Positions 1 to 64,000 of a stretch of DNA of 64,000 bases are shown here, piece by piece. Position 1 is the first letter of the stretch; every line of letters starts with the position of its first letter. The notes under the pieces were generated by a model. It saw nothing but the letters and a program-made list of their open reading frames with translations, was not told the origin of the DNA and ran no database searches. The translations under genes were made by a program, and so were the position numbers. The DNA is from Halopelagius inordinatus (GTDB lineage Archaea; Halobacteriota; Halobacteria; Halobacteriales; Haloferacaceae): NCBI RefSeq assembly GCF_900113245.1, contig NZ_FOOQ01000001.1, positions 310,001 through 374,000 of the forward strand, given 5' to 3'.

Positions 1-14
1 GCAACCGACGAAGG

Positions 15-22
15 CTTATAAG
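15..22 (+). promoter_or_regulatory. TATA-like box for the ACT-hom operon
   Basis: CTTATAAG is centred about 27 bases before the ATG at 46. This is the spacing seen for haloarchaeal leaderless transcripts. It therefore points to transcription starting at the mini-ORF at 46 and not at the ACT gene at 147. Confidence 0.55.
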
Positions 23-45
23 CCGAGCAACGAGTTGTCGATAGT

Positions 46-150
46 ATGCAGACGGGGACCACTCTCCCGCGCCGCACCGACACGGAGCAACAGTACGACC
101 GCTCCCTGTCGACAACAGGTGAGCGGCGCCGTCGGGGGGTGGAACGATGA
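46..150 (+). CDS. Threonine-rich 34-codon leader ORF (putative)
   Basis: This frame starts with ATG at the expected transcription start and stops at TGA 148-150. The stop overlaps the ATG of the ACT gene (ATGA). It begins MQTGTTLPRRTDTEQQ and has seven Thr in 34 codons. The next junction in the operon (ACT to homoserine dehydrogenase) uses the same ATGA overlap, so all three frames could be translationally coupled. A Thr-rich peptide before a homoserine dehydrogenase operon recalls bacterial thr leader peptides. No such attenuator is established in haloarchaea as far as I know. It could simply be a 5' leader with a chance frame. Confidence 0.4.
   Translation: MQTGTTLPRRTDTEQQYDRSLSTTGERRRRGVER
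99..126 (+). promoter_or_regulatory. Leader hairpin upstream of the ACT gene
   Basis: CCGCTC-CCTGT pairs with ACAGG-(T)-GAGCGG. The stem has eleven base pairs with one bulged T and a five-base loop (110-114). It lies inside the Thr-rich leader ORF and ends 20 bases before the ACT start codon. A purine-rich, Shine-Dalgarno-like GGGGGGTGG follows at about 135-143. Ribosome position on the leader ORF would decide whether the hairpin can form. Confidence 0.5.
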
Positions 151-728
151 CCGGCGACGAAGACGCCGCAGACACCGGCCCCGACGCGGACGTCACCGAA
201 ACCGACGGCGGGGAACGGCCCCAACCGCACACGGTCCGTCTCGAACTCGTGGACGAACCCGGAGAGTTGCTCGCCGCCCTCCGGCCGATATCCGACAACG
301 GCGGTAACCTGCTGTCCATCTTCCACGAACGGGGGAATCTGACCCCCCGCGGGCGAATCCCCGTGGAGGTGGACTTGGAGTGTCCGCCCGACCGCTTCGA
401 GACCATCGTCGAAGCTCTCCGAAACGAGGGCGTCAACGTCATCCAAGCGGGCGCGGAGCGCTACGGCGAGGAACTGTCGGTCGTCCTCATCGGACATCTC
501 GTGGACACCGACCTCTCGGATACGCTCCGCCGCATCGAGGAGTGCAGTTCGGCCTCGGTCTCCGACATCTCGCTCAACGCGCCGGAGGGCAGAGAGGACG
601 TCTCCAGCGCCCGCCTCCGCCTCGCGACGCGCGCGGGCGAGACGGAAGCCGCGATCGACGCCGTCCGGACGATTGCCGACGAAAAGGAGTTACACGTCGT
701 CGAACCCCTCACGGAGGGAACCGCATGA
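147..728 (+). CDS. ACT-domain amino-acid-binding protein, partner of homoserine dehydrogenase
   Basis: The protein has 193 residues. After an acidic tail of about 26 residues comes an ACT domain (about 28-100) with the typical HTVRLELVDEPGELLAAL beta-alpha start. A second ACT-like half (about 108-185) begins ELSVVLIGHLV. ACT domains bind amino acids and regulate biosynthetic enzymes. Its stop overlaps the start of the homoserine dehydrogenase gene by ATGA, so the two proteins are probably made together and this one may be the threonine-sensing subunit that the short dehydrogenase lacks. The ATG at 147 is chosen because the frame is closed by a TGA at 117-119. The sensing role is inference. 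Confidence 0.85.
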   Translation: MTGDEDAADTGPDADVTETDGGERPQPHTVRLELVDEPGELLAALRPISDNGGNLLSIFHERGNLTPRGRIPVEVDLECPPDRFETIVEALRNEGVNVIQAGAERYGEELSVVLIGHLVDTDLSDTLRRIEECSSASVSDISLNAPEGREDVSSARLRLATRAGETEAAIDAVRTIADEKELHVVEPLTEGTA

Positions 729-1681
729 GCGGACACCGCCTCGCCGTCGTCGGCGCGGGTGCGGTCGGCGGGTCGGTCGTCGAACTCGCCGCGGAGTACG
801 GCCACACCGTCACCGCCTTCGCCGACTCCTCGTCGGCCGTCGTGGACGAGGAGGGCATCGACCCCGCGTCCGTCCTCGAACGCAAGCGGACGGAGGGCGT
901 CGTCGGGAGCGGCGACCCGGAGGACGCTCTCGACGCCGAGTACGACGTGTTGGTGGAGGCGACGCCGACGACGCTCGGCGACGCCGAACCCGGCTTCTCT
1001 CACGCGCGGTCGGCGCTCGAACGCGACAGACATCTCGTGCTCGCGAACAAGGGTCCGGTCGCCGAACGCTACGGCGAGTTGACGTCGCTCGCGCGCGAGA
1101 GCGCGGGCGACGTCCGGTTCGAGGCGACGGTCGGCGGCGCGATTCCCGTCCTCTCGACTATCGAGGACCTCGGCCCCTCCCACGTCGAGGCGGCGCGCGG
1201 CGTCCTCAACGGGACGGCGAACTTCGTCCTCTCGCGGATGGCCGCCGAGGGACTCGACTACGAACACGTGCTCGCGGAAGCGCAGGACCTCGGCGTCGCG
1301 GAGGCGGACCCCTCCTTCGACGTCGAGGGGACCGACGCGGCGTTGAAATGCGTCATCCTCGCGAACGTCCTCTCCGACGGAAGAGAGTACACCCTCGCGG
1401 ACGCCGAAGTCGAGGGTATCACGGACATCCCCGGCAGCGCACTCGATTTGGCCGCCGAGGACGGGCGGACGATTCGCCTCATCGGCGAGGCGACGCCGAA
1501 CGGCGGCGTCCGCGTCGGCCCGCGCCTCGTCCCGACGAACGCGGCGCTCTCTGTCACCGGGACGCGGAACATCGTCCAACTGGAGACCGCTCACGCCGGC
1601 CAGTTGAACATCAGCGGCCGCGGAGCGGGCGGCCCAGAGACTGCAACGGCCGTTCTCGCCGACGTCGGGCGACTCGACTGA
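725..1681 (+). CDS. hom: Homoserine dehydrogenase
   Basis: The 318-residue enzyme reduces aspartate-4-semialdehyde to homoserine with NAD(P)H, the branch point to threonine and methionine. A Rossmann motif GAGAVGG is at residues 10-16. NKGP (about 101) and the family signature around GTANFVLSRM, GVAEADPSFDVEGTDAALK follow. It ends without the C-terminal ACT domain found in long bacterial enzymes, which fits the separate ACT gene immediately upstream (4-base overlap). No gene follows in the same operon. Confidence 0.95.
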   Translation: MSGHRLAVVGAGAVGGSVVELAAEYGHTVTAFADSSSAVVDEEGIDPASVLERKRTEGVVGSGDPEDALDAEYDVLVEATPTTLGDAEPGFSHARSALERDRHLVLANKGPVAERYGELTSLARESAGDVRFEATVGGAIPVLSTIEDLGPSHVEAARGVLNGTANFVLSRMAAEGLDYEHVLAEAQDLGVAEADPSFDVEGTDAALKCVILANVLSDGREYTLADAEVEGITDIPGSALDLAAEDGRTIRLIGEATPNGGVRVGPRLVPTNAALSVTGTRNIVQLETAHAGQLNISGRGAGGPETATAVLADVGRLD

Positions 1682-1808
1682 GCAGCGACGCTCGGCGAGT
1701 CTGTCACCGAATTTGCATATTCGGGCGAGAATCCGGGATGCGGTGTGACATCTCGTCTCACAAAATCGCGGTACGACGCCGCTCTGGCCTGTATAGCGTA
1801 TCGAAATC

Positions 1809-1834
1809 GTTTTAGGTGTTTCAGGTTAAACACC
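1809..1834 (+). promoter_or_regulatory. Promoter and inverted repeat upstream of EF-1alpha
   Basis: A TATA-like GTTTTAGG (1809-1816) runs into a perfect inverted repeat: GGTGTTT (1815-1821), six bases, AAACACC (1828-1834). The ATG of EF-1alpha is 33 bases further on. The repeat could be an operator or a hairpin at the 5' end of the mRNA. No regulator is evident nearby. Confidence 0.35.
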
Positions 1835-1867
1835 CTTCCACAGAGCGCCTTAGCGCGTGACCCACCA

Positions 1868-3133
1868 ATGAGTGACAAACCGCACCAGAACTTGGCCATC
1901 ATCGGCCACGTCGACCACGGAAAGAGTACGCTGGTCGGGCGACTCCTGTTCGAGACAGGATCCGTCCCCGAGCACGTAATCGAGCAGCACCGAGAAGAGG
2001 CAGAGTCCAAAGGCAAGGGCGGATTCGAGTTCGCCTACGTCATGGACAACCTCGCAGAAGAGCGCGAACGCGGTGTCACCATCGACATCGCGCACCAGGA
2101 GTTCGACACCGACGAGTACTACTTCACCATCGTCGACTGTCCTGGTCACCGCGACTTCGTCAAGAACATGATCACGGGTGCCTCGCAGGCCGACAACGCG
2201 GTTCTCGTCGTCGCCGCCGACGACGGTGTCGCGCCCCAGACCCGCGAGCACGTCTTCCTGGCCCGCACCCTGGGCATCAACGAACTCATCATCGCGGTCA
2301 ACAAGATGGACGTCGTTGATTACAGCGAAGACACCTACAAGGAAGTCAAAGAGGAAGTCCAGAACCTCCTGCAGCAGGTTCGCTTCCGCTCCGAAGACGC
2401 GACGTTCGTCCCCATCTCGGCGTTCGAGGGCGACAACATCGCAGAAGCGTCCGACAACACGTCCTGGTACGACGGTCCGACGCTGCTTCAATCGCTCAAC
2501 GACCTGCCGGCCGCGGAGCCGCCGACGGACGCGCCGCTTCGCCTGCCGATTCAGGACGTCTACACCATCTCCGGCATCGGTACGGTCCCGGTCGGCCGCA
2601 TCGAGACGGGGACGATGAGCCCCGGCGACAACGTCTCCTTCCAGCCCTCCGACGTGGGCGGCGAAGTGAAGACGGTCGAGATGCACCACGAAGAGGTTCC
2701 GCAGGCCGGCCCCGGCGACAACGTCGGGTTCAACGTCCGCGGCGTCGGTAAGGACGACATCCGACGCGGTGACGTCTGTGGTCCCGCCGACGACCCGCCG
2801 TCCGTCGCAGAGACGTTCAAGGCGCAGGTCGTCGTCATGCAGCACCCCTCGGTCATCACGGCCGGGTACACGCCGGTCTTCCACGCCCACACGGCGCAGG
2901 TCGCGTGTACCATCGAGTCCATCGACCAGAAACTCGACCCCTCCTCTGGCGAAGTCGCAGAGGAGAACCCCGACTTCATCAAGTCCGGCGACGCGGCTGT
3001 CGTGACGGTGCGACCGCAAAAGCCGCTCAGCATCGAGCCGTCGGGCGAAATCCCGGAACTCGGCAGCTTCGCTGTCCGCGACATGGGCCAGACCATCGCG
3101 GCCGGCAAGGTGCTCGAGGTCAACGAGCGATAG
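1868..3133 (+). CDS. tef1a: Translation elongation factor 1-alpha
   Basis: The 421-residue protein is the GTPase that carries aminoacyl-tRNA to the ribosome. The P-loop GHVDHGKST starts at residue 13, the switch motif DCPGH follows near residue 87 and the guanine-specificity motif NKMD near residue 142. Domains II and III ([16 protein letters not shown] and onwards) are complete. The start at 1868 (MSDKPHQN) gives the length usual for haloarchaea. An in-frame upstream extension to 1745 has no similarity to the family and is not used. The S10 gene follows after one base, the conserved archaeal arrangement. Confidence 0.98.
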
Positions 3134-3134
3134 A

Positions 3135-3443
3135 ATGCAGCAGGCACGCGTTCGTCTCGCCGGGACCAGCCCGGAGGACCTCGACAACATCTGCGACGAC
3201 GTCCGCGAAATCGCCAACAAGACGGGCGTCAATCTCAGTGGGCCGATTCCGCTGCCGACGAAGACGCTCGAAGTTCCGACGCGGAAGTCCCCCGACGGAG
3301 AGGGGACGGCCACGTGGGAACACTGGGAGATGCGCGTCCACAAGCGTCTCATCGACATCGACGCTGACGAACGCGCCCTGCGCCAGCTGATGCGCATTCA
3401 GGTGCCGAACGACGTCAGCATCGAGATCGTCCTCGAAGACTGA
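3135..3443 (+). CDS. rpsJ: 30S ribosomal protein S10
   Basis: The 102-residue protein has the full S10 fold. It starts [17 protein letters not shown] and contains [22 protein letters not shown] and the terminal [12 protein letters not shown]. It begins one base after the EF-1alpha stop, so translation is probably coupled. A strong hairpin follows at 3448-3469. Confidence 0.98.
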
Positions 3444-3447
3444 TCTC

Positions 3448-3469
3448 GTCGGTGGGGGCTGCCCCCGAC
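3448..3469 (+). terminator. Hairpin after the EF-1alpha/S10 operon
   Basis: GTCGG-(T)-GGG pairs with CCCCCGAC. The stem is about eight base pairs and starts four bases after the rpsJ stop. There is no long U-tract, so it may mark or stabilise the 3' end without being a classical terminator. The rest of 3470-3672 shows no coding sequence and must hold the tRNA promoter. Confidence 0.4.
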
Positions 3470-3672
3470 GCCGAACTCGAACGAGGCGCAGAGCTAGGGG
3501 CTGTCTCGCGTTCCGTGCGGTTCACGGCGCTGAGGCGTCCGCGCCTTCTCTCTCACTTTCGATTATCGTCCCTGTGAGCGACGGCCGAGTCGGTCGATAC
3601 GGTGTGCGAGGCGTTCGCTCCACCGGTTCGAAACAGAAGGTACAAATGACCGCACGCCCTCGAACGAAGTGC

Positions 3673-3744
3673 GGGCTCGTAGATCAGTGGTAGATCGCTT
3701 CCTTCGCAAGGAAGAGGCCCTGGGTTCAAATCCCAGCGAGTCCA
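3673..3744 (+). tRNA. tRNA-Ala (anticodon CGC)
   Basis: The cloverleaf is complete: acceptor GGGCTCG/CGAGTCC, D arm GATC/GATC, anticodon arm CTTCC-TTCGCAA-GGAAG with anticodon CGC, T arm CTGGG-TTCAAAT-CCCAG, discriminator A. The G3:U70 pair that identifies tRNA-Ala is present. CCA is not encoded. The 3' half is the attachment site of the following island, and the gene remains intact on the left side after integration. Confidence 0.97.
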
Positions 3745-3745
3745 T
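3714..3745 (+). repeat. attL: left copy of the 32-bp attachment repeat
   Basis: The repeat starts GAGGCCCTGGGTTCAAATCC and ends GCGAGTCCAT. It covers the variable loop, T arm and acceptor 3' strand of the tRNA-Ala and one base beyond. It is identical to 14532-14563. A small hairpin TGCGC-GTT-GCGCA follows at 3745-3757. Confidence 0.9.
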
Positions 3746-3787
3746 GCGCGTTGCGCACGTTCGGTAATCGCAACATGGCGACGCTTC

Positions 3788-3796
3788 TTTATATAA
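3788..3796 (+). promoter_or_regulatory. Strong orphan TATA box inside the left end of the island
   Basis: TTTATATAA is an excellent archaeal TATA box, but no ATG- or GTG-started frame begins about 27 bases downstream. A hairpin CTGCC-GTCT-GGCAG lies at 3883-3896, about 65 bases after the expected transcription start. It may drive a small RNA or be a relic of a lost excisionase gene. The rest of 3746-4023 shows no gene. Confidence 0.3.
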
Positions 3797-4023
3797 CCAC
3801 TACACCGTTAGAATCGCGTATTCGCTCCGTCTCTCGGCGTAGGTTGCCGGTTGTGTATTCGTGATTTCTTTGAGTCATCCCCCTGCCGTCTGGCAGTTAG
3901 CCAAAATGATTGCTCTGTCGTGTGAGTACTATGACCGGCAGATGGCCCGCTTCAATGACTTAACGATACCCTCTTTAAGATGTTAGAGTTATTACAAATC
4001 GCTTCTTAGGTTGGGCTATACCT

Positions 4024-5055
4024 GTGCCTCGAACGCACCAAACCAATCTCGAACCGATTCAGCCAGAGGAGGCTAAGGAACTGTATCTCTCACAGCGAGC
4101 GGATGAGGTTTCAGAGAGTACCATCCAAGCACACCACTACCGGCTCAGTCATTTCGTGCAGTGGTGCGATGAGGTCGCAGAGATAGACAACATGAACATT
4201 CTGAGTGGCCGTGACCTCCAGCACTACAAAATGTGGCGGCGCGATGACGGCGACCTCAACAACGTCACAATGGTCACGCAGTTATCGACACTTCGTGTCT
4301 TCATCAATTGGTGCGAGAACATTGACGGGGTAGCAAGTGGAACACACGATAAGATTTTGATGCCGTCACTGGCGAAGAACGAGGACCGACGAACGGCGAT
4401 GCTTAGTAACGACGCGGCGAGTCGGCTCATTGAGTTCCTTCGAGAGTACAAGCGTGCAAGCCGAGAACACGCTCTTGTTGAAGTTCTATGGCACACCGGA
4501 ATGCGAATTGGAGCGGCCCATAGCCTTGATGTAGAGGACTATGACGCCGATGGACAGTACGTTGAACTTCACCACCGTCCTGACACAGAAACGCGTCTGA
4601 AGAACAGAGAGGAGGGAGAGCGACACGTCTCTTTGAGTGCTGAAATATGCGATATATTGGATTCATACATCAAGTACAAACGCGAGGACGCCGCCGACAT
4701 GTTCGGTCGTAACCCGCTGTTCTCCACCCCTCACGGAAGGCCAGCAAAATCGACTCTCCGAGATAATATCTACCAGACTACTCGACCGTGCGAATACACA
4801 GGGGAGTGTCCTCACAACCGAGAAATAGCCACCTGTGAAGCCATGGACCGAAACAAGGCGAGCAAGTGTCCATCGAGTGTGAGTCCCCACGCCATTCGGC
4901 GTGGCTCAATCACACATCACCTATCAGAGGACGTTCCAGAGAAGGTCGTCAGCGACCGGATGAATGTGAGCCTTGACGTTCTTGAGAAGCACTATGACCG
5001 CCGTGGGAATCGAGAGAAGGCCGAACAGCGTCGGGACTATTTGGAGAATATCTAA
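4024..5055 (+). CDS. Tyrosine recombinase/integrase (left end of island)
   Basis: The 343-residue protein has a SAM-like core-binding domain (about 10-105) and a catalytic domain (about 125-343). The catalytic residues are visible: Arg in LWHTGMR, Lys in RLKNREEG, HAIRR box (H-x-x-R), and the nucleophile Tyr in LEKHYDRRG. A cysteine set (CEYTGEC, then TCEAM and KCPSS) precedes the HxxR box and may bind zinc. The second integrase of the island has the same set. The gene starts with GTG, 279 bases inside attL. A TATA-like GTTATTAC lies about 30 bases upstream. It probably catalyses integration at the tRNA-Ala. Confidence 0.93.
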   Translation: MPRTHQTNLEPIQPEEAKELYLSQRADEVSESTIQAHHYRLSHFVQWCDEVAEIDNMNILSGRDLQHYKMWRRDDGDLNNVTMVTQLSTLRVFINWCENIDGVASGTHDKILMPSLAKNEDRRTAMLSNDAASRLIEFLREYKRASREHALVEVLWHTGMRIGAAHSLDVEDYDADGQYVELHHRPDTETRLKNREEGERHVSLSAEICDILDSYIKYKREDAADMFGRNPLFSTPHGRPAKSTLRDNIYQTTRPCEYTGECPHNREIATCEAMDRNKASKCPSSVSPHAIRRGSITHHLSEDVPEKVVSDRMNVSLDVLEKHYDRRGNREKAEQRRDYLENI

Positions 5056-5992
5056 GGGAATATTCTGATTGGTGCTGGCGTCATCGCGTCTTTCCTTGAC
5101 GGACTACTCGCCGTCTCGAAGTGGTTACGAGGTTGTGAAGTCGATTCTTCTACTCTCTCATGTAGGGGTGAAGCAGTTGGAAGTGGTTTGAAGAAGGGAG
5201 GAGTATCCATCTGTACTACGATGAGCCGGGAACCATCATTATTACAGAGATTATTTTCTCATACATATATCGGTATCATTAAGTGTATACACGTTGTGTA
5301 TAGAGTGAGGGCAATTCGGACGGAGTAATGTGGTTTCTCTCGGTACTACTCAGCAACAATACAGAGGTTAGTATCACCTCTCATAGTATGACTCCTCATC
5401 TACAACGCGATGAGCCGGAGACGTGATTCGATTCAGCGGTGAGTTAGAAGTTGTAGGAGTCGGCGTAGTGTACCCATCACAGTAGTGAAGTCCAACTCTG
5501 CATCCTACTCCTGATGAGATTTAGTCTACATCCTGCCCTCATCGCATTGAACCTTTGAGTCAGAACTGAGAAGTACATCTCTCGAACTACCCCTCAACCT
5601 GTAGTCCTTCTCCCCTTCTTCACCTATCCGACTCGCCATACATCGAATTAGGGAGGGAGTGACACCGACCGTAGTGAGGAGGTACCACAGCGTTACCAAC
5701 TACTCCGGCTCATCGCGGCAAACCTTTGGAACAATGCCTCGAACTTCCGGCTCGACCGAGGTGACGACCGTGAGAGAAGTGCGCGCCGGTTGGCACACGA
5801 GGCGACGGGCGCGAGCGCAGACAACGTAAGTCGCTCTGAGAAATATGCGGATTTTGGTTCCAATTTCACGGAATTACGTTGCGCTCTACCTGCCGATTCT
5901 TCGGGGATACGAAGGTATCGAAGGTGAATGTATGGATGATATGCAAGTATTTGGTTACTCTCTTTCTTATAGGTTTAGTGTGACACGACTGT
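5056..5992. other. Non-coding stretch of the island with dispersed repeats
   Basis: I see no convincing gene. An open frame continues past the integrase stop to 5328 and would encode one hydrophobic segment, but it lacks a start near a promoter. A 31-codon GC-rich, Arg-rich frame at 5734-5829 is also unsupported. The stretch holds copies of the CGATGAG/CTCATCG repeat at 5219, 5408, 5538 and 5709. It is AT-rich except for about 5735-5830, which has host-like base composition. Confidence 0.5.
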
Positions 5993-6160
5993 ATGAGTGA
6001 CTGGCTTGCTGACGGACGACGGGAAATCAAAGAACGGCTGGAAAATGGAGACGGGGAGTACCGAGAATATCTGAAAAAGGAACGACCATACGTGTATTGG
6101 GGTTTGGAGTTTACTCCCGAGCCACCCGAAGAAGTCGCGCGAGAGTTGGGACTCGATTAG
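5993..6160 (+). CDS. Small acidic hypothetical protein, 55 residues
   Basis: The frame starts MSDWLADGRREIKERLENGD and ends VARELGLD. It is rich in Glu/Asp and Arg/Lys and probably helical. A TATA-like CTTATAGG at 5967-5974 lies about 24 bases before the ATG, which supports a leaderless mRNA. Codon use looks coding (few rare codons, no GC-frame shadow). No family is recognised. It stands alone in a non-coding stretch of the island. Confidence 0.55.
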   Translation: MSDWLADGRREIKERLENGDGEYREYLKKERPYVYWGLEFTPEPPEEVARELGLD

Positions 6161-6986
6161 TACCATATTCACAGACTACTAAAATGTCTGTTAATTATGC
6201 GTTCAATCGCGCTCGGTGCGCTCGTACCCACGAGAGGTAATGCGAGGAGGCGGCGGTTGGTTCACGTCGATACCGTTGACTCACCGACCGAGTTCTCTAA
6301 TTAGCATCTCTCTCAGTACGTCCCTTCTACGAGAGGAATGATACAGTCAGAGGAGTAACGCCGAAGTCTGGCTACTGTGTTTAATCTCACCGCAAGGATT
6401 CAACTCTACGTGTTTCAACCCTACCGCTAAGTTCTATTACTATCCCGGCCTCATCGCATCGAACTTTGTGAATTGTGGATGAGTAGCCTCACTCAGTAGT
6501 GCCCATAGATGCGGCACTACAGCAGGGCGCACGCGTGGGGCGTGACGCGACGAGCCACACAGTAGTTTATGTGAACTCCCCACTCCGGTTATTCTCCTCG
6601 TCGATTCTAAGCACCCTGATAAGCGCATGGGTGAGTTCCGTGAGTAATTGCATACTTTTCCTCACCAAAAAATGAAACCTCTTAGGAAGCCACACAGGAA
6701 ATTCTGTGGGAAATGAATTTAAGATAAGTTTGTATTAGACAGTGACACCCCCGACCATCACCTACTAACGGAGAGGCAGACATACCCATAGCAAGAACGT
6801 GACCCGTGAGGGCGTTTCAAGACTCTCTGAAAGAGATACATCATATAACAAAACAAATCGCTGTGCTGGCCTGCTATACGTTGTGGGAAAGGTTGAAGCC
6901 AACAGGACAAATCAGACACCAGTAATATTTTTATGTGAGTTACGAACTATCAACTCATAAATACTAATTCCATCCACATCTACGCA
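6161..6986. other. Non-coding stretch of the island upstream of the RM gene
   Basis: No gene is supported here on either strand. It contains one copy of the dispersed repeat (6450-6456). Read on the minus strand, that copy can be translated as CDEAGIVIELSGR, which weakly resembles CDEVAEIDNMNILSGR of the left integrase. The promoter of the restriction-modification gene lies at its right edge (CATAAATA, 6956-6963). Confidence 0.45.
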
Positions 6987-7031
6987 ATGTCTCCTCACTC
7001 ACCTTTTTCATGGGTGAACGAATGGGACTGA
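6987..7031 (+). CDS. Possible 14-residue leader peptide before the RM gene
   Basis: ATG at 6987 lies about 27 bases after the TATA-like CATAAATA, where the transcript should begin. The frame MSPHSPFSWVNEWD stops at 7029-7031, three bases before the ATG of the restriction-modification gene. If translated, it would couple translation of the large protein to a short leader. It could equally be a chance frame in a 48-base 5' leader. Confidence 0.25.
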   Translation: MSPHSPFSWVNEWD

Positions 7032-7034
7032 TTA

Positions 7035-10000
7035 ATGCCGAACTCCTCTGCTCTCTACGATTCCATTCGTTCGATTGCCGAGCAAACGGACGACGATATG
7101 AGCGAACGCGACGTGGAAAATCTGTTTCTCGAACGCGGATTCTACGACGCGCTGGACTACGAAGGCACGGGAACAGACCTCCGAAGCGAGTTCACCCTGC
7201 CCGACGACCGACGCCCGGACTACATCACTCTCGACTCGAACGAAGCCGTGACTGCGGTGTATGAGTTCAAGACTACAGGGCGTGACCTGCCGCCCCACGA
7301 ATCGCAACTGTTCGGATATATGGATTTCCTGCGGGCCGAATATGGGGTACTGACTAACGGCGAGGAGTTGCGGCTCTATCGACGGGGGGAGAACCGCCCC
7401 CTCATCGTGGCGTCAATGGCGTCGATTACTGAGAGTGATGCCCGCGACCTCGTCAGCGCCCTCCAGAAACGTGAGTTCGACCTCACAAGTGCGGATGACG
7501 TGAATCAGTTCCTCGAAGACCTCGACCCGATTCCACTTGACGAACAGGCTGAACTCGGACAGGAACACTTCTTCGACACCTTCCGGCTGGAAGAAGGCAG
7601 TCCGTTTGCCGACCTCGTGACCGGGATGATGGACTTGCTTGAAGAACTCCGCGATGAACGGGACGCAAAGTTCGTCAAGGGTGCTTACGACTTTTGGGAA
7701 GCGACCTACGCGAGTGAACCCGATGAAGTACCGGCATCGTGGGAACCGTTCATCGACGGGAACCAGTCGCTACGGGACTTTATGTTCTGTCTCGAAAGCG
7801 GTCACGCCCTCCTCGCGCGGCTCCTCCTTGCGAAAGCCACGGAAGACCACGACTTCTTCGCGGGAACCGGATACGACGGAATGGACGACTACTTCCGAGG
7901 CTTGCAGGGTTTCGGTCAAAGCATCAACCTTGATGCCTTCCCTGTCGCCGCAGACAACCTCATCGACGATATGCAAGAGCAGTTGGTCGAAGGGTTGTTC
8001 CAAGACGACATTTTCGTATGGTGGACTGACGGCTACGAGGAGCAACTCTCACGGGGTCACGAAACAGGAGCAAATCAGTTTGAGGCTGTCGCAAAGGAAT
8101 CAGACGGAGTAGAGCGAATTAGCGAAGCCACGCGGAATCGCTTCAGCCGAGCCGTTGCCGAGGTGTTCTTCAACGTCCTCCGATTCGACTTTGGTGAAGT
8201 AGAGGGCGACCTCCTTGGCGACCTCTACCAGCGGTATTTCGACCCGGAAACGCGCAAAGCACTTGGGGAGTTCTACACGCCTCAGCCTGTCATCGACTAT
8301 ATTATGGACGGCGTCGGCTACGAGCGTGGCGTTTCCGGTGAACGGCTCATCGACCCGGCCTGTGGTTCGGGGACATTTCTTGTGGAAGCCGTTGAGCGGT
8401 ATCTCGCTGACGTGGAACGCTATGAAGATGACCCGGACTGGAAAGACCATCTCCAAGACCTCTGTACGCGCCCTCGTGTGGTAGGACTCGACATTCACCC
8501 CTTCGCCGTTCTGATGGCACAGATTCGGTTCGTCGTCGCAATCCTACCCGCGTACCGCGAGGCGAAGCAGTCCCATCCCAATTACACCATTCGGCGTCTC
8601 CCTATCTACCGAACAGACACCCTCCGGAACGAGCGCGAACTCACCGGGGCCGACCTTGGTGGTGACGGAACGCGACAGATGACGTTTGACGCGATGACCG
8701 AAGACGAACAGGACGTGCGGATTCCCGTTCCCCTTCCGGTCGAAGTCGATGAGGACGAAGCCGCCGAGACGGAAGACGGGTTCCTCGTGCGCCGCGTTCG
8801 GATGCCGCTGTTCGACACCATCCAGTTGGAGACGGGAGTTGGGAACTTCGGGGAATACTTCGCGGCTCTACAAGGCGTGCTGGACACCGTCAAAGACCAC
8901 ATGGCCCTTGCCGAGGAGTTCGGCGGCGACTTCGACTGGACGTACCAGAGCGGCCTTGAGGAGCGAATCAATCAGCATACCTCGCAGGAGTACTCCGGCG
9001 TCGAGGATTTCTTCGCGCCCTACGTGAACGATATGCTGGAGAACGTTCGGTATCTCAAGGAGGAACACAACGACGGGCGGCTGTTCAAGATGTTCGAGGA
9101 CACGGTGCTGGCCCTCGTTGTGAAGAATTATATGGAGTACGACTACGTCGTGGGCAACCCTCCCTACGTCCGTATCCAGAATCTCCCGGATAGTCAGAAG
9201 CGGATGATGAACCAATTGTATGAGTCCACAACAGGGAACTACGATATTTACGGCCCGTTCTATGAGCGTGGTCTTGATTGGTTATCTGAGGATACGGGAA
9301 AACTCGGGTACATCACTCCGAATCAGTTTATGACCACGGACTACGGCGAGGGGCTTCGGCGTGTGTTGTTGCGTGAAAGCCGAATCAACGAGGTATACGA
9401 CTTCCGCGATTCGGGCGTCTTCGAGGATGCGAAGAATTACCCGGCTATCGTCATCCTCGAAGACGAACCGGACGTGAACGAGCGAAACGAGAACGAAATC
9501 CGGTGTGTGCGTGTGAAGGGTGATACGAAAGAACCTACGAACCGAAGCCTCGATACCGCAATCCTCGAATCAGTCCGTCAGCACCGTGACGAACCCGGCT
9601 ATGAGGACGAGTTCATCAACGTTTTCGACCATCCGCAGGGTGACTTGGATGACGGATATTGGGCGCTGATGCCGCCGGAGGAACTGAATATCATTCACAA
9701 GATGGACGCGGCAAGTGACGCGAGTGTGGGGGATGTGACGGACTCGGTTTTTGCTGGAACACAGACCAGCGCGAACGACGTTTTCCTCGTCACGCCGATT
9801 GATGCCGACCGAATTTCTGCCGACGATACAGGTAGCACGGTCACGGTTGTTCCAAAGGGAGAGAGCCGAGAGTATGAGGTTGAAACAGATACGCTACGAC
9901 CGTGGCTACAGGGTCGAGACATTAACCGATGGCGTGGAGATTGGTCTGGAGAACACGCAATCGTACCGTACACGCTCGACCGTGACGACGACGGGAACCT

Positions 10001-10949
10001 CTCCTCGAATCTAATCAGTCAGGAGAGGTTGGAAGACGAGTTGCCCTTGACGTGGTCGTATTTGACGGAGCATCGAGACACATTAGAAAGCCGCGAAGGA
10101 GGGCGGTTTGAAAACCGGGGAGACTGGTACGGGTTTGGGTATCCCAAGAGTATGACGCGATTTGAAGACCCGAAACTTATCTGCCCTGAAATCGCGGCAG
10201 AAGCGACGTTTATGTTGGATGAGGTCGGAACGTGGTATTTCAAGGCCGCATACGGTGTGCAACTCGAAGATGAGTTCAAGAGTCGAACAGATACGTTCGC
10301 CGCGCTGTTGAACTCCAATGCATTGGACTTCTATCTCAAGCACTACACGGCACTGAAGGTCGATGGATACTACAAGTACACCACGAACTATCTCACTCCC
10401 CTTCCGATTGCATGGGGCGACGACGAAGACCGCGACGAGATTCGGGGGTCCGTGTCTGCAATCACTACGGCGTTAGACACAGATGCCAAAACCGCGCGAT
10501 TCCCTGAGGCATACCTCGGGGACTATGACGGCGAACTTGAGTACATCACCTACGAGTGGCAGACGCGCCGGTATCCTGTCAACGCCGAAGTACAGGGAGA
10601 TGTGGAGGGCGACTTTACGGTACAGGCCGGTCGGTCGGACGTAATCAACGACCCGGCGATGTACTCTGACGACCGTGAGGCCCGGAAGCGTCGCGCCGAG
10701 TACGTTCACGCCGCCGTAGATGGCCGTAGGGTCAAGAGCGGCGAGGAAACGACCATTCCCATCCCCCGGAGCGACGATGGCGTTGAGGAACTTCTGAACC
10801 GTCTCGATGACGACCGCGATGAGGTGGCGGCGACGAACACCGAAGAACTGGAAAGAATGGTAAACGAGATTGTCTATGATATGTTTGGAATTACGCCTGA
10901 GGAGCAGGATGTGATTGAGGAGTTCTTAGAGACGTTCCGAGTGTACTGA
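7035..10949 (+). CDS. Type IIG-like restriction-modification protein (PD-(D/E)XK nuclease + N6-adenine methyltransferase)
   Basis: The 1304-residue single chain combines cleavage, methylation and target recognition. The N-terminal domain shows a PD-(D/E)XK nuclease pattern: PD at 61-62 and EFK at 77-79 (RPDYI...VYEFKTTG). After a long, mostly helical linker comes the methyltransferase with motif I DPACGSGTF (from residue 440) and motif IV NPPY (708-711), the pattern of N6-adenine methylases. Residues from about 900 to the end should hold the target-recognition domain. BREX PglX is similar in size and methylase motifs but normally lacks the nuclease pattern, and no other BREX genes are present. 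Start codon chosen by family-like beginning; an upstream in-frame start is absent. It is the only large cargo gene of the island and may also stabilise it. Confidence 0.88.
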   Translation: MPNSSALYDSIRSIAEQTDDDMSERDVENLFLERGFYDALDYEGTGTDLRSEFTLPDDRRPDYITLDSNEAVTAVYEFKTTGRDLPPHESQLFGYMDFLRAEYGVLTNGEELRLYRRGENRPLIVASMASITESDARDLVSALQKREFDLTSADDVNQFLEDLDPIPLDEQAELGQEHFFDTFRLEEGSPFADLVTGMMDLLEELRDERDAKFVKGAYDFWEATYASEPDEVPASWEPFIDGNQSLRDFMFCLESGHALLARLLLAKATEDHDFFAGTGYDGMDDYFRGLQGFGQSINLDAFPVAADNLIDDMQEQLVEGLFQDDIFVWWTDGYEEQLSRGHETGANQFEAVAKESDGVERISEATRNRFSRAVAEVFFNVLRFDFGEVEGDLLGDLYQRYFDPETRKALGEFYTPQPVIDYIMDGVGYERGVSGERLIDPACGSGTFLVEAVERYLADVERYEDDPDWKDHLQDLCTRPRVVGLDIHPFAVLMAQIRFVVAILPAYREAKQSHPNYTIRRLPIYRTDTLRNERELTGADLGGDGTRQMTFDAMTEDEQDVRIPVPLPVEVDEDEAAETEDGFLVRRVRMPLFDTIQLETGVGNFGEYFAALQGVLDTVKDHMALAEEFGGDFDWTYQSGLEERINQHTSQEYSGVEDFFAPYVNDMLENVRYLKEEHNDGRLFKMFEDTVLALVVKNYMEYDYVVGNPPYVRIQNLPDSQKRMMNQLYESTTGNYDIYGPFYERGLDWLSEDTGKLGYITPNQFMTTDYGEGLRRVLLRESRINEVYDFRDSGVFEDAKNYPAIVILEDEPDVNERNENEIRCVRVKGDTKEPTNRSLDTAILESVRQHRDEPGYEDEFINVFDHPQGDLDDGYWALMPPEELNIIHKMDAASDASVGDVTDSVFAGTQTSANDVFLVTPIDADRISADDTGSTVTVVPKGESREYEVETDTLRPWLQGRDINRWRGDWSGEHAIVPYTLDRDDDGNLSSNLISQERLEDELPLTWSYLTEHRDTLESREGGRFENRGDWYGFGYPKSMTRFEDPKLICPEIAAEATFMLDEVGTWYFKAAYGVQLEDEFKSRTDTFAALLNSNALDFYLKHYTALKVDGYYKYTTNYLTPLPIAWGDDEDRDEIRGSVSAITTALDTDAKTARFPEAYLGDYDGELEYITYEWQTRRYPVNAEVQGDVEGDFTVQAGRSDVINDPAMYSDDREARKRRAEYVHAAVDGRRVKSGEETTIPIPRSDDGVEELLNRLDDDRDEVAATNTEELERMVNEIVYDMFGITPEEQDVIEEFLETFRVY

Positions 10950-10954
10950 TTTGC

Positions 10955-10991
10955 CGAAACACTATCGTGGAGGACTACCTCAAAGTGTTCT
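10955..10991 (+). pseudogene. Possible scrap of an integrase 3' end
   Basis: Just after the RM stop, one frame reads KHYR and the next frame reads VEDYLKVF followed by a stop. The intact integrases end with KHYD...(R)EDYLVDV or KHYD...RDYLENI. This looks like an integrase 3' end after an internal deletion. The match is very short and may be chance. Confidence 0.2.
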
Positions 10992-11043
10992 GACTCTCTC
11001 CTGCCTCATCGCACCATAGATTCAGATATAGGCTTATCAATGT

Positions 11044-11058
11044 CCACTCAGAGAGTGG
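11044..11058 (+). promoter_or_regulatory. Palindrome between TATA box and start codon
   Basis: CCACTC-AGA-GAGTGG is a perfect six-base inverted repeat ending four bases before the ATG at 11063. A TATA-like CTTATCAA lies at about 11032-11039. The position, over the transcription start, is typical of a repressor operator. Confidence 0.45.
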
Positions 11059-11062
11059 TAAT

Positions 11063-11359
11063 ATGGCAGTCACCACCTCCGAGTTCCTGCAAGATGTTCC
11101 CGAGTTCGATGAGTTGGAACCCGGTGAGAAGGTTACCGTCAACGACGTGGAGTACACCATTATCGACAAAGAGACGCGGTGGCCGTCACCGGGAGAGTCT
11201 GTTCACTATCTCTATCTGGAGTGTGGTGAGACAATAAACGTGGTATCGTGGAATCCGGCCCACTCATCTGAGGCGGTGTGGCTGTTCCCCAAGGGTTCTG
11301 ACCCGATGACGGAGGGCGTTGATGTGGAGAGTGTGACGTTTCATGGAGAGGAGAGTTAG
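11063..11359 (+). CDS. Hypothetical protein, 98 residues
   Basis: The acidic, soluble protein starts MAVTTSEFLQDVPEFDELEP and appears to be mainly beta strands (KVTVNDVEYTIIDKE, HYLYLECGETINVVSW). There is no signal peptide or membrane segment and no family I recognise. It has its own promoter with a palindrome over the start site. It lies 113 bases after the restriction-modification gene on the same strand. A copy of the dispersed repeat follows its stop (11382-11388). Confidence 0.6.
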   Translation: MAVTTSEFLQDVPEFDELEPGEKVTVNDVEYTIIDKETRWPSPGESVHYLYLECGETINVVSWNPAHSSEAVWLFPKGSDPMTEGVDVESVTFHGEES

Positions 11360-11621
11360 AGGGTGTTAGTTATCTTGCCGCCTCATTGCGTTGAGCCTTC
11401 GTTTCGCCACTCTAATTAGCGAAACAGACTGGTCTTGGTTCGGCATACGTGGGTCCAACCGAGTAGTGTAGCGGGCCAAAGGAGCGGCGTCCTCGCGTAT
11501 CGACTTGTTCGAGCGAAACAGAACGAACTTCCAAGGAATTGGTTCGATATATATTTCGTGTTAAGGAAATTAAATGAAAAACACTTTATGACCGTTTGAG
11601 AGAAAGACAGAGAGTCAAGAA

Positions 11622-11732
11622 TTAGTACGGCTGCTCACCGTCCGGTGTATGGTACACCTGATTCTCCCAATCATCATTAGCGAGAATCCACTCTCCATCC
11701 TCAGTTAGCCCTTCAAAATCTTCACGAGAGTA
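11622..11732 (-). pseudogene. Orphan 36-codon coding remnant without a start codon
   Basis: An open frame between stops reads YSREDFEGLTEDGEWILANDD... and ends DGEQPY. It looks protein-like (Trp- and acid-rich) but has no ATG or GTG. It follows the gene at 11754-12077 on the same strand. It may be the 3' end of a decayed gene. The remainder of 11360-11753 is AT-rich and shows nothing else apart from a repeat copy. Confidence 0.35.
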
Positions 11733-11753
11733 TTACGTAGGTTTGTATCTCTC

Positions 11754-12077
11754 CTAATCTCTCTGTTCGAATTCTTCCCACCGCGACCGTGACTTTGCAA
11801 GCACTCCTTTGTAAGTACGAAACGACTTCTCCTCTGCCCACTCTTTGAATGCTAAGCGTTGCCCTGCATCATCACTGGTGTCTGTTTCTACCTCGATTAC
11901 TGTGCTCGGGAGCACGCCTACGCTAATGTCCGGGACATGGTCATTGACTTTCTGAGGGTCTTTGAACTCGTCTATGTCATCAGCCCGAACATAGTCCTGG
12001 TCCTCATCGAGTTCTTTTGCAATCTTTTCTACGACGGCATCGTGTTTGCTCTGGTCACCGGAGGCTCGGTCTGCCAT
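11754..12077 (-). CDS. Hypothetical protein with a PD-(D/E)XK-like signature
   Basis: The 107-residue acidic protein starts MADRASGDQSKHDAVVEKIA. A conserved-looking block reads VPDISVGVLPSTVIEVET: a PD followed by a hydrophobic strand with E-x-E-T, then a helix and RTYKGVLAK. This is the layout of small PD-(D/E)XK nuclease folds, but the usual lysine is replaced, so activity is doubtful. The ATG at 12077 is preferred over TTG at 12104 because the palindromic AT-rich core promoter (12102-12113) is centred 30 bases before it. Confidence 0.6.
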   Translation of the reverse strand: MADRASGDQSKHDAVVEKIAKELDEDQDYVRADDIDEFKDPQKVNDHVPDISVGVLPSTVIEVETDTSDDAGQRLAFKEWAEEKSFRTYKGVLAKSRSRWEEFEQRD

Positions 12078-12101
12078 ACTCACAAAGTTACGTGCAGCTG
12101 T

Positions 12102-12113
12102 CAAAATATTTTG
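12102..12113 (-). promoter_or_regulatory. Palindromic core promoter of the 11754-12077 gene
   Basis: CAAAATATTTTG is a perfect 12-base palindrome where the TATA box is expected, 30 bases before the ATG at 12077. A palindrome at this place could let a dimeric regulator compete with TBP. Confidence 0.4.
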
Positions 12114-12132
12114 GACCGTAGTTGATAGATTG

Positions 12133-12291
12133 CACGTCCACGAGGTAGTCCTCCTGGCGTTCCATCCGCTCCTCTTTCGTCGCGTGGTCGTAGTGCTTGT
12201 CTAATACTTCGGTAGTCATATCCACGCGGTCGGCGGTCACATCGCGTGGCTGGCCCGCGTTCAGCGCTTGAATGACGTAGCCGCGCCGGAG
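12133..12291 (-). pseudogene. Truncated integrase: C-terminal fragment only
   Basis: The frame reads LRRGYVIQALNAGQPRDVTA to ERQEDYLVDV. It closely matches the last 53 residues of the integrase at 13390-14397, including the catalytic Arg of the HxxR box and the Tyr of DKHYD. Upstream of LRR the similarity stops abruptly (the His is lost), so the N-terminal 80 percent is missing. The stop codon is also lost and the frame runs on to 12088. It marks an earlier integrase gene and an internal breakpoint of the island. Confidence 0.85.
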
Positions 12292-12436
12292 TAGGTAGGA
12301 ACTTCTTCAACGCATTCTAACTGCCTCGGCCTCATCGTATCTTCACACAGTAGAGCCAAACGGAACAGACTTCTACTGAATTGGTGAGGTGCAGATTCAG
12401 CATATTCTACTTCCACTTCGGTTTAATTACTCTTTT

Positions 12437-12449
12437 GTCACAATGTGAC
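12437..12449 (+). promoter_or_regulatory. Palindrome in the promoter of the membrane-protein/peptidase pair
   Basis: GTCACA-A-TGTGAC is a perfect six-base inverted repeat. It lies between a TATA-like TTTAATTA (12422-12429) and the start region of the gene at 12462. This suggests an operator controlling both downstream genes. Confidence 0.5.
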
Positions 12450-12461
12450 GTATGAGTGAAT

Positions 12462-12737
12462 ATGGGCTATGAGACAGGAGCAGTCAAATACTTCATCGGA
12501 ATGCTAACCAGTGGTTGGGGCCTAATCACTGCGTATTTCTACGCAGATGGATTGCTCCATCCGCTGGACTACATCGAGGGCTTCATCCACATCGTCAGTA
12601 ACCTGCACAACCCTCAGGAGGTAGTTCGTGGCCTCGTGGGTATCTTCATCACCACCCCCTCAGAGTTCATCAAACTCGTGCTAATGGGGCTTACCCTGAT
12701 GACTGTCCTGTGGTACGTTGGGAGCAAGTTCGATTAA
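12462..12737 (+). CDS. Small membrane protein, partner of the following peptidase
   Basis: The 91-residue protein starts MGYETGAVKYFIGMLTSGWG. It has a hydrophobic segment at about 8-30 and a clear transmembrane helix near the C-terminus (LVLMGLTLMTVLWYV). GTG at 12456, two codons earlier in frame, is an alternative start. An ATG at 12452 opens only a six-codon frame. The peptidase gene starts four bases after its stop, so the two are almost certainly one operon. No family is recognised. Confidence 0.65.
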   Translation: MGYETGAVKYFIGMLTSGWGLITAYFYADGLLHPLDYIEGFIHIVSNLHNPQEVVRGLVGIFITTPSEFIKLVLMGLTLMTVLWYVGSKFD

Positions 12738-12741
12738 CACT

Positions 12742-13380
12742 ATGCAGACTCACAATCAACTTGCCAAGTGGTTCACTCGGCTCTACGCTCGAACTATCAA
12801 TTTCAGTGGTGTCAGCAGAGAGGAACTCTACCAAGCCCACGGTGAGAAACGGACAGTCTTCTGGATAGATGCCGAGGACTGGTCTGCGGCAGGTCAGTGT
12901 ACCCCTTTCGGAACTATTCTACTGAACGAAAACAGACTCAGTGAGGCTCCTGAAAACGTGAGAGATTACGTGTTCTTGCATGAGGTAGGCCATACGAAAC
13001 CTCCAGCACTCCTGAGTCTGGCGAGTATCGTCTTACGAGTTCCTTTGGTACTCTTAGCCGGTTTTGGTGTTCCTGTGCTGATTGGGAGATGGCTTGGAGT
13101 TGCTCTCTCTTTTCCTACCTTAGGACAATTCACGACGTTCACTGCGGTTACTCTGACTACTACTCTACTCATTACACTCCCGGTAATTGCGATTTGGTGG
13201 CTGGATGAGGGATACGCAGAACTGTTTGCCGTCTCAAAAATCGGAGCGATGGACTACCAACGCCGCCACGAGGAGATGTTAGAACACGCGGATAGAAATT
13301 TGCTAAGTTGCGCCGTTCGGTGGTTGCTGTATCCGAATCCGAAATTCGTCGTGTGGCTCGCAGAGAAACTTGACAGGTGA
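12742..13380 (+). CDS. Membrane zinc metallopeptidase, M48-like
   Basis: The 212-residue protein has the zinc motif HEVGH at 80-84. Two transmembrane segments follow (about 90-115 and 130-153). Then comes WWLDEGYAELFAV with a candidate third ligand Glu at 156 or 160. HExxH, two membrane helices and a downstream Glu is the layout of M48 (HtpX/Ste24) peptidases, although this protein is short. It is coupled to the small membrane protein upstream and ends nine bases from the convergent integrase. Membrane peptidases on islands can act in stress or defence; that role is inference here. Confidence 0.75.
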   Translation: MQTHNQLAKWFTRLYARTINFSGVSREELYQAHGEKRTVFWIDAEDWSAAGQCTPFGTILLNENRLSEAPENVRDYVFLHEVGHTKPPALLSLASIVLRVPLVLLAGFGVPVLIGRWLGVALSFPTLGQFTTFTAVTLTTTLLITLPVIAIWWLDEGYAELFAVSKIGAMDYQRRHEEMLEHADRNLLSCAVRWLLYPNPKFVVWLAEKLDR

Positions 13381-13389
13381 AAGGCCGGT

Positions 13390-14397
13390 TTATACGTCCA
13401 CGAGGTAGTCCTCTCGTCGCTCCATCTGCTCGTTCTTAGTCGCTTTGTCGTAGTGCTTGTCCATGACCTCGTGAGACATATCTACTCGGTCAGCAGTCAC
13501 ATCCTTCGGCTGGCCAGCGTTCAGTGACTCGGTCACGTATCCTCGTCGGAGAGCGTGAGGACTTACAGAAGCAGGACACTTGCTTGCCGTATTGTACGAG
13601 GTCGCCTCGCACTCATCGAGGTCACGCCCCATCGGACACTCTCCAGTATAGTGGCAGGGACGAGTTACGGTGTAGATGTTCCGCTGGATGGTAGAGGGTT
13701 CACATCGCTTCCCGTGAGAGGACATGAGTAGAGGTGTGCGCCCATGTTCGTCCTCCCCATCTCGATGGTTGAATCGAAGGTAGTCCCGTAGCACATCAGC
13801 GACTTCTCCGCTTATCCGAACGTCACGGTCGCCTCGACCCTTGTTCTTGAGCGGTGTTTCTGTTTCTGGACGATGGCGAACTTTGAGATACGGCTTTGAG
13901 CCGTCCTCGAAGTCGCGCTTGTCGAGTCCATATAGCGAACTCCGTCGCATCCCGGTCTTCCAGAGAACTAAGAACACGACGTGACGTAGGCTCGCGTACT
14001 CGTGTTTTTCGAGGTAGTCCAAAATCTCGGTTGCCTCGTCACTTGTGAGAATACTATCGGAAACCTCGTCCTCGCGGCTCGGCTTCGGGACGCGGACTAA
14101 TTGGCTCATCCCGTCGGGAACCGCGCTGATGTGTTCACAGAACTGGATGAAGCCCTTGATGCAGGTCATGTCGGTCTTGAGCGTGATGGTCTTCACACGC
14201 TCTAATCGCCACTCCTTGAACTGCTGAATCTCGTCACTCGTCAGCGTATTGAGCGTCTTCACTCCCGCCTCATCGCACAGCCAATCACAGAAACCGTTCA
14301 GCGTGGTCCGGTAGTTCGATAGTGTGGAGTCGGTTACGTCGGTAGACTTGTCTTTCAGGTAGCGGTTCTTCGCTTCGTGCGGCGGGATTGCGTTCAT
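13390..14397 (-). CDS. Tyrosine recombinase/integrase (right end of island)
   Basis: The 335-residue protein is a paralogue of the left integrase. Catalytic residues: Arg in LWKTGMR, Lys in PLKNKGRG, HALRR box, Tyr in DKHYDKAT. The same cysteine set (CHYTGEC, ECEAT, KCPAS) precedes the HxxR box. The start MNAIPPHEAKNRYL at 14397 matches the family. An in-frame extension to 14547 would run through attR and is rejected. It reads inward from the right end, a mirror image of the left integrase. Confidence 0.93.
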   Translation of the reverse strand: MNAIPPHEAKNRYLKDKSTDVTDSTLSNYRTTLNGFCDWLCDEAGVKTLNTLTSDEIQQFKEWRLERVKTITLKTDMTCIKGFIQFCEHISAVPDGMSQLVRVPKPSREDEVSDSILTSDEATEILDYLEKHEYASLRHVVFLVLWKTGMRRSSLYGLDKRDFEDGSKPYLKVRHRPETETPLKNKGRGDRDVRISGEVADVLRDYLRFNHRDGEDEHGRTPLLMSSHGKRCEPSTIQRNIYTVTRPCHYTGECPMGRDLDECEATSYNTASKCPASVSPHALRRGYVTESLNAGQPKDVTADRVDMSHEVMDKHYDKATKNEQMERREDYLVDV

Positions 14398-14531
14398 TGT
14401 CGTACCTCGTGACACCAAACGCGCCCACGCGCATGGGTGCGGATACGCCGAGTAGTGTATCCGTTTGCTTCCTTGGAACCGCCGAGGGCGGCCCCCTCTT
14501 GCGGTTACGGGGCCATCTTGCCCGAGGCGGT
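14398..14531. other. Structured DNA between integrase start and attR
   Basis: No gene is seen. Two inverted repeats are packed together: CCGCC-GAG-GGCGG (14479-14491) and GGCCCC...GGGGCC (14490-14495 with 14509-14514). GCTTCCTT at 14467-14474 also occurs in the anticodon stem of the tRNA-Ala (3697-3704), where it is 17 bases from the repeat and here 65. The region may hold integrase arm-binding sites. Confidence 0.35.
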
Positions 14532-14563
14532 GAGGCCCTGGGTTCAAATCCCAGCGAGTCCAT
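14532..14563 (+). repeat. attR: right copy of the 32-bp attachment repeat
   Basis: Identical to 3714-3745, the 3' part of tRNA-Ala. Sequence 5' of it is not tRNA, so this copy is not a functional tRNA gene. It defines the right boundary of the island. Confidence 0.9.
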
Positions 14564-14606
14564 TTCTTTCGGTCGTTTCACTCCCTCAGTCGATTGACTC
14601 GCTGAC

Positions 14607-14645
14607 GTCCCGTTCACTACGTTCACGGGACTCCCAGCGAGTCCA
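14607..14645 (+). repeat. Third partial att-like copy with hairpins outside attR
   Basis: TCCCAGCGAGTCCA at 14632-14645 repeats the last 14 bases of the tRNA-Ala about 80 bases beyond attR. It overlaps a hairpin GGACTC-CCAGC-GAGTCC (14628-14644) and follows another, GTCCCGT/ACGGGAC (14607-14613, 14625-14631). It may be a scar of an earlier integration. The rest of 14564-14713 shows no gene. Confidence 0.45.
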
Positions 14646-14713
14646 CTACTTCCTCTCGACACGACCGACGAACGGCGTCAATCGCACCTACGAGGGCGCA
14701 TCCGAACCCCGAC

Positions 14714-15982
14714 TTACTCGTCCGAACAGTCCGTGCTCGTCGCATTCACGACGTTGTCCGTCGAGTCGCTATCGCTCCGAGTGGCTTCGGAAGCGCCGCA
14801 GACCTCGTTCTGAAGGACCCGGTTTCGGTCCGAATCCACGAGTTCGATTCCGACGTCGTAGCCGCTCAGGCGGTTTCGGATGAGCGTATTCCGGTCTGCG
14901 TTCGCGAGTTCCGCCCCGACTCCGGAGCCGTTGCCCTCGAACCGATTCTCCCGGACGACGTTCCGGTCGGCGTCCGTGAGAGAGATGCCGACCGTATCGC
15001 CGAGCACGTCGTTCCCGTGGAGGACGTTCCGGTGAGAACGCGCGAGTGTGACGCCCGCATCGAACTGGCTCTCGATGCGGTTGTCGTTGATCCAGTTCTC
15101 GTGAGACTCCACGAGTCGAAGGCTGAAATCCTCCGTCTCGGTCTCGTTTTCGACCAGCACGTTCGCGTCGGACCCGCGGAGCGTAATCGTCGTCTCGCCG
15201 ACGAACGTGTTTTGCGCGACGTAGTTTCGGTCCGAATCTTCGAGCGACAGGCCGTTTCCCTGCCGTAGCTTCGTGTTGTCGACCAGCACGTTGTGGTTCG
15301 AGTTCGCGAGCGTGAACCCCCCCTCGCCGACGGTGTTCCCGGCGATTCTGCAGTGATTCGCGGCGTCCAGCGTGAACGCGCCCTCCGCGAACTCGCTGGC
15401 ACCGCCGACGTTCCGGACGGTCACTCCGTCGGCCCGGACGAGCACCTCGTTCACGAGATAGCCGCCTGCGTCCAGTCGCGCGTTGTCGGCCGTTATCTCG
15501 ATGCAGTCGACGTCCTCGTCGAGCGTGTACCGGCGGGATTCGTCGAGAACGAGGCAGGAACCGGGCGAGGCTGGCGGACACGTCAGTTCGACCGACGCCT
15601 CCTCGATTCGCCCTGTCGGTCCCGGAACCATCTCGCCGTCCCCGTCCAGAATCCGCGTGATAACCGTGTACGTTCCCGTCGGAACGGACGGAAACTCCGC
15701 CGCGTCGCCTGCGCCCGCGGCGTCGAGTGTGGTGTCGTACCGTTCGCGCCTGCCGTCTCCGTCCGCATCCGGTCCGTACGCGATGACCCCGACGGGTTCG
15801 GAGTTCGGATTCCGCAGTCGGAGCGTCCCCATCCCGTCGGAACAGGACTGTTCGACCGCGACGCCCTCCAACTCGTCTCCGGCGGCACCCGCCGTCCCCG
15901 ACGAGACGGCCAGTCCTCCGAGCGTCGTCATTCCCCCGGCAATCACACCCATGGCATCCCGTCTCGTTCTATCGATTGACAT
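14714..15982 (-). CDS. Secreted right-handed beta-helix protein with Tat-like signal
   Basis: The 422-residue protein starts with a twin-arginine-type signal (RTRRDAMGVIAGG, hydrophobic to about residue 34). A beta-sandwich-like part (about 36-135) is followed by about ten NosD/PbH1-type coils from residue 150 on. The coils carry repeated NxxxxNxxxG and SDRNxV patterns (NHNVLVDN, DRNYVAQN, DRNVVRENRFEGN). Such proteins bind or cleave extracellular polysaccharides. No catalytic residues can be assigned. It is the first host gene right of the island. The 298 bases between it and the next gene show nothing else. Confidence 0.8.
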   Translation of the reverse strand: MSIDRTRRDAMGVIAGGMTTLGGLAVSSGTAGAAGDELEGVAVEQSCSDGMGTLRLRNPNSEPVGVIAYGPDADGDGRRERYDTTLDAAGAGDAAEFPSVPTGTYTVITRILDGDGEMVPGPTGRIEEASVELTCPPASPGSCLVLDESRRYTLDEDVDCIEITADNARLDAGGYLVNEVLVRADGVTVRNVGGASEFAEGAFTLDAANHCRIAGNTVGEGGFTLANSNHNVLVDNTKLRQGNGLSLEDSDRNYVAQNTFVGETTITLRGSDANVLVENETETEDFSLRLVESHENWINDNRIESQFDAGVTLARSHRNVLHGNDVLGDTVGISLTDADRNVVRENRFEGNGSGVGAELANADRNTLIRNRLSGYDVGIELVDSDRNRVLQNEVCGASEATRSDSDSTDNVVNATSTDCSDE

Positions 15983-16280
15983 GACCGTACTATCGTTCTC
16001 TCGAACCTACCTAAGTCGTGTTCGCGATGTTCGGTACTGTCATGTAATCCGGCGCGAGTGTGCGGTACCGAGACCGAACCGACGGATCGAAAGCCGAATG
16101 CCCGGCCGAACGGGGGACGCAGACTCGGTTGGCGTCGCCGTGGACGGACCCGACCACGAAACGCGGCTACCGGCGCGGCGGGTCCGGCGAGGGCCGCGAG
16201 GGGGACCGACGACGACCCGACGAACCGCCCCGTCGGGGGAGTAAAGTTATCACACAGCACTCCGTCGTCTGAGACAGAAC

Positions 16281-16514
16281 ATGGACGACGCAGCGTACGA
16301 CGACCTCATCTCGTCCGTGACGCCCCACGAGTCGAGTGGTGGCGTCACCACGTACCGCAACACGGTGAGTATCGCCTGTCCGGCCTGCGAGAAGCCGTTC
16401 GACGACCTCGTGGTCTGCGAAGAGGAGTACAACAGCCTCGAACTGAGCATGTTGCTCGACCTCTGCGTCTCAACGCACGACGACGACGTACTCCTTTTCA
16501 CCCACAAGAAGTAG
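16281..16514 (+). CDS. Small conserved zinc-binding-type protein, 77 residues
   Basis: The protein starts MDDAAYDDLISSVTPHESSG and contains CPAC, followed by FDDLVVCEEEYNSLELS. The first CxxC and later single cysteines suggest a small zinc-stabilised fold. Similar haloarchaeal proteins are listed as DUF families, sometimes next to flagellar (archaellum) genes; I am not certain of the family. A TATA-like AGTTATCA is about 30 bases before the ATG. It converges on the RNase R gene. Confidence 0.65.
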   Translation: MDDAAYDDLISSVTPHESSGGVTTYRNTVSIACPACEKPFDDLVVCEEEYNSLELSMLLDLCVSTHDDDVLLFTHKK

Positions 16515-16541
16515 CGACGGCGTTCGTCCGTCGCCTCGCGA

Positions 16542-17879
16542 TCAGTCCTCGCGGAGGTCCACCGTCTCCGGCGGGAGACCCTCCTCGTTTACGACGTCGC
16601 CGTCCTCGTCGACGGTTCTGAGGCCGCGGTTGTTGACGGCGTAGGGGTCCAAGTGGACCTCTTCGAGGAACTGCTTGTACAGTCGCTCCGCGGTTTCGGC
16701 GTCTTTCTGCCTGTCGGAGGCGCGGTCGCAGAGTTCGATGAGGTCCTCGGGGACGTCGTTCTCGTGGACGATCCAGTGGTTGATCAGGTCCGACAGTCGC
16801 CGGATGGGCGAGGTGAAGTGCCCGTAGATGTCGAAGTTCAGCGCGTGGTGCCCGCCGAACGGGTCGTTCATGTACTTCGCTCGGGGCATCACCTTCAGCA
16901 CGGCGCGTTGGATCTTGTTGAGTGCGCGCGGCGGCGAATCTTCGAGGGCGGCGTTGACGGCCTTCCGCGGGTCGTCGAACGACGCACTCGGGATGGAGAC
17001 GCCGTCGAGTTCCATTATCTCGCGAAGCGCCTTGTCCCACTGGTCGGGGGTGGGTTGGGGGTGGACGCGGTACATCGCCTCGACGCCCCGTCCCCACATC
17101 AGTTCGTGCGTGACGGCCTTGTTGGCCTTCAGCATGCACTCTTCGATGATGGTGTGCGCGCGGTCGCGCCGCGGGTTGAGGACGAGAGAGCCGTCCTCCT
17201 TTCGCTGTTCGTGCATCTGGTCTGCGAGTTCGAAGACGAGTGCGCACTCCTCGTGGAGGGGGAGGTCCTCGTCGTCGAGACGCGTCTCGCACTGCGTGTA
17301 GGTGAGTCGTTCGTCGGACTCGATGACGGATTTGTAGATATCTATCTCCTCGAACGAGAGGTTCTCCTTGTCTATCTCCATCTCGACTGTGTGCGCGAGT
17401 CGATCCTCGTTCGGAACCAGAGAACAGACCGTCTCCGCCAGCGTCGGCGGGAGCATGTGGATGGTGTAGGAGGGTAGATAGACGGTGTTGCCGCGCTTTA
17501 CCGCCTCGTCCCACATCTCGGAGCCGGGGTGGACGTAATGGCTCACGTCGGCGATGTGAACCCACAGCGTGTACGTCTCCTCGTGTTCTTCGATGCTTAT
17601 CGCGTCGTCGAAGTCCTGTGCGTCCACCGGGTCGGTCGTCCACGTCGTCAGGTCGCGCAAGTCGCGCCGGTCGTCGATTTCGTCTTGAATCTCCTCGTGG
17701 ACGCCGTCGGTTCGTTCGCGCGCCTCCGCGAGGACGTCCGACGGGAACTTGTCCCGAATCTCGAACTCCTCGAAGAGTTCCTCTCGTTTCTCTTGCAGTT
17801 GCCGGGCGACGTCGGGGCTGATCTCCACGGGCCCTTGCCCCTCCGCCGTCCCGGCCTGCGCCTGCGCGTCGTTCGACAT
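16542..17879 (-). CDS. rnr: RNase R-like 3'-5' exoribonuclease (RNB domain)
   Basis: The 445-residue protein is an RNB (RNase II/R) exonuclease. The active-site block TTDPVDAQDFDDAISI (residues 81-96) carries the metal-binding aspartates, and the C-terminal RNB signature HFTSPIRRLSDLINHW is complete. It lacks the cold-shock and S1 domains of bacterial RNase R. Some haloarchaea are reported to lack the archaeal exosome and to rely on RNase R, so this is likely a main RNA decay enzyme. MSNDAQAQ at 17879 is the preferred start; an in-frame extension to 17990 is not family-like. Confidence 0.92.
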   Translation of the reverse strand: MSNDAQAQAGTAEGQGPVEISPDVARQLQEKREELFEEFEIRDKFPSDVLAEARERTDGVHEEIQDEIDDRRDLRDLTTWTTDPVDAQDFDDAISIEEHEETYTLWVHIADVSHYVHPGSEMWDEAVKRGNTVYLPSYTIHMLPPTLAETVCSLVPNEDRLAHTVEMEIDKENLSFEEIDIYKSVIESDERLTYTQCETRLDDEDLPLHEECALVFELADQMHEQRKEDGSLVLNPRRDRAHTIIEECMLKANKAVTHELMWGRGVEAMYRVHPQPTPDQWDKALREIMELDGVSIPSASFDDPRKAVNAALEDSPPRALNKIQRAVLKVMPRAKYMNDPFGGHHALNFDIYGHFTSPIRRLSDLINHWIVHENDVPEDLIELCDRASDRQKDAETAERLYKQFLEEVHLDPYAVNNRGLRTVDEDGDVVNEEGLPPETVDLRED

Positions 17880-18015
17880 GCGCACGACTAAACGGGAGAG
17901 GTAGTTAGTCGTGTCGCACGCACGGTCGAAAATCCGCCCGCCGACGGGCGTCGAGTGGTCCGTCGCCGCGTTCGCTCCGCGGAACCGCACCGAAAAAGCG
18001 GTCGTCGGCGTCCCG

Positions 18016-18324
18016 TCAGGACTCGCGGTTGGTCTCCTCTTGGGAGCCGTACCGTTCCTCTACCGCCCCGAAGTACCGGCTGAGGAACTCCGCTCTGCTG
18101 TGTCCCTCCCCTTCCACCTCCACGAGGAGTCCTTCGAGTTCGTCCCGGGGTTGGTGACAGAGGCCGCGATAACACTCCTTACAGAGGTGCTCGAACTCCT
18201 TTCCGTGCCGGTCCCAGCGGTCACCCTCTTTGTCGTACTCTCGCGCCTCCGACCGGAGCACCGAGGTACCGCAGGCGATGCAGACGACCATCTTCCGGTC
18301 CCGGTTGGTCCGGGAACGCCACAT
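18016..18324 (-). CDS. Small two-CxxC zinc-ribbon protein, about 102 residues
   Basis: The protein starts MWRSRTNRDRKMVVCIACGT. Two cysteine pairs, CIAC and CKEC (LCKECYRGLCHQPRDELE), suggest a zinc ribbon or treble clef. The rest is charged and helical. ATG 18336 and ATG 18291 are alternative starts; 18324 is chosen because MWRSR-like beginnings look conserved in halophile relatives I recall. Function unknown. It is oriented towards the RNase R gene and 136 bases from it. Confidence 0.7.
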   Translation of the reverse strand: MWRSRTNRDRKMVVCIACGTSVLRSEAREYDKEGDRWDRHGKEFEHLCKECYRGLCHQPRDELEGLLVEVEGEGHSRAEFLSRYFGAVEERYGSQEETNRES

Positions 18325-18473
18325 ACGACTCACCATGCGCCGCCTTCACTTAGCGTTTGTTCCCGGTCGACCGGCGTCTCGGGCGCTCGACACCCTCTGT
18401 TCGGAGAACGTGACCGACTCGGAACCCTTCGAATAACGGGCGATTTATTCAGGCTCGCGGCGCAGTACCCGGT

Positions 18474-18953
18474 ATGAAGGTGAAGTCCCGTCACCACCTG
18501 CGGAGCGACGAGATAGACGACATCGAACGGACCATCGCGGACCGAACCGGCGTCGAACTCGACGGCGACGCCTACGAGATGGTCGAACTCTCCGAGTCCG
18601 AGTACGACATCGTCCTCGTCGACGGCGAACCGGTCGTGATGTTCCTCGACGACGAACCCGCGTTGACCGTCCGCGGCGCGAACCAGTACTCGCCGTCGCG
18701 CAACGTCGTCACCGTCGATTCCGGCGCTATCTCCTTCGTCAGCGACGGCGCTGACGTGATGCGCCCCGGCATCGTCGAGGCGGACGACTCCATCGCCTCG
18801 GGCGACTTCGTCCTCGTCGCAGAGGAGACGCACGGCAAAGTGCTCGCCGTCGGCCGCGCACTCGAATCCGGCGCCGAGATGGTCGGCGAGTCGGGGAAAG
18901 TCGTGGAGTCGATACACCACGTCGGCGACGAACTGTACGAGTTCTCCGTCTGA
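18474..18953 (+). CDS. PUA-domain RNA-binding protein
   Basis: The 159-residue protein has an N-terminal alpha/beta part (1-75, MKVKSRHHLRSDEIDDIE...) and a C-terminal PUA domain (about 76-159). The PUA signature is VDSGAISFVSDGADVMRPGI...GDFVLVAEETHGKVLAVG. PUA proteins of this layout (MCT-1/arcTGT-related) bind structured RNA or assist translation initiation. A TATA-like GATTTATT lies about 29 bases before the ATG, so the mRNA is probably leaderless. Confidence 0.9.
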   Translation: MKVKSRHHLRSDEIDDIERTIADRTGVELDGDAYEMVELSESEYDIVLVDGEPVVMFLDDEPALTVRGANQYSPSRNVVTVDSGAISFVSDGADVMRPGIVEADDSIASGDFVLVAEETHGKVLAVGRALESGAEMVGESGKVVESIHHVGDELYEFSV

Positions 18954-18982
18954 CCCGGCCGTCTCTCACTCTCGGTCGTCTC

Positions 18983-19660
18983 TCACTCGCCGTGGTACTT
19001 CTCGATGGCCGCCTCGTACCCCGCCCTCGCGGCGGCGTACGTCTCTCTGAGGTCCGCGAGAGGCGTCCGCGAGGCGTCCACCCGCAGGTCGTGGTAGTAC
19101 GGGTCCGGCGCTCTCTCCTCTGTCGTCTCGACGCGCAAGGCGGCGCTCTGTATCTCCAGGTCCTCGCGCTTGTCGCCGCCCTCCGCGTACCCCGCTTCGA
19201 GGGCGTCCACCAACCGCTTGCCCACCGGTTCGTCTTCGTCTCCCTCCTCGTACGCCGCGGCGGTGGCGTCCACGACGGACTCGCCCGTCAGCAGGTTTCC
19301 GGCGACGGTGTAGTTCTTCCCCTCGACGTGGCCGTACCACCCGTGGCAGTCGTCGCCCGAGAAGGCGAACGTCCCGTCCCCGTCCACGCCGTGGAGTTGC
19401 CGCTGTTCTCGTCCCTCGTCGGCGTTCAAAAGCGCCCGCAACGCGTCCTCGACGGCGAGTCCGTCGTCGAGGTAGTCGATACCCTTCCGGCCCAACTCCA
19501 CGTTCGTGAAACTCTGCGTCGCGACGGCGCCGTTCTCGCTGGCGAACGGACAGAGCGTTCCGACGCCGGGCAGTCGAGTCGTCACCGCGACGCCGAACCG
19601 GTCGTGGGTGTCTCCGTCCTCCCCGGTGTACTCCTCGCGGACGCAGATGCTGAATGTCAC
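18983..19660 (-). CDS. DUF1028 family protein (Ntn-hydrolase-like)
   Basis: The 225-residue protein starts MTFSICVREEYTGEDGDTHD. The family core is visible: FGVAVTTRLPGVGTLCPFASENGAVATQSFTNVELG, a predicted Ntn-hydrolase-like fold. GNLLTGESVVDA and the C-terminal YYHDLRVD are also typical. The N-terminal Met is followed by Thr, which could be exposed, but no reaction is established. It is convergent with the PUA gene. Confidence 0.82.
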   Translation of the reverse strand: MTFSICVREEYTGEDGDTHDRFGVAVTTRLPGVGTLCPFASENGAVATQSFTNVELGRKGIDYLDDGLAVEDALRALLNADEGREQRQLHGVDGDGTFAFSGDDCHGWYGHVEGKNYTVAGNLLTGESVVDATAAAYEEGDEDEPVGKRLVDALEAGYAEGGDKREDLEIQSAALRVETTEERAPDPYYHDLRVDASRTPLADLRETYAAARAGYEAAIEKYHGE

Positions 19661-19783
19661 GTCACCGGCGTCGCACTACCCGAGGAAAAACCCCCGTGTG
19701 GCGGCACGGCGCGCCCGTTTCGACCCGCCGTCAGACGAGCGTCTGACGTAAGAACTAACCCCGAGCTAGCGCTTTTAGGTCGC

Positions 19784-20134
19784 ATGGGTATCATGAGCAA
19801 AATCCTCAGCGGGGGGGAACAGCACACGACTGAGGACTACGTCGAACTCGACTTAGACGAGTTCGACACCGCGCGCGGCGAAGCGGGCATGAGCGTCCGA
19901 ATCGCCACGATAGGCGAACAGCAAGACGTCATCGCCATCAAGGACGCGGTGTACGACGGTGACATCGTCATCGCGGACATCACCCGTCACACCACCTCCG
20001 ACACCACGATGGAGCGCATCGTGGACGACCTGCGGCAGGTCGCACAGGAGGTAGACGGCGACATCGTCCAGAAAGGCGACGACCAGATAATCATCACGCC
20101 GACCAGCGTGAGCGTCGCCCGAGAGAAACTCTGA
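19784..20134 (+). CDS. sepF: Cell division protein SepF
   Basis: The 116-residue protein starts MGIMSKILSGGEQHTTEDYV, whose amphipathic start is the membrane-targeting sequence. The SepF core (about 35-116) contains the beta-strand dimer region VIAIKDAVYDGDIVIADITR and VDGDIVQKGDDQIIITPTSV. In archaea SepF anchors FtsZ1/FtsZ2 to the membrane at the division site. It is monocistronic. A pyrimidine-rich tract follows at 20196. Confidence 0.95.
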   Translation: MGIMSKILSGGEQHTTEDYVELDLDEFDTARGEAGMSVRIATIGEQQDVIAIKDAVYDGDIVIADITRHTTSDTTMERIVDDLRQVAQEVDGDIVQKGDDQIIITPTSVSVAREKL

Positions 20135-20195
20135 CCGGCCCCGCAGACGCGACATCTCCCGGCGCGGCCCCGAACCGAACGCGGCACGGCCGACG

Positions 20196-20212
20196 CTTTC
20201 TTCTCTTTTCTC
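20196..20212 (+). terminator. Pyrimidine-rich terminator candidate after sepF
   Basis: CTTTCTTCTCTTTTCTC lies 60 bases after the sepF stop. T-rich tracts are the usual archaeal termination signal. The rest of 20135-20385 is non-coding. Confidence 0.4.
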
Positions 20213-20385
20213 GCGTCCGTCTCTCGCCGAATCCGTCCGTCCTCCGAACGGCGTCCACTCGGTAGCCGGGCGTCCGCTCTCTCCCGTCGCGAGTCGGTGG
20301 TCGAGTCGATTCCGTGGGGGAGCGACCGGCGACGGTCGGTAAAAAGAGCCGGAACGATATCGGACGCGCGGCGTCGTCTCGGTCC

Positions 20386-21669
20386 TCAGTCGGTCGTGGA
20401 GACTGCGCCGTCGGTGAGACTCGTTCCTTTGAGCTTCCCGATTCGCCAGCGGAGGACGCCGACGGTGACGAGTCCGACGACGACCATGGCGTTGATGATG
20501 TAGAGGGTGGTCTCGTAGTTGCCGGTCGATTCCAGCACGAACGAGGCCAGTTGCGGGCCGACGACACCGGCGGCGCTCCACGCCGTGAGCGCGTACCCGT
20601 GAATCGCGCTGACCTCGTCGGTGCCGAAGAGGTCGCTGAGATACGCCGGGAGGCAGGCGAACCCGCCGCCGTAGCAGGTGATGACGAGGAACATCAGTCC
20701 CGCGAGGACCCAGACGCCCGCGACCTGCGGCATCACGAAGAAGGCGCCGATTTGGATGACCATGAACGCCGCGTACGTGGTGGTCCGACCGATGTAGTCC
20801 GATAGGGTGGACCAGACGATTCGACCGCCGCCGTTGAAGATGCCGATGTAGCCGGTGATGAACGCGGCGGTCGTCGCCGTCGCGCCGCTTATCTGCTGGA
20901 GCATCGGCGACGCGAACGCGAGAAGCATGATGCCCGCGGTGACGTTGATGAAGATGACGAGCCAGAGCAACCAAAAGCGCGGCGTCGAACGCGCCTGCGC
21001 CGCGGTGAGTACGTCGAGACCGGGGAGCGCGCCCGTCGCCTTCTCGTGTGCGTTCTCTTCGCCCTGCATCCCCTCGGGGAGCCACCCCTCCGGGGGCTTT
21101 GCGAGGTAACTCGCGCCGAGCGACATCAGCGCGAAGTAGAGCGTCCCGAGCGCGAAAAAGGTCGTCGAGACCCCGTAGTTTTGGATGAGGAAGTTACCTA
21201 AAGGCCCCGTCAGCAGCGCACCGGCGCCGAACCCCATCACCGCGAGACCGGTCGCCATCCCCCGACGGTCGGGGAACCACTCGACGAGCGTTCCGATGGG
21301 CGAGATGTAGCCGAGACCCAGCCCCATCCCCCCGACGACGCCGAACGTGGCGAGAAACAGGGGGAGGCTTCCGACGACGACGCTGGCCCCCGACCCGATC
21401 ATTCCGAGACCGTAGAGGACGGCCGCGGCGAGACCGGCCTTCCGCGGGCCGTACTTCTCGACGTACTTGCCGAGGAAAGCGGCGGTGACGCCGAGAACGA
21501 AGATGGCTATCGAGAACGCCAGCGTCACCTGGGAGGTGGCCCACCCCTGTGCGTCCCGCAGCGGAATCTGATAGATGCTGTACGCGTAGATGCTTCCTAT
21601 CGAGAGGTGAATTGCGACGGCTGACAACGCGATCAACCACCGGTTCTTGCCTGACCCGTTCTGTGGCAT
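20386..21669 (-). CDS. MFS transporter, OFA (oxalate/formate antiporter-like) family
   Basis: The 427-residue protein has 12 predicted membrane helices and a central hydrophilic loop (about 205-235). The MFS loop motif between helices 2 and 3 reads GKYVEKYGPRKAG, and helix 1 has the OFA-like IGSIYAYSIYQIPL. It probably moves a small organic anion; the substrate is unknown. It is divergent from uvrA with 203 bases between starts. The TATA region overlaps a palindrome (21689-21699). Confidence 0.88.
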   Translation of the reverse strand: MPQNGSGKNRWLIALSAVAIHLSIGSIYAYSIYQIPLRDAQGWATSQVTLAFSIAIFVLGVTAAFLGKYVEKYGPRKAGLAAAVLYGLGMIGSGASVVVGSLPLFLATFGVVGGMGLGLGYISPIGTLVEWFPDRRGMATGLAVMGFGAGALLTGPLGNFLIQNYGVSTTFFALGTLYFALMSLGASYLAKPPEGWLPEGMQGEENAHEKATGALPGLDVLTAAQARSTPRFWLLWLVIFINVTAGIMLLAFASPMLQQISGATATTAAFITGYIGIFNGGGRIVWSTLSDYIGRTTTYAAFMVIQIGAFFVMPQVAGVWVLAGLMFLVITCYGGGFACLPAYLSDLFGTDEVSAIHGYALTAWSAAGVVGPQLASFVLESTGNYETTLYIINAMVVVGLVTVGVLRWRIGKLKGTSLTDGAVSTTD

Positions 21670-21688
21670 GCACTCTCGTCCCTCATCG

Positions 21689-21699
21689 ATTATGATAAT
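21689..21699 (-). promoter_or_regulatory. Palindromic AT-rich core promoter of the MFS gene
   Basis: ATTAT-G-ATAAT is centred 25 bases before the transporter start codon, where the TATA box is expected. The symmetry suggests regulated access of TBP. The adjacent uvrA has its own start 173 bases away. Confidence 0.4.
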
Positions 21700-21872
21700 G
21701 ATGACGGCCCCCTGACCGCGTCAGCTGCGGGGGAGGTTGATTTTTAATGCAAGAGCGGGACTCGGAGCGTCGAACGACGCGCGGTACTCCCGCCGAATAC
21801 CGACCGCGAAGCGTGTTGCCGTACCCCGTGAACCGACGGCTTTTCACGCCGTCATCCCCTCTCTGAACGTAG

Positions 21873-24821
21873 ATGAGTAAGGACTTCATCGAGGTTCGAG
21901 GAGCCGAAGAACACAACCTGAAGGACCTCGACGTCCGGATTCCGCGGGAGGCGTTTACGGTCGTCACGGGGCTTTCGGGGTCGGGGAAATCGTCGCTGGC
22001 GTTCGACACGGTGTACGCGGAGGGACAACGCCGCTACATCGAATCGCTGTCCGCGTACGCCCGGAACTTCCTCGGGCAGATGGACAAACCGCAGGTCGAA
22101 TCCGTCGAGGGACTGTCGCCCGCCATCTCCATCGACCAGAAGAACGGAGCCAACAACCCCCGTTCGACCGTCGGGACGGTCACCGAACTACACGACTACC
22201 TCCGCCTCCTCTACGCGCGGGTGGGGACGCAGTACGACCCCGTCACGGGCGAAGAGGTGGGCGAACAGTCGGCTCAGGATATGGTCCGACAGATTCTCTC
22301 TCTCCCCGAGGGGACGCGAGCGAAAATCGTCGCGCCCGTCGTCCGCGACCAGAAGGGAGCGTTCGAGGACCTGTTCGACGAACTCGTCGCCGACGGCTAC
22401 GCCCGCGTCGAAGTGGACGGCGAGTCGTACGACCTCACCGTCCAACGGCCCGAACTCGACAAGAACTACGACCACACGATAGACGTCGTCGTCGACCGGG
22501 TGAAGATAGCGCCGGACGCTCGGTCGCGCATCACCGACAGCGTCGAGACGGCGTTAGACGAGGCGGACGGCGTGCTGAAGATAATCGTCCCCGACCCGCC
22601 GGAGGACGTCGCCGTCGCCTCGAACACGCGTTCGACCGGGTCGCTCGCGGGCGACGGCGACGACAGACTGGTCTTGGAGTTCTCCGAGGAACTCGGCAAC
22701 CCCAACTCCGACTTCCGGTTTTCGGAAGTCGAGACGCGGTCGTTCTCGTTCAACAGTCCGCACGGCGCGTGTCCGGAGTGTGAGGGACTCGGCCAGACGA
22801 AGGAGGTGTCCGAACGCCTCATCGTCGAGGACCCCTCGAAACCCCTGAAGAACGTCTTCGAGCCGTGGTCGTACAACCGAACGTACTACCGCCGGCAGAT
22901 AGACAACGTCGCGGAACATTTCGGCGTCTCCGTGCACACGCCGTTCGAGGACCTCTCCGAGGAGGTGCAGGACGCCTTCCTGTTCGGCACCGACGAGGAC
23001 GTGGTGTTCGAGTGGTCGACGAAAAACGGCGTCCGCAGGAAGGAGCAACCGTTCGAGGGCGTCGTCGAGAACCTCGAACGCCGCCACGTCGAGACGGACT
23101 CCGACCGGACGCGCGAGCACATAGAGGAGTTCATGGCCGTCACCACCTGTCCCGAGTGCGACGGGACGCGCCTGAAAGAGCAGTCGAGACACGTCCTCGT
23201 GGACGGGACGTCCATCACCGAGGTCAACCGCCTGAGCATCGGCGACGCCGTAGAGCACTTCGAGGGACTGGAGGCGAACCTCGGCGAACGGGACCGAACC
23301 ATCGCGGAGGAGATCGTAAAGGAGATTCGCGCCCGCCTCGGCTTCATGGAGGAAGTCGGCCTCGAATATCTCACCTTGGACCGCGAGGCGGCCACCCTCT
23401 CGGGCGGCGAGAGCCAGCGCATCCGCCTCGCCACGCAGGTGGGGTCCGGTCTCGTGGGCGTCCTCTACGTTCTGGACGAACCCTCCATCGGCCTCCACCA
23501 ACGCGACAACGACCGCCTCCTGAACACGCTCTGCGGTCTCCGCGACTTGGGGAACACCCTCGTCGTCGTCGAACACGACGAGGAGACGATGCGGCGCGCG
23601 GACGAGATTATCGACATGGGTCCCGGTCCCGGCAGTCGCGGCGGCGAAGTGGTCGCACAGGGCGACTTCGACGACATCGTCGCCGCCGACGACTCCGTCA
23701 CAGCGGAGTATCTCTCCGGCGAAAAGGAGATACCCGTCCCCGAGGACCGCCGCACCTCCGACGCCGAACTGACGGTCCGCGGGGCGCGACAGCACAACCT
23801 GAAGGACCTCGACGTCTCCATCCCCGTCGGCCAGTTCACGGCCATCACCGGCGTCTCCGGGTCGGGCAAGTCCACGCTGATGCACGACATCCTCTACAAG
23901 GGACTCGCCCGCGAGATGAACGACAACACGTCCGTAGACCCCGGCGACCACGACGCGATAGAGGGGATGGAGAACATCGAGACGGTGCGTCTCATCGACC
24001 AATCGCCCATCGGCCGCACGCCGCGGTCGAACCCCGCGACGTACACCGGCGTCTTCGACTACGTCCGCGAACTGTTCGCGGAGACGAAACTGGCCAAACA
24101 GCGCGGCTACGAGAAGGGTCGCTTCTCGTTCAACGTCAAAGGCGGGCGCTGTGAGGCCTGCGGCGGGCAGGGCGACGTGAAGATAGAGATGAACTTCCTC
24201 TCCGACGTGTACGTCCCCTGCGAGGAGTGCGGCGGCGCGCGCTACAACGACGAGACGTTGGACGTGACGTACAAGGGCAAGACCATCGCCGACGTGTTGC
24301 AGATGGAAGTCGAGGAGGCCCTCGATTTCTTCGAGGCGAACTCGCAACTTCGCCGCCGCCTCCAACTCCTGAAGGACGTGGGGTTAGACTACATGACGCT
24401 CGGACAGCCATCGACCACCCTCTCGGGCGGCGAAGCCCAGCGAGTCAAACTCGCAGAGGAGTTGGGCAAAAAGCAGACCGGCGACACGCTCTATCTCCTC
24501 GACGAACCGACGACGGGTCTCCACAAGGAGGACGAACGGAAACTCATCGACGTGCTCCAACGACTCACCGACAACGGCAACACCGTCGTGGTCGTCGAAC
24601 ACGAACTCGACTTGGTGAAGAACGCCGACACCGTCCTCGACTTGGGCCCGGAGGGCGGCGAGAACGGCGGCGACGTCGTCGCCGTCGGCACCCCCGAGGA
24701 CGTCGCGCGCACCGACGCCTCTCACACGGGTCGGTATCTCCGCGACTTACTTCCCGCGGTGGATATCGACGGGCCGCGGTCCGACCGTCGCAAACCCGCG
24801 AAAGTGGCGAGCGACGACTGA
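21873..24821 (+). CDS. uvrA: Excinuclease ABC subunit A
   Basis: The 982-residue protein is the damage-sensing ATPase of nucleotide excision repair. There are two ABC modules: Walker A GLSGSGKS at 33-40 and GVSGSGKST from residue 660. ABC signatures are [12 protein letters not shown] and [12 protein letters not shown]. Zinc-finger cysteines are visible in [26 protein letters not shown] and CEECGGARY. Length is normal. Its partners uvrB and uvrC are not in this window. Confidence 0.98.
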
Positions 24822-24833
24822 CCCGCGGACCGG

Positions 24834-25034
24834 TCACTCCCCCGTCGCGAGAAGGATGACGGCCGCGAACAGAGAGACGCCGAGGCCGAAGACGCCGACG
24901 GCCTTCGCGAGCAGTCCGCCCCGTCCGAAGTCCGCGTCGAGCGACAGCATCAATCCTGCGAGCCAGAATCCGCCTACGACGAGCGACCCCATTCCCGCGG
25001 CGTACCGTGCCGTCCAGTTCGGGGAGAAAGACAT
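24834..25034 (-). CDS. Small two-helix membrane protein, 66 residues
   Basis: The protein starts MSFSPNWTARYAAGMGSLVV. Two transmembrane segments (about 16-32 and 44-63) are separated by a short acidic loop (LDADFGRGG). Function unknown. It is convergent with uvrA, 12 bases apart. Confidence 0.65.
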   Translation of the reverse strand: MSFSPNWTARYAAGMGSLVVGGFWLAGLMLSLDADFGRGGLLAKAVGVFGLGVSLFAAVILLATGE

Positions 25035-25178
25035 CGTCTGTTCGAATCGGACACCGACCGAATCAATCTAGGGGTTCTATTATCTACTCTGATACTCTGA
25101 GGCGCGAACGCCGCGGGGCGCGCCGACGAGTCGTTCGCGGGGTGACCGTTTTTCGTGCTCGACGTGCTACGTGCTCGC

Positions 25179-26171
25179 ATGACGACCTGTTACGCCGCCC
25201 TCCGCGAAGCCCTCCTCGTCGTCCGCGACGCCGACGATACGGATTCGGACCTCGAAACGAGCGCCCACCTCGACGGACACGACGTGGAAGGAATCGACGT
25301 CGGCGACGGGACGGCCTGTTGTGCCACGTTCGACGACGGACTGTTTCGGACCGCAGACGGCGGAGAGACGTGGACGCGCGCCTCGGGCCTCCCGGACTCG
25401 GTGACGGCTATCGTCGCCGGCGGACGGCCGGGCGAGTGGTGGGCGGGGACCGAACCGAGCGCGGTGTATCGCTCCGGAGACGACGGGCGGACGTGGGAGC
25501 GACGACCCGGCCTCACCGACCTTCCCTCGGCGTCGTCGTGGTCGTTCCCGCCGCGGCCTCACACTCACCACGTCCGGTGGATAGAACCGGACCCGGCCGA
25601 CCCAGACCACCTCTACGTCGGCGTCGAAGCCGGTGCCCTCGTTCGGACGCGCGACGGCGGCGAGACGTGGGAGGACCGCGTCCCCTCGGCCCGGCGCGAC
25701 AACCACTCGCTCGCGACGCATCCCGACGCGCCCGGACGGGCGTGGGCCGCCGCGGGCGACGGATACGCGGAGACGGCGGACGGCGGCGAGACGTGGGACC
25801 ACCCCCACGACGGACTCGACCACCGCTACTGTTGGAGCGTCGCCGTCGAGTCGGCGGACCCGACGCTCGTTCTCCTCTCGTCGGCCCAGAGCGCCCGCGT
25901 CGCGCACAACGCCGACAGAGCGGAGTCGTACCTCTACCGACGCCGGGGCGACGGCGCGTGGGAACGACTCGACGGCCGAGGGGTTCCGACGGGCGAGGGC
26001 GTCCTTCGCGCCGTTCTCGCCCGCGGCGACTCCGCGGGGGTGTTCTACGCGCTTCACAACCGGGGCCTCTACCGGACGGCGGACGGCGGCGATTCGTGGG
26101 CGCGCCTCGGCGTCTCGTGGAGCGAAGCGTTCGAACGACAGACGCCGCGCGGACTGGCAGTCGGGGAGTGA
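25179..26171 (+). CDS. BNR/sortilin-type beta-propeller protein
   Basis: The 330-residue protein carries at least four Asp-box-type repeats: TADGGETWTRAS, SGDDGRTWERRPG, TRDGGETWEDR, TADGGETWDHPH and TADGGDSWARLG. These predict a beta-propeller as in sialidases and sortilin/Ycf48-like proteins. There is no signal peptide, so it should act in the cytoplasm, perhaps in protein or cofactor assembly. No catalytic residues can be assigned. The ATG at 25179 gives MTTCYAALREALLVVRD. Confidence 0.8.
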   Translation: MTTCYAALREALLVVRDADDTDSDLETSAHLDGHDVEGIDVGDGTACCATFDDGLFRTADGGETWTRASGLPDSVTAIVAGGRPGEWWAGTEPSAVYRSGDDGRTWERRPGLTDLPSASSWSFPPRPHTHHVRWIEPDPADPDHLYVGVEAGALVRTRDGGETWEDRVPSARRDNHSLATHPDAPGRAWAAAGDGYAETADGGETWDHPHDGLDHRYCWSVAVESADPTLVLLSSAQSARVAHNADRAESYLYRRRGDGAWERLDGRGVPTGEGVLRAVLARGDSAGVFYALHNRGLYRTADGGDSWARLGVSWSEAFERQTPRGLAVGE

Positions 26172-26177
26172 CCCGAC

Positions 26178-26930
26178 TCAGAGTCGCGGACTCGGGTCAC
26201 CGGCCTCGTAGTGGCGGACGCGACTCTCGGCGGCGGCGGCGACGAGGGCGACTCCGAGGGGGAGAACCCAGCCGATAGCGTAGAGAGCGCCCAGCGGGAA
26301 CCGACCGCTCGACGGGGTGACGACGACGAGAGCGAGTCCCGCCGCGAGGACGGCGGGCGGCGACAGTCGGTTCAGGCGGATGCCGACGTACACCGGCACC
26401 GTCCCGAGGACGAGGAGTCCGCCCGCGACCCAAAGCAAGAGACCTATCGCGGGGAGCGTCGGCGACTCGAAACGGAGTCCCGACGCGCCGAGCACGGACA
26501 CGGCGTAGACGACGCCGACGGCGATGGAACCCGCTCCCGTCTGCCCGTCGAGCAGTTCTCGAACGCGCGGGTGTTCGGTCGCGGCGTATTCGAGAGCCGA
26601 GACGGCGAGGACGAGTACGGCCACGAGGAGGACGCTCGGAAGGAACCGCAGGAGAGTGAGCGAGTCGGGAGCGACGGTGCCGAAGCGCACCGCGAACCCC
26701 ACCCACGGTACGAGAAGCGACAGCGCCGTCGCTACGGGCAGCGGAGTCAACAACCCCCGCTCGTGCGTCTCGGCGACGAGCACGCCGAGTCCGGAGAGCG
26801 TGGCGACGTAGAGCGACGTCGCGAGGAGGGACTCGCCGGTGACCGTCCCGACCGCGACGCCGAGACTGAGGAGGTAACTGGTGAACGCTACGGGGGCGAG
26901 GGCGGCGGCGAGGAGGGCGTCCCGGCGCAT
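26178..26930 (-). CDS. Multi-pass membrane protein, 250 residues
   Basis: The protein starts MRRDALLAAALAPVAFTSYL and has seven or eight predicted hydrophobic segments with few charged residues. A charged loop at about 115-130 (EYAATEHPRVRELLDG) faces one side. No family or active-site motif is recognised. It ends six bases from the convergent propeller gene. Confidence 0.7.
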   Translation of the reverse strand: MRRDALLAAALAPVAFTSYLLSLGVAVGTVTGESLLATSLYVATLSGLGVLVAETHERGLLTPLPVATALSLLVPWVGFAVRFGTVAPDSLTLLRFLPSVLLVAVLVLAVSALEYAATEHPRVRELLDGQTGAGSIAVGVVYAVSVLGASGLRFESPTLPAIGLLLWVAGGLLVLGTVPVYVGIRLNRLSPPAVLAAGLALVVVTPSSGRFPLGALYAIGWVLPLGVALVAAAAESRVRHYEAGDPSPRL

Positions 26931-27051
26931 GATATGCTAGTCATTTCCATCCGTCAAAATAGTTATCGCGGACATACCGGAGGTCAACCGGAGGCTAACG
27001 CGCCGGGCGGACGGAGAAGGTATTTGTCCGGCCGTTCGATACGACACAACG

Positions 27052-28134
27052 ATGTACGACTTCGCCGTCGTCGGTGTCGGCCCCGCCGGTGCGCGCTTCG
27101 CACGACGCGCCGCCGAAGCGGGGTACGACGTCGTCGCCTTCGAGAAGGGGACGGTCGGCACCCCACTGGCCTGTTCGGGCCACGTCAGCACGGATATCTG
27201 GGAGTACGTCCCCGAGGAGTCGAAAGACCGTCTGCTCCAAAACCGGGTGTACGGCGCGAACTTCCGCGTCGGCGGACCCGGGACCCGCGCGTACCCGTTC
27301 TACAAGAGCCAAGAGGTATCGAACGTCGTAGACCGGATCGAACTCGACCGGACGCTCGCCGACTGCGCCCGAGAGGCGGGCGCGGACGTCCGCGAACGCC
27401 ACACGGTGACCGGAATCGACGAACGACACGACGGCGTCGAACTCACGGTCTCCGCGGCGGGCGAGACGCTGAGCGTCGAAGCCAAGATGGTCGCCGGATG
27501 CGACGGCCCCGTCTCCCGCGTCCGGCGCGCCGTCGGCCTGCCCGAACCGGGCGAGACGCTCCACGGCGTCCTCGCGTTCGACGACGACCCGGACGACGGC
27601 GACTTCGTCGACGTCCACCTCACGGTGCCGCGCTTCTTCGCGTGGCGAATCCCGCGCGGCGACGCGGGCGTCGAGTACGGTTTGGCCGCCCCGCCCGGCG
27701 CGGAGGTAAACGAGATGTTCGACGCCCTCACCGACGCGTACGACGTGGAGACCGACCACTTCTGCTCGGGCGCGATTCCCATCGGCCCGCCGGACCGCGT
27801 GACGACGCGCCGGGCGTTCCTCGTCGGCGACGCCGCCGCGCAGACGAAACCGTTCACCGGCGGCGGCATCCTCTACGGCATGACCGCCGCGGACCGCGCC
27901 GTCTCCACGATTTCGCCCGACGACCCCGCGACCCTCCGCGACTACGAGTCGGCGTGGCGCGAGGAACTCCAGAGCGAAATCGCACTCGGTCACTGGATTC
28001 GCCGGGCGTACTCGCTCCCCGAGTCGGTCCAGAAGCTCGGACTACGGTCGCTGTCGGGCGAAATCGCGGTCCACATGGACAAGCCAACGTCGTTTTTCTC
28101 GCGGGAACATCTCGGAAAACTCGTCGGTCGCTGA
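27052..28134 (+). CDS. Geranylgeranyl reductase family FAD-dependent oxidoreductase
   Basis: The 360-residue flavoprotein has the N-terminal dinucleotide fold VVGVGPAGA (6-14). The family FAD motif is DHFCSGAIPIGPP...AFLVGDAAAQTKPFTGGGI. PFYKSQEV and CSGHVSTD fit the archaeal lipid reductase family. Such enzymes saturate isoprenoid double bonds of archaeal lipids or quinones; the exact substrate cannot be told here. A TATA-like GGTATTTG lies about 28 bases before the ATG. Confidence 0.88.
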   Translation: MYDFAVVGVGPAGARFARRAAEAGYDVVAFEKGTVGTPLACSGHVSTDIWEYVPEESKDRLLQNRVYGANFRVGGPGTRAYPFYKSQEVSNVVDRIELDRTLADCAREAGADVRERHTVTGIDERHDGVELTVSAAGETLSVEAKMVAGCDGPVSRVRRAVGLPEPGETLHGVLAFDDDPDDGDFVDVHLTVPRFFAWRIPRGDAGVEYGLAAPPGAEVNEMFDALTDAYDVETDHFCSGAIPIGPPDRVTTRRAFLVGDAAAQTKPFTGGGILYGMTAADRAVSTISPDDPATLRDYESAWREELQSEIALGHWIRRAYSLPESVQKLGLRSLSGEIAVHMDKPTSFFSREHLGKLVGR

Positions 28135-28175
28135 CTGCCGGAACGGCCCGTCCCGTCACCGACGCCGTCAGCACC

Positions 28176-29291
28176 TCACTCCTCGTCGTCGGGATACGCC
28201 GGCACGCGCGCGGAACGGGCCGTCCCCTCGTAGAACGGAAGCGCCTCGCGCGTCGCCTCGACGGCCCCGCCCGCGCCGCCGTCACCCGAGCGGTCGACCG
28301 AGAGCGTCGCCGAGGAATCGAGGCCGTACTCGACTTCCGCGAGGGCGATAGGGCGGTCCAGAGACGGACTCTCCACCGCGCGGGTCACCTCACCCACCTC
28401 CTCGCCGTCGGCGAGAACCGCGTCGCCCCTCTCGGGGAGTTCGTCGGCCGCGAGGCCGACGAGGCGGGAACTCGGTCGGCCGCGGTTCTCTACCTTGGAG
28501 ACGACCTCTTGCCCGACGAAACAGCCCTTCTCGAAATCGACGGCGTTGCGGACGCCGAGGACGTTCGGCAGGCGTCCGTCGAGTTCCGTCTCGAAGAGGG
28601 GGGTTCCGGCCTCCGCGGTGAGACTCTCCCACGTCGCGTAGCCGAACGGCGCGGCGCCCGACCCCTGCGTCAGTAGCGTGTCGAAGACGCGTTCGGCGGC
28701 GTCGGCGGCGCAGACCACCTCGTACCCCTCGTCGCCGGTGAGTCCGTCGTTCGCTATCACGGTCACGCCCTCGCCGCCGACGACGCCTCGGTCGAACGTC
28801 AGGGCGGGTTCCGGCGCGGCGGCGTTCTTGAGGACGCTCGCGACCTTCTCGGTCGATTTGGGTCCGTGGACGCCGAAGACGCCGAACTCCCCGGACGCCT
28901 CGCGGACGGTCACGTCCTGGATGAACACCTTTCCGGACCAGTCGTCGGCCAACGGTTCGGCGCGGTCCGGCGGCGTGAAACAGAGCAGTCGCTCGCCCGC
29001 GTTGTAGACGTACATGTCCGTCTCGACGCGTCCCTGCGGGTCCAAGAGCAGGGCGTAGACGCCCCGTCCGTCCTCGTCGGGGACGCGGTTCGAGACGGTG
29101 TCGTCGACGAACTCGACTCGGTCGTCGCCGGAGACGACGACGACGCCGTACCCCATCTCGATTATTCCCGCCCCGTTGCGGACGGCGCGGTGAGCGACCG
29201 ACGGACGGCCGTAGTCGCACACCACGTCGCGGCCGCCTCGCTTCTCGAACGTCGCGCCGTGGGCCGCGTGCAAATCTTCGACTACCGTCAT
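28176..29291 (-). CDS. YgfZ/GcvT-type tetrahydrofolate-binding protein
   Basis: The 371-residue protein has the GcvT fold but carries the YgfZ signature KGCFVGQEVVSK near residue 256. It is followed by the C-terminal beta-barrel (RLVGLAADELPERGDAV). YgfZ/IBA57 proteins help assemble or repair Fe-S clusters with folate. There are no other glycine-cleavage genes nearby, so an aminomethyltransferase role is less likely. It is convergent with the GGR gene. Confidence 0.85.
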   Translation of the reverse strand: MTVVEDLHAAHGATFEKRGGRDVVCDYGRPSVAHRAVRNGAGIIEMGYGVVVVSGDDRVEFVDDTVSNRVPDEDGRGVYALLLDPQGRVETDMYVYNAGERLLCFTPPDRAEPLADDWSGKVFIQDVTVREASGEFGVFGVHGPKSTEKVASVLKNAAAPEPALTFDRGVVGGEGVTVIANDGLTGDEGYEVVCAADAAERVFDTLLTQGSGAAPFGYATWESLTAEAGTPLFETELDGRLPNVLGVRNAVDFEKGCFVGQEVVSKVENRGRPSSRLVGLAADELPERGDAVLADGEEVGEVTRAVESPSLDRPIALAEVEYGLDSSATLSVDRSGDGGAGGAVEATREALPFYEGTARSARVPAYPDDEE

Positions 29292-29340
29292 CGCTCGATA
29301 CTCCGTCCCCGTCCCTGAAAACGTCCGCGTGTCGCGCCGG

Positions 29341-29643
29341 TCACAGACCCAACCTCTCGCGCACGGCGTCGAGGAAGCTCTGTTCTTCTTCTATCTCCTC
29401 TTCTTCGGGGTCGGGAATCACCCGGTCGTCCGGGAGGATGGCGACCCGTTCGCGGTGATTCTCGACGGAGATGAGACCGTCCTCTTTCAGTTTCGCGAGG
29501 GCGTCCTCGATGGTGTCGATGTCGGCGTCGACTGCGGCGCGCAACTCGAAGACCGTCATCCCCTCTTCGGCACGGTCGACTAACGCATCGAGTACGTCCA
29601 CCTCGATGTCCCGTCGGTTTTGGAACTCCCGCCGCGCTCTCAT
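29341..29643 (-). CDS. Small winged-helix DNA-binding-type protein
   Basis: The 100-residue protein starts MRARREFQNRRDIEVDVLDA. A winged-helix domain (about 12-70) reads VLDALVDRAEEGMTVFELRA...IDTIEDALAKLKEDGLISVEN. An acidic tail (PEEEEIEEEQ) follows. It could regulate the YgfZ gene 49 bases downstream on the same strand, but this is only position-based. Confidence 0.75.
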   Translation of the reverse strand: MRARREFQNRRDIEVDVLDALVDRAEEGMTVFELRAAVDADIDTIEDALAKLKEDGLISVENHRERVAILPDDRVIPDPEEEEIEEEQSFLDAVRERLGL

Positions 29644-29774
29644 AGCGCGTACAACGTTCGCGGGTGGTTTACTCTTACCGCCCGCGAGCGGGAGATATCG
29701 AGTCCGCGCGTCCGTCTGCCACGCGTCCGACGGAGGGGGTACATTTTAGTCGCTGAGTTTCCGAAAAGCGGGTA

Positions 29775-30863
29775 ATGGGACTAAAGTGCCGTCTACTCGG
29801 GCACGAATACGGGGACCCCGAGATAGAGCGCGAACGCCAGGAGAACGGCGACGAAGTCGTCGTCACGATACGGGAACTGCAGGTCTGCAAGCGGTGCGAA
29901 AACGAACATCTCGTCAGCGAGAACAAGGAAGTGACCTCGATTCGGTCGCCCTCCGAAGTCGGACTCGACGACGGCGGTGCCTCGGGCGGGCCGTCCCCGG
30001 GGGCGGCGTCGGCGCCGGACCCCTCGCCCGCGCCGGACGCGACACCGGTGAGAGGGGAGACCGACGACTCGGACCCCGCCTCGCACATCTCGGAGGCCGA
30101 ACCCGACGCTCCGTCCGTCGAGTCCGGTCCCTCGCCCGCGGACGTCGGCGTCGATGCGGGCGTCGCGGACGACGAGGACGACGACTTCGAACCGCCGCAG
30201 GACCCCGACGAAGACGACGCCGTCATCCTCGACGACGACGAGGAGGGCGAACGCGACTCGACGCAGTGGCCCGAGGAGACGACTGCGGACCCCGCCGCCG
30301 CCGCAGAAGAGTCCGCCGCGGCCGAGGACATCCCCGAAGACCTGCCCAGAGACGGCGACGGCGAACCGGTCACCGACGACGCGGAACTCATCGACGCCGA
30401 CGAGACGCACAGCGTCTCGTCTGCCGACCAGAGCGCCTCGCGTTCCGGTGACGCCGAGACGCCCGCCGACCGCGGCCACGGCGAGTGGCCCGCCCGAGAA
30501 TCGCCGCCCGCAGACGAGAGCGGTTCGAACGCTCCGTGGCCCGAACAGACGGGCGAAGACGAGGGGTTCGACGCCGAACCGTCGGACGGGACGCCCGCGG
30601 AAGTGGCGTTCGGCGGCGGTCTGACGCCGGAGGCGAACGGCCACGCGGAGTCGCGCGACGCCATCGACGGCGTCGCTTCCTCGGACGAGGGGTTCACTCG
30701 CGCCGACGAGGAAACCGAACTCGAAGCCGACGTTCCCGACGAACGCGTGGAGTTTTACTGTCCGAACTGCGGACACGCGCGAACCGCGGGCGCGTCGTCG
30801 ATGCGCGCCGGCGACATCTGTCCCGAGTGCAAGAAGGGCTACATCGCAGAGCGGCAACTGTAA
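29775..30863 (+). CDS. Zinc-ribbon protein with long acidic low-complexity middle
   Basis: The 362-residue protein has an N-terminal part with CRLLGHEYG and CKRC (residues 5-42). The central region (about 55-310) is disordered and dominated by Asp, Glu, Ser and Pro. The C-terminal zinc ribbon is FYCPNCGHARTAG...GDICPECKKGYI. The modular layout, with zinc heads at each end of a flexible linker, is seen in haloarchaeal DUF7093-type proteins (family name from memory). Function unknown. A TATA-like ATTTTAGT is about 29 bases upstream. Confidence 0.75.
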   Translation: MGLKCRLLGHEYGDPEIERERQENGDEVVVTIRELQVCKRCENEHLVSENKEVTSIRSPSEVGLDDGGASGGPSPGAASAPDPSPAPDATPVRGETDDSDPASHISEAEPDAPSVESGPSPADVGVDAGVADDEDDDFEPPQDPDEDDAVILDDDEEGERDSTQWPEETTADPAAAAEESAAAEDIPEDLPRDGDGEPVTDDAELIDADETHSVSSADQSASRSGDAETPADRGHGEWPARESPPADESGSNAPWPEQTGEDEGFDAEPSDGTPAEVAFGGGLTPEANGHAESRDAIDGVASSDEGFTRADEETELEADVPDERVEFYCPNCGHARTAGASSMRAGDICPECKKGYIAERQL

Positions 30864-31030
30864 GCGGCGCTCCCGGTACTGTCGCCGGGCGACGACTCGC
30901 GCCGACCGCCTCCGATAGCCGGCGTATCCCGACCGACGGACGCCGGTGCTTGCGCTGAGCAGATTGACAGAGAGACCCAGACGAACCGAGTGACGAAACA
31001 GGTAAACCGTCCCCTGTCAAATCACCGGCT

Positions 31031-31414
31031 ATGAAGCAGTACAAGATGCGTCGCGGGGAGACGCTGGAGGAACGCGTTCCTGATCTCGAAGGATTCATCG
31101 AAGACTACTTCGGCCCCATCACGGGTACCGAGGAGTACGACGGACACGAACTCTACGTCGTCGGCGAACCGAAGAACCCCGTGTTCACGCGCATCGTCGC
31201 CGGTGCAGCGGAGTACAGCGGCAAGAAGGACAAACTCGCCGTCCACTTCGACGAACGCGACGCCCAAGAGATCCTCGACAAGGGACTCGAAGACCACGCC
31301 CAAGACGCCGTCAGCGCGAAAAACGAGTTCCTCCTCGAAGCCACCGGTCGCGACGCCAAGTCCCGCCGCGACTCGATGAAGCGAGACGTCGAAGACGACG
31401 CGCCGGACTACTGA
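31031..31414 (+). CDS. Conserved archaeal protein, DUF5611-like, 127 residues
   Basis: The protein starts MKQYKMRRGETLEERVPDLE and contains TEEYDGHELYVVGEPKNPVF and a charged C-terminal helix (RDAKSRRDSMKRDVEDD). It is a compact alpha/beta protein without signal or membrane segments. I recall this as a DUF5611-type family of methanogens and halophiles, with no known function. A TATA-like AGGTAAAC is 27 bases before the ATG. Confidence 0.75.
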   Translation: MKQYKMRRGETLEERVPDLEGFIEDYFGPITGTEEYDGHELYVVGEPKNPVFTRIVAGAAEYSGKKDKLAVHFDERDAQEILDKGLEDHAQDAVSAKNEFLLEATGRDAKSRRDSMKRDVEDDAPDY

Positions 31415-31440
31415 GTTTCGCGGACGAGGCTATCGGCGGT

Positions 31441-32181
31441 TCAGAGCCGTTCGGGTAGCCATCCGCCGTCGATTTCGACGTTTTCTCCGCTCACGTACCC
31501 GCTGTCCTCGTCGAGGAAGAACATGACCGCGTGAGCGACGTCCTCGACGGTGGCCCACCGCCCGCGAGGCGCGTCGTCGGGGAACTCGTCGGACGTCTCG
31601 ACGACGTACGGCGACACCGCGTTGACCGTGATGCCGTCGTCCATCGTGTCGTTCGCGAGCATCCGCGTGAACATCAGAACGCCCGTCTTCGCGACGAAGT
31701 ACGGGAAGTTCTTCGGGTGGACGAGGGCCTTCTCGCTTCCCGCGTAGCCGATGTTGACGATACGACCCCAGCCTTGCTCTCGCATCGCCGGAAGCGCCCG
31801 CCGCGAACAGAGCACCGTGCCGTCGAAGTTCGTCGCCATCACGTGCCGCCACGTCTCGAACGGCACCTCCTCCCAGTGGCTCGGTGCGAAACTCCCCACG
31901 TTGTTGACGAGGACGTCCACCGTCCCGAGTTCGGACTCGACGGCCGCGAACGTCTCCTCGACGGACTCGGGGTCCGTCACGTCCCCCTGCACCGCCGTCG
32001 CCGCGGGCGCGCCCACGTCCGTGGCCTCTCTGACGACGTCGTCTGCGGCGTCTTCGCTCGTGTGGTAGTTTACCGCGACTTCCGCGCCCGCCTCCGCCGC
32101 CGCCAGGGCGATTTCCCGCCCGATTCCGCGAGAACTCCCCGTCACGAGCACGGTTCGGTCCGCTATCTCCGGTGTGAGCAT
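31441..32181 (-). CDS. Short-chain dehydrogenase/reductase
   Basis: The 246-residue protein has the NAD(P)-binding TGSSRGIG (14-21), NNVG (93-96) and catalytic Tyr161/Lys165 in YFVAK. Ser149 in GYAGSE is a candidate for the catalytic Ser. C-terminal YVSGENVEIDGGW is typical of FabG-like enzymes. The substrate is unknown. It is monocistronic and convergent with the DUF5611-like gene. Confidence 0.9.
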   Translation of the reverse strand: MLTPEIADRTVLVTGSSRGIGREIALAAAEAGAEVAVNYHTSEDAADDVVREATDVGAPAATAVQGDVTDPESVEETFAAVESELGTVDVLVNNVGSFAPSHWEEVPFETWRHVMATNFDGTVLCSRRALPAMREQGWGRIVNIGYAGSEKALVHPKNFPYFVAKTGVLMFTRMLANDTMDDGITVNAVSPYVVETSDEFPDDAPRGRWATVEDVAHAVMFFLDEDSGYVSGENVEIDGGWLPERL

Positions 32182-32347
32182 AGGGTTTCATCTCTCTGAC
32201 CGCCGAAAGAACCCACGGGCGGCGCAAACTACATAATGTTAGCACACGTCACGACAACCGGTCTCCGCCGTCCAGTATCTGAATATTTATTCTAATACGA
32301 GTAAAAACATCCGGCACCGTTAAGCGTCGGCAGGTAGAACGTACAGT

Positions 32348-32806
32348 ATGGCGCTCGAAACCATCCTCTTGGCGGTCGGGCGGGACGACCACGACAGACT
32401 CGGACGACTGGCCGAAGAGACGATAGACGTCGCGAAACCCGCCGGGTCGCGCGTCGTCATCGCGCACGTGTTCACAGAGTCCGAGTACGAGGACACCATC
32501 GACAACTTGGAGTTCGACCGAGACGCCGAGAACCTCTCTGCGGACGCCGTGGCGGCCAGACACTCCTCGATCCGAGAGCTTCAACGCCGCTTCGACGACG
32601 CGGGCGTCCAACACCGAGTCCGCGGCGCGGTGGGCGAACACGGCGAGTCCATCGTCGAACTCGCGAAAGACGTGGACGCCGACCGAGTCGTCGTCGGCGG
32701 ACGAAAGCGGTCGCCCGCGGGGAAAGCGGTCTTCGGTAGCGTCGCCCAAGAAGTCATGCTGTCTTCGCCCTGTCCGGTGACGTTCGTTCGCTCGGATACG
32801 AAGTGA
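32348..32806 (+). CDS. Universal stress protein A family protein
   Basis: The 152-residue protein has one UspA domain. It starts METILLAVG-like (MALETILLAVGRDD) and has the nucleotide-binding loop GGRKRSPAGKAVFGSVAQEV, a G-2x-G-9x-G(S) pattern typical of ATP-binding Usps. A TATA-like GTTAAG lies about 27 bases before the ATG, and a second AT-rich element is at 32282-32296. It is monocistronic. Confidence 0.92.
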   Translation: MALETILLAVGRDDHDRLGRLAEETIDVAKPAGSRVVIAHVFTESEYEDTIDNLEFDRDAENLSADAVAARHSSIRELQRRFDDAGVQHRVRGAVGEHGESIVELAKDVDADRVVVGGRKRSPAGKAVFGSVAQEVMLSSPCPVTFVRSDTK

Positions 32807-32918
32807 CGACGGCGTCTCCGTCGTGCGATCTTCGGCGGAGTCGTGCGCTCCGAGGGAGGCTGCCAATCGCTGGTAAGAACCCGCTTAGTTAAGTATCGCG
32901 GACACACCAATCCGAACA

Positions 32919-33890
32919 ATGGCCTACTACGTGGGCGTCGACCTGGGCGCCACCAACGTCCGCGCGGTCGTAGCCGACGACGAGGGCACGATCATCGGCA
33001 ACGCAGAGAGCGGGACGCCTCGCGGTCCGACCGGTATCGCGGTGACGGAAGCCGTCCTCCGCGTCGTCCGCGAGGCGTGCGACGACGCCGGCGTGGAACC
33101 GGACGAGGCGGCGGCCGCGGGCATCGCCGCCATCGGCCCGTTGGACCTCGCCGAAGGCGCAGTCGAGAACCCGGCGAACCTCCCGGACACCATCGACCGC
33201 ATCCCGCTCACCGGCCCCATCTCCGTGTTGCTCGACACGGACCGTCTCTATCTCCACAACGACACGAACGCGGGCGTCATCGGCGAACGGTTCTACAGCG
33301 ACAGAAACCCCGACGACATGGTGTATCTCACCATCTCCTCGGGCGTCGGCGCGGGCGTCTGCGTCGACGGAGAGGTGCTCTCCGGGTGGGACGGTAACGC
33401 GGGCGAAGTCGGACACATGACCCTCGACCCTCAGGGGCTTTTGACCTGCGGGTGCGGCCACGACGGACACTGGGAGGGGTACTGTTCGGGGAACAACATC
33501 CCCCGGTACGCCGAGTATCTCTACGAGGACGACAGAAACGTCGAGACGTCGATGCCGATAGACGACCCCGACTTCTCGGCGGTGGACGTCTTCGAACACG
33601 CCGAGGACGACGACTTCGCCGCCTACGTCGTCGACCAAATCGGCCACTGGAACGCGATGGGCGTCGCGAACATCGTCCACGCGTACGCTCCCATCATCAT
33701 CTACGTCGGCGGGGCCGTCGCCCTCAACAACCCGGAGAAGATTCTCGACCCGATTCGCGACCGGATGGACGACATGGTCATGACCAACGTCCCCGAGATA
33801 GAACTCACGACGCTCGGCGACGAAGTCGTGGTGCAGGGTGCACTCGCGAGTGCGTTGACCGGTGGCACCGGTGACCGGTCCCGTCTGTAG
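32919..33890 (+). CDS. ROK-family sugar kinase (glucokinase-like)
   Basis: The 323-residue protein has the ATP-phosphate motif DLGATNVR near the N-terminus. The ROK signature includes GNAGEVGHM (from about residue 160) and the zinc site CGCGHDGHWEGYCSG. The substrate region NLPDTIDRIPLTGPI and NDTNAGVIGE fits glucokinase-like enzymes. It probably phosphorylates glucose or a related sugar; an N-acetylhexosamine kinase is possible. A TATA-like AGTTAAGTA is 28 bases upstream. The coding sequence for the last residues TGGTGDRSRL is repeated twice more after the stop codon. Confidence 0.9.
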   Translation: MAYYVGVDLGATNVRAVVADDEGTIIGNAESGTPRGPTGIAVTEAVLRVVREACDDAGVEPDEAAAAGIAAIGPLDLAEGAVENPANLPDTIDRIPLTGPISVLLDTDRLYLHNDTNAGVIGERFYSDRNPDDMVYLTISSGVGAGVCVDGEVLSGWDGNAGEVGHMTLDPQGLLTCGCGHDGHWEGYCSGNNIPRYAEYLYEDDRNVETSMPIDDPDFSAVDVFEHAEDDDFAAYVVDQIGHWNAMGVANIVHAYAPIIIYVGGAVALNNPEKILDPIRDRMDDMVMTNVPEIELTTLGDEVVVQGALASALTGGTGDRSRL

Positions 33891-34007
33891 GACGAGACGA
33901 TTCACCGGGGTCACCGCAGGCGGTACGGGCGACCGTTCGCGCCTGTAAGGGCGCGGGAACTCGTCGGGGGTACCGAAGGCGGTACGGGTGACCGGTCGCG
34001 CCTGTGA
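33858..34007 (+). repeat. Three tandem copies of the ROK kinase C-terminal tail, each with a stop
   Basis: Copy 1 (33858-33890) is the true end of the kinase: TGGTGDRSRL, TAG. Copy 2 (33913-33948) encodes TAGGTGDRSRL, TAA, in the +1 frame. Copy 3 (33972-34007) encodes TEGGTGDRSRL, TGA, in the kinase frame. Spacing is 58 and 59 bases. Within the shared GGTGDRSRL, copies 1 and 2 differ at seven bases, all third codon positions. The kinase frame is open from TAG to copy 3 (38 codons). The remaining bases to 34100 hold no other gene. Confidence 0.85.
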
Positions 34008-34100
34008 TGGCGCAATGACTCGCGTACCCCTTCTCGGAAGCCGAGAGCCACCCTACGAAGCCATCTCGGTCGAAGGCGTCTCACTAGGCGGTGATCTATC

Positions 34101-34778
34101 ATGACCACAACGAGACGTGGAGCGTACGACAGAGCGACGAGAACACTCCACGAGAGGGCGTCAGACCCCCGAACGCTCGCGGGGACGCTGTTCGTCGTCC
34201 TCGCCGTCCAGTTTCTCACGGTCATCATGCTCGCGGCGGCGATGGCACCGGGCTACGACTTCGGCGGCGGCGCGATTAGCGACCTCGGCGTACTCGCGCC
34301 GACCGCGTTGCTGTTCAACGCTTCGCTCGTCGCCGCCGGCTTACTCGATATCGCGGGGGGATACGCCTTCTACCGCGTACACGGCGAGCGTTGGATACTG
34401 GCCGTCTTCGTACTCGCCGGCGTCGGCGCAGTCGGAGCGGGCGTCTTTCCGCTCGACACCGGCGGCCTCCACGGCCTGTTCGCCCTCGTCGCGTTCCTGT
34501 TCTTCAACCTGCAGGCTCTCGCGAGTGCGACCCGACTCCGCGGCGTCGTGAAGGCGACCGGAATCGTCGCGGGCATGGTCGGACTCACCTTCGTACTCCT
34601 CATGGCCATCGGCGACGGCGGCAACGCGGCGGCGTTCGGACCCATCGGCCACGGCGGGACCGAGCGGATGATCGTCTACCCGGTGATGCTTTGGTTAGTC
34701 GCCTTCGGCGGGTCCCTCCTCGGCACGCCGTTGGCGGAGACCCGACCGGCCGTCGGCGAGAACGAGGCGACCGACTGA
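34101..34778 (+). CDS. DUF998 family membrane protein
   Basis: The 225-residue protein has six predicted membrane helices after a charged N-terminal tail ([20 protein letters not shown]). The motif [14 protein letters not shown] between helices 1 and 2 and [17 protein letters not shown] are typical of DUF998. Function unknown. It follows the kinase tail repeats by 93 bases on the same strand. Confidence 0.82.
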
Positions 34779-34897
34779 CTCCGTCTGACCCGTCCGACCC
34801 CTCCGACCCGCCGACGCATCTCGCGTCTGCGCACCGGAGTAGTCCGAGACGCGAATCGAAGACACCGCTTATCCCCCTGCGCGCCTCAGTGCGATTC

Positions 34898-36400
34898 ATG
34901 CGACGACGCGACGCCCTGAAAGCCGTCGGGTCGGTACTCGGCGTCGGCGTCTTCGGGTCGGCGGTGACAGCCCATCCCGGACCGTACGAACCGTACGGCT
35001 ACGTCGAGTTAGAGGGTGCGAGAGAGGCCGTCGTCTCCTCCGACGACGACGTGGCGTACGTCGCCACGACGACGGGGTACGCCTCAGTCGACGTCTCGGT
35101 CCCCGACCGACCGCGGGTTCTGGCGGACGTCCGAGAGCCCCTCTCGAACCACGAGTCCGGCCCCCTCCGGCAGATTTACGACGTCGATCTCGACGCCGAC
35201 TCGGATACGCTCGCGGTCGTCGGACCGGCGAACTCCCGCCCCGGTGCCGTCTCGGGCGTCCTCCTCTCGGACGTCTCCGACCCCGCCGCGCCCGAACGCG
35301 TCTCTTTCCACGAGACGACGTACTCTATTCACAACTGCTTTCTCCGCGACGGCGTCGTCTATCTCACCGGCAACGACGGCGCGGAGAACCCCCTCGTCCT
35401 CCTCGATGCGGCGTCCGGCGAGACGCTCGGACGGTGGTCGCTCTCCGACGCGGACCCGGCGTGGAGCGACGTACCCGCATCGCTTCGACCGCTTCACGAC
35501 GTGTTCGTCCGAGGCGACGTGGCCCATCTGTCCCTCTGGGACGCCGGGACGTGGCTCGTGGACGTCTCCGACCCCGCCGCACCGACCGCGGTCGGAAGCG
35601 TCGAGGAACCGGACCCGACGGCGCTCTCGTCTCTCTCGCCGTCCGAACGCCGCGGGCGACCGACCGCTCCGCCGGGAAACCACCACTACTCGGCGACCGA
35701 CGAGTCCGGTGACCTCCTCGCCGTGGGGAAAGAGTCGTGGGCCCGCCGCGTCGAGGACGCGGCGACCAGCGAGAACGCCACGGAGGAGGGCACCGCCGGT
35801 GAGGCGTACGTCGGCGGCCCCTCCGGAATCGACCTCTGGGACGTGTCGGACCCCGCCGCGCCCGAACGACTCTCGACCATCGCGCCGCCGCCGTCGCCGG
35901 ACCCGACGTACGGCGGCGTCTGGACCACCGCGCACAACTTCCAGATTCGGGACGGCCGACTGTACTCGTCGTGGTACCAAGGCGGCGTGAAGCGACACGA
36001 CGTCTCCGACCCGCGAGAGCCGAAACAGATCTCGTGGTGGCGAAACCCCGACGAGGCGCGGTTCTGGAGCGCGCAGTTGGCCGCGCCGGGCGCACGGGAG
36101 GGGTTCTTCGTCGCCTCCAGCATGGGCGTCGACGACGTCTCCGCTCGACTCTACACGTTCCCGGACCACGCGGGCCGACAGGCGAACCCGCCGACGGTCC
36201 TCTCGGGCGAGGAGACGACGGAGTCCATCGTCGTCACCGCGACGGGCGAGACGAGAGACCGGTCGGAAACCGCGACTCGGACCCCCGGGTTCGGCGCCGC
36301 CGTCGCCGCGGGGTCGCTCTCGGTGGCCGGGTGGCTCGTCCGACGCCGCGCCGAAGCTACGAGCGGAGCTGACGGCGGGAAAGACACACGTCGTTCGTGA
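34898..36400 (+). CDS. Secreted LVIVD-repeat protein with Tat and PGF-CTERM-like signals
   Basis: The 500-residue protein starts with a twin-arginine-type signal ([20 protein letters not shown]). LVIVD-type propeller repeats follow, with recurrent [22 protein letters not shown] and [12 protein letters not shown]. The C-terminus has TPGFG, then a hydrophobic helix and RRR. This tripartite end is the pattern that archaeosortase ArtA processes in Haloferax, so it may be lipid-anchored to the cell surface. The ligand is unknown. The start at 34898 places the RR motif at the N-terminus. Confidence 0.82.
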
Positions 36401-36475
36401 CACACATCGCTTCGTGTCGACTCGGCGCGAGTACAACCGCAACATACCCGTAGGTGCGGCACGAATAACCTGCTA

Positions 36476-36817
36476 ATGACTGACGATGGTGACTCCGGGG
36501 AGACGCTGAAAGAACGCGTCGAGACGTGGATGGTCGGACAGATGCCCATCATCGAGATGCACGGCGGAAACAGCGTCGTCCAGAAAGCGGACCCCGAGAG
36601 CGGCGAAGTCGTCGTCGAACTCGGCGGCGCCTGCGCCGGATGCGGCATCAGCGATATCACCGCGGACAACATCAAAGCCGACCTCATCACGGACTTCGAG
36701 GAGGTAGACGACGTCCAAGTGAAGGTGCCGAGTTCCGGCGACCACGGCAGCAGCACGGTCGAAGGCGGACGCGGAGGCGAACTCCAGTACGGCAGCGAAT
36801 CCCCGAATCACTTCTAA
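36476..36817 (+). CDS. NifU C-terminal-domain-like Fe-S scaffold protein
   Basis: The 113-residue protein matches the NifU/Nfu domain: [21 protein letters not shown], then [19 protein letters not shown] with Cys53 and Cys56. The CxxC pair would bridge a 4Fe-4S cluster in a homodimer. The C-terminal tail ([16 protein letters not shown]) is flexible. It may supply clusters to Fe-S proteins such as ABCE1 in this window. A strong hairpin follows at 36837. Confidence 0.88.
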
Positions 36818-36836
36818 CCCACCTTTTTACGCCTCG

Positions 36837-36855
36837 GGTCGCGCGAAGCGCGACC
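36837..36855 (+). terminator. Hairpin terminator candidate after the nfu-like gene
   Basis: GGTCGCGC-GAA-GCGCGACC is a perfect eight-base stem 20 bases after the stop. It is preceded by CTTTTTA and followed by an A-rich run. The rest of 36856-37046 is non-coding with several short inverted repeats (for example GAAGAAC-TCC-GTTCTTC). Confidence 0.5.
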
Positions 36856-37046
36856 GCTCGGTGCAAAAAGCCGGACGAAAAAGTTCCGCGAGGGCTCGCT
36901 CCGGAAGAACTCCGTTCTTCCGTGCTCCCATTCGCCTTCGGCTCACGGGAACTTCGCTCGCCTCGCGGCACGGTCGAGACGACCACCGCACCACCGACTG
37001 CTTCCCGAATTTCACGCCGTCGATTCCCTTCCCCTCTCGACGCCGT

Positions 37047-37307
37047 TCAGCGCCCGCCGCGGTACGCGACGGATCTGTCCACGTCCATCGGGAGTATCTG
37101 CCCGGCGACGGCTTTCCTGACGAAGTAACCGAAGAACCCGAACGTCACCGCACAGCCGAACGCGACCATCGTGGCGAACAGTCGAACCTCGGTCACTCCC
37201 CGCCAGAGCGTCTCTCCGAGGAGCCACAGTCCCCAGAGCGTCGCTCCGAGGGCGACGGCGAGGCAGAGATAGCCGAACGCGCCACCGACCGCCGACTTCA
37301 GACCCAT
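37047..37307 (-). CDS. Small membrane protein, 86 residues
   Basis: The protein starts MGLKSAVGGAFGYLCLAVAL and has two strong membrane helices (about 8-30 and 42-64). A C-terminal tail reads VAGQILPMDVDRSVAYRGGR. An in-frame extension up to 37562 overlaps the divergent zinc-ribbon gene and is rejected. Function unknown. Confidence 0.6.
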   Translation of the reverse strand: MGLKSAVGGAFGYLCLAVALGATLWGLWLLGETLWRGVTEVRLFATMVAFGCAVTFGFFGYFVRKAVAGQILPMDVDRSVAYRGGR

Positions 37308-37421
37308 GATGCTCTCTTTTCCCCTTCGCGCCAACATCTTTGTGGTATCCGCGGCAGTCGGCGTCTCGGTCTGTCGGGTCTCGCACCCGTTCTTTTGAGT
37401 CTCCGGCCGCAACCTCGGACC

Positions 37422-37607
37422 GTGCCATCCTGCCCCGACTGCGACGTCGAGATGCGCGAAACAGACCACAAAACCTCCTACCGCGGCGACGGAATCCGAA
37501 TCGACGTCGAGGGCGGTCTCTTGGGGAAACTCGACCTCAAGGGGACGTACCTGAACTGCCACGTCTGCCCGGAGTGCGGCCTCGCGAGATTCTACGCCGA
37601 CGCCTGA
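37422..37607 (+). CDS. Small zinc-ribbon protein, 61 residues, GTG start
   Basis: The protein reads (V/M)PSCPDCDVEMRETDHKTS and ends CHVCPECGLARFYADA. Two CPxC pairs 37 residues apart form a typical zinc ribbon, and the middle (IRIDVEGGLLGKLDLKGTYL) is beta-rich. GTG 37422 is chosen because a TATA-like TTCTTTTGA lies about 28 bases upstream, giving a leaderless mRNA. Longer upstream frames are shadows. It probably binds nucleic acid or a protein partner; not known. Confidence 0.78.
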   Translation: MPSCPDCDVEMRETDHKTSYRGDGIRIDVEGGLLGKLDLKGTYLNCHVCPECGLARFYADA

Positions 37608-37613
37608 CCCTTT

Positions 37614-38642
37614 TCACCGAGACGTCAGTCCGACGCCGTCGGCGAGCAGTTCGTGAGAGCGGAGTGCGTCGTCGTGGTCCGAGAGGACGTGCTGGATCAT
37701 CACCTCGTCGACGCCGACGCGGTCCGCGAGCTGCTCCAACAGGCCCGAGAGCGTCTCGGGACTCCCGGAGATGGCCCGCGGCCACTCGTCGGAATCGAGC
37801 GTCGCGGGCGTCGGGTCGGGCACGAAGCCGAGTTCGTCGATAGCCTCCTCGACGGAGGGCGTGGTGCCGACGACGCCTCGTTGCATCCGCTTGAACGACG
37901 CCTCGGCCACCGCCCGCAGTCGCGCCGCCTCCTCGTCGGTCTCCGCACAGACGGCGTTCACCGCGACCATCCCCCGCGGTTCGTCCCGCCCGCCTGCCAG
38001 CGGCGACGACCGGAACTGCTCGCGGTACTCCTCGAAGGCGCGCGCGGCGAACTGCGGGCGGATGAACGCCGCAAAGCAGTAGGGGAGCCCGAGTTCGCCC
38101 GCCATCGCCGCACTCGACGGACTCGACCCGAGCAGCCACGGGTCCGGTTCGTCTGCGCCCGACCGCGGAATCTGTAGGTCGCTGTACGCGTGACTCTCCG
38201 GGTAGTCGTCGTAGAGGTGGTTGACGACGGCTTCGACCTTCTCTCTGTGGTCTTCGTCGGGGTTCCGGACGTACCGTTCGGTCTCGAGGGCGCTATCGAC
38301 GGCCTCCGACCCGTTCGCTCGCCCCAGTCCCGCGTCGATGCGACCCGGCGCGAGGGCGTCCAACGCCCCGAACACCTCCGCGACCTTGAACGGGCTGTAG
38401 TGGTTGAGAAGCACCGCCCCCGACCCGAGGCGAATCGACTCGGTTTCGGCGGCGAGGCGTCCGAGCAACACCTCGGGGGTGGTCCCGGCGAGGGTGTCGG
38501 CCATCCCGTGGTGCTCGGCCACCCAAAAGCGCGAGTAGCCGAGTCGCTCGGCCTGCGTCGCGGCTTCGACGGTGTTTTCGTACGCGTCCGTCGCGGTGCC
38601 GTCGTCGGGGACCGGAGAGAGGTCTACGGCGGAGAGTTCCAT
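37614..38642 (-). CDS. LLM-class flavin-dependent oxidoreductase
   Basis: The 342-residue protein is a luciferase-like TIM barrel: MELSAVDLSPVPDDGTATDA, then YSRFWVAEHHGMADTLAGT (near residue 40) and RLGSGAVLLNHYSPFKVAE. ALAPGRIDAGLGRA and WLLGSSPSSAAMAGELGL follow the LLM monooxygenase/MsnO8 pattern. It would use FMN or F420; the substrate is unknown. The start at 38642 is family-like. It is convergent with the zinc-ribbon gene, six bases apart. Confidence 0.9.
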   Translation of the reverse strand: MELSAVDLSPVPDDGTATDAYENTVEAATQAERLGYSRFWVAEHHGMADTLAGTTPEVLLGRLAAETESIRLGSGAVLLNHYSPFKVAEVFGALDALAPGRIDAGLGRANGSEAVDSALETERYVRNPDEDHREKVEAVVNHLYDDYPESHAYSDLQIPRSGADEPDPWLLGSSPSSAAMAGELGLPYCFAAFIRPQFAARAFEEYREQFRSSPLAGGRDEPRGMVAVNAVCAETDEEAARLRAVAEASFKRMQRGVVGTTPSVEEAIDELGFVPDPTPATLDSDEWPRAISGSPETLSGLLEQLADRVGVDEVMIQHVLSDHDDALRSHELLADGVGLTSR

Positions 38643-38717
38643 GTCCGCACTCGGGGCCTTGCGAGAGATAACGGTTGGGCTAGCAGAAGTTCGCCCGGAG
38701 ACGTTCCGGGGTCCCAC

Positions 38718-40166
38718 TCACTTCGAGAGCGCCGTCTCCAGACTCGACGCGACGGACCGCGCCTTCTCGGCCAACGCCTCCGAGATGACTCCGTTCTCTA
38801 CGGCGTCGTCTAACTCGTCGTCGTCCACGCGTTCGACGGTGCCGTCGGCGTGCTTTATCACGTCCACGTGGAGGTCCACGTACCGAATCTCGTCCGGGAA
38901 ACATTCGACCGGCGTACAGACGTTGACGTACGTTCCCTTCACCTCGCTCTCGGAACTCCGGTAGACGGTCGGATACCACCACCGACCCTCGCGGAACTTC
39001 GTGAGGGCCGTGTCGCCGGACTCGCGCGCGACGCCGAGGGCGTCGTACGTGCCGCCGCCGGTCAGTTGCCGTTTCACCGAGACGGTTCCGTCGGCGTCCC
39101 ACTCGACCACCTCACCGCGGCCGAGAGTGATGTGCCGCCCGTCGGGTTTCCCGTGGCCGATGCCGACGGTGTCGCCTTCGACCGGTCCGAACTGCCGCGT
39201 CACCACGTCGAACGGAAACTCCCCCGTCGGGTCACAGAGCGCTTCCGCGAAGTCAACGCCCGCACTCGCGGACTCCGAGGCGGCCTTCGTGCGGTGGTGG
39301 CCGGGCATCGTCGTCTCCACCTCGCGGCGGTCCGAGTCGAGTTCGAATCGCGACTCGCGACCGAACCACACCCACCGCCCCGCACCGGTTCGGACGAGTT
39401 CGCGCGCGGGTTCCACCTCGTCGGCCCCGTCGAGGGCGGATTCGAGCGTTTCGGCTCTCTCCGTCGCCCGTTCGAGCGACGTACGGAGGGCGTCCATGTC
39501 CGCGTCCGTGGCCGCGTGGGACCACTCGATACCCCACCCCTCGGGCGCGGAGACGCCCAACAGGTCGGTCATCCCCGCGAGTTCCCGTCCGGCGGCGTCG
39601 TCGCGCGTGTCCACGCGAACGCCCTCGCCGCCGCGGACGAGGGTGGCGAGTCCGCCGTCCGCGCGCACCTCCGTGTCGAGTTGCGCCCGGCGGTCGTTCC
39701 ACGGGGGTTCGGACGCGCGCACCTGGACGCGCACGGCGTCGCCCGCCTCCACGTGGCGGTCGGTCGTTCGGAACGGGAGAAACCCCTCCGCTCCGTCTCC
39801 GAGAGCGCATATCGCGCCGGACCCCCGCGTGTCGGTCACTCGCGCGTCGAACACCGCGCCGCGGACCGCGGGGTCGTCCCACTCGAACGCGTCGATTTCG
39901 ACGCCGCGGAGGTGCGACCCGACGGTTTCGACCGCCTCGGCGTCGCCGTGGACGCCGACGCCCTGTCTGTCGCCCGTCGTCTCGACTGTCACCTCGTGGT
40001 GGCCGCTCTCGAACTCCGCGTCGAACCGGTCGCGGATGGGTTCTGAGGCCTGCACCACCTCGTACCCAGCGCGGAGAAACCGGCGCGTCAGGGCGGTGGT
40101 GTAGATGCCGCGGACGCGGACGCGAACGTCCGTCCCGCCGCGTTCGCTGTCTGCGTCGTCGCTCAT
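38718..40166 (-). CDS. FAU-1-type ribonuclease (S1-like + DUF402)
   Basis: The 482-residue protein has an N-terminal RNase E/G-like part with an S1-type stretch (AVFDARVTDTRGSGAICALGDGAEGFLPF). The C-terminal DUF402 domain (from about residue 330) contains GRGEVVEWDADGTVSVKRQ, WWYPTVYRS and YVNVCTPVECFPDEIRYVDLHVDV. This is the layout of archaeal FAU-1, an RNA-binding AU-rich ribonuclease. Its start overlaps the stop of the upstream gene (40163-40537), so the pair is translationally coupled. Confidence 0.88.
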   Translation of the reverse strand: MSDDADSERGGTDVRVRVRGIYTTALTRRFLRAGYEVVQASEPIRDRFDAEFESGHHEVTVETTGDRQGVGVHGDAEAVETVGSHLRGVEIDAFEWDDPAVRGAVFDARVTDTRGSGAICALGDGAEGFLPFRTTDRHVEAGDAVRVQVRASEPPWNDRRAQLDTEVRADGGLATLVRGGEGVRVDTRDDAAGRELAGMTDLLGVSAPEGWGIEWSHAATDADMDALRTSLERATERAETLESALDGADEVEPARELVRTGAGRWVWFGRESRFELDSDRREVETTMPGHHRTKAASESASAGVDFAEALCDPTGEFPFDVVTRQFGPVEGDTVGIGHGKPDGRHITLGRGEVVEWDADGTVSVKRQLTGGGTYDALGVARESGDTALTKFREGRWWYPTVYRSSESEVKGTYVNVCTPVECFPDEIRYVDLHVDVIKHADGTVERVDDDELDDAVENGVISEALAEKARSVASSLETALSK

Positions 40167-40537
40167 CGCAGGGCGTCCGGGCCGCGGGCGAAGCGCACCC
40201 GGCCGTGGACCGTCGGGCCGAGAGTGAGTTCGACCTTCTCCTCGGAGAGGACCCGGCCGTCCTCGACGTACGCGCCCCACGAGTCGAATCGGAGGTATCC
40301 CCGCAGGTCGCCGCCGTGGGTGTACAGGTCGAGATACTCCACCTCGTGTTCGTGGACGTCGTCGCTGCTGTGTGCGCGGTCCATGTCGGAGTACACCGGT
40401 CCGTCCTCGAAGAACGACTCCAACGCCTCCGCGTCGCGGCGGACTGCGTCGGTCACGGCGTCCGACGCCGACCGAATCTCCTCCTCGGAGAGACCCGCCT
40501 CGCGGAGGGCCGCCTGCGTCCGTGGGTCGAAATGCAT
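40163..40537 (-). CDS. Conserved protein coupled to FAU-1, 124 residues
   Basis: The protein starts MHFDPRTQAALREAGLSEEE. It has a helical N-terminal half (SASDAVTDAVRRDAEALESF) and a beta-rich C-terminal half (VEYLDLYTHGGDLRGYLRFD...VELTLGPTVHGRVRF). No family is recognised with certainty. Its TGA overlaps the FAU-1 ATG, so a role in RNA processing or in controlling FAU-1 is plausible. An in-frame extension to 40567 is possible but less likely. Confidence 0.75.
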   Translation of the reverse strand: MHFDPRTQAALREAGLSEEEIRSASDAVTDAVRRDAEALESFFEDGPVYSDMDRAHSSDDVHEHEVEYLDLYTHGGDLRGYLRFDSWGAYVEDGRVLSEEKVELTLGPTVHGRVRFARGPDALR

Positions 40538-40650
40538 GCGTCGAGGTTCGCTCTCCGACCTTTTCAACTGCCCTGATTGCGGTCGCGGCGGTGCGGTCTT
40601 TCGCTCACGTGGCCGAAGAAATTACGCGGCGTCGGATTCATTTTGGGACG

Positions 40651-41637
40651 ATGGCTAAGAGAGACCCGGTTCAAAAGGCGACGGACGACTCCGCGGACCT
40701 GTACGATATCTCCACGTGGGAGGAACGAACGTCGGTGGACGGGCTCGCGGTGTTCATCTACCGCGTTCTGGCCGGTTCCGCCCGCATCGCGGTGGTCGCA
40801 GTGGCGCTCCTCTTGCTCCTCGGTATCGGCGGCCTCGCGGCGTTGACGGACCCACAGACGGGGATTTTGACGCTGCTCTCGGCGATTCCGGCGCTCGGAC
40901 TCGCCGCCTACGTCTACTACAGCGACGCGACGACGAACGAACCGCTGTCGCTTCTCGTCGGAACGTTCCTGCTTGGCGTTCTCACGGCGAACTTCGCCGC
41001 CGTTCTCAACGGGTATCTCAAGCCGTACTTCGGCGGCCTCGGCTTCGTCGGCACGGTACTGTTCTTCTATCTCGTCGTCGGTCCGGTCGAAGAGACGGTG
41101 AAGTTGCTCGCGGTTCGCCTCTTTGCGTACACGGACGAACGCTTCAGTTCCGTCGTCGACGGCGCGGTGTACGGCGCGATGGCGGGACTCGGCTTCGCCA
41201 CCATCGAGAACGCCCTCTACATCACCCGCGAACTCCCGACGGAGGGACTCGACTTGGGCCTCGGCCTCATCGGTGCGGGCGGCGGCATCACGGCCGTCCG
41301 CGCCCTCGCGGGGCCGGGACACGTCATCTACTCCGCCATCGCCGGGTACTACCTCGGCCTCGCGAAGTTCAACCGCGGGTCCCGCGGCCCGATAATCATC
41401 AAGGGTCTCCTCATCGCCACGTTCGTCCACGCCACGTACAACTCGACGGTGGGCATCGGGTCGGCGATAATCGCGACGTTCACCGGCCTCGGCAGTCTCA
41501 CGTCGTTCCTCGTCTACATCCTCATCTACGACGGCATCTTCGGTCTCTACCTCCTCAGAAAGATAAAACGGTACAACGACGCCTACCACGATGCGGACGC
41601 GACGGGCTACGGCGACCAAGCCCCGCAGGACGACTGA
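40651..41637 (+). CDS. PrsW family intramembrane protease
   Basis: The 328-residue protein has about eight membrane helices. The conserved PrsW motifs are present: Glu pair in GPVEETVKLL (147-148), TIEN (about 184-187), GPGHVIYSAIAG and a late His in FVHATYN. In bacteria PrsW cleaves membrane-bound anti-sigma factors; archaeal substrates are unknown. A TATA-like AATTACG lies 28 bases before the ATG. Confidence 0.88.
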   Translation: MAKRDPVQKATDDSADLYDISTWEERTSVDGLAVFIYRVLAGSARIAVVAVALLLLLGIGGLAALTDPQTGILTLLSAIPALGLAAYVYYSDATTNEPLSLLVGTFLLGVLTANFAAVLNGYLKPYFGGLGFVGTVLFFYLVVGPVEETVKLLAVRLFAYTDERFSSVVDGAVYGAMAGLGFATIENALYITRELPTEGLDLGLGLIGAGGGITAVRALAGPGHVIYSAIAGYYLGLAKFNRGSRGPIIIKGLLIATFVHATYNSTVGIGSAIIATFTGLGSLTSFLVYILIYDGIFGLYLLRKIKRYNDAYHDADATGYGDQAPQDD

Positions 41638-41654
41638 CCCGACTCGAAGCGAGG

Positions 41655-42293
41655 CTACTCGGCGTCGGACGCTGACGCGCCCCGCGCCATCCGTTCTGCG
41701 TACCCCGACACCATGTTCTCGACGTACTTTGCGACCACGTCCACCTCGACGTGAACCGGGTCGCCGACGGACTTCGAAGAGAGCGTCGTCAGGTCGTACG
41801 TCGTCGGGATGACGGCGACGGCCAGCGTTTCGTCGGACCGGTCGGCCACGGTCAGGCTGATTCCGTCGAGTGTGACGGAGCCTTTCTCGACGACGTACCG
41901 CCCGAACCCCTCGGGGAGGGCGAACTCGAACCACCAGTCGTCGCCGACGCGTTCGACGGCCGCCATCGTCGTCGTCGTGTCGACGTGCCCCTGCACGAGG
42001 TGGCCGTCGAAGCGACCCTCCGCGGGGAGGGCGCGTTCGAGATTCACCGCGTCGCCCTCGCGAACGTCGCCGAGGTACGTCTTCTCGACCGTCTCGGCGG
42101 CGAGGAACACCTCGAACCACGACCCTTCGTCGTCGAACGTCTCCACGGTCAGACAGACTCCGCTGACGGCTATCGACTGGCCGTGGTGGAGGTCGTCTAT
42201 CTCGAACTCCGGACGGATTCGAAGCCGCCGTCCCCCGCCGTCTTCGCTCGCCGCGACGATTTCGCCGACACCCTCGACGATGCCCGTGAACAT
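41655..42293 (-). CDS. ribE: Riboflavin synthase (alpha-chain type)
   Basis: The 212-residue enzyme converts two lumazine molecules to riboflavin. Both internal repeats are visible: MFTGIVEGVGEIV...SIAVSGVCLTV and HLVQGHVDTTTTM...SVTLDGISLTV. This is the trimeric bacterial-type synthase, not the pentameric synthase of methanogens, and it is the type haloarchaea use. The start at 42293 is fixed by the conserved MFTGIVE. It is convergent with prsW. Confidence 0.95.
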   Translation of the reverse strand: MFTGIVEGVGEIVAASEDGGGRRLRIRPEFEIDDLHHGQSIAVSGVCLTVETFDDEGSWFEVFLAAETVEKTYLGDVREGDAVNLERALPAEGRFDGHLVQGHVDTTTTMAAVERVGDDWWFEFALPEGFGRYVVEKGSVTLDGISLTVADRSDETLAVAVIPTTYDLTTLSSKSVGDPVHVEVDVVAKYVENMVSGYAERMARGASASDAE

Positions 42294-42399
42294 GGTTCGA
42301 CCTCCTGTCTCAGTATTGAAAAGCGTCACGAACCCGTTCACCCGCGCTCGCGGTTCGGCTGGCGTACACTTTTGCCGCATTATCACGCACTCCGACGTG

Positions 42400-43041
42400 A
42401 TGAACGTCGCCGCGCGCCTCCGGAGCAGTTTCGTCACGGGTACGCTACTCGTCACGCCCCTCGCCGTCACGGTGTTCGTCCTCGACTTCGTGTTCGACAG
42501 GCTCACCCTGCTTTTGAACCCGATAGTCCGAACGGCGGGGCTGACCGCGTACACCGGAAACATCGAAATCGTCGCGCAACTCGTCGCCGCCGTCCTCTTG
42601 GCGTCCGCGCTGACGGTTCTCGGCTACGTCGCCTCGGTCGAACTCGGGCGGCGATTCTTCGGCGGTTTCGAACGCGGGCTTCGCCTCGTTCCGCTGGTTC
42701 GGACCGTCTACTTCGGCGTCCGGCAGGTGTCGGAGTCGCTGACGCGACAGAGCGAGGGATTCGAACGCGTCGTTCTCGTCGAGTACCCCCGCGAGGGACT
42801 GTACTCGCTCGGGTTCGTCACGAACGACGGCCCGAACGCGGCGGAGGACGCGACGGGGGAGACGCTCTGTACGGTGTTCGTCCCGCACAGTCCGAACCCG
42901 ACGGCGGGGGCTCTCATCATGGCGTCCGACGCGGAGATGTACGACCTCGAGATGTCCGTCCGGCGGGGGCTGAGACTCGTCGTCACGACGGGCCTCGGCG
43001 TCGAAGACCCGGACGAACTCCCGTCGGGCGTCGTCCGGTGA
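42400..43041 (+). CDS. DUF502 family membrane protein
   Basis: The 213-residue protein has two N-terminal membrane helices (about 10-33 and 52-78), then a cytoplasmic beta-rich domain. The DUF502 signature is visible in VPLVRTVYFGVRQVSESL, FERVVLVEYPREGLYSLGFVT and TVFVPHSPNPTAG. Function unknown. GTG 42397 is an alternative start. Confidence 0.85.
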   Translation: MNVAARLRSSFVTGTLLVTPLAVTVFVLDFVFDRLTLLLNPIVRTAGLTAYTGNIEIVAQLVAAVLLASALTVLGYVASVELGRRFFGGFERGLRLVPLVRTVYFGVRQVSESLTRQSEGFERVVLVEYPREGLYSLGFVTNDGPNAAEDATGETLCTVFVPHSPNPTAGALIMASDAEMYDLEMSVRRGLRLVVTTGLGVEDPDELPSGVVR

Positions 43042-43142
43042 GAGAGGGTGTCGCGACGGGAGACGCCGACCGGACCCCCGAACGCCGTCGCTGCGTCGTA
43101 TCGCGGCGTTTTTGACCGCCGGAGGCGAACGGTCGACAGACG

Positions 43143-43388
43143 ATGGGACTCGGAATCTGGGGGACGATACAACTGGCCGCGACGCTCGTATTCGCGATTC
43201 CGGTCGGTATCTTCGGTCTGAACACGCTTTTGGCCGGACAACAGGTGCTCGGCGGCGGCCTCCTCGCCGTCGCCGTACTGATGGTTGCGCTCCCGCACTA
43301 CCTCACGACGCCCGGCGACATCCCGGCGACGATAGCCGAGAAGGTGGTCGGCAAGGCCGTGACGGTACCCGACGACGACGAGACGTGA
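43143..43388 (+). CDS. Small two-helix membrane protein, 81 residues
   Basis: The protein starts MGLGIWGTIQLAATLVFAIP. It has two membrane helices (about 5-27 and 33-53) and a conserved-looking tail, YLTTPGDIPATIAEKVVGKA. Function unknown. It lies 101 bases after the DUF502 gene. Confidence 0.65.
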   Translation: MGLGIWGTIQLAATLVFAIPVGIFGLNTLLAGQQVLGGGLLAVAVLMVALPHYLTTPGDIPATIAEKVVGKAVTVPDDDET

Positions 43389-43415
43389 CTGTCCGTCTCG
43401 CGTCGCCGCCGCGTC

Positions 43416-44612
43416 TCACTCGCCGCGCGGCGCGAACGAACGCGGGTACTCGTGGAGTATCTCGACGCCCGCCTCGGTGACGACGACGAGTTCTTCTAGC
43501 CGGACGCCGCCGCGTTCGGGGTCGTAGACGCCCGGTTCGAGCGTGAACGCGTGCCCGGGCCGCAGTTCCGCCTCTCCTCGGAGCGACGGCCCCTCGTGAA
43601 GCGAGAGGCCGACGCCGTGGCCGGTTCCGTGGGTGAACCCCGCCTCTCCCTCCGCCGCCTCGGGGTCGAACCCGTACGCGGCGAGTTCGGCGGCCGCCTC
43701 GGCGTGCACCGTCCGGGCGGGGACGCCCGGTTCGACGGTGTCGAGAGCGACGTCTAACGCCGACTCGACTGCGATGTACGCCCGGCGCTCCCACCCGCCG
43801 TCGCTGTCGACGACGTAGGTCCGCGAGATATCGCCGTAGTAGCCGTGCGGGCCGCGCGGCGAGAGGTCCACGAGCACCGTTTGGCCCGGTCGAACCGCCG
43901 CGGTCCCTCGGTAGTGGAGGTCGGTACAGGTCGGTCCCGCACCGACGACGGTGTTCTCGGCGTCGGTCACGCCGCGGGCCGCGAGTTCGGCGTTCACCTC
44001 GCGTCGAAGGCGTTCCGTCGAGAGGGGTTCTCCCTCCCAGACGAGTTCGTCCCCGTCGGGCGACGCCTCCGCGAGGACCGTCTCGGCGCGCCGCATCCCG
44101 CCCGCGGCGGCGCGTTGCACCCGCCTCAGTGCGTCGAGTTCGGCGTCGGTCTTGACCGCGCGGGCGGCGGCGACGGCGCCCGTCGACGTCACGTCGTACC
44201 CGCCGCGTTCGAGGTACGCCGCCGCGTCGTGCGGAATCGACTGCGGCGCGAGAACCGCCTCCCCGTCCGTCAGGTCGTCGAGGACGGCCCGGGCGCGGAC
44301 GCCCGCCGGGTCGCCGGCGTTCGCCGTCCGAACCTCGCCGCCGAACTCCCGGCGGGCCTGTCCTTCGAAGCGCGACGGCGCACAGAGGACGCCGCCCTCT
44401 GGACCGTCGGCGACGTAGACGAACGCGTAGTCGCGGTCCGGCCCCGAAAAGCGCGTCAGATACCGCACGTCGTCGTCGAACCGGTCGCCGACGTGGACGA
44501 ACGCGGCCGCGTCTGACTCCGCGAGGGCGTCGTCGAGGAAGTCGAGAGTCGTCGTCGGGGCGGGCGTCGCATCGAGAGACGACTCCTCGCCCTCCGAGTG
44601 CCGGTCCGTCAT
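43416..44612 (-). CDS. M24 family aminopeptidase (Xaa-Pro dipeptidase-like)
   Basis: The 398-residue protein has an N-terminal creatinase-like domain and a pita-bread catalytic domain. Metal ligands are visible: Asp in VLVDLSPRG, Asp in YYGDISRTY, His in GTGHGVGLSLHEG, Glu in FTLEPGVY and Glu in VRLEELVVV. It would release N-terminal residues before proline. The helicase gene lies seven bases upstream on the same strand, so they may be co-transcribed. Confidence 0.92.
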   Translation of the reverse strand: MTDRHSEGEESSLDATPAPTTTLDFLDDALAESDAAAFVHVGDRFDDDVRYLTRFSGPDRDYAFVYVADGPEGGVLCAPSRFEGQARREFGGEVRTANAGDPAGVRARAVLDDLTDGEAVLAPQSIPHDAAAYLERGGYDVTSTGAVAAARAVKTDAELDALRRVQRAAAGGMRRAETVLAEASPDGDELVWEGEPLSTERLRREVNAELAARGVTDAENTVVGAGPTCTDLHYRGTAAVRPGQTVLVDLSPRGPHGYYGDISRTYVVDSDGGWERRAYIAVESALDVALDTVEPGVPARTVHAEAAAELAAYGFDPEAAEGEAGFTHGTGHGVGLSLHEGPSLRGEAELRPGHAFTLEPGVYDPERGGVRLEELVVVTEAGVEILHEYPRSFAPRGE

Positions 44613-44619
44613 CGCGCGG

Positions 44620-46479
44620 TTACGGGTCCGGTTCCGGTGCCGGCGTCTCCGCCTCCTCTTGGGCCTCTTCGAGGAGGTCCTCGATCGGGTCCTCGCGGAG
44701 TTCGTTGTGCAAAAGGACGCTCACCGGAAGCGTCGGCGCGCCGGAGACGAGGTTCTCCAAGAGGACGAGACGCTCTCTGGCGCGGGACATGCCGACGTAG
44801 AAGACGCGGCGTTCGTTGTCCGTCAGGATGGGGACGGGACTCGTCGTGGAGGTGAACTCCTCGACGCCGTCTACCTCCTCGTCCTCGACGGAGGCGGCCA
44901 TCTGTTCGACCACCTTCTCGGTGAGGTCGGTGGCGACGAACACGTGGTCCGCCTCGCGACCCTTCGCGGAGTGGATGGTACCGACGCGGACGCGGTTGGG
45001 GTCCATGTCCTGGTACTCCCCGGAGAAGTACGCCTCGATGGACTTCCGCTGGAAGGACGTCACCTTCCGGACCATGTCGCCCGCGGACTCGCTCTGCGGG
45101 AGGAACGGCGCGTGGTCGGAGATGACGCCGTTGTCTATCTCGATTTCGGTCAGGTCTTCGACGCCCGCGGCCTCTTTTTGCTCGTCGATGTGGTCGAACA
45201 GGTCGTCGCGTTCGTTCGAACCGAACGCGGAGTCCTGCAGCATGTCGGCGAGGCGGCGCGCTTCGAGTCCGTTCACCGGGTCGCCGCGTTCGGTCTTCTC
45301 TATGGCGCGGACGTACTGCGTGAGGCGGTCGGTCCACATCCGCTGGTCCGTCAGCACGGAGAACGGCATCCCCAGCGGCAGGAACTCGTCGATGAACTGA
45401 AACATCTGGTAGCGAGCGCGGAACAGCACCATGATGCTCTCTTCGTCTTCGCTCTGTTCGATGGTGTATCGGACGTTCCGCGCCAGGTCGAGCATCGACG
45501 GCGACTGGATTCCCTCTACGGTTCCGCCCTCCTTGCGCGGTTTGAGGTCTTTCTCCTGTCGCTTGTCGATGTGGCGAATCTCCTGATTGACGACGTTCAG
45601 GATACGGGAGGGCAGGCGGTAGGAGTTCGGAAGCACAACGTCCTCGTCGCGTTCGGCGTCCAAGAGGAGGTTCGGGTCCGCGCCCTGCCACGCGTAGACG
45701 ACCTGGTCGTCGTCGCCGGCGATGAGGACGCGCTTCATGTGCGGTTTCCACTCCTCGTAGACGTCGTACTGGAGCGTCGTGATGTCCTGGAACTCGTCGA
45801 TGACGAGGTAGTCGACGTGGGGGACCAGAGAGCGCTGTCGCACCCGTTCGAGCATGTCGGCGAAGCCGACGAGTCCGTGTTCGCCCTTGTACGAACGCCA
45901 CGCTCGGATGGCCTCCGGAACGTCCACTCTGTCGTCGTCGGAGGGCCACGTCGGCGTGTACTTGTTGCCCTCCTGTGCGTTGGGGTCTACGTCCGGGGGG
46001 AGACGAACCTCCTCTACGTTCCATTGGAACGGCACGTCGTACCAGTCCGTGACGTCGCGGCGGGTTCGCTGAAGCCACTGGCTGGTCGCGATTATCTTGT
46101 TTCCGAGCGTCGTCGAACGTGCAGTTCGACGGCCCGCCCCGCCGTACTGGTCTTCGAACTCGATGCCGTACTCTTCGCAGAACTCCGTCTTGTCCTTCTC
46201 GCCGACCACGTCGTTACGGGAGAGGTCGAGGAGTTCGTACGCCTTGGCGTGCATCGTCGCCACGTTGCCCTTCAGTGCGCGCGGCGAGATGTCGAGTCGT
46301 TCCGCGAGTCGTTCCCGAATCTCGGCGGCGGCAGCGCGGGTGTACGAGACGACGAGAATGTCGCGAATCGTCGTCTCTTCGTCTTCGAGGATGCCCTCGA
46401 CTCGGTCGAGAAGCGCGGTCGTCTTCCCGCTCCCCGGTCCACCGAAGAGTCGAGTGACGGTCGCGTCGGAGTCGGTCAT
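44620..46479 (-). CDS. UvrD/Rep-type superfamily 1 DNA helicase
   Basis: The 619-residue protein has Walker A GGPGSGKTT (13-21), motif Ia (SYTRAAAAEIRERL), motif II VIDEFQDIT, motif III GDDDQVVYAWQGA and motif VI YVGMSRARERLVL. This is a complete 3'-5' SF1A helicase, a little shorter than bacterial UvrD. It probably acts in repair or replication-fork maintenance. The peptidase gene follows after seven bases. Confidence 0.92.
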   Translation of the reverse strand: MTDSDATVTRLFGGPGSGKTTALLDRVEGILEDEETTIRDILVVSYTRAAAAEIRERLAERLDISPRALKGNVATMHAKAYELLDLSRNDVVGEKDKTEFCEEYGIEFEDQYGGAGRRTARSTTLGNKIIATSQWLQRTRRDVTDWYDVPFQWNVEEVRLPPDVDPNAQEGNKYTPTWPSDDDRVDVPEAIRAWRSYKGEHGLVGFADMLERVRQRSLVPHVDYLVIDEFQDITTLQYDVYEEWKPHMKRVLIAGDDDQVVYAWQGADPNLLLDAERDEDVVLPNSYRLPSRILNVVNQEIRHIDKRQEKDLKPRKEGGTVEGIQSPSMLDLARNVRYTIEQSEDEESIMVLFRARYQMFQFIDEFLPLGMPFSVLTDQRMWTDRLTQYVRAIEKTERGDPVNGLEARRLADMLQDSAFGSNERDDLFDHIDEQKEAAGVEDLTEIEIDNGVISDHAPFLPQSESAGDMVRKVTSFQRKSIEAYFSGEYQDMDPNRVRVGTIHSAKGREADHVFVATDLTEKVVEQMAASVEDEEVDGVEEFTSTTSPVPILTDNERRVFYVGMSRARERLVLLENLVSGAPTLPVSVLLHNELREDPIEDLLEEAQEEAETPAPEPDP

Positions 46480-46557
46480 TGTACCCGTTCACGCCCTAAT
46501 CGGTGATAAAGAGCCTGCTTTATCTTATACTGAAGTTCTGTCGAACGCGACCCTGAC

Positions 46558-46740
46558 TCAGGCGAGCGGGTCCCACCCGCAGACCGCGCAGTCGTCGGCA
46601 GACTGGTCGTGTAACGCACCGCAGTCCGGGCACTGCTTTTTGTTATAGGACGTCTCCCAGTTGGACTCTGTCACCTCGTGGCCGCGGTCGTCCAAGAACT
46701 GGTCGAACAGTGCGTCGTCGGGGTTCGGTGCAGAAGCCAT
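46558..46740 (-). CDS. Small CPxCG zinc-finger protein (HVO_0416-like), 60 residues
   Basis: The protein starts MASAPNPDDALFDQFLDDRG and has CPDC...CAVCGW, a one-domain zinc finger. I recall near-identical layouts in Haloferax HVO_0416-type proteins. The ATG at 46740 is preferred over 46764 because an AT-rich TATA-like element lies about 30 bases before it. Function unknown. Confidence 0.75.
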   Translation of the reverse strand: MASAPNPDDALFDQFLDDRGHEVTESNWETSYNKKQCPDCGALHDQSADDCAVCGWDPLA

Positions 46741-46883
46741 ACGGGCTGTGGTATGGGTTGTCATTACTTAGTCTTGTTGCCGCACACTACCGTTCCGGAG
46801 ATATATCGAGAGATAGAGGGCCGAGAGACGCAGAAATCCCGACTATCGAGGCCGAAGAAGGGAGGCTCCGCGGGTCGGAGCGG

Positions 46884-48416
46884 TCAGTCCAACTCGTAGA
46901 GGTCGCCGTACTTCTCCGTGACGTAGGCCACGAAGTCGTCGGCGGCGAACTCCTCGCCCGTCGCCTCGACGACGAGTTCGTTCGTCTCGTACTTCGAGCC
47001 GTGGCGGTGGACGTTCTCGATCAACCACTCGCGGAGGGTCTCGAACTCTCCCGCCTCGATCTGCTCGTCGAGGTCGTCGATGTCGTCTTCGGCGGCGTCG
47101 AACAGTTGCGCGGCCATCACGGACCCGAGCGAGTACGTCGGGAAGTAGCCGAAGTTACCGTGACTCCAGTGGATGTCCTGCAGACAGCCCTCCGCGTCCG
47201 TCTCCGGGCGGACGCCGAGATACTCCTCGTACTTGTCGTTCCACGCCTCGGGCACGTCCTCCACGTCGAGTTCGCCCGCGACGAGGGCGCGTTCTATCTC
47301 GAACCGGACGATGATGTGGAGGTGGTAGGTGAGTTCGTCGGCTTCGACCCGGATGAGGTTGTCCTCGTACACCTGATTCGCCGCCTCGTAGGCCTCTCGT
47401 GCTGTCACGTCCTCGGCCTGTTCGAACCGCTCTTTGAACTCGGGGAGAAACAGGGTCCAAAACGGCTCCGAGCGTCCGACGTGGTTCTCCCAGAGGCGCG
47501 ACTGGGACTCGTGGACGGACAGGTCCCGAGACTCGCCGAGAGGCGTCGCGTACTCCTCGTCCGGCAGGCCGAGACTGTAGTTGGCGTGCCCGAACTCGTG
47601 AATCGTCGAGGTGACGGCGCCGAGGGGGTCCGCCTCGTCGAATCTCGTCGTCACGCGGGCGTCGAACGTGGTCCCCGAGGAGAAGGGGTGCGGGGCCACG
47701 TCGAGGCGTCCGCGCTCCCACGGATAGCCGAGCATCGAGAGCACGTCGCGACAGAGTTCCTCTTGGGTCCCCTCGTCGTACGTCCCTTTCGAGGAGAACG
47801 CGTCCGTCGCCAGTTCGGCGTCGGACTCGCGAATCTGCTCTATCATCGGCACCAGGGTGTCGCGGAGTTCTTCGAGGATGGACTCGGCCTGTTCGAGGGG
47901 GAGACACGGCTCGAAGTCCTCGAACAGCACCTCGTAGGCGTCTCTGTCGGGATCGATATGTTCGGCGTACTCCCGTTTGAGTTCGACGTGCTTCTCCAGG
48001 TACGGCGCGAACTTCGAGAAGTCGTCTTCGGCTTTCGCCTCCTTCCACGCCGGAAGCGCCTCGGAGGACGTGGTCGAAATCTCCTCGACGAGGTCGGTCG
48101 GGACGCTGGTCGCGCGGTCGTACTTCCGTCGAATCTCGCGGACGACGGCCGCCTGCTCTTCGGTCAGGTCCGTCGATTCGAGTTCGTCGAGCAGTTCGCC
48201 CACCTCGTCTTCGGTGAGCAGTTCGTGCGAGAGCGACGAGAGCGTCGAGAGTTGCTGGGAACGCGCCGGCGTGCCCTCCTCGGGCATCATCACCTGCTGG
48301 TCCCACGAGAGGAGTCCGGCGGCGTTCTGCACGTTCGCGACGCGCTTGTACTTCTGCAGGAGTTCGGCGTAGGCGTCGGGAGCGGAGTCCGCGTCGCCGG
48401 TTGCGTCTGTCGCCAT
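46884..48416 (-). CDS. Carboxypeptidase M32 (Taq-type metallocarboxypeptidase)
   Basis: The 510-residue, mostly helical protein has the zinc motif HEFGH at 273-277 in TSTIHEFGHANYSLG. The M32 signatures GLPDEEYATPLGESRDLSVHESQSRLWEN and CLQDIHWSHGNFGYFPTYSLG are present. It removes C-terminal residues from peptides in the cytoplasm. It is monocistronic. Confidence 0.95.
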   Translation of the reverse strand: MATDATGDADSAPDAYAELLQKYKRVANVQNAAGLLSWDQQVMMPEEGTPARSQQLSTLSSLSHELLTEDEVGELLDELESTDLTEEQAAVVREIRRKYDRATSVPTDLVEEISTTSSEALPAWKEAKAEDDFSKFAPYLEKHVELKREYAEHIDPDRDAYEVLFEDFEPCLPLEQAESILEELRDTLVPMIEQIRESDAELATDAFSSKGTYDEGTQEELCRDVLSMLGYPWERGRLDVAPHPFSSGTTFDARVTTRFDEADPLGAVTSTIHEFGHANYSLGLPDEEYATPLGESRDLSVHESQSRLWENHVGRSEPFWTLFLPEFKERFEQAEDVTAREAYEAANQVYEDNLIRVEADELTYHLHIIVRFEIERALVAGELDVEDVPEAWNDKYEEYLGVRPETDAEGCLQDIHWSHGNFGYFPTYSLGSVMAAQLFDAAEDDIDDLDEQIEAGEFETLREWLIENVHRHGSKYETNELVVEATGEEFAADDFVAYVTEKYGDLYELD

Positions 48417-48501
48417 GTGTCGTCAGATGTGCGCCGGACGTTATCAACCCGGCGTCTGCGGACGAGGCGACCGGTTTACCGGCGGCGAGTCGCCCCGGCG
48501 G

Positions 48502-49605
48502 TCACTCCGCGGGCCACCGTTCGGCCGCGCCGCGATAGATGCGGTAACACCGCTCTAGCACCGCTATCGAGACGCTCTCGGTGGCGGTGTGCGCCTCGCC
48601 CGGTTCGGCCGCGCCGCAGACGACGCAGGACGTCCCGGCGGCGGCCAACCACCCGGCGTCCGTCGCGTGCGGTTTCGTCACGAGTTCCGGCGTCGCCGCC
48701 TGCGCCCCATCGGCGGCGGCGAGGACGGCGTCGGCGAACGCCTCGTCGTCGCAGGCCATCGGCGGCAGGTCCTGGTCCACCGTCCACTCGACGCCCGGTA
48801 CCTCCTCGACGCGTTCGAGGGGCGCGCGTTCGCCGGGCACCGTCCGTTCGTCCACGGTCACCTCGCACGCCTCCGGAATCACGTTCCACGCCGACCCGCC
48901 GTCTATCTCGGTGACGGCGACGCTCCCCCGGAGGCGTTCGCCGAACACGTCGGCCTCCGGGAACTCCGTCTCGCGAATCACGTCCACGGCGTCGCAGGCG
49001 CGGTAGACGGCGTTTTCTCCCGCGTCGGGTTCGCTCGCGTGCGCCGCCGACCCGCGCGCGGTGACAGTCGACCCCCGCCGCCCCTTGTGGGCGACGGCGA
49101 CGTCCGTCACGTCGCCGCCGGAGTAGTTCGTAGAGCCTTCGCCGACGACGGCGGCGTCGGGCGCGAACCCGTCGTCTATCGCCGCCCGTGCGCCCTCGCC
49201 GCCGACTTCCTCGCCGACGAACGAGGCGAACACCAGTTCGCCCGCGGGCGAGGCGTCCCGGAAGGCGACCATCGCCGCCGCGACGGCACCTTTCATGTCG
49301 GCGGTGCCGCGGCCGTAGATACGGCCGTCTCGGGTCTCTACGACGTACTCGCCGCCTTCGACCTGCGACTCGTCCGGGGGCACCACGTCGTGGTGACCGA
49401 CGAGAGCGAGTTCGGTCGCCTCTCCGCTCGCGTCCCCTCCTCGCCGGGCGAACACGTTGCCCGCGGCGTCGCGCGTCACCTCGGCGTCCGTCTCCGCGCG
49501 AAGCCACGACTCGATTTCGTCCCCCGCGGCCGTCTCGTCCTCGTGGCTGGGCGTCGAGACGAGGTTTCGCGTCAACTCGACCAGTTCCTCGCGGGTGTCG
49601 GTCAT
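48502..49605 (-). CDS. M20 family peptidase (ArgE/DapE-like)
   Basis: The 367-residue protein has the M20 metal ligands His in [11 protein letters not shown], Asp in [14 protein letters not shown], Glu-Glu in [12 protein letters not shown] and a C-terminal His in [11 protein letters not shown]. The dimerisation domain lies in between. The substrate could be acetylornithine, succinyl-diaminopimelate or a dipeptide; motifs alone cannot decide. Confidence 0.88.
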
Positions 49606-49793
49606 CGTCGAACCGTGTGCGGGGGGCGACCAAAAGTCTCCGGACGGCGACGACGCCGCCGTCGGTTACCCGATTATCCCGATTCGAAACGGATATTCGG
49701 CGCTTCAGTCCGCTCCACCCCGGCCTGACCGACGCTTTTCGATCCGTGAGAATCAGGCCCCCACGTTATACTCTCTTCCCGATACGTTCGACT

Positions 49794-51437
49794 GTGAACC
49801 TACTCGCCTCGTACGAACGACTTCTCTGGGGCACGATGGACGCCCTCGGCGTCTCTCGTTCGCTCGCGCGCAAGGTCATGACCGCGGTGGGTATCCAGTT
49901 CGGCGTCTCCGTCGCGCAGGCGGCGCTTCCCGCTCTCGTCGCCGGACGGACCCGGACGGCGCTCTCTGCGGTACTGTTCGTCGGCGCGTTCGTCGCCTTC
50001 GCGAACACCGTCCTCGTCGTGCGCCGAGACGTCGTCTCGCCCGTCGACCGACTCTCGGAGTCCGCCGCCGCCGTCGCCGCCGGGGACCTCTCTACGCCCC
50101 CGCCGGAGGCGAACGGCGAAGACGAAATCGCCCGCCTCGTCTCGGACTTCGGCGACATGCACGCTCACCTCCGAACCGTCTCGGAGCAGGCGACGGCGCT
50201 GGCGGACCGCGAGTTCGACGACCCGGTGCTCGACGAATCGCTTCCCGGCGAGTTCGGAGACGCCCTCGACCGGATGGCGGCCGACCTGGCGAGTCACACG
50301 CGGAACCTCCGCCGACTCGTCGACGCCTTCGGCGAGGCGACCGAACGCGCCGCCGAGGGCGACCTGACGGCGCGCCTCCCCGCCGAGGCGGTCGGAACCG
50401 ACGACGAACGGTACGCCGAAGTGGCCCGGTCGTACAACGAGTTCGTCGGCGAACTCTCCGACACCGTCGCCGAGGTGCGGTCGTTCGCCGTCGAGGTGGC
50501 GGCGATGGCCGACGAGGCGCAGTCGCACGTCGAACGAGCGAACGAGGCGAGCGAGGAAGTCGCCGCGGCGGTCGGCGAGATATCCGACGGCGCGACGACG
50601 CAGACCGACCACCTCCAGACCGTCGCGGGCGAACTCTCGACGCTGTCGGCCACGGTCGAGGAGATAGCGGCCTCCGCCGACGAGGTGGCCGGTCGGGTGG
50701 AGACGGCCGCAGACCGGGGACGCTCCGGGCGCGACGTGGCCGCCGAGGCGATGGCCGAACTCGACGCCGTGGAGTCGCAGATAGACGAGACGGCGGCGGC
50801 CGTCGGCGGTCTCGCCGAACGAATCGAGGAGGTAGACGAGATTGCGGCGTTCATCGAGGACGTGGGATCGCAGACCGACCTCCTCGCGGTCAACGCCGCG
50901 ATAGAGGCGGCGCGGGCGGGCGAGGCCGGCGACGGGTTCGGCGTCGTCGCCGAGGAGGTGAAGGCGCTGGCGGCGGAGACGCGCGACTCCGCAGAGGAGG
51001 TGTCCGCCCTCGTCGAGGACGTGACCGACCGCTCCGAGGAGACGCTGGCGACGGTCCGCGAGACGAACCGGAAGGTCGCAGACAGCGTCGAGACGGTGGA
51101 GTCGGCAATCGAGGAGTTCGAGGCCATCGTCGCCGCCGTCGAGGAGGTGGATTCGAGCGTCCACGAGGTGAGTCGCGCGACGGACCAACAGGCGTCCACC
51201 TCGCAGGACGTGGCCGCCCGCGTGGACGACGTGGCGAACATCTCCGAGGAGACGGCGGCGCGGTCCGCGTCCGCGGCCGACGCGGCGGACCGACAGGCCG
51301 AGTCGGTCGACGAACTCGCGGACAGAGCCACCGGCCTCTCGGGCCGCGCGGCGGCGTTGGAGTCGCTCGTAGAGCAGTTCGAACTCCCCGACGACGCCGA
51401 ATCGAGAGAGCGCGCCCCGTCGCCGGCGGACGACTGA
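49794..51437 (+). CDS. Methyl-accepting chemotaxis-type transducer without an extracellular sensor domain
   Basis: The 547-residue protein starts at GTG 49794, 27 bases after a TATA-like CGTTATAC. Two membrane helices (about 22-45 and 50-72) are joined by only a few residues. A HAMP domain ([20 protein letters not shown]), a second HAMP-like segment and the coiled-coil signalling domain follow. The CheA/CheW-contact hairpin reads [30 protein letters not shown]. Glu-rich coiled coils hold likely methylation sites. With no outside domain it may sense membrane state or a partner protein, as HtrI-type transducers do. No rhodopsin gene is adjacent. Confidence 0.88.
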
Positions 51438-51541
51438 CGGCGGCGCGGGCGACTCGCGGGGCGACGCTCGATTTCGGGTGACCGCGACGCCGCGGTGCGG
51501 TCATCTATATCCTTATCCGTCTACCGCTCGAAACGCCCCGC

Positions 51542-53398
51542 ATGAAGATAGTGCCGGACACGAGCGCGGTCATCGACGGTCGCGTGTCCGAGCGAATCGA
51601 GTCGGCCGAGGAGTCCGAGCTGACCATCTGCGTCCCCGAAGCGGTCGTCGGCGAACTCGAATCGCAGGCCAACGACGGCCGCGATACGGGCTGGGAGGGG
51701 CTCTCCGAACTCCAGCGTCTGACGAACCTCTCCGACGACGGGTCGGTGACGGTCGAGTACGTCGGGCGGCGGACGAAGCCGAGCGAATCGACCGGTGCCC
51801 ACGAGGGCGACATCGACGCGGTCATCCGCCAAGTCGCCGAGGAACGCGACGCGACGCTTCTCACGAGCGACGTGGTCCAGTCGGAAGTCGCCAAGGCCAA
51901 AGGTCTCACCGTCGAGTACGTCGACCCCCGCGTCCGCGGGTCCGGCGAACTCATAATCGAGGAGTTCTTCGACGACGAGACGATGTCCGTCCACCTCAAG
52001 ACGGGCACGAAGCCGAAGGCAAAGCGGGGGTCGCTCGGCGACATGCACTACGAGACGATTCGCGACGAGGTCACCGACGAGGAGACGATGACGGAGTGGG
52101 CCGACGACATAGAGGAGACGGCCCGAACCAGTTCCGAGGGCTTTCTCGAACTGTCGGAACCGGGGATGAGCATCGTCCAGTTCCGCGACTACCGCATCGC
52201 CGTCGCCCGCCCGCCGTTCGCCGACGGCATCGAGATTACGGCCGTTCGCCCCATCGCGAAGACGTCGCTGGAGGACTACGAGTTCGCCTCGGAACTCAAA
52301 GACCGCCTGAGCGAACGCCAGCGCGGCGTCCTCATCTCCGGCGCGCCCGGGGCGGGCAAGTCCACGTTCGCGCAGGCCGTCGCGGAGTTCCTCAACGACA
52401 ACGACTACGCGGTCAAGACGATGGAGAAACCCCGCGACCTGCAGGTCGGCCCCGAAATCACGCAGTACACGGCTCTCGACGGCCAGATGGAGAAGACGGC
52501 GGACTCCTTACTGCTGGTCCGTCCGGACTACACCATCTACGACGAAGTCCGGAAGTCGAACGACTTCGAGGTGTTCTCCGACATGCGTCTCGCGGGCGTC
52601 GGCATGGTCGGCGTCGTCCACGCGACGCGGGCGATAGACGCCCTCCAACGTCTCGTCGGCCGCGTCGAACTCGGCATGATTCCGCAGGTGGTCGACACCG
52701 TCGTCTACATCGAGGCGGGGGAGGTCCACACCGTCTACGACGTGACGACGCAGGTGAAAGTGCCCGAGGGCCTCACCGCAGAGGACCTCGCGCGACCGGT
52801 GATTCAGGTCGCGGACTTCGAGACGGGCAAGCCCGAGTACGAGATTTACACGTTCAACCGACAGGTCGTCACCGTCCCCCTCACCGGCGAGGACGGACAG
52901 GGCGACTCCGAGACGGGCGTCGGCCGCCTCGCGCGACAGGAGATAGAGCGAGAGATTCGCTCTATCGCGCGCGGCCACGTCGACGTGGAACTGCAGGGCC
53001 AGAACAAGGCGACGGTGTACGTCGACCAAGACGACATCTCGTACGTCATCGGCAAGGGCGGCGGCCGAATCTCCGACGTGGAAGACAGACTCGGCATCGA
53101 CATCGACGTCCGCACGCACGACGAGAACCCCGACTCCGGCGATGCCGCCGGGGCGTCGGGCGGCGCGCCCGGCGGCGCGGAGACGGTCGTCACCCCGGAG
53201 GTCACCTCCCGACACATCGTCGTCCGGTTGGACGAACACGTCGGCGAGACGGTCGAAGTCCGCGCCGACGGCGAGTACCTGTTCACCGCGACGGTGGGCC
53301 GCGGCGGCGACATCCAAGTCTCCCGCGGGAGCGCCATCGCCGAGGAACTCGAACAGGCGATAGACCGAAAACAGCGCATCACCGTCCACCCGGCCTGA
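51542..53398 (+). CDS. PIN-domain/ATPase/KH protein
   Basis: The 618-residue protein joins three modules. A PIN nuclease domain (1-130) starts MKIVPDTSAVIDG and has TLLTSD, which give the acidic cluster. A PilT/VirB11-like ATPase follows with P-loop GAPGAGKST (267-275) and VRPDYTIYDEVR. A C-terminal KH domain has VIGKGGGRISDVE (about residue 500), then a TRAM-like tail. This architecture is widespread in archaea but uncharacterised; RNA processing or quality control is likely. The RNase HI gene follows after 13 bases. Confidence 0.9.
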   Translation: MKIVPDTSAVIDGRVSERIESAEESELTICVPEAVVGELESQANDGRDTGWEGLSELQRLTNLSDDGSVTVEYVGRRTKPSESTGAHEGDIDAVIRQVAEERDATLLTSDVVQSEVAKAKGLTVEYVDPRVRGSGELIIEEFFDDETMSVHLKTGTKPKAKRGSLGDMHYETIRDEVTDEETMTEWADDIEETARTSSEGFLELSEPGMSIVQFRDYRIAVARPPFADGIEITAVRPIAKTSLEDYEFASELKDRLSERQRGVLISGAPGAGKSTFAQAVAEFLNDNDYAVKTMEKPRDLQVGPEITQYTALDGQMEKTADSLLLVRPDYTIYDEVRKSNDFEVFSDMRLAGVGMVGVVHATRAIDALQRLVGRVELGMIPQVVDTVVYIEAGEVHTVYDVTTQVKVPEGLTAEDLARPVIQVADFETGKPEYEIYTFNRQVVTVPLTGEDGQGDSETGVGRLARQEIEREIRSIARGHVDVELQGQNKATVYVDQDDISYVIGKGGGRISDVEDRLGIDIDVRTHDENPDSGDAAGASGGAPGGAETVVTPEVTSRHIVVRLDEHVGETVEVRADGEYLFTATVGRGGDIQVSRGSAIAEELEQAIDRKQRITVHPA

Positions 53399-53411
53399 CG
53401 CCTCCCCGCCC

Positions 53412-54065
53412 GTGACCGACGACCCCCTCCCGGCCGAACATCTCTCGCCGCTCGCCGCACTCGTCGACGAGGTACTCGCGGGCGTCGGGTACGAGATGTC
53501 GGCCGCCACCGACGCCATCGACGACGCCGTCCCCGGGTACGGCGGCCTCTTCGTCCCCGAGACCACGGACGCCGAGTTGCGTCGCGCGTTGGAGAGTCTG
53601 CTGGAGTCGGGGCTCACCCGGCCGTCCGTCCCCGAACCCGCGAGCGACGCGTTCGTCCTCTACGTCGACGGCAGTTCGCGGGGTAACCCCGGCCCTGCGG
53701 GTGCAGGGGCCGTCATCGCGGACGCCTCCGAGGACCACCTCGCCCGTCTCGGCCGACCCGTTGGCTCTCGGACGGGCAACAACACCGCCGAGTACGTCGC
53801 TCTCCACCTCGGACTCTCGGAACTGTTCGATCGCTACGAACCGCGCAGACTGGACGTGCGCATCGATTCGATGACCGTCATCCGCGACGTCTGGGGCGGC
53901 GACGACCCGACGGAACCGGGCGTCGAGGCGTACAGCGACGCCGTCGCGGCGGTACTCTCGAACGTCCCCGAGCACCACTACACGCACTTGGCCGACAGCG
54001 ACCCGAACCCCGCCGACGCACTGGCGACGGTCGGAGCCGATATCGCGGCGTTCGGACCCGGGTAG
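53412..54065 (+). CDS. rnhA: Ribonuclease HI-type protein with N-terminal extension
   Basis: The 217-residue protein starts at GTG. The RNase H domain (about 77-210) has the acidic active site: Asp in YVDGSSRGNPGPAGAG, Glu in NNTAEYVAL, Asp in IDSMTVI and a late Asp in DSDPNPADALA. The first 75 residues are a helical extension. It removes RNA from RNA-DNA hybrids. Close spacing after the PIN-ATPase-KH gene suggests co-transcription. Confidence 0.88.
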   Translation: MTDDPLPAEHLSPLAALVDEVLAGVGYEMSAATDAIDDAVPGYGGLFVPETTDAELRRALESLLESGLTRPSVPEPASDAFVLYVDGSSRGNPGPAGAGAVIADASEDHLARLGRPVGSRTGNNTAEYVALHLGLSELFDRYEPRRLDVRIDSMTVIRDVWGGDDPTEPGVEAYSDAVAAVLSNVPEHHYTHLADSDPNPADALATVGADIAAFGPG

Positions 54066-54213
54066 CGAGGGCGTCCTCCGGATTCGTTGGCGACGAACCG
54101 GGCGGTGACGGGTCCGTAGAGAGTGAGAGAAGCCAGAGGTGTCCCGGGTCACCGACGTTACCGGGGTAGTCTGCCGTCGATGCGTTCCACCCGTGCCGTG
54201 GGAGTGTCCGACG

Positions 54214-54507
54214 TTACTCGGCGCAGCAGGCTTCTGCCTCGTCGCCGTCGCCGTCCGCCAGGTGCGCCTTCGGGGCGGCGTCGGTCAACTGATAGAGGTT
54301 CTGCCGCGCGTCGGCGAAGTAGACGTCCTCGTCTACGACGCCGATTCCCTCCAGACGCTCGAGTGCGTAGCGGACCGTTCGAGCCGACAGCATCGACTCC
54401 TGAACGATGCCCTTCTGGGTCAACGGGCCGTTGTATTCGAGTACCTTGAAAACCAACTTCGCACTCGGGGGGAGGTCGTCGAGACTCTCCTGTTCTGCCT
54501 CAGCCAT
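54214..54507 (-). CDS. Winged-helix transcriptional regulator, 97 residues
   Basis: The protein starts MAEAEQESLDDLPPSAKLVF. The winged helix (about 12-70) reads LVFKVLEYNGPLTQKGIVQESMLSARTVRYALERL, a MarR-type layout with a clear recognition helix. The C-terminus ends EACCAE with two cysteines that could sense redox or metal. The start at 54507 is chosen; upstream extensions overlap the divergent gene. Confidence 0.85.
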   Translation of the reverse strand: MAEAEQESLDDLPPSAKLVFKVLEYNGPLTQKGIVQESMLSARTVRYALERLEGIGVVDEDVYFADARQNLYQLTDAAPKAHLADGDGDEAEACCAE

Positions 54508-54667
54508 CGTTACGAATCGAAACGTCCGAACGCAATAAACCTTCGTGAGTTGCGGCGGCCGAAACGGTTTGCTCACTCTCTTTCGGAGTTCTACCCCCGA
54601 GAGGCGGACGTCCGTCCGCCGTGTGCGGAACGAACGCCTTTTGATGCAGGGTACCGGACGGACTGGT

Positions 54668-54982
54668 ATGGCCACGGAAACACAGACCGGTCTCTCGGGG
54701 CACGTCCGAGGGGTCACGGTCACCACACTCGCCTGTCTCGCGGGCGTCGCCGCCGCGTTGGCGTCGGGTGTGGTGGTCGGGACGACGGTCGACGCCGCGA
54801 CGAACCAGTTATCGCTGGCTCTTCTCGGCGCGTCCGTCCTCGCCCAGTTCCCCCTCCTCCGCCTCGTCGGCGTGGACGTCGAGGACTTCGGCGCGAAGGA
54901 CTACCTCTACGTCGCGTTCATGACGTTCACGCTGTGGTTCATCTCGTTCACTATCGTCCTCACCGCGGGCGTCCAGTTCTAA
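54668..54982 (+). CDS. EMC6-like membrane protein
   Basis: The 104-residue protein has three membrane helices (about 17-38, 46-62 and 78-101) and an acidic loop (VDVEDFGAKDYL) before the last. Size, topology and its position before ABCE1 match the archaeal EMC6-like family, related to a subunit of the eukaryotic ER membrane-insertion complex (from memory of annotations). Its stop is one base from the ABCE1 start. Confidence 0.7.
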   Translation: MATETQTGLSGHVRGVTVTTLACLAGVAAALASGVVVGTTVDAATNQLSLALLGASVLAQFPLLRLVGVDVEDFGAKDYLYVAFMTFTLWFISFTIVLTAGVQF

Positions 54983-54983
54983 C

Positions 54984-56813
54984 ATGGCGGACGACAGTAT
55001 CGCGGTCGTCGACCTCGACAGATGTCAGCCCGACCGCTGTAGTTACGAGTGCGCCAACTTCTGCCCGCCGAACCGGACGGGCAAAGAGTGCATCGTCACG
55101 CGCGGGGACTACTACGAGGAGGACGAACCGTACGACGGCGGCCCGGACCAGATACGCATCTCCGAGGAGGTGTGTCTCGGCGAGACGTGCGGTATCTGCG
55201 TCGAGAAATGTCCGTTCGACGCGATAGAGATAATCAACCTCCCGACGGAACTGCAGGACGACCCGGTCCACCGGTACGGCGAGAACTCCTTTGCGCTCTA
55301 CGGGCTTCCGGTGCCCGAATCCGGTTCCGTGACGGGGATTCTCGGCCCGAACGGCATCGGGAAGACGACGGCAGTCAGGGCTCTCGCGGGCGAGATGGTA
55401 CCCAATCTCGGCAACCACGACGAGGAAGCGTCGTGGGAGGCGGTCTTAGACCGGTTCCGCGGGACCGAGTTACAGAACTACGTCGAACGAGTCCGCGGCG
55501 ACGACGTCACCATCGCCCGCAAGCCGCAGTACGTCGACCAGATTCCGAAGCAGTTCGACGGCGTCACGCGTGACCTCCTCGACTCGACGGACGAACGCGG
55601 CGCACTCGACGACTACGTCGAACGCCTCAACATCGCTCCGGTGATGGACCAACCCCTCGATACGCTCTCGGGCGGCGAACTCCAACGCGTCGCTCTCGCG
55701 GCGACGCTCGCGCGCGACCGGGATTTCTACTTCCTCGACGAGATTTCGCCGTACCTCGACATCGGTCAGCGAGTGACCGCCGCGCGACTCATCCAGGAGT
55801 TGGCCGAAGACGAGGACAGAGCGGTCCTCGTCGTCGAACACGACCTGGCGATTTTGGACCTCCTCGCGGATACGCTCCACGTCGCGTACGGCGAACCCGG
55901 CGCGTACGGTGTCATCACCGACCCGAAGTCGGTGCGAAACGGCATCAACGAGTACCTGAAAGGGTATCTCTCGAACGAGAACATGCGCATTCGGCCGAAC
56001 GAGATAACGTTCCAAGAGCACGCGCCCCGCGAGACGACGAAGGGCGCTTCGCTCATCGACTACCCCGACCTCTCGAAATCCTACGGCGACGGCGAGTTCT
56101 CCCTCGACGTCGAGGGCGGGACCATCTTCCAGTCGGAAGTGCTGGGCATCGTCGGCCCGAACGGTATCGGGAAGTCCACGCTCGCGAAGATGTTCGCGGG
56201 CTCTCTTGCCCCCGACGAGGGCGAACTCGACTTCCACCTCGACATCGCCTACAAGCCGCAGTACATCGAAATCGACCAACCGATGCGCGTCGACGCGTTC
56301 CTCGCGTCTATCACCGACGACTTCGGCAGTTCCTACTGGAAGACCGAAGTCGCGAACCCGCTCCAACTCGAACAGATCATGGAGCGGAACTTAGACGACC
56401 TCTCGGGCGGCGAGAGACAGCGAGTCGCCATCGCGGCGTGTCTCTCCGAGGACGCCGACCTGTACGTGATGGACGAACCCTCGGCGCACCTCGACGTCGA
56501 ACAACGCGTGCAGGCCACCTCGGCCATCCGCCGGTACGCCGAGAACCACGACGCGACGGTGATGGTCATCGACCACGACATCTACATGATAGACCTGCTC
56601 GCGGACCGCCTGATGGTGTTCGACGGCGAACCCGCAGACCACGGCCACGCCGCGAAACCGCAGGAGATGCGCGCCGGGATGAACGACTTCCTCGCGGACT
56701 TGGACATCACCTTCCGCCGGGACGAACGCACCCAACGTCCCCGCATCAACAAGCCCGGGTCGCAACTCGACAGTCAACAGAAGCGCGACGGCGAGTACTA
56801 CTACGCGCCGTAG
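54984..56813 (+). CDS. Ribosome-recycling ATPase ABCE1/RLI
   Basis: The 609-residue protein has two 4Fe-4S clusters at the N-terminus (CQPDRCSYECANFCPPNRTG...C and CLGETCGICVEKCPFDAIEI). Two ABC modules follow with Walker A GPNGIGKTT and GPNGIGKST, signatures LSGGELQRVALA and LSGGERQRVAIA, and the hinge. It splits ribosomes after termination. It is coupled to the EMC6-like gene upstream (one-base gap). Confidence 0.97.
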   Translation: MADDSIAVVDLDRCQPDRCSYECANFCPPNRTGKECIVTRGDYYEEDEPYDGGPDQIRISEEVCLGETCGICVEKCPFDAIEIINLPTELQDDPVHRYGENSFALYGLPVPESGSVTGILGPNGIGKTTAVRALAGEMVPNLGNHDEEASWEAVLDRFRGTELQNYVERVRGDDVTIARKPQYVDQIPKQFDGVTRDLLDSTDERGALDDYVERLNIAPVMDQPLDTLSGGELQRVALAATLARDRDFYFLDEISPYLDIGQRVTAARLIQELAEDEDRAVLVVEHDLAILDLLADTLHVAYGEPGAYGVITDPKSVRNGINEYLKGYLSNENMRIRPNEITFQEHAPRETTKGASLIDYPDLSKSYGDGEFSLDVEGGTIFQSEVLGIVGPNGIGKSTLAKMFAGSLAPDEGELDFHLDIAYKPQYIEIDQPMRVDAFLASITDDFGSSYWKTEVANPLQLEQIMERNLDDLSGGERQRVAIAACLSEDADLYVMDEPSAHLDVEQRVQATSAIRRYAENHDATVMVIDHDIYMIDLLADRLMVFDGEPADHGHAAKPQEMRAGMNDFLADLDITFRRDERTQRPRINKPGSQLDSQQKRDGEYYYAP

Positions 56814-56889
56814 TCGGTTCTCGAATCCGGTATCCTTCCCGCGGACACGGCCTCAAGCGTTATTGCCGCGGACGGCTTGAAGTACTCCC

Positions 56890-57096
56890 ATGAGCACTAA
56901 CAGCAAGTCGTTCCTCTCTGGGAGCAAGTTCAAGAACGCGAACGTCGGTATGCTCGTCGCGCGGGCGGGCATCGCGCTCTTCCAAAAGAAACCGAAGCGC
57001 GCACTCATGTACGCCGGGGCCGCCCTCGTCTCGACGAAGTCCACCGTCGGCGGACTCGTCGCGCAGGTCCTCATCAAACTGGTCGGCCGGAAGTAA
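56890..57096 (+). CDS. Small basic protein with no acidic residue, 68 residues
   Basis: The protein starts MSTNSKSFLSGSKFKNANVG and ends AQVLIKLVGRK. I count nine Lys and three Arg but no Asp or Glu, the opposite of normal haloarchaeal proteins. Two hydrophobic stretches (about 19-31 and 38-64) flank FQKKPKRALM. A TATA-like GTTATTGC is about 28 bases upstream, so the gene is expressed on its own. It may associate with membrane or nucleic acid. No family is recognised. Confidence 0.75.
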   Translation: MSTNSKSFLSGSKFKNANVGMLVARAGIALFQKKPKRALMYAGAALVSTKSTVGGLVAQVLIKLVGRK

Positions 57097-57177
57097 CGCC
57101 GTCGAAATCGGCTTCACGGACGGTCGATACAGCGGTCGGCCACAATTCACTCTTATCCGGGTTCCAAAGCAGTTCCC

Positions 57178-57636
57178 ATGCGTCTCATCAGTCCGTCGTT
57201 CTCGGACGGTGGCGAGATTCCGCGACGACACGGGCACGAAGAGGAAAACACCAACCCGCCGTTGATCGTCGACGAGGTGCCGGAGGAAGCGGTGACGCTC
57301 GCTCTCGTCGTCGACGACCCGGACGCGGAGGAACCCGCCGGGAAGGTGTGGGACCACTGGGTCGTCTGGAACATCGACGTCGACGCCTCGACGCAGTCGT
57401 TCCCCGACGACTGGAACCCCCACGAGGACGGCGCAGAGACGGGGCTGAACGACTACGGCCAACGGGGGTACGGCGGACCGAACCCGCCGGACCGAGAGCA
57501 CACCTACCGGTTCCGCGCCTACGCTCTCGACGCGGAACTCGACTTACCCGGCGACGCGACGAAGGAGGCACTCCTCGACGCGATGGAGGGGCACGTCCTC
57601 GCGGAGGCGCGCCTCGAAGGCACGTACGAACCCTGA
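57178..57636 (+). CDS. YbhB/YbcL family Raf-kinase-inhibitor-like (PEBP) protein
   Basis: The 152-residue protein has the PEBP ligand-binding motif LVVDDPDAEEPAGKVWDHWVVWNI. YGGPNPPDREHTYRFRAYALD and the C-terminal AEARLEGTYEP are also typical. The family binds phospholipids or nucleotides in other organisms; the prokaryotic role is unknown. Confidence 0.93.
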   Translation: MRLISPSFSDGGEIPRRHGHEEENTNPPLIVDEVPEEAVTLALVVDDPDAEEPAGKVWDHWVVWNIDVDASTQSFPDDWNPHEDGAETGLNDYGQRGYGGPNPPDREHTYRFRAYALDAELDLPGDATKEALLDAMEGHVLAEARLEGTYEP

Positions 57637-57660
57637 AGGCCGCGACCCTTTCTTCGACCG

Positions 57661-58704
57661 TCAGGTCGGGCGGTCCGTCTCCGGGCCGAACATCACGGCA
57701 CCGTCGGCGTCGGTTTCGAGCGACACGTCGTAGCCGAACGCTCGAATCACCTCCACGTTCGTCCGCAGGTGGTCGGTTATCGACGGGACGCGAACCTCGC
57801 CGCCGGCGAGTGCCGCCCAGACGGCGAGTTGGTCGCCCATGCGCGCATCGACCGGCGCGCCGGTCGCCACCCACGACGCCAGCGAATCGACGGCGTCACC
57901 CGCGACTCTCTCGGCGGGCACTCCGCGTCGTCCGAGGCCGACGAACCCCGCCCGGCCCCGTTCGCACTCCGCGACGAGGGTGACTATCGCGCCCGGGGAG
58001 GACGCCGACACGTACTCGGCCGTCGCGTCCACGAGACTCTCGTCGAGACGGGGTCCCGAGGCGGCGGTCAACCCCTCGACTGCGGCGTCGCGGAGGCGTT
58101 CGCCCACGTCGGCGTCAGAGAGCGACTCCGTGGCGACGGCGTTCACGGCGACTCGCCGTACCGGGCCCCGGGATGCCAGTTCGAAGGGGGTGAACGTCGA
58201 CGGCCCGATTTCGACGGCGAGTCGCCCGTCGCCGGCGGGGTAGAAGCCGCGCCGTCGCACCTCGGCGTCCGCGTCGAGTCCGACGCGGCGCAAAAGCGGG
58301 AGTTTCGCCCGGCGGAAGTAGTCCGCCGAGGGCGACCACTCCACGTCCGTCCCGCCGGTGACGGTGAGAGAGAGCGTCTCGTCGACTGCGGCGGCGAGCG
58401 GTAAGACCGCGTCGCAGACGAGTGTGACGCTGCCCGCCGTCTCCACGTCCGCGTACAGGTCGCCGCCGCGGAGTCTCTCGGGACTGACCGAGAGCGTCTC
58501 CGACCCGAGTTCCGCCCCCTCGACCGTGGCGTTCGTCGCGTCCGACACCGCGTCGACCGCCGCGAGATGCTGCGGTTTCAGGCCGGCGTCCGACCGCCGC
58601 GTGCGGACGTTCTCCATCCGAAACGGTCTGCCGGTGACCGCCGAAAGCGACAGCGCGGTCCGGAGGAGTTGGCCGCCGCCGTCGCTGCCGTCCAGTTCGA
58701 GCAT
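57661..58704 (-). CDS. rtcA: RNA 3'-terminal phosphate cyclase
   Basis: The 347-residue enzyme turns RNA 3'-phosphate into a 2',3'-cyclic phosphate using ATP. The signature GSDGGGQLLRTALSLSAVTGRPF is at the N-terminus and RRRGFYPAGDGRLAVEI near the middle. The C-terminal TDHLRTNVEVIRAFG carries the His region used for adenylylation. Its ATG lies directly next to the stop of the upstream UspA gene, so they form one unit. Confidence 0.95.
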   Translation of the reverse strand: MLELDGSDGGGQLLRTALSLSAVTGRPFRMENVRTRRSDAGLKPQHLAAVDAVSDATNATVEGAELGSETLSVSPERLRGGDLYADVETAGSVTLVCDAVLPLAAAVDETLSLTVTGGTDVEWSPSADYFRRAKLPLLRRVGLDADAEVRRRGFYPAGDGRLAVEIGPSTFTPFELASRGPVRRVAVNAVATESLSDADVGERLRDAAVEGLTAASGPRLDESLVDATAEYVSASSPGAIVTLVAECERGRAGFVGLGRRGVPAERVAGDAVDSLASWVATGAPVDARMGDQLAVWAALAGGEVRVPSITDHLRTNVEVIRAFGYDVSLETDADGAVMFGPETDRPT

Positions 58705-59151
58705 CTATCGGACGACGGTCACCGGGACGGTGGCGTGTTCGACGAGTCCCTCCGCCACGCTCCCGACGAGTCCCTCGACGCGTTCCGACAGTCCCCGGTG
58801 ACCGACGAAGATGCCCTCTACCCCCTCGGTCTCGGCGAACTCGGCGATCGCGTCCACCGGGTCGCCGTACAGGAGCGACGACTCCGACTCCACGCCAGCC
58901 TCTCGAATCCTACTTTCGGCCTCTTCGAGCACTCGTTCGCCCCGCTCTTCGGCCTTCGAGATGTCCTCGGTGTACAGCCTGTCGTTCGCTTCGGTGAACG
59001 ACGGCGCCGTCTCGCCCTCCTCGACGAGGATGCGAGGCTCGACGGAGTAGACGGGCAGCAAGCGCGCGTCCAGACGCTTCGCGACTCCGATGGCGTGTTC
59101 GAGCGCTTCGGTACTAGGTTCGGAACCGTCGACTGCGACGAGATACTGCAT
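58705..59151 (-). CDS. Universal stress protein A family protein
   Basis: The 148-residue protein starts MQYLVAVDGSEPSTEALEHA and has the nucleotide loop GHRGLSERVEGLVGSVAEGLV, a G-2x-G-9x-G(S) pattern. Its TAG stop (58705-58707) abuts the rtcA start codon. Co-expression of a stress protein with RNA end repair is suggestive but not proof of a link. Confidence 0.92.
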   Translation of the reverse strand: MQYLVAVDGSEPSTEALEHAIGVAKRLDARLLPVYSVEPRILVEEGETAPSFTEANDRLYTEDISKAEERGERVLEEAESRIREAGVESESSLLYGDPVDAIAEFAETEGVEGIFVGHRGLSERVEGLVGSVAEGLVEHATVPVTVVR

Positions 59152-59223
59152 CGGTGTTCACTTCCGCTCGAAGCTACGTCTCGTGAGCGTTTATGTGACG
59201 CGGCGGAACGGGAGGCCCGAAAA

Positions 59224-59745
59224 TCAGTGAACCAACCGGCTGCACGTCCCGCAGAGGTTCTCCTCTTTGACGTCTACCTCGCGCACCGTCGGCGAGAACG
59301 ACATGACGCATTTGTTGTTGTCGCAGTGTTCTAACCCCATCGTGTGCCCGATTTCGTGGACGACCTCCTTTCGGACGCGGTCCGCGAACACCTCGGTCGC
59401 GGGTTTCGTCGTGATTCCGCCGTCGGACGAGGTCTGGAGGCGATACGTCGAGATGACCGAACCGTTCCCGTTCAGGTAGGCGAGGCCGAAGACGTAGTTC
59501 CGCCGCCGGTAGTAGAGGTCCTGTGCGGTGATTCCGATGTTCTTGTCGCCGCTTCCCACGCGACTCGCGAGTTCGATGAACTGCTCTGCTCGGTACTGTT
59601 TTCGACTGCGGTCGAACGCGCCGTCGGGAACCGCCTGGTCGTTGTGTAGCGTCACGTCGCAGTCGTAGACGCCCCGCAACGCAGCAGACGCCTCCCGCTT
59701 TACTTGTGCGGGAAGTTCCCCGATAGGCACGATATCGACAAGCAT
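59224..59745 (-). CDS. amzA: Archaemetzincin metallopeptidase
   Basis: The 173-residue protein has the extended zinc motif HEIGHTMGLEHC (from residue 130), followed by the archaemetzincin cysteines CVMSFS and CGTCSRLVH. The catalytic domain is complete, and length fits the family. The start MLVDIVPIGELPAQ at 59745 lies about 27 bases after a TATA-like TTTATGG, so upstream extension is rejected. Physiological substrates are unknown. Its promoter overlaps that of the divergent gene. Confidence 0.95.
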   Translation of the reverse strand: MLVDIVPIGELPAQVKREASAALRGVYDCDVTLHNDQAVPDGAFDRSRKQYRAEQFIELASRVGSGDKNIGITAQDLYYRRRNYVFGLAYLNGNGSVISTYRLQTSSDGGITTKPATEVFADRVRKEVVHEIGHTMGLEHCDNNKCVMSFSPTVREVDVKEENLCGTCSRLVH

Positions 59746-59784
59746 AGAAGTCGTTAAGAAGAGCGGGGCCATAAACATCCCGCC

Positions 59785-60219
59785 GTGGAAACCGCACTCC
59801 GAGACGCCCTCTCCGCGCGCCTCGCCCGATACGACCGTCTCGTCGAAATCGGCGTCGGGCGCGCGCCCGACGTGGCCGCCGCACTCGCCGCCGCCGGAGC
59901 GGACGTGACCGCGACGGACGTTCACGAGTTCGACCTCCCCGCCGACGTGGCGTTCGTCGAAGACGACGTCGTCGCCGCGAGCGAACGGACCGACCCCGGA
60001 CCCACCTACCGCGTCGACGCCGTCTACGCGCTGAACCTCCCGCCGGAACTCCACCGCCCGGCGCGCGACGTGGCGCGGGCCGCCGACGCCGACTTCCTCT
60101 TTACGACGCTCGGATTCGACGCCCCCTCGGTTCCCGTCGAGACGGAGTCCGTCGGCGACGAGACGCTGTACGTCGTTCCCGCGGACCGACGCGAACCCGG
60201 CGCCGAATCACAACGCTAA
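59785..60219 (+). CDS. UPF0146 family protein
   Basis: The 144-residue protein starts at GTG with [20 protein letters not shown]. It has a methyltransferase-like Rossmann core ([29 protein letters not shown]) that appears to lack most of the catalytic part. Function unknown. A TATA-like CGTTAAGAA lies about 28 bases upstream, inside the leader of the divergent archaemetzincin gene. Confidence 0.85.
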
Positions 60220-60244
60220 CGCCGACGGGGGACCGCGTTTCTGT

Positions 60245-61120
60245 ATGCACGCAGACGCAGTCGTCCTCGACATCGACGGCGTTCTCGTAGACGTGGCGGA
60301 CTCGTACCGCCGGGCCATCGTCGAGAGCGTCGACCGCCTGCACGGGCGGACCGTAGACCGAGGCGACGTTCAGTCGTTCAAGGACGCGGGCGGGTTCAAC
60401 AACGACTGGGAACTGACGTACGCCGCCGCGTTGTACGTCCTCGCCGACGAGCGGATGTCTCTGTCTCTCTCCGCGTTCACCGACCGCATCGCCGAACGCG
60501 GCGGCGGCCTCTCGGCGGCCGAGGACGTCGTCTCGGACCACCTCTCTCCTGCGGACCGCGAGGCCGTCAGAGAGGCGTGGGACACCGACGCCCTCCGCGA
60601 GACGTTTCAGGCTCTCTACCTCGGTTCCGACCTGTTTCGAGAACTCGAAGGGCACGAACCGCCGTTCGAGGCGACCGGCTACATCAACGACGAACCGGTC
60701 ATCGTCGAACACGAGACGCTCGACCACCTCACCTCGCACTACCGCACGGGCGTCCTGACGGGCCGTCCCGTCGCGGAGGCGGACATCGCCCTCGCCCGGT
60801 CGCGGTTCTCCGTCCCGGCGAACCACCGCTTCACCATGGACGACTGGGCGGAGGGCAAACCCCACCCGCACGCTCTCACTACTCTCGCGGAACGGTTGGA
60901 GGCCGACAGCGTCGTCTTCGTCGGCGACACGTTGGACGACGTGCGCACCGCCGTCAACGCCGCCGCGGCGGACGACTCCCGGACGTACCGCGGCGTCGGC
61001 GTCCTCACCGGCGGCCTCACCGGCGAGGCGGGCAGAGACAAGTACGAGACGGCCGGTGCCGCGGCAGTCGTAGACTCCGTCAACGACCTGCCGGACCTGC
61101 TGACGCCCGCCGACGAGTAA
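60245..61120 (+). CDS. HAD-superfamily hydrolase (TIGR01548-like)
   Basis: The 291-residue protein has the HAD motif [12 protein letters not shown] with nucleophile Asp9, motif II in GVLTGRP, the Lys in [11 protein letters not shown] and motif [30 protein letters not shown] is typical of the TIGR01548 subfamily, in some genomes tied to histidine or isoprenoid genes. HisE is nearby in this window. The substrate is unknown. Confidence 0.88.
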
Positions 61121-61151
61121 GTTTACGACCGCTCCCCCGCACACGTCCGTC

Positions 61152-61529
61152 ATGGACGCGCTTCGAATCGAACGGCTCTGTTGGTCGCTCCCCCTCGGCG
61201 GCTTTCTGGCGGTGCTCGTGGCCGGTCTGGTGGTCCCCGACCCGACCGGAACGCTCTGGGTCGCGGGCGCGCTTTCGGCCTGCCTCGTCACCGTCCCGTT
61301 CTCCTTTTGGTTCCTCGCGCGGTTCGAGTCGCCGGACGCGACGGCGGGCGACCTGACCGTTCAGTGGACGGCGCTTTTCACCGTGGTCGTCTCGCTCAAC
61401 GCGCTGTTGAACGCCGTCGGCGTCGGCGGGTTCGCGAACAACCTGGTCTCTTTCGGCGGCGGGTACGCCGCGGCGAGTCGCGCCCGTCGGTGGAACCCCC
61501 TCCGACGCCGCGGGGGTGCGTCGGCGTGA
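61152..61529 (+). CDS. Membrane protein, 125 residues
   Basis: The protein starts MDALRIERLCWSLPLGGFLA. Three or four hydrophobic segments (about 11-30, 35-55 and 68-90) are followed by a basic end (RARRWNPLRRRGG). No family is recognised. Its TGA overlaps the GTG start of the next membrane-protein gene, so they are coupled. Confidence 0.7.
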   Translation: MDALRIERLCWSLPLGGFLAVLVAGLVVPDPTGTLWVAGALSACLVTVPFSFWFLARFESPDATAGDLTVQWTALFTVVVSLNALLNAVGVGGFANNLVSFGGGYAAASRARRWNPLRRRGGASA

Positions 61530-61723
61530 GAGACACGCTCTCGCACCTCGTCCGGTTCTTGGCGGTGATGCTTCTCGTGGACGCAGTCGGCCTCGGCGCG
61601 TGGGCACTGTTCCCGGCGGGGACCGCCCCGCGGACGTACGTCCTCTTCGGGACGCTTCTCGTCGCCCCCATCGTCGCCTTTCTCGTGACGTACGGTCCGG
61701 AAGTCGTCTCCGAAACGGACTGA
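61526..61723 (+). CDS. Small membrane protein, 65 residues, GTG start
   Basis: The protein reads (V/M)RDTLSHLVRFLAVMLLVDA and has two membrane helices (about 8-29 and 38-58). The GTGA overlap with the previous gene fixes the start. Together with the 125-residue protein it probably forms a small membrane complex of unknown function. Confidence 0.7.
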   Translation: MRDTLSHLVRFLAVMLLVDAVGLGAWALFPAGTAPRTYVLFGTLLVAPIVAFLVTYGPEVVSETD

Positions 61724-61785
61724 CGACACCGGCAGACGCGCCCGGTCACGCAACGCTTTACCGGGTTCCGTCCGCACCCTGACCT

Positions 61786-62454
61786 ATGCGAATCGCACTC
61801 CTCGGTGGGACGGGCGACATCGGCGAGGGACTCGCCCTCCGGTGGGCCTACCACACGGACCACGACGTCGTTATCGGCTCTCGCGACCCCGAGAGGGCGC
61901 GCGAGAAGGCCGACGAGTACGAGACGGAACTGTCGAGTCGCGGCCGCGACCGGAAGGTGAACGGCTTCGTCAACGAGATGGCGGCCGACCGGGCGAAGGT
62001 AGTCGTCCTCGCCGTGCCGCCGTACCACGTCGCGGATACCGTGGAAGCAGTCGCCGACAGTCTCGAAGACGGGGACGTACTCGTCACGCCCGCCGCGGGC
62101 GTCAAACGCGAGGACGACGGGTTCCACTACCACCCACCGGGTGCGGGCAGCGTCACGCAACTCGTCGCCGACGCCGCGCCAGACGGGGTGAGCGTCGTCG
62201 GCGCGTTCCACAACCTCGCGGCGGGACGCCTCGCGAATCTGGACGCCGAACTCGGCATCGACACGCTTCTCGTCGCGGACGACCCGGACGCAAAGGAGAC
62301 CGTCAGACTGCTCGCAGAAGAGATAGAAGGTCTCCGCGCACTCGACGCCGGCGGCATCGGAAACGCCGCCGAAGTCGAGTCCGTGACGCCCCTCCTCATC
62401 AACGTCGCACAGAACAACGACGGGATGCACGACTTGGGCGTTCGCTTCGAGTAA
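61786..62454 (+). CDS. npdG: F420-dependent NADP reductase
   Basis: The 222-residue enzyme transfers hydride between coenzyme F420 and NADP. The NADP fold GGTGDIGEG (7-15) is followed by SRDPERAREKADEY, and VVLAVPPYHVADTV and GAFHNLAAGRLANLD are family signatures. It is convergent with hisE, three bases apart. The LLM-type enzyme elsewhere in the window could use the same cofactor. Confidence 0.93.
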   Translation: MRIALLGGTGDIGEGLALRWAYHTDHDVVIGSRDPERAREKADEYETELSSRGRDRKVNGFVNEMAADRAKVVVLAVPPYHVADTVEAVADSLEDGDVLVTPAAGVKREDDGFHYHPPGAGSVTQLVADAAPDGVSVVGAFHNLAAGRLANLDAELGIDTLLVADDPDAKETVRLLAEEIEGLRALDAGGIGNAAEVESVTPLLINVAQNNDGMHDLGVRFE

Positions 62455-62457
62455 GGC

Positions 62458-62760
62458 TCAAAACCGGCTCTGCAGTTCCTCGCGCAGGTCGTCCAGCGAC
62501 GCGTCGTGCGTCGCCAACACGACCAACAGGTGATAGACCAAGTCGGCGCTCTCGTACAGCAGTTCCTCTCTGTCGTCGTCTTTCGCGGCGAGAATCGTCT
62601 CCGTCGCCTCCTCGCCGAGTTTCTCTAAGGCGTAGTTCTCGCCTTTCTCGTGGGTGAAAAGCGTCGTCGTGTACGAGTCCTCGGGCAACTCCTCTCTTCG
62701 GGACTCGATGGTCGAGAACAGTTCGTCGAGTACCTCCTCTCTGGGCGTGTCGTCGTCCAT
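62458..62760 (-). CDS. hisE: Phosphoribosyl-ATP pyrophosphatase
   Basis: The 100-residue enzyme performs the second step of histidine synthesis. The MazG-like signature is present: SYTTTLFTHEKGENYALEKLGEEATE, then KDDDREELLYESADLVYHLLV. The acidic residues bind magnesium. It is separated from other his genes, as is common in archaea. Confidence 0.95.
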   Translation of the reverse strand: MDDDTPREEVLDELFSTIESRREELPEDSYTTTLFTHEKGENYALEKLGEEATETILAAKDDDREELLYESADLVYHLLVVLATHDASLDDLREELQSRF

Positions 62761-62811
62761 ACCGGCGCGTCGGACGACGGGGGCAAAACACGCCCGGTTC
62801 TCCCGTCCGGG

Positions 62812-63420
62812 TCAGTCCGAGACTGCCCCGACTTCGACGTCGCCCTCGAAGAACACCATGTCGTGGAGTCGGCTGTCGGTCGTCAGTTCGGGGTGAAACG
62901 AGGTGCCGACGACGGGGCCTTGACGGACGGCCACCGGCTTTCCGTCCCACTCGGCGAGGACGTCGACGCCCTCGCCCACCTCGTCGATGACGGGCGCGCG
63001 GATGAAGACGGCGGGAAACGGTTCGTCCAGTCCGGTCACCGCCAACGGTGCCTCGAAACTGTCCGCCTGGCGGCCGAACGCGTTGCGGTCGACGCTCACG
63101 TCGAGAAGCGAGAGGGGGGTCACCCGGTCGTCTTTGGCGTCGCGGGAGGCGACGATGAGGCCCGCGCAGGTGGCCAACACCGGCTTGCCTCGCTCGACGT
63201 GTTCGACTATCTCCTCGTCGATTCCCTCGCGCGCCAACAGCCGAGAGATGGCGGTCGATTCTCCGCCCGGCATCAGCAACGCGTCGCAGTCGGGGACGCG
63301 TCCGGACTGGCGTATCTCGACGACTTCGACGTCCTCGCCGTGGGCGCTCGCGGCCCGGCGGATGGCGTCTGCGTGTTCGGATACGTCGCCTTGGACGGCG
63401 ACGACGCCCGCTCGTAACAT
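62812..63420 (-). CDS. pdxT: Pyridoxal 5'-phosphate synthase glutaminase subunit
   Basis: The 202-residue glutaminase feeds ammonia to PdxS. The family motif MPGGESTAISRLL, the nucleophile Cys in VLATCAGLIV and the His-Glu of GTSFHPELTTD are all present. The start MLRAGVVAVQGDVSEH at 63420 matches the family; a frame extension to 63447 does not. pdxS is not in this window. Confidence 0.95.
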   Translation of the reverse strand: MLRAGVVAVQGDVSEHADAIRRAASAHGEDVEVVEIRQSGRVPDCDALLMPGGESTAISRLLAREGIDEEIVEHVERGKPVLATCAGLIVASRDAKDDRVTPLSLLDVSVDRNAFGRQADSFEAPLAVTGLDEPFPAVFIRAPVIDEVGEGVDVLAEWDGKPVAVRQGPVVGTSFHPELTTDSRLHDMVFFEGDVEVGAVSD

Positions 63421-63481
63421 AGCCGGAAGTGAGACTCCGAGAGACAAAAAGCGTCCGTTCGCCGGTGCGTCGGCCGTCGCC

Positions 63482-63646
63482 TCAGATGGCGACGGCGTTC
63501 AGTACGAGGACGGCGACCCCGAAGAGGAGTCCGAACGCGACGATCGTCTTCGGGTCGACGCGAATCGCGTTGCGGTCCTCTGCGTCGAAATACCGAACGA
63601 GTCCCGCACTAGACATCAGTCCGCCGCTGTTCTGTCCGCTACTCAT
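63482..63646 (-). CDS. Preprotein translocase subunit Sec61beta (SecG-like)
   Basis: The 54-residue protein reads [20 protein letters not shown], then [19 protein letters not shown] and a single C-terminal membrane helix. The [15 protein letters not shown]...VDP motif is the archaeal Sec61beta signature. It is a tail-anchored subunit of the Sec translocon. It lies 61 bases upstream of pdxT on the same strand. Confidence 0.93.
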
Positions 63647-63750
63647 GTGCGGCCATCTGTGCCTCCCTCGCGTAAACGTTTCGACTCGGGTCCGTAACGG
63701 GGGGGTGAGAAACCCTTATGCGCGGGGACGGGCAACCACCGAAGGACACG

Positions 63751-64000
63751 ATGACCGTTCAAGTGCTCGATTTCTACGCCGACTGGTGTGGCCCGTGTAA
63801 GACCCAGGACCCGATTCTCGAGGAGATACAGGACGACTGGGGCGACCGATTCGAACTGAAGAAAGTCGACGTCGACGAGAAGCAAGATACCGCAAACGAG
63901 TATCAGGTCCGCTCGCTCCCGACGCTCATCGTCGAGAACGACGACGGCATCGTCGACCGGTTCGTCGGCGTCACCCAACGCGAGGACATCGAAGCGGCCC
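63751..64000 (+). CDS. Thioredoxin (partial, runs off the window)
   Basis: The first 83 codons are present: MTVQVLDFYADWCGPCKTQD with the active-site WCGPC (12-16) and the cis-proline in VRSLPTLIVEN. The C-terminal helix continues beyond the window. It is a cytoplasmic disulfide reductase. It is divergent from the Sec61beta gene. Confidence 0.93.
   Translation, partial: MTVQVLDFYADWCGPCKTQDPILEEIQDDWGDRFELKKVDVDEKQDTANEYQVRSLPTLIVENDDGIVDRFVGVTQREDIEAA

Follow-up and report, generated by a model that had tools for sequence, protein, structure and literature searches.

A Conserved Hairpin over the Stop Codon of a Haloarchaeal Sugar Kinase Gene, Repeated in Tandem with the Coding Tail

In the window, a 64,000-nucleotide stretch of the Halopelagius inordinatus genome, the end of a sugar kinase gene is repeated behind its own stop codon, and each repeat but the last is folded into a hairpin which holds the stop codon in its loop. 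The hairpin, which a previous sequence-only reading of the tail copies had not noticed, is the main conserved feature of the site; compensatory changes have preserved it across several genera as well as other families. The unit, a tail plus a hairpin of 57–60 nt in all, is present in two to four copies behind the orthologous ROK kinase, with a bare, decaying tail closing the array. Neither the repeat nor the conserved hairpin is an artefact, and both are probably old. We give about an even chance to the explanation that the element is an RNA hairpin of the mRNA 3′ end, not described before, which was amplified and shuffled in tandem.

Results

The kinase scored 146 bits against the Pfam ROK domain (curated cut-off 22.9). 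The domain covered residues 4–310, leaving the tail GGTGDRSRL outside, on its C-terminal side. The score with the glucokinase equivalog NF045551 was 164 bits, below the cut-off of 500, so that the substrate is not settled. The nearest relative of the kinase was found in Halogeometricum, with 86% identity. The next gene starts 210 bp past the kinase stop codon, outside the element (Table 1). Directly 3′ of this second gene, at positions 34781–34815, the 9-bp sequence CCGTCCGAC is repeated four times. In most species with an array, a co-oriented gene similarly stands 100–670 bp from the kinase, with the element in between. In two Halobellus loci (L011 and L014) the next gene begins 1–4 bases before the kinase gene ends and there is no array; a gene related to that neighbour stands 100–670 bp off in the array species.

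Table 1. Features at the end of the kinase gene (positions counted from the first base of the window)
Feature	Position	Strand	Description
ROK-family sugar kinase (glucokinase-like)	32919..33890	+	323 aa; Pfam PF00480, E=2e-42; PDB glucokinases 2qm1, 3vov
Tail copy 1 (coding)	33861..33890	+	GGTGDRSRL + TAG
Hairpin 1	33868..33908	+	13/14 pairs; MFE -23.1 kcal/mol, z -2.4; covariation over 40 units
Hairpin 1, outer stem	33868-33874/33902-33908		CCGGTGA/TCACCGG
Hairpin 1, inner stem	33879-33885/33891-33897		TCCCGTC/GACGAGA
Hairpin 1, apical loop	33886-33890		TGTAG, holds the stop codon
Linker before copy 2	33909..33918	+	ends ..CGCA; similar ends in other genera and families
Tail copy 2	33919..33948	+	GGTGDRSRL + TAA; offset +58, outside the kinase frame; 7 synonymous differences from copy 1
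Hairpin 2	33926..33967	+	13/14 pairs; MFE -23.5 kcal/mol, z -2.1; outer stem 33926-33932/33961-33967, inner stem 33937-33943/33950-33956; loop TGTAAG
Linker before copy 3	33968..33977	+	ends ..CCGAA
Tail copy 3 (last)	33978..34007	+	GGTGDRSRL + TGA; offset +117; differs from copy 1 by 5 synonymous and 0 nonsynonymous changes
Hairpin 3, partly decayed	33985..34026	+	inner stem 6/7, outer stem 5/7 pairs
DUF998 membrane protein (next gene, same orientation)	34101..34778	+	Pfam PF06197

The coordinates of the three tails and the counts of their differences, as given by the sequence-only reading, were correct on recheck. Seven of the 27 bases distinguish copies 1 and 2, five distinguish copies 1 and 3 and two distinguish copies 2 and 3, all at third codon positions. 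Tandem Repeats Finder reported a 59-bp period at 33907–34022. It was also confirmed that the kinase frame stays open from the TAG through copy 3 (38 codons) and that the frame of copy 2 is +1. When 524 gene ends drawn from 80 related loci and the window were compared, the last nine residues recurred (at least 8/9, within 400 bp) behind 15 kinase genes and behind no other gene; about 440 other gene ends were devoid of such an array. The repetition of the tail is neither due to chance nor a general habit of genes. At a lower similarity (7/9), the last nine residues QGYIAERER of a gene ending at base 2280 of locus L033 recur 169 bp downstream, a single case that is probably due to chance.

Each tail copy except the last forms, with about 28 nt behind it, a two-stem hairpin. 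The inner stem is formed by the seven bases that end two before the stop codon and the bases right after it; the outer stem is of the type CCGGTGA with TCACCGG, and the apical loop contains the stop codon. The inner-stem sequences vary while the pairing is kept (GCCAGAC/GTCTGGC, GCTCGCC/GGCGAGC, TCGCGGC/GCCGCGA and TCACGGC/GCCGTGA). In an alignment of 40 units, 87.6% of the cells were paired and the covariation was 0.317, compared to 0.117 in shuffled alignments (0/500 reached this value) and at most 0.092 when the partners were slid by 1–3 columns; kinship among the sequences inflates such scores, and the slid controls carry equal kinship. An independent set of eight units from other families showed 95.5% of paired cells and a covariation of 0.375 versus 0.138. 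Compensatory changes exceeded the shuffled and slid controls in the two independent alignments. MAFFT set the loop gap of alignment A1 one base off, so that one or two pairs are undercounted. G-U pairs occupied 28 cells and A-C mismatches nine (20 versus six at the genus level, p=0.009), an excess which speaks for an RNA of the sense strand. The folding z-score at the stop codon was -3.64 for the kinases with an array, -0.27 for those without and -0.11 for other gene ends. The decayed third hairpin suggests that the array of the window was once longer.

The 3′ arm showed Watson-Crick pairing at 81% of third positions with the preceding tail and at 46% with the following one. A bistable structure, in which the 3′ arm would alternatively pair with the following tail, was rejected on this comparison, as no covariation was seen for that pairing. 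A coding constraint on the spacers was likewise dropped: the regular residues read in the frame of copy 2 result from the pairing with the tail codons. Stems with 7/7 pairs around stop codons were found at 17 of the 524 gene ends, eight of them belonging to these kinases, compared to 35 of about 2075 control places; once these kinases are set aside there is no clear excess of similar hairpins at other genes. All the strong matches to a covariance model of the element, in the genome of the window and in 171 genomes of the family, were at this kinase. Matches at L174, the end of an unrelated gene, and at L176 are probably due to chance. No Rfam family matched the element above its gathering score, and the single sub-threshold match, elsewhere in the stretch, was attributed to chance.

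Kinase orthologues followed by extra tails were present in 14 Haloferax genomes, in the genus of the window and its Halogeometricum relatives (7), in Salinigranum (4), in Haloprofundus (3, one of them decayed) and in Halogranum rubrum. The offsets in these Haloferacaceae arrays are mostly 57–59, with up to four copies. Seven loci of other families (L046, L048, L178, L211, L215, L217 and L224) have the same layout, with the tail GTGDRxRMRR and offsets of 57–60. The copies match the tail of their own species, for instance GDRARL in Salinigranum, GDRTRM in L125 and GDRSRMRR in L215, and every species with the hairpin also possesses a second tail, decayed in some of them. The array is absent in many lineages, including Halobellus, Halorubrum and Haloarcula, and no remnant copies above the background were detected at offsets 55–62 behind the array-free kinases. 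On a kinase tree built with the tail left out, the presence of the array requires five changes. One old origin followed by losses and several origins are both possible; distant families have linkers that end alike ahead of the tail (..CGCA), which favours the former. In Salinigranum L121, a decayed fourth copy (..cgcaggcggtacggtgacc..ccgggctgtaa) lies behind copy 3, which implies that arrays were once longer. L092 carries a damaged copy, GGTTRRSRRRR, at offset 58 and an intact one at 86, 28 bases further on, which looks like the fusion of two units by a deletion.

Compared to the coding copy, the interior non-coding copies showed 46 synonymous changes and one nonsynonymous change, and the last copies 102 and 36, which corresponds to decay. 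By our estimate, if a copy arose within one lineage and were free of constraint, about half of its changes would be nonsynonymous. Between species of Haloferax, and likewise of Salinigranum, tails that are coding in one stand as non-coding copies in another and the reverse, a pattern which shows that units are exchanged. Copy 2 of L025 is identical to copy 1, the coding tail, of L027, and copy 1 of L025 is 1 nt off copy 2 of L021, L023 and L119, while the 120 nt upstream of the tail are almost identical throughout this group. In Salinigranum, copies 1 and 2 of L028 correspond to copies 2 and 3 of L121: copy 1 of L028 has three differences to copy 2 of L121 and nine to its copy 1. These swaps imply that spare tails were once coding ends and vice versa, and the non-coding copies look codon-constrained because of this recent coding ancestry. 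The order of the units thus explains much of the synonymous bias, and second-order selection that keeps spare tails intact may contribute as well. Orthologous non-coding copies, copy 2 of the window and copy 2 of L090, differ by four synonymous and no nonsynonymous changes, and exchange alone may be insufficient to account for this. Relatives neither lack the extra copies nor show random changes in them, as would have spoken against the sequence-only reading: the copies are there and their changes are synonymous. Its view that copies 2 and 3 bear the mark of coding sequence, and its suggestion that they derive from coding tails, are supported.

In several array-free Halorubrum (L045, L051, L136 and others) the third positions of the tail are far more variable than those of the gene body (0.63 versus 0.10 between L045 and L051). 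This is partly due to the many fourfold codons and is otherwise unexplained. As a proof of exchange, hypervariability of the tail is weakened by these Halorubrum, and the order swaps were relied on instead.

Discussion

We propose that a cis-acting RNA hairpin is located at the end of the kinase gene and is built from the gene's own last codons. In this model, the TGD and SRL codons would provide the 5′ arms, the stop codon the apical loop and the sequence right behind it the 3′ arms. The units would be duplicated, deleted and exchanged within the array by unequal recombination, gene conversion or template switching. At the mRNA 3′ end, the hairpins might serve as partial transcription terminators or 3′-end stabilisers between the kinase and the co-oriented next gene, each tandem copy adding to the effect of the one before it, and the spare tails would be left untranslated. 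Precedent and position make a role at the mRNA 3′ end the most likely function. No run of four or more T, expected of a bacterial-type intrinsic terminator, occurs in 33891–34060. The hairpin and the duplication of the tail always occur together, which would not be required of a purely functional hairpin and counts against the model. The site would make archaeal 3′-end formation testable at a defined location in the genetically tractable Haloferax.

In our ranking, 3′-end formation or stability comes first and a purely mutational product second, translated spare tails being unlikely. The mutational explanation, which we regard as possible at rather low probability, supposes that template switching at the self-complementary tail ACCGGTGACCGGT generates a tail, an inverted tail and a tail again, and that repeated switching and slippage keep arms and copies alike through quasi-palindrome correction and concerted evolution. 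It would readily account for the invariable layout, (tail, inverted arm)n followed by a tail, for the co-occurrence of the hairpin and a second tail, for copies that track each species' own tail, and for the variation in copy number and period. However, strand-symmetric correction predicts equal numbers of G-U and A-C cells, where G-U is in excess; the pattern is maintained across genera and families, and the 46:1 bias is unexpected for unconstrained DNA copied within one lineage. This bias, together with stop codons that are kept although swapped among TAA, TAG and TGA, would fit the proposal that the copies are reserve tails: frequent deletions between copies would make the next one the coding end, so that copies harmful to the protein are weeded out and second-order selection keeps the spares intact. 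In Salinigranum, a spare tail of L121 indeed occupies the coding place in L028. We nevertheless hold this proposal unlikely, as it depends on frequent deletion and many last copies decay, although deletion could promote those too. In a further, tentative reading, given the same low weight as the mutational one, the gene end would renew itself: a hairpin-bounded array of interchangeable C-terminal cassettes, old in Halobacteria, would be a cis-acting RNA and a reservoir in one. Recombination driven by the stem-loops would keep swapping in a new coding tail and stop codon, and selection would maintain the RNA fold as well as the codons in the spare tails. The arrays may also be used as a natural gauge of the recombination rate among short tandem units.

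That the copies are selected as translated tails, reached by readthrough, frameshifting or ribosome hopping and yielding longer or rescued kinases, is very improbable in our judgement. The synonymous-only changes, a stop codon held, like that of T4 gene 60, in the loop of a hairpin, and the open frame of the next copy in 33/33 distinct spacers would suit it, but the other frames are nearly as open (stops in 3/33 and 2/33 spacers). Offsets of 57 and 60 keep frame 0, 58 gives +1 and 59 gives +2, which makes a frame-specific device unlikely; all three stop codons are in use, there is no conserved slip sequence, and hopping between equal codons would yield the same protein. The sequence-only reading had offered stop-codon readthrough and a frameshift safety net; neither is supported, as the offsets fall in all three frames among species, no frame or slip site persists, and the open frame of copy 2 does not stand out. 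Its third proposal, a tail-cassette array with C-terminal switching, stands as an evolutionary process, since tails swap between close species, and its interpretation as a whole is partly supported. Synonymous-only repeats behind a gene are not necessarily translated. Equally remote is the idea that a mobile element left the tail copies behind by inserting at a hairpin which serves as its recombination or attachment site (attC-like or an integrase target). The location at a gene end, the gene-restoring tails and the greater age and decay of the copies farthest from the gene speak for such a site. Against it, no match was found in 2.9 million viral contigs, phage records and haloarchaeal plasmids, and the spacers are just 21–30 nt long and complementary to the tail. 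Neither of the GTT and AAC boxes of an attC site is present in 33861–33918.

We know of no archaeal description of a conserved fold over a stop codon with a repeated, exchanging coding tail, and none was encountered in the literature searched. The bypass site of T4 gene 60 also has a stop codon in a hairpin and similar codons about 50–60 nt downstream. At the kinase, landing on them would give the same protein, and there is neither a conserved frame nor a sign of translation. CRISPR arrays possess repeats of about 30 nt, spacers of about 29 nt and a degenerate last repeat, and the kinase arrays are alike in these respects. However, CRISPR spacers are unique and unrelated, whereas the kinase spacers are alike, their first 18 nt being largely complementary to the preceding repeat, and the repeat is a coding tail. 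The Rfam cis-regulatory elements share conserved pairing with compensatory changes and a fixed gene context, but the kinase element differs by its protein-coding 5′ arms and by a tandem array trading copies with the coding end.

In Haloferax volcanii, hairpins lie upstream of 503 of the 1,543 transcript ends, and one tested hairpin stopped 59% of the transcripts in vivo; such hairpins are located near 3′ ends and can fall within coding sequence (Berkemer et al. 2020, PMC7237163). The kinase hairpin shares with them its haloarchaeal setting and its expected proximity to a transcript end. It differs in spanning the stop codon of one gene, in covarying and in being tandem, its role in termination being only predicted. 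In yeasts, tandem stop codons provide backup ends behind a stop and are maintained by selection (PMC1088959). Those are single codons in frame, whereas the kinase arrays are made of whole tails and hairpins, in any frame.
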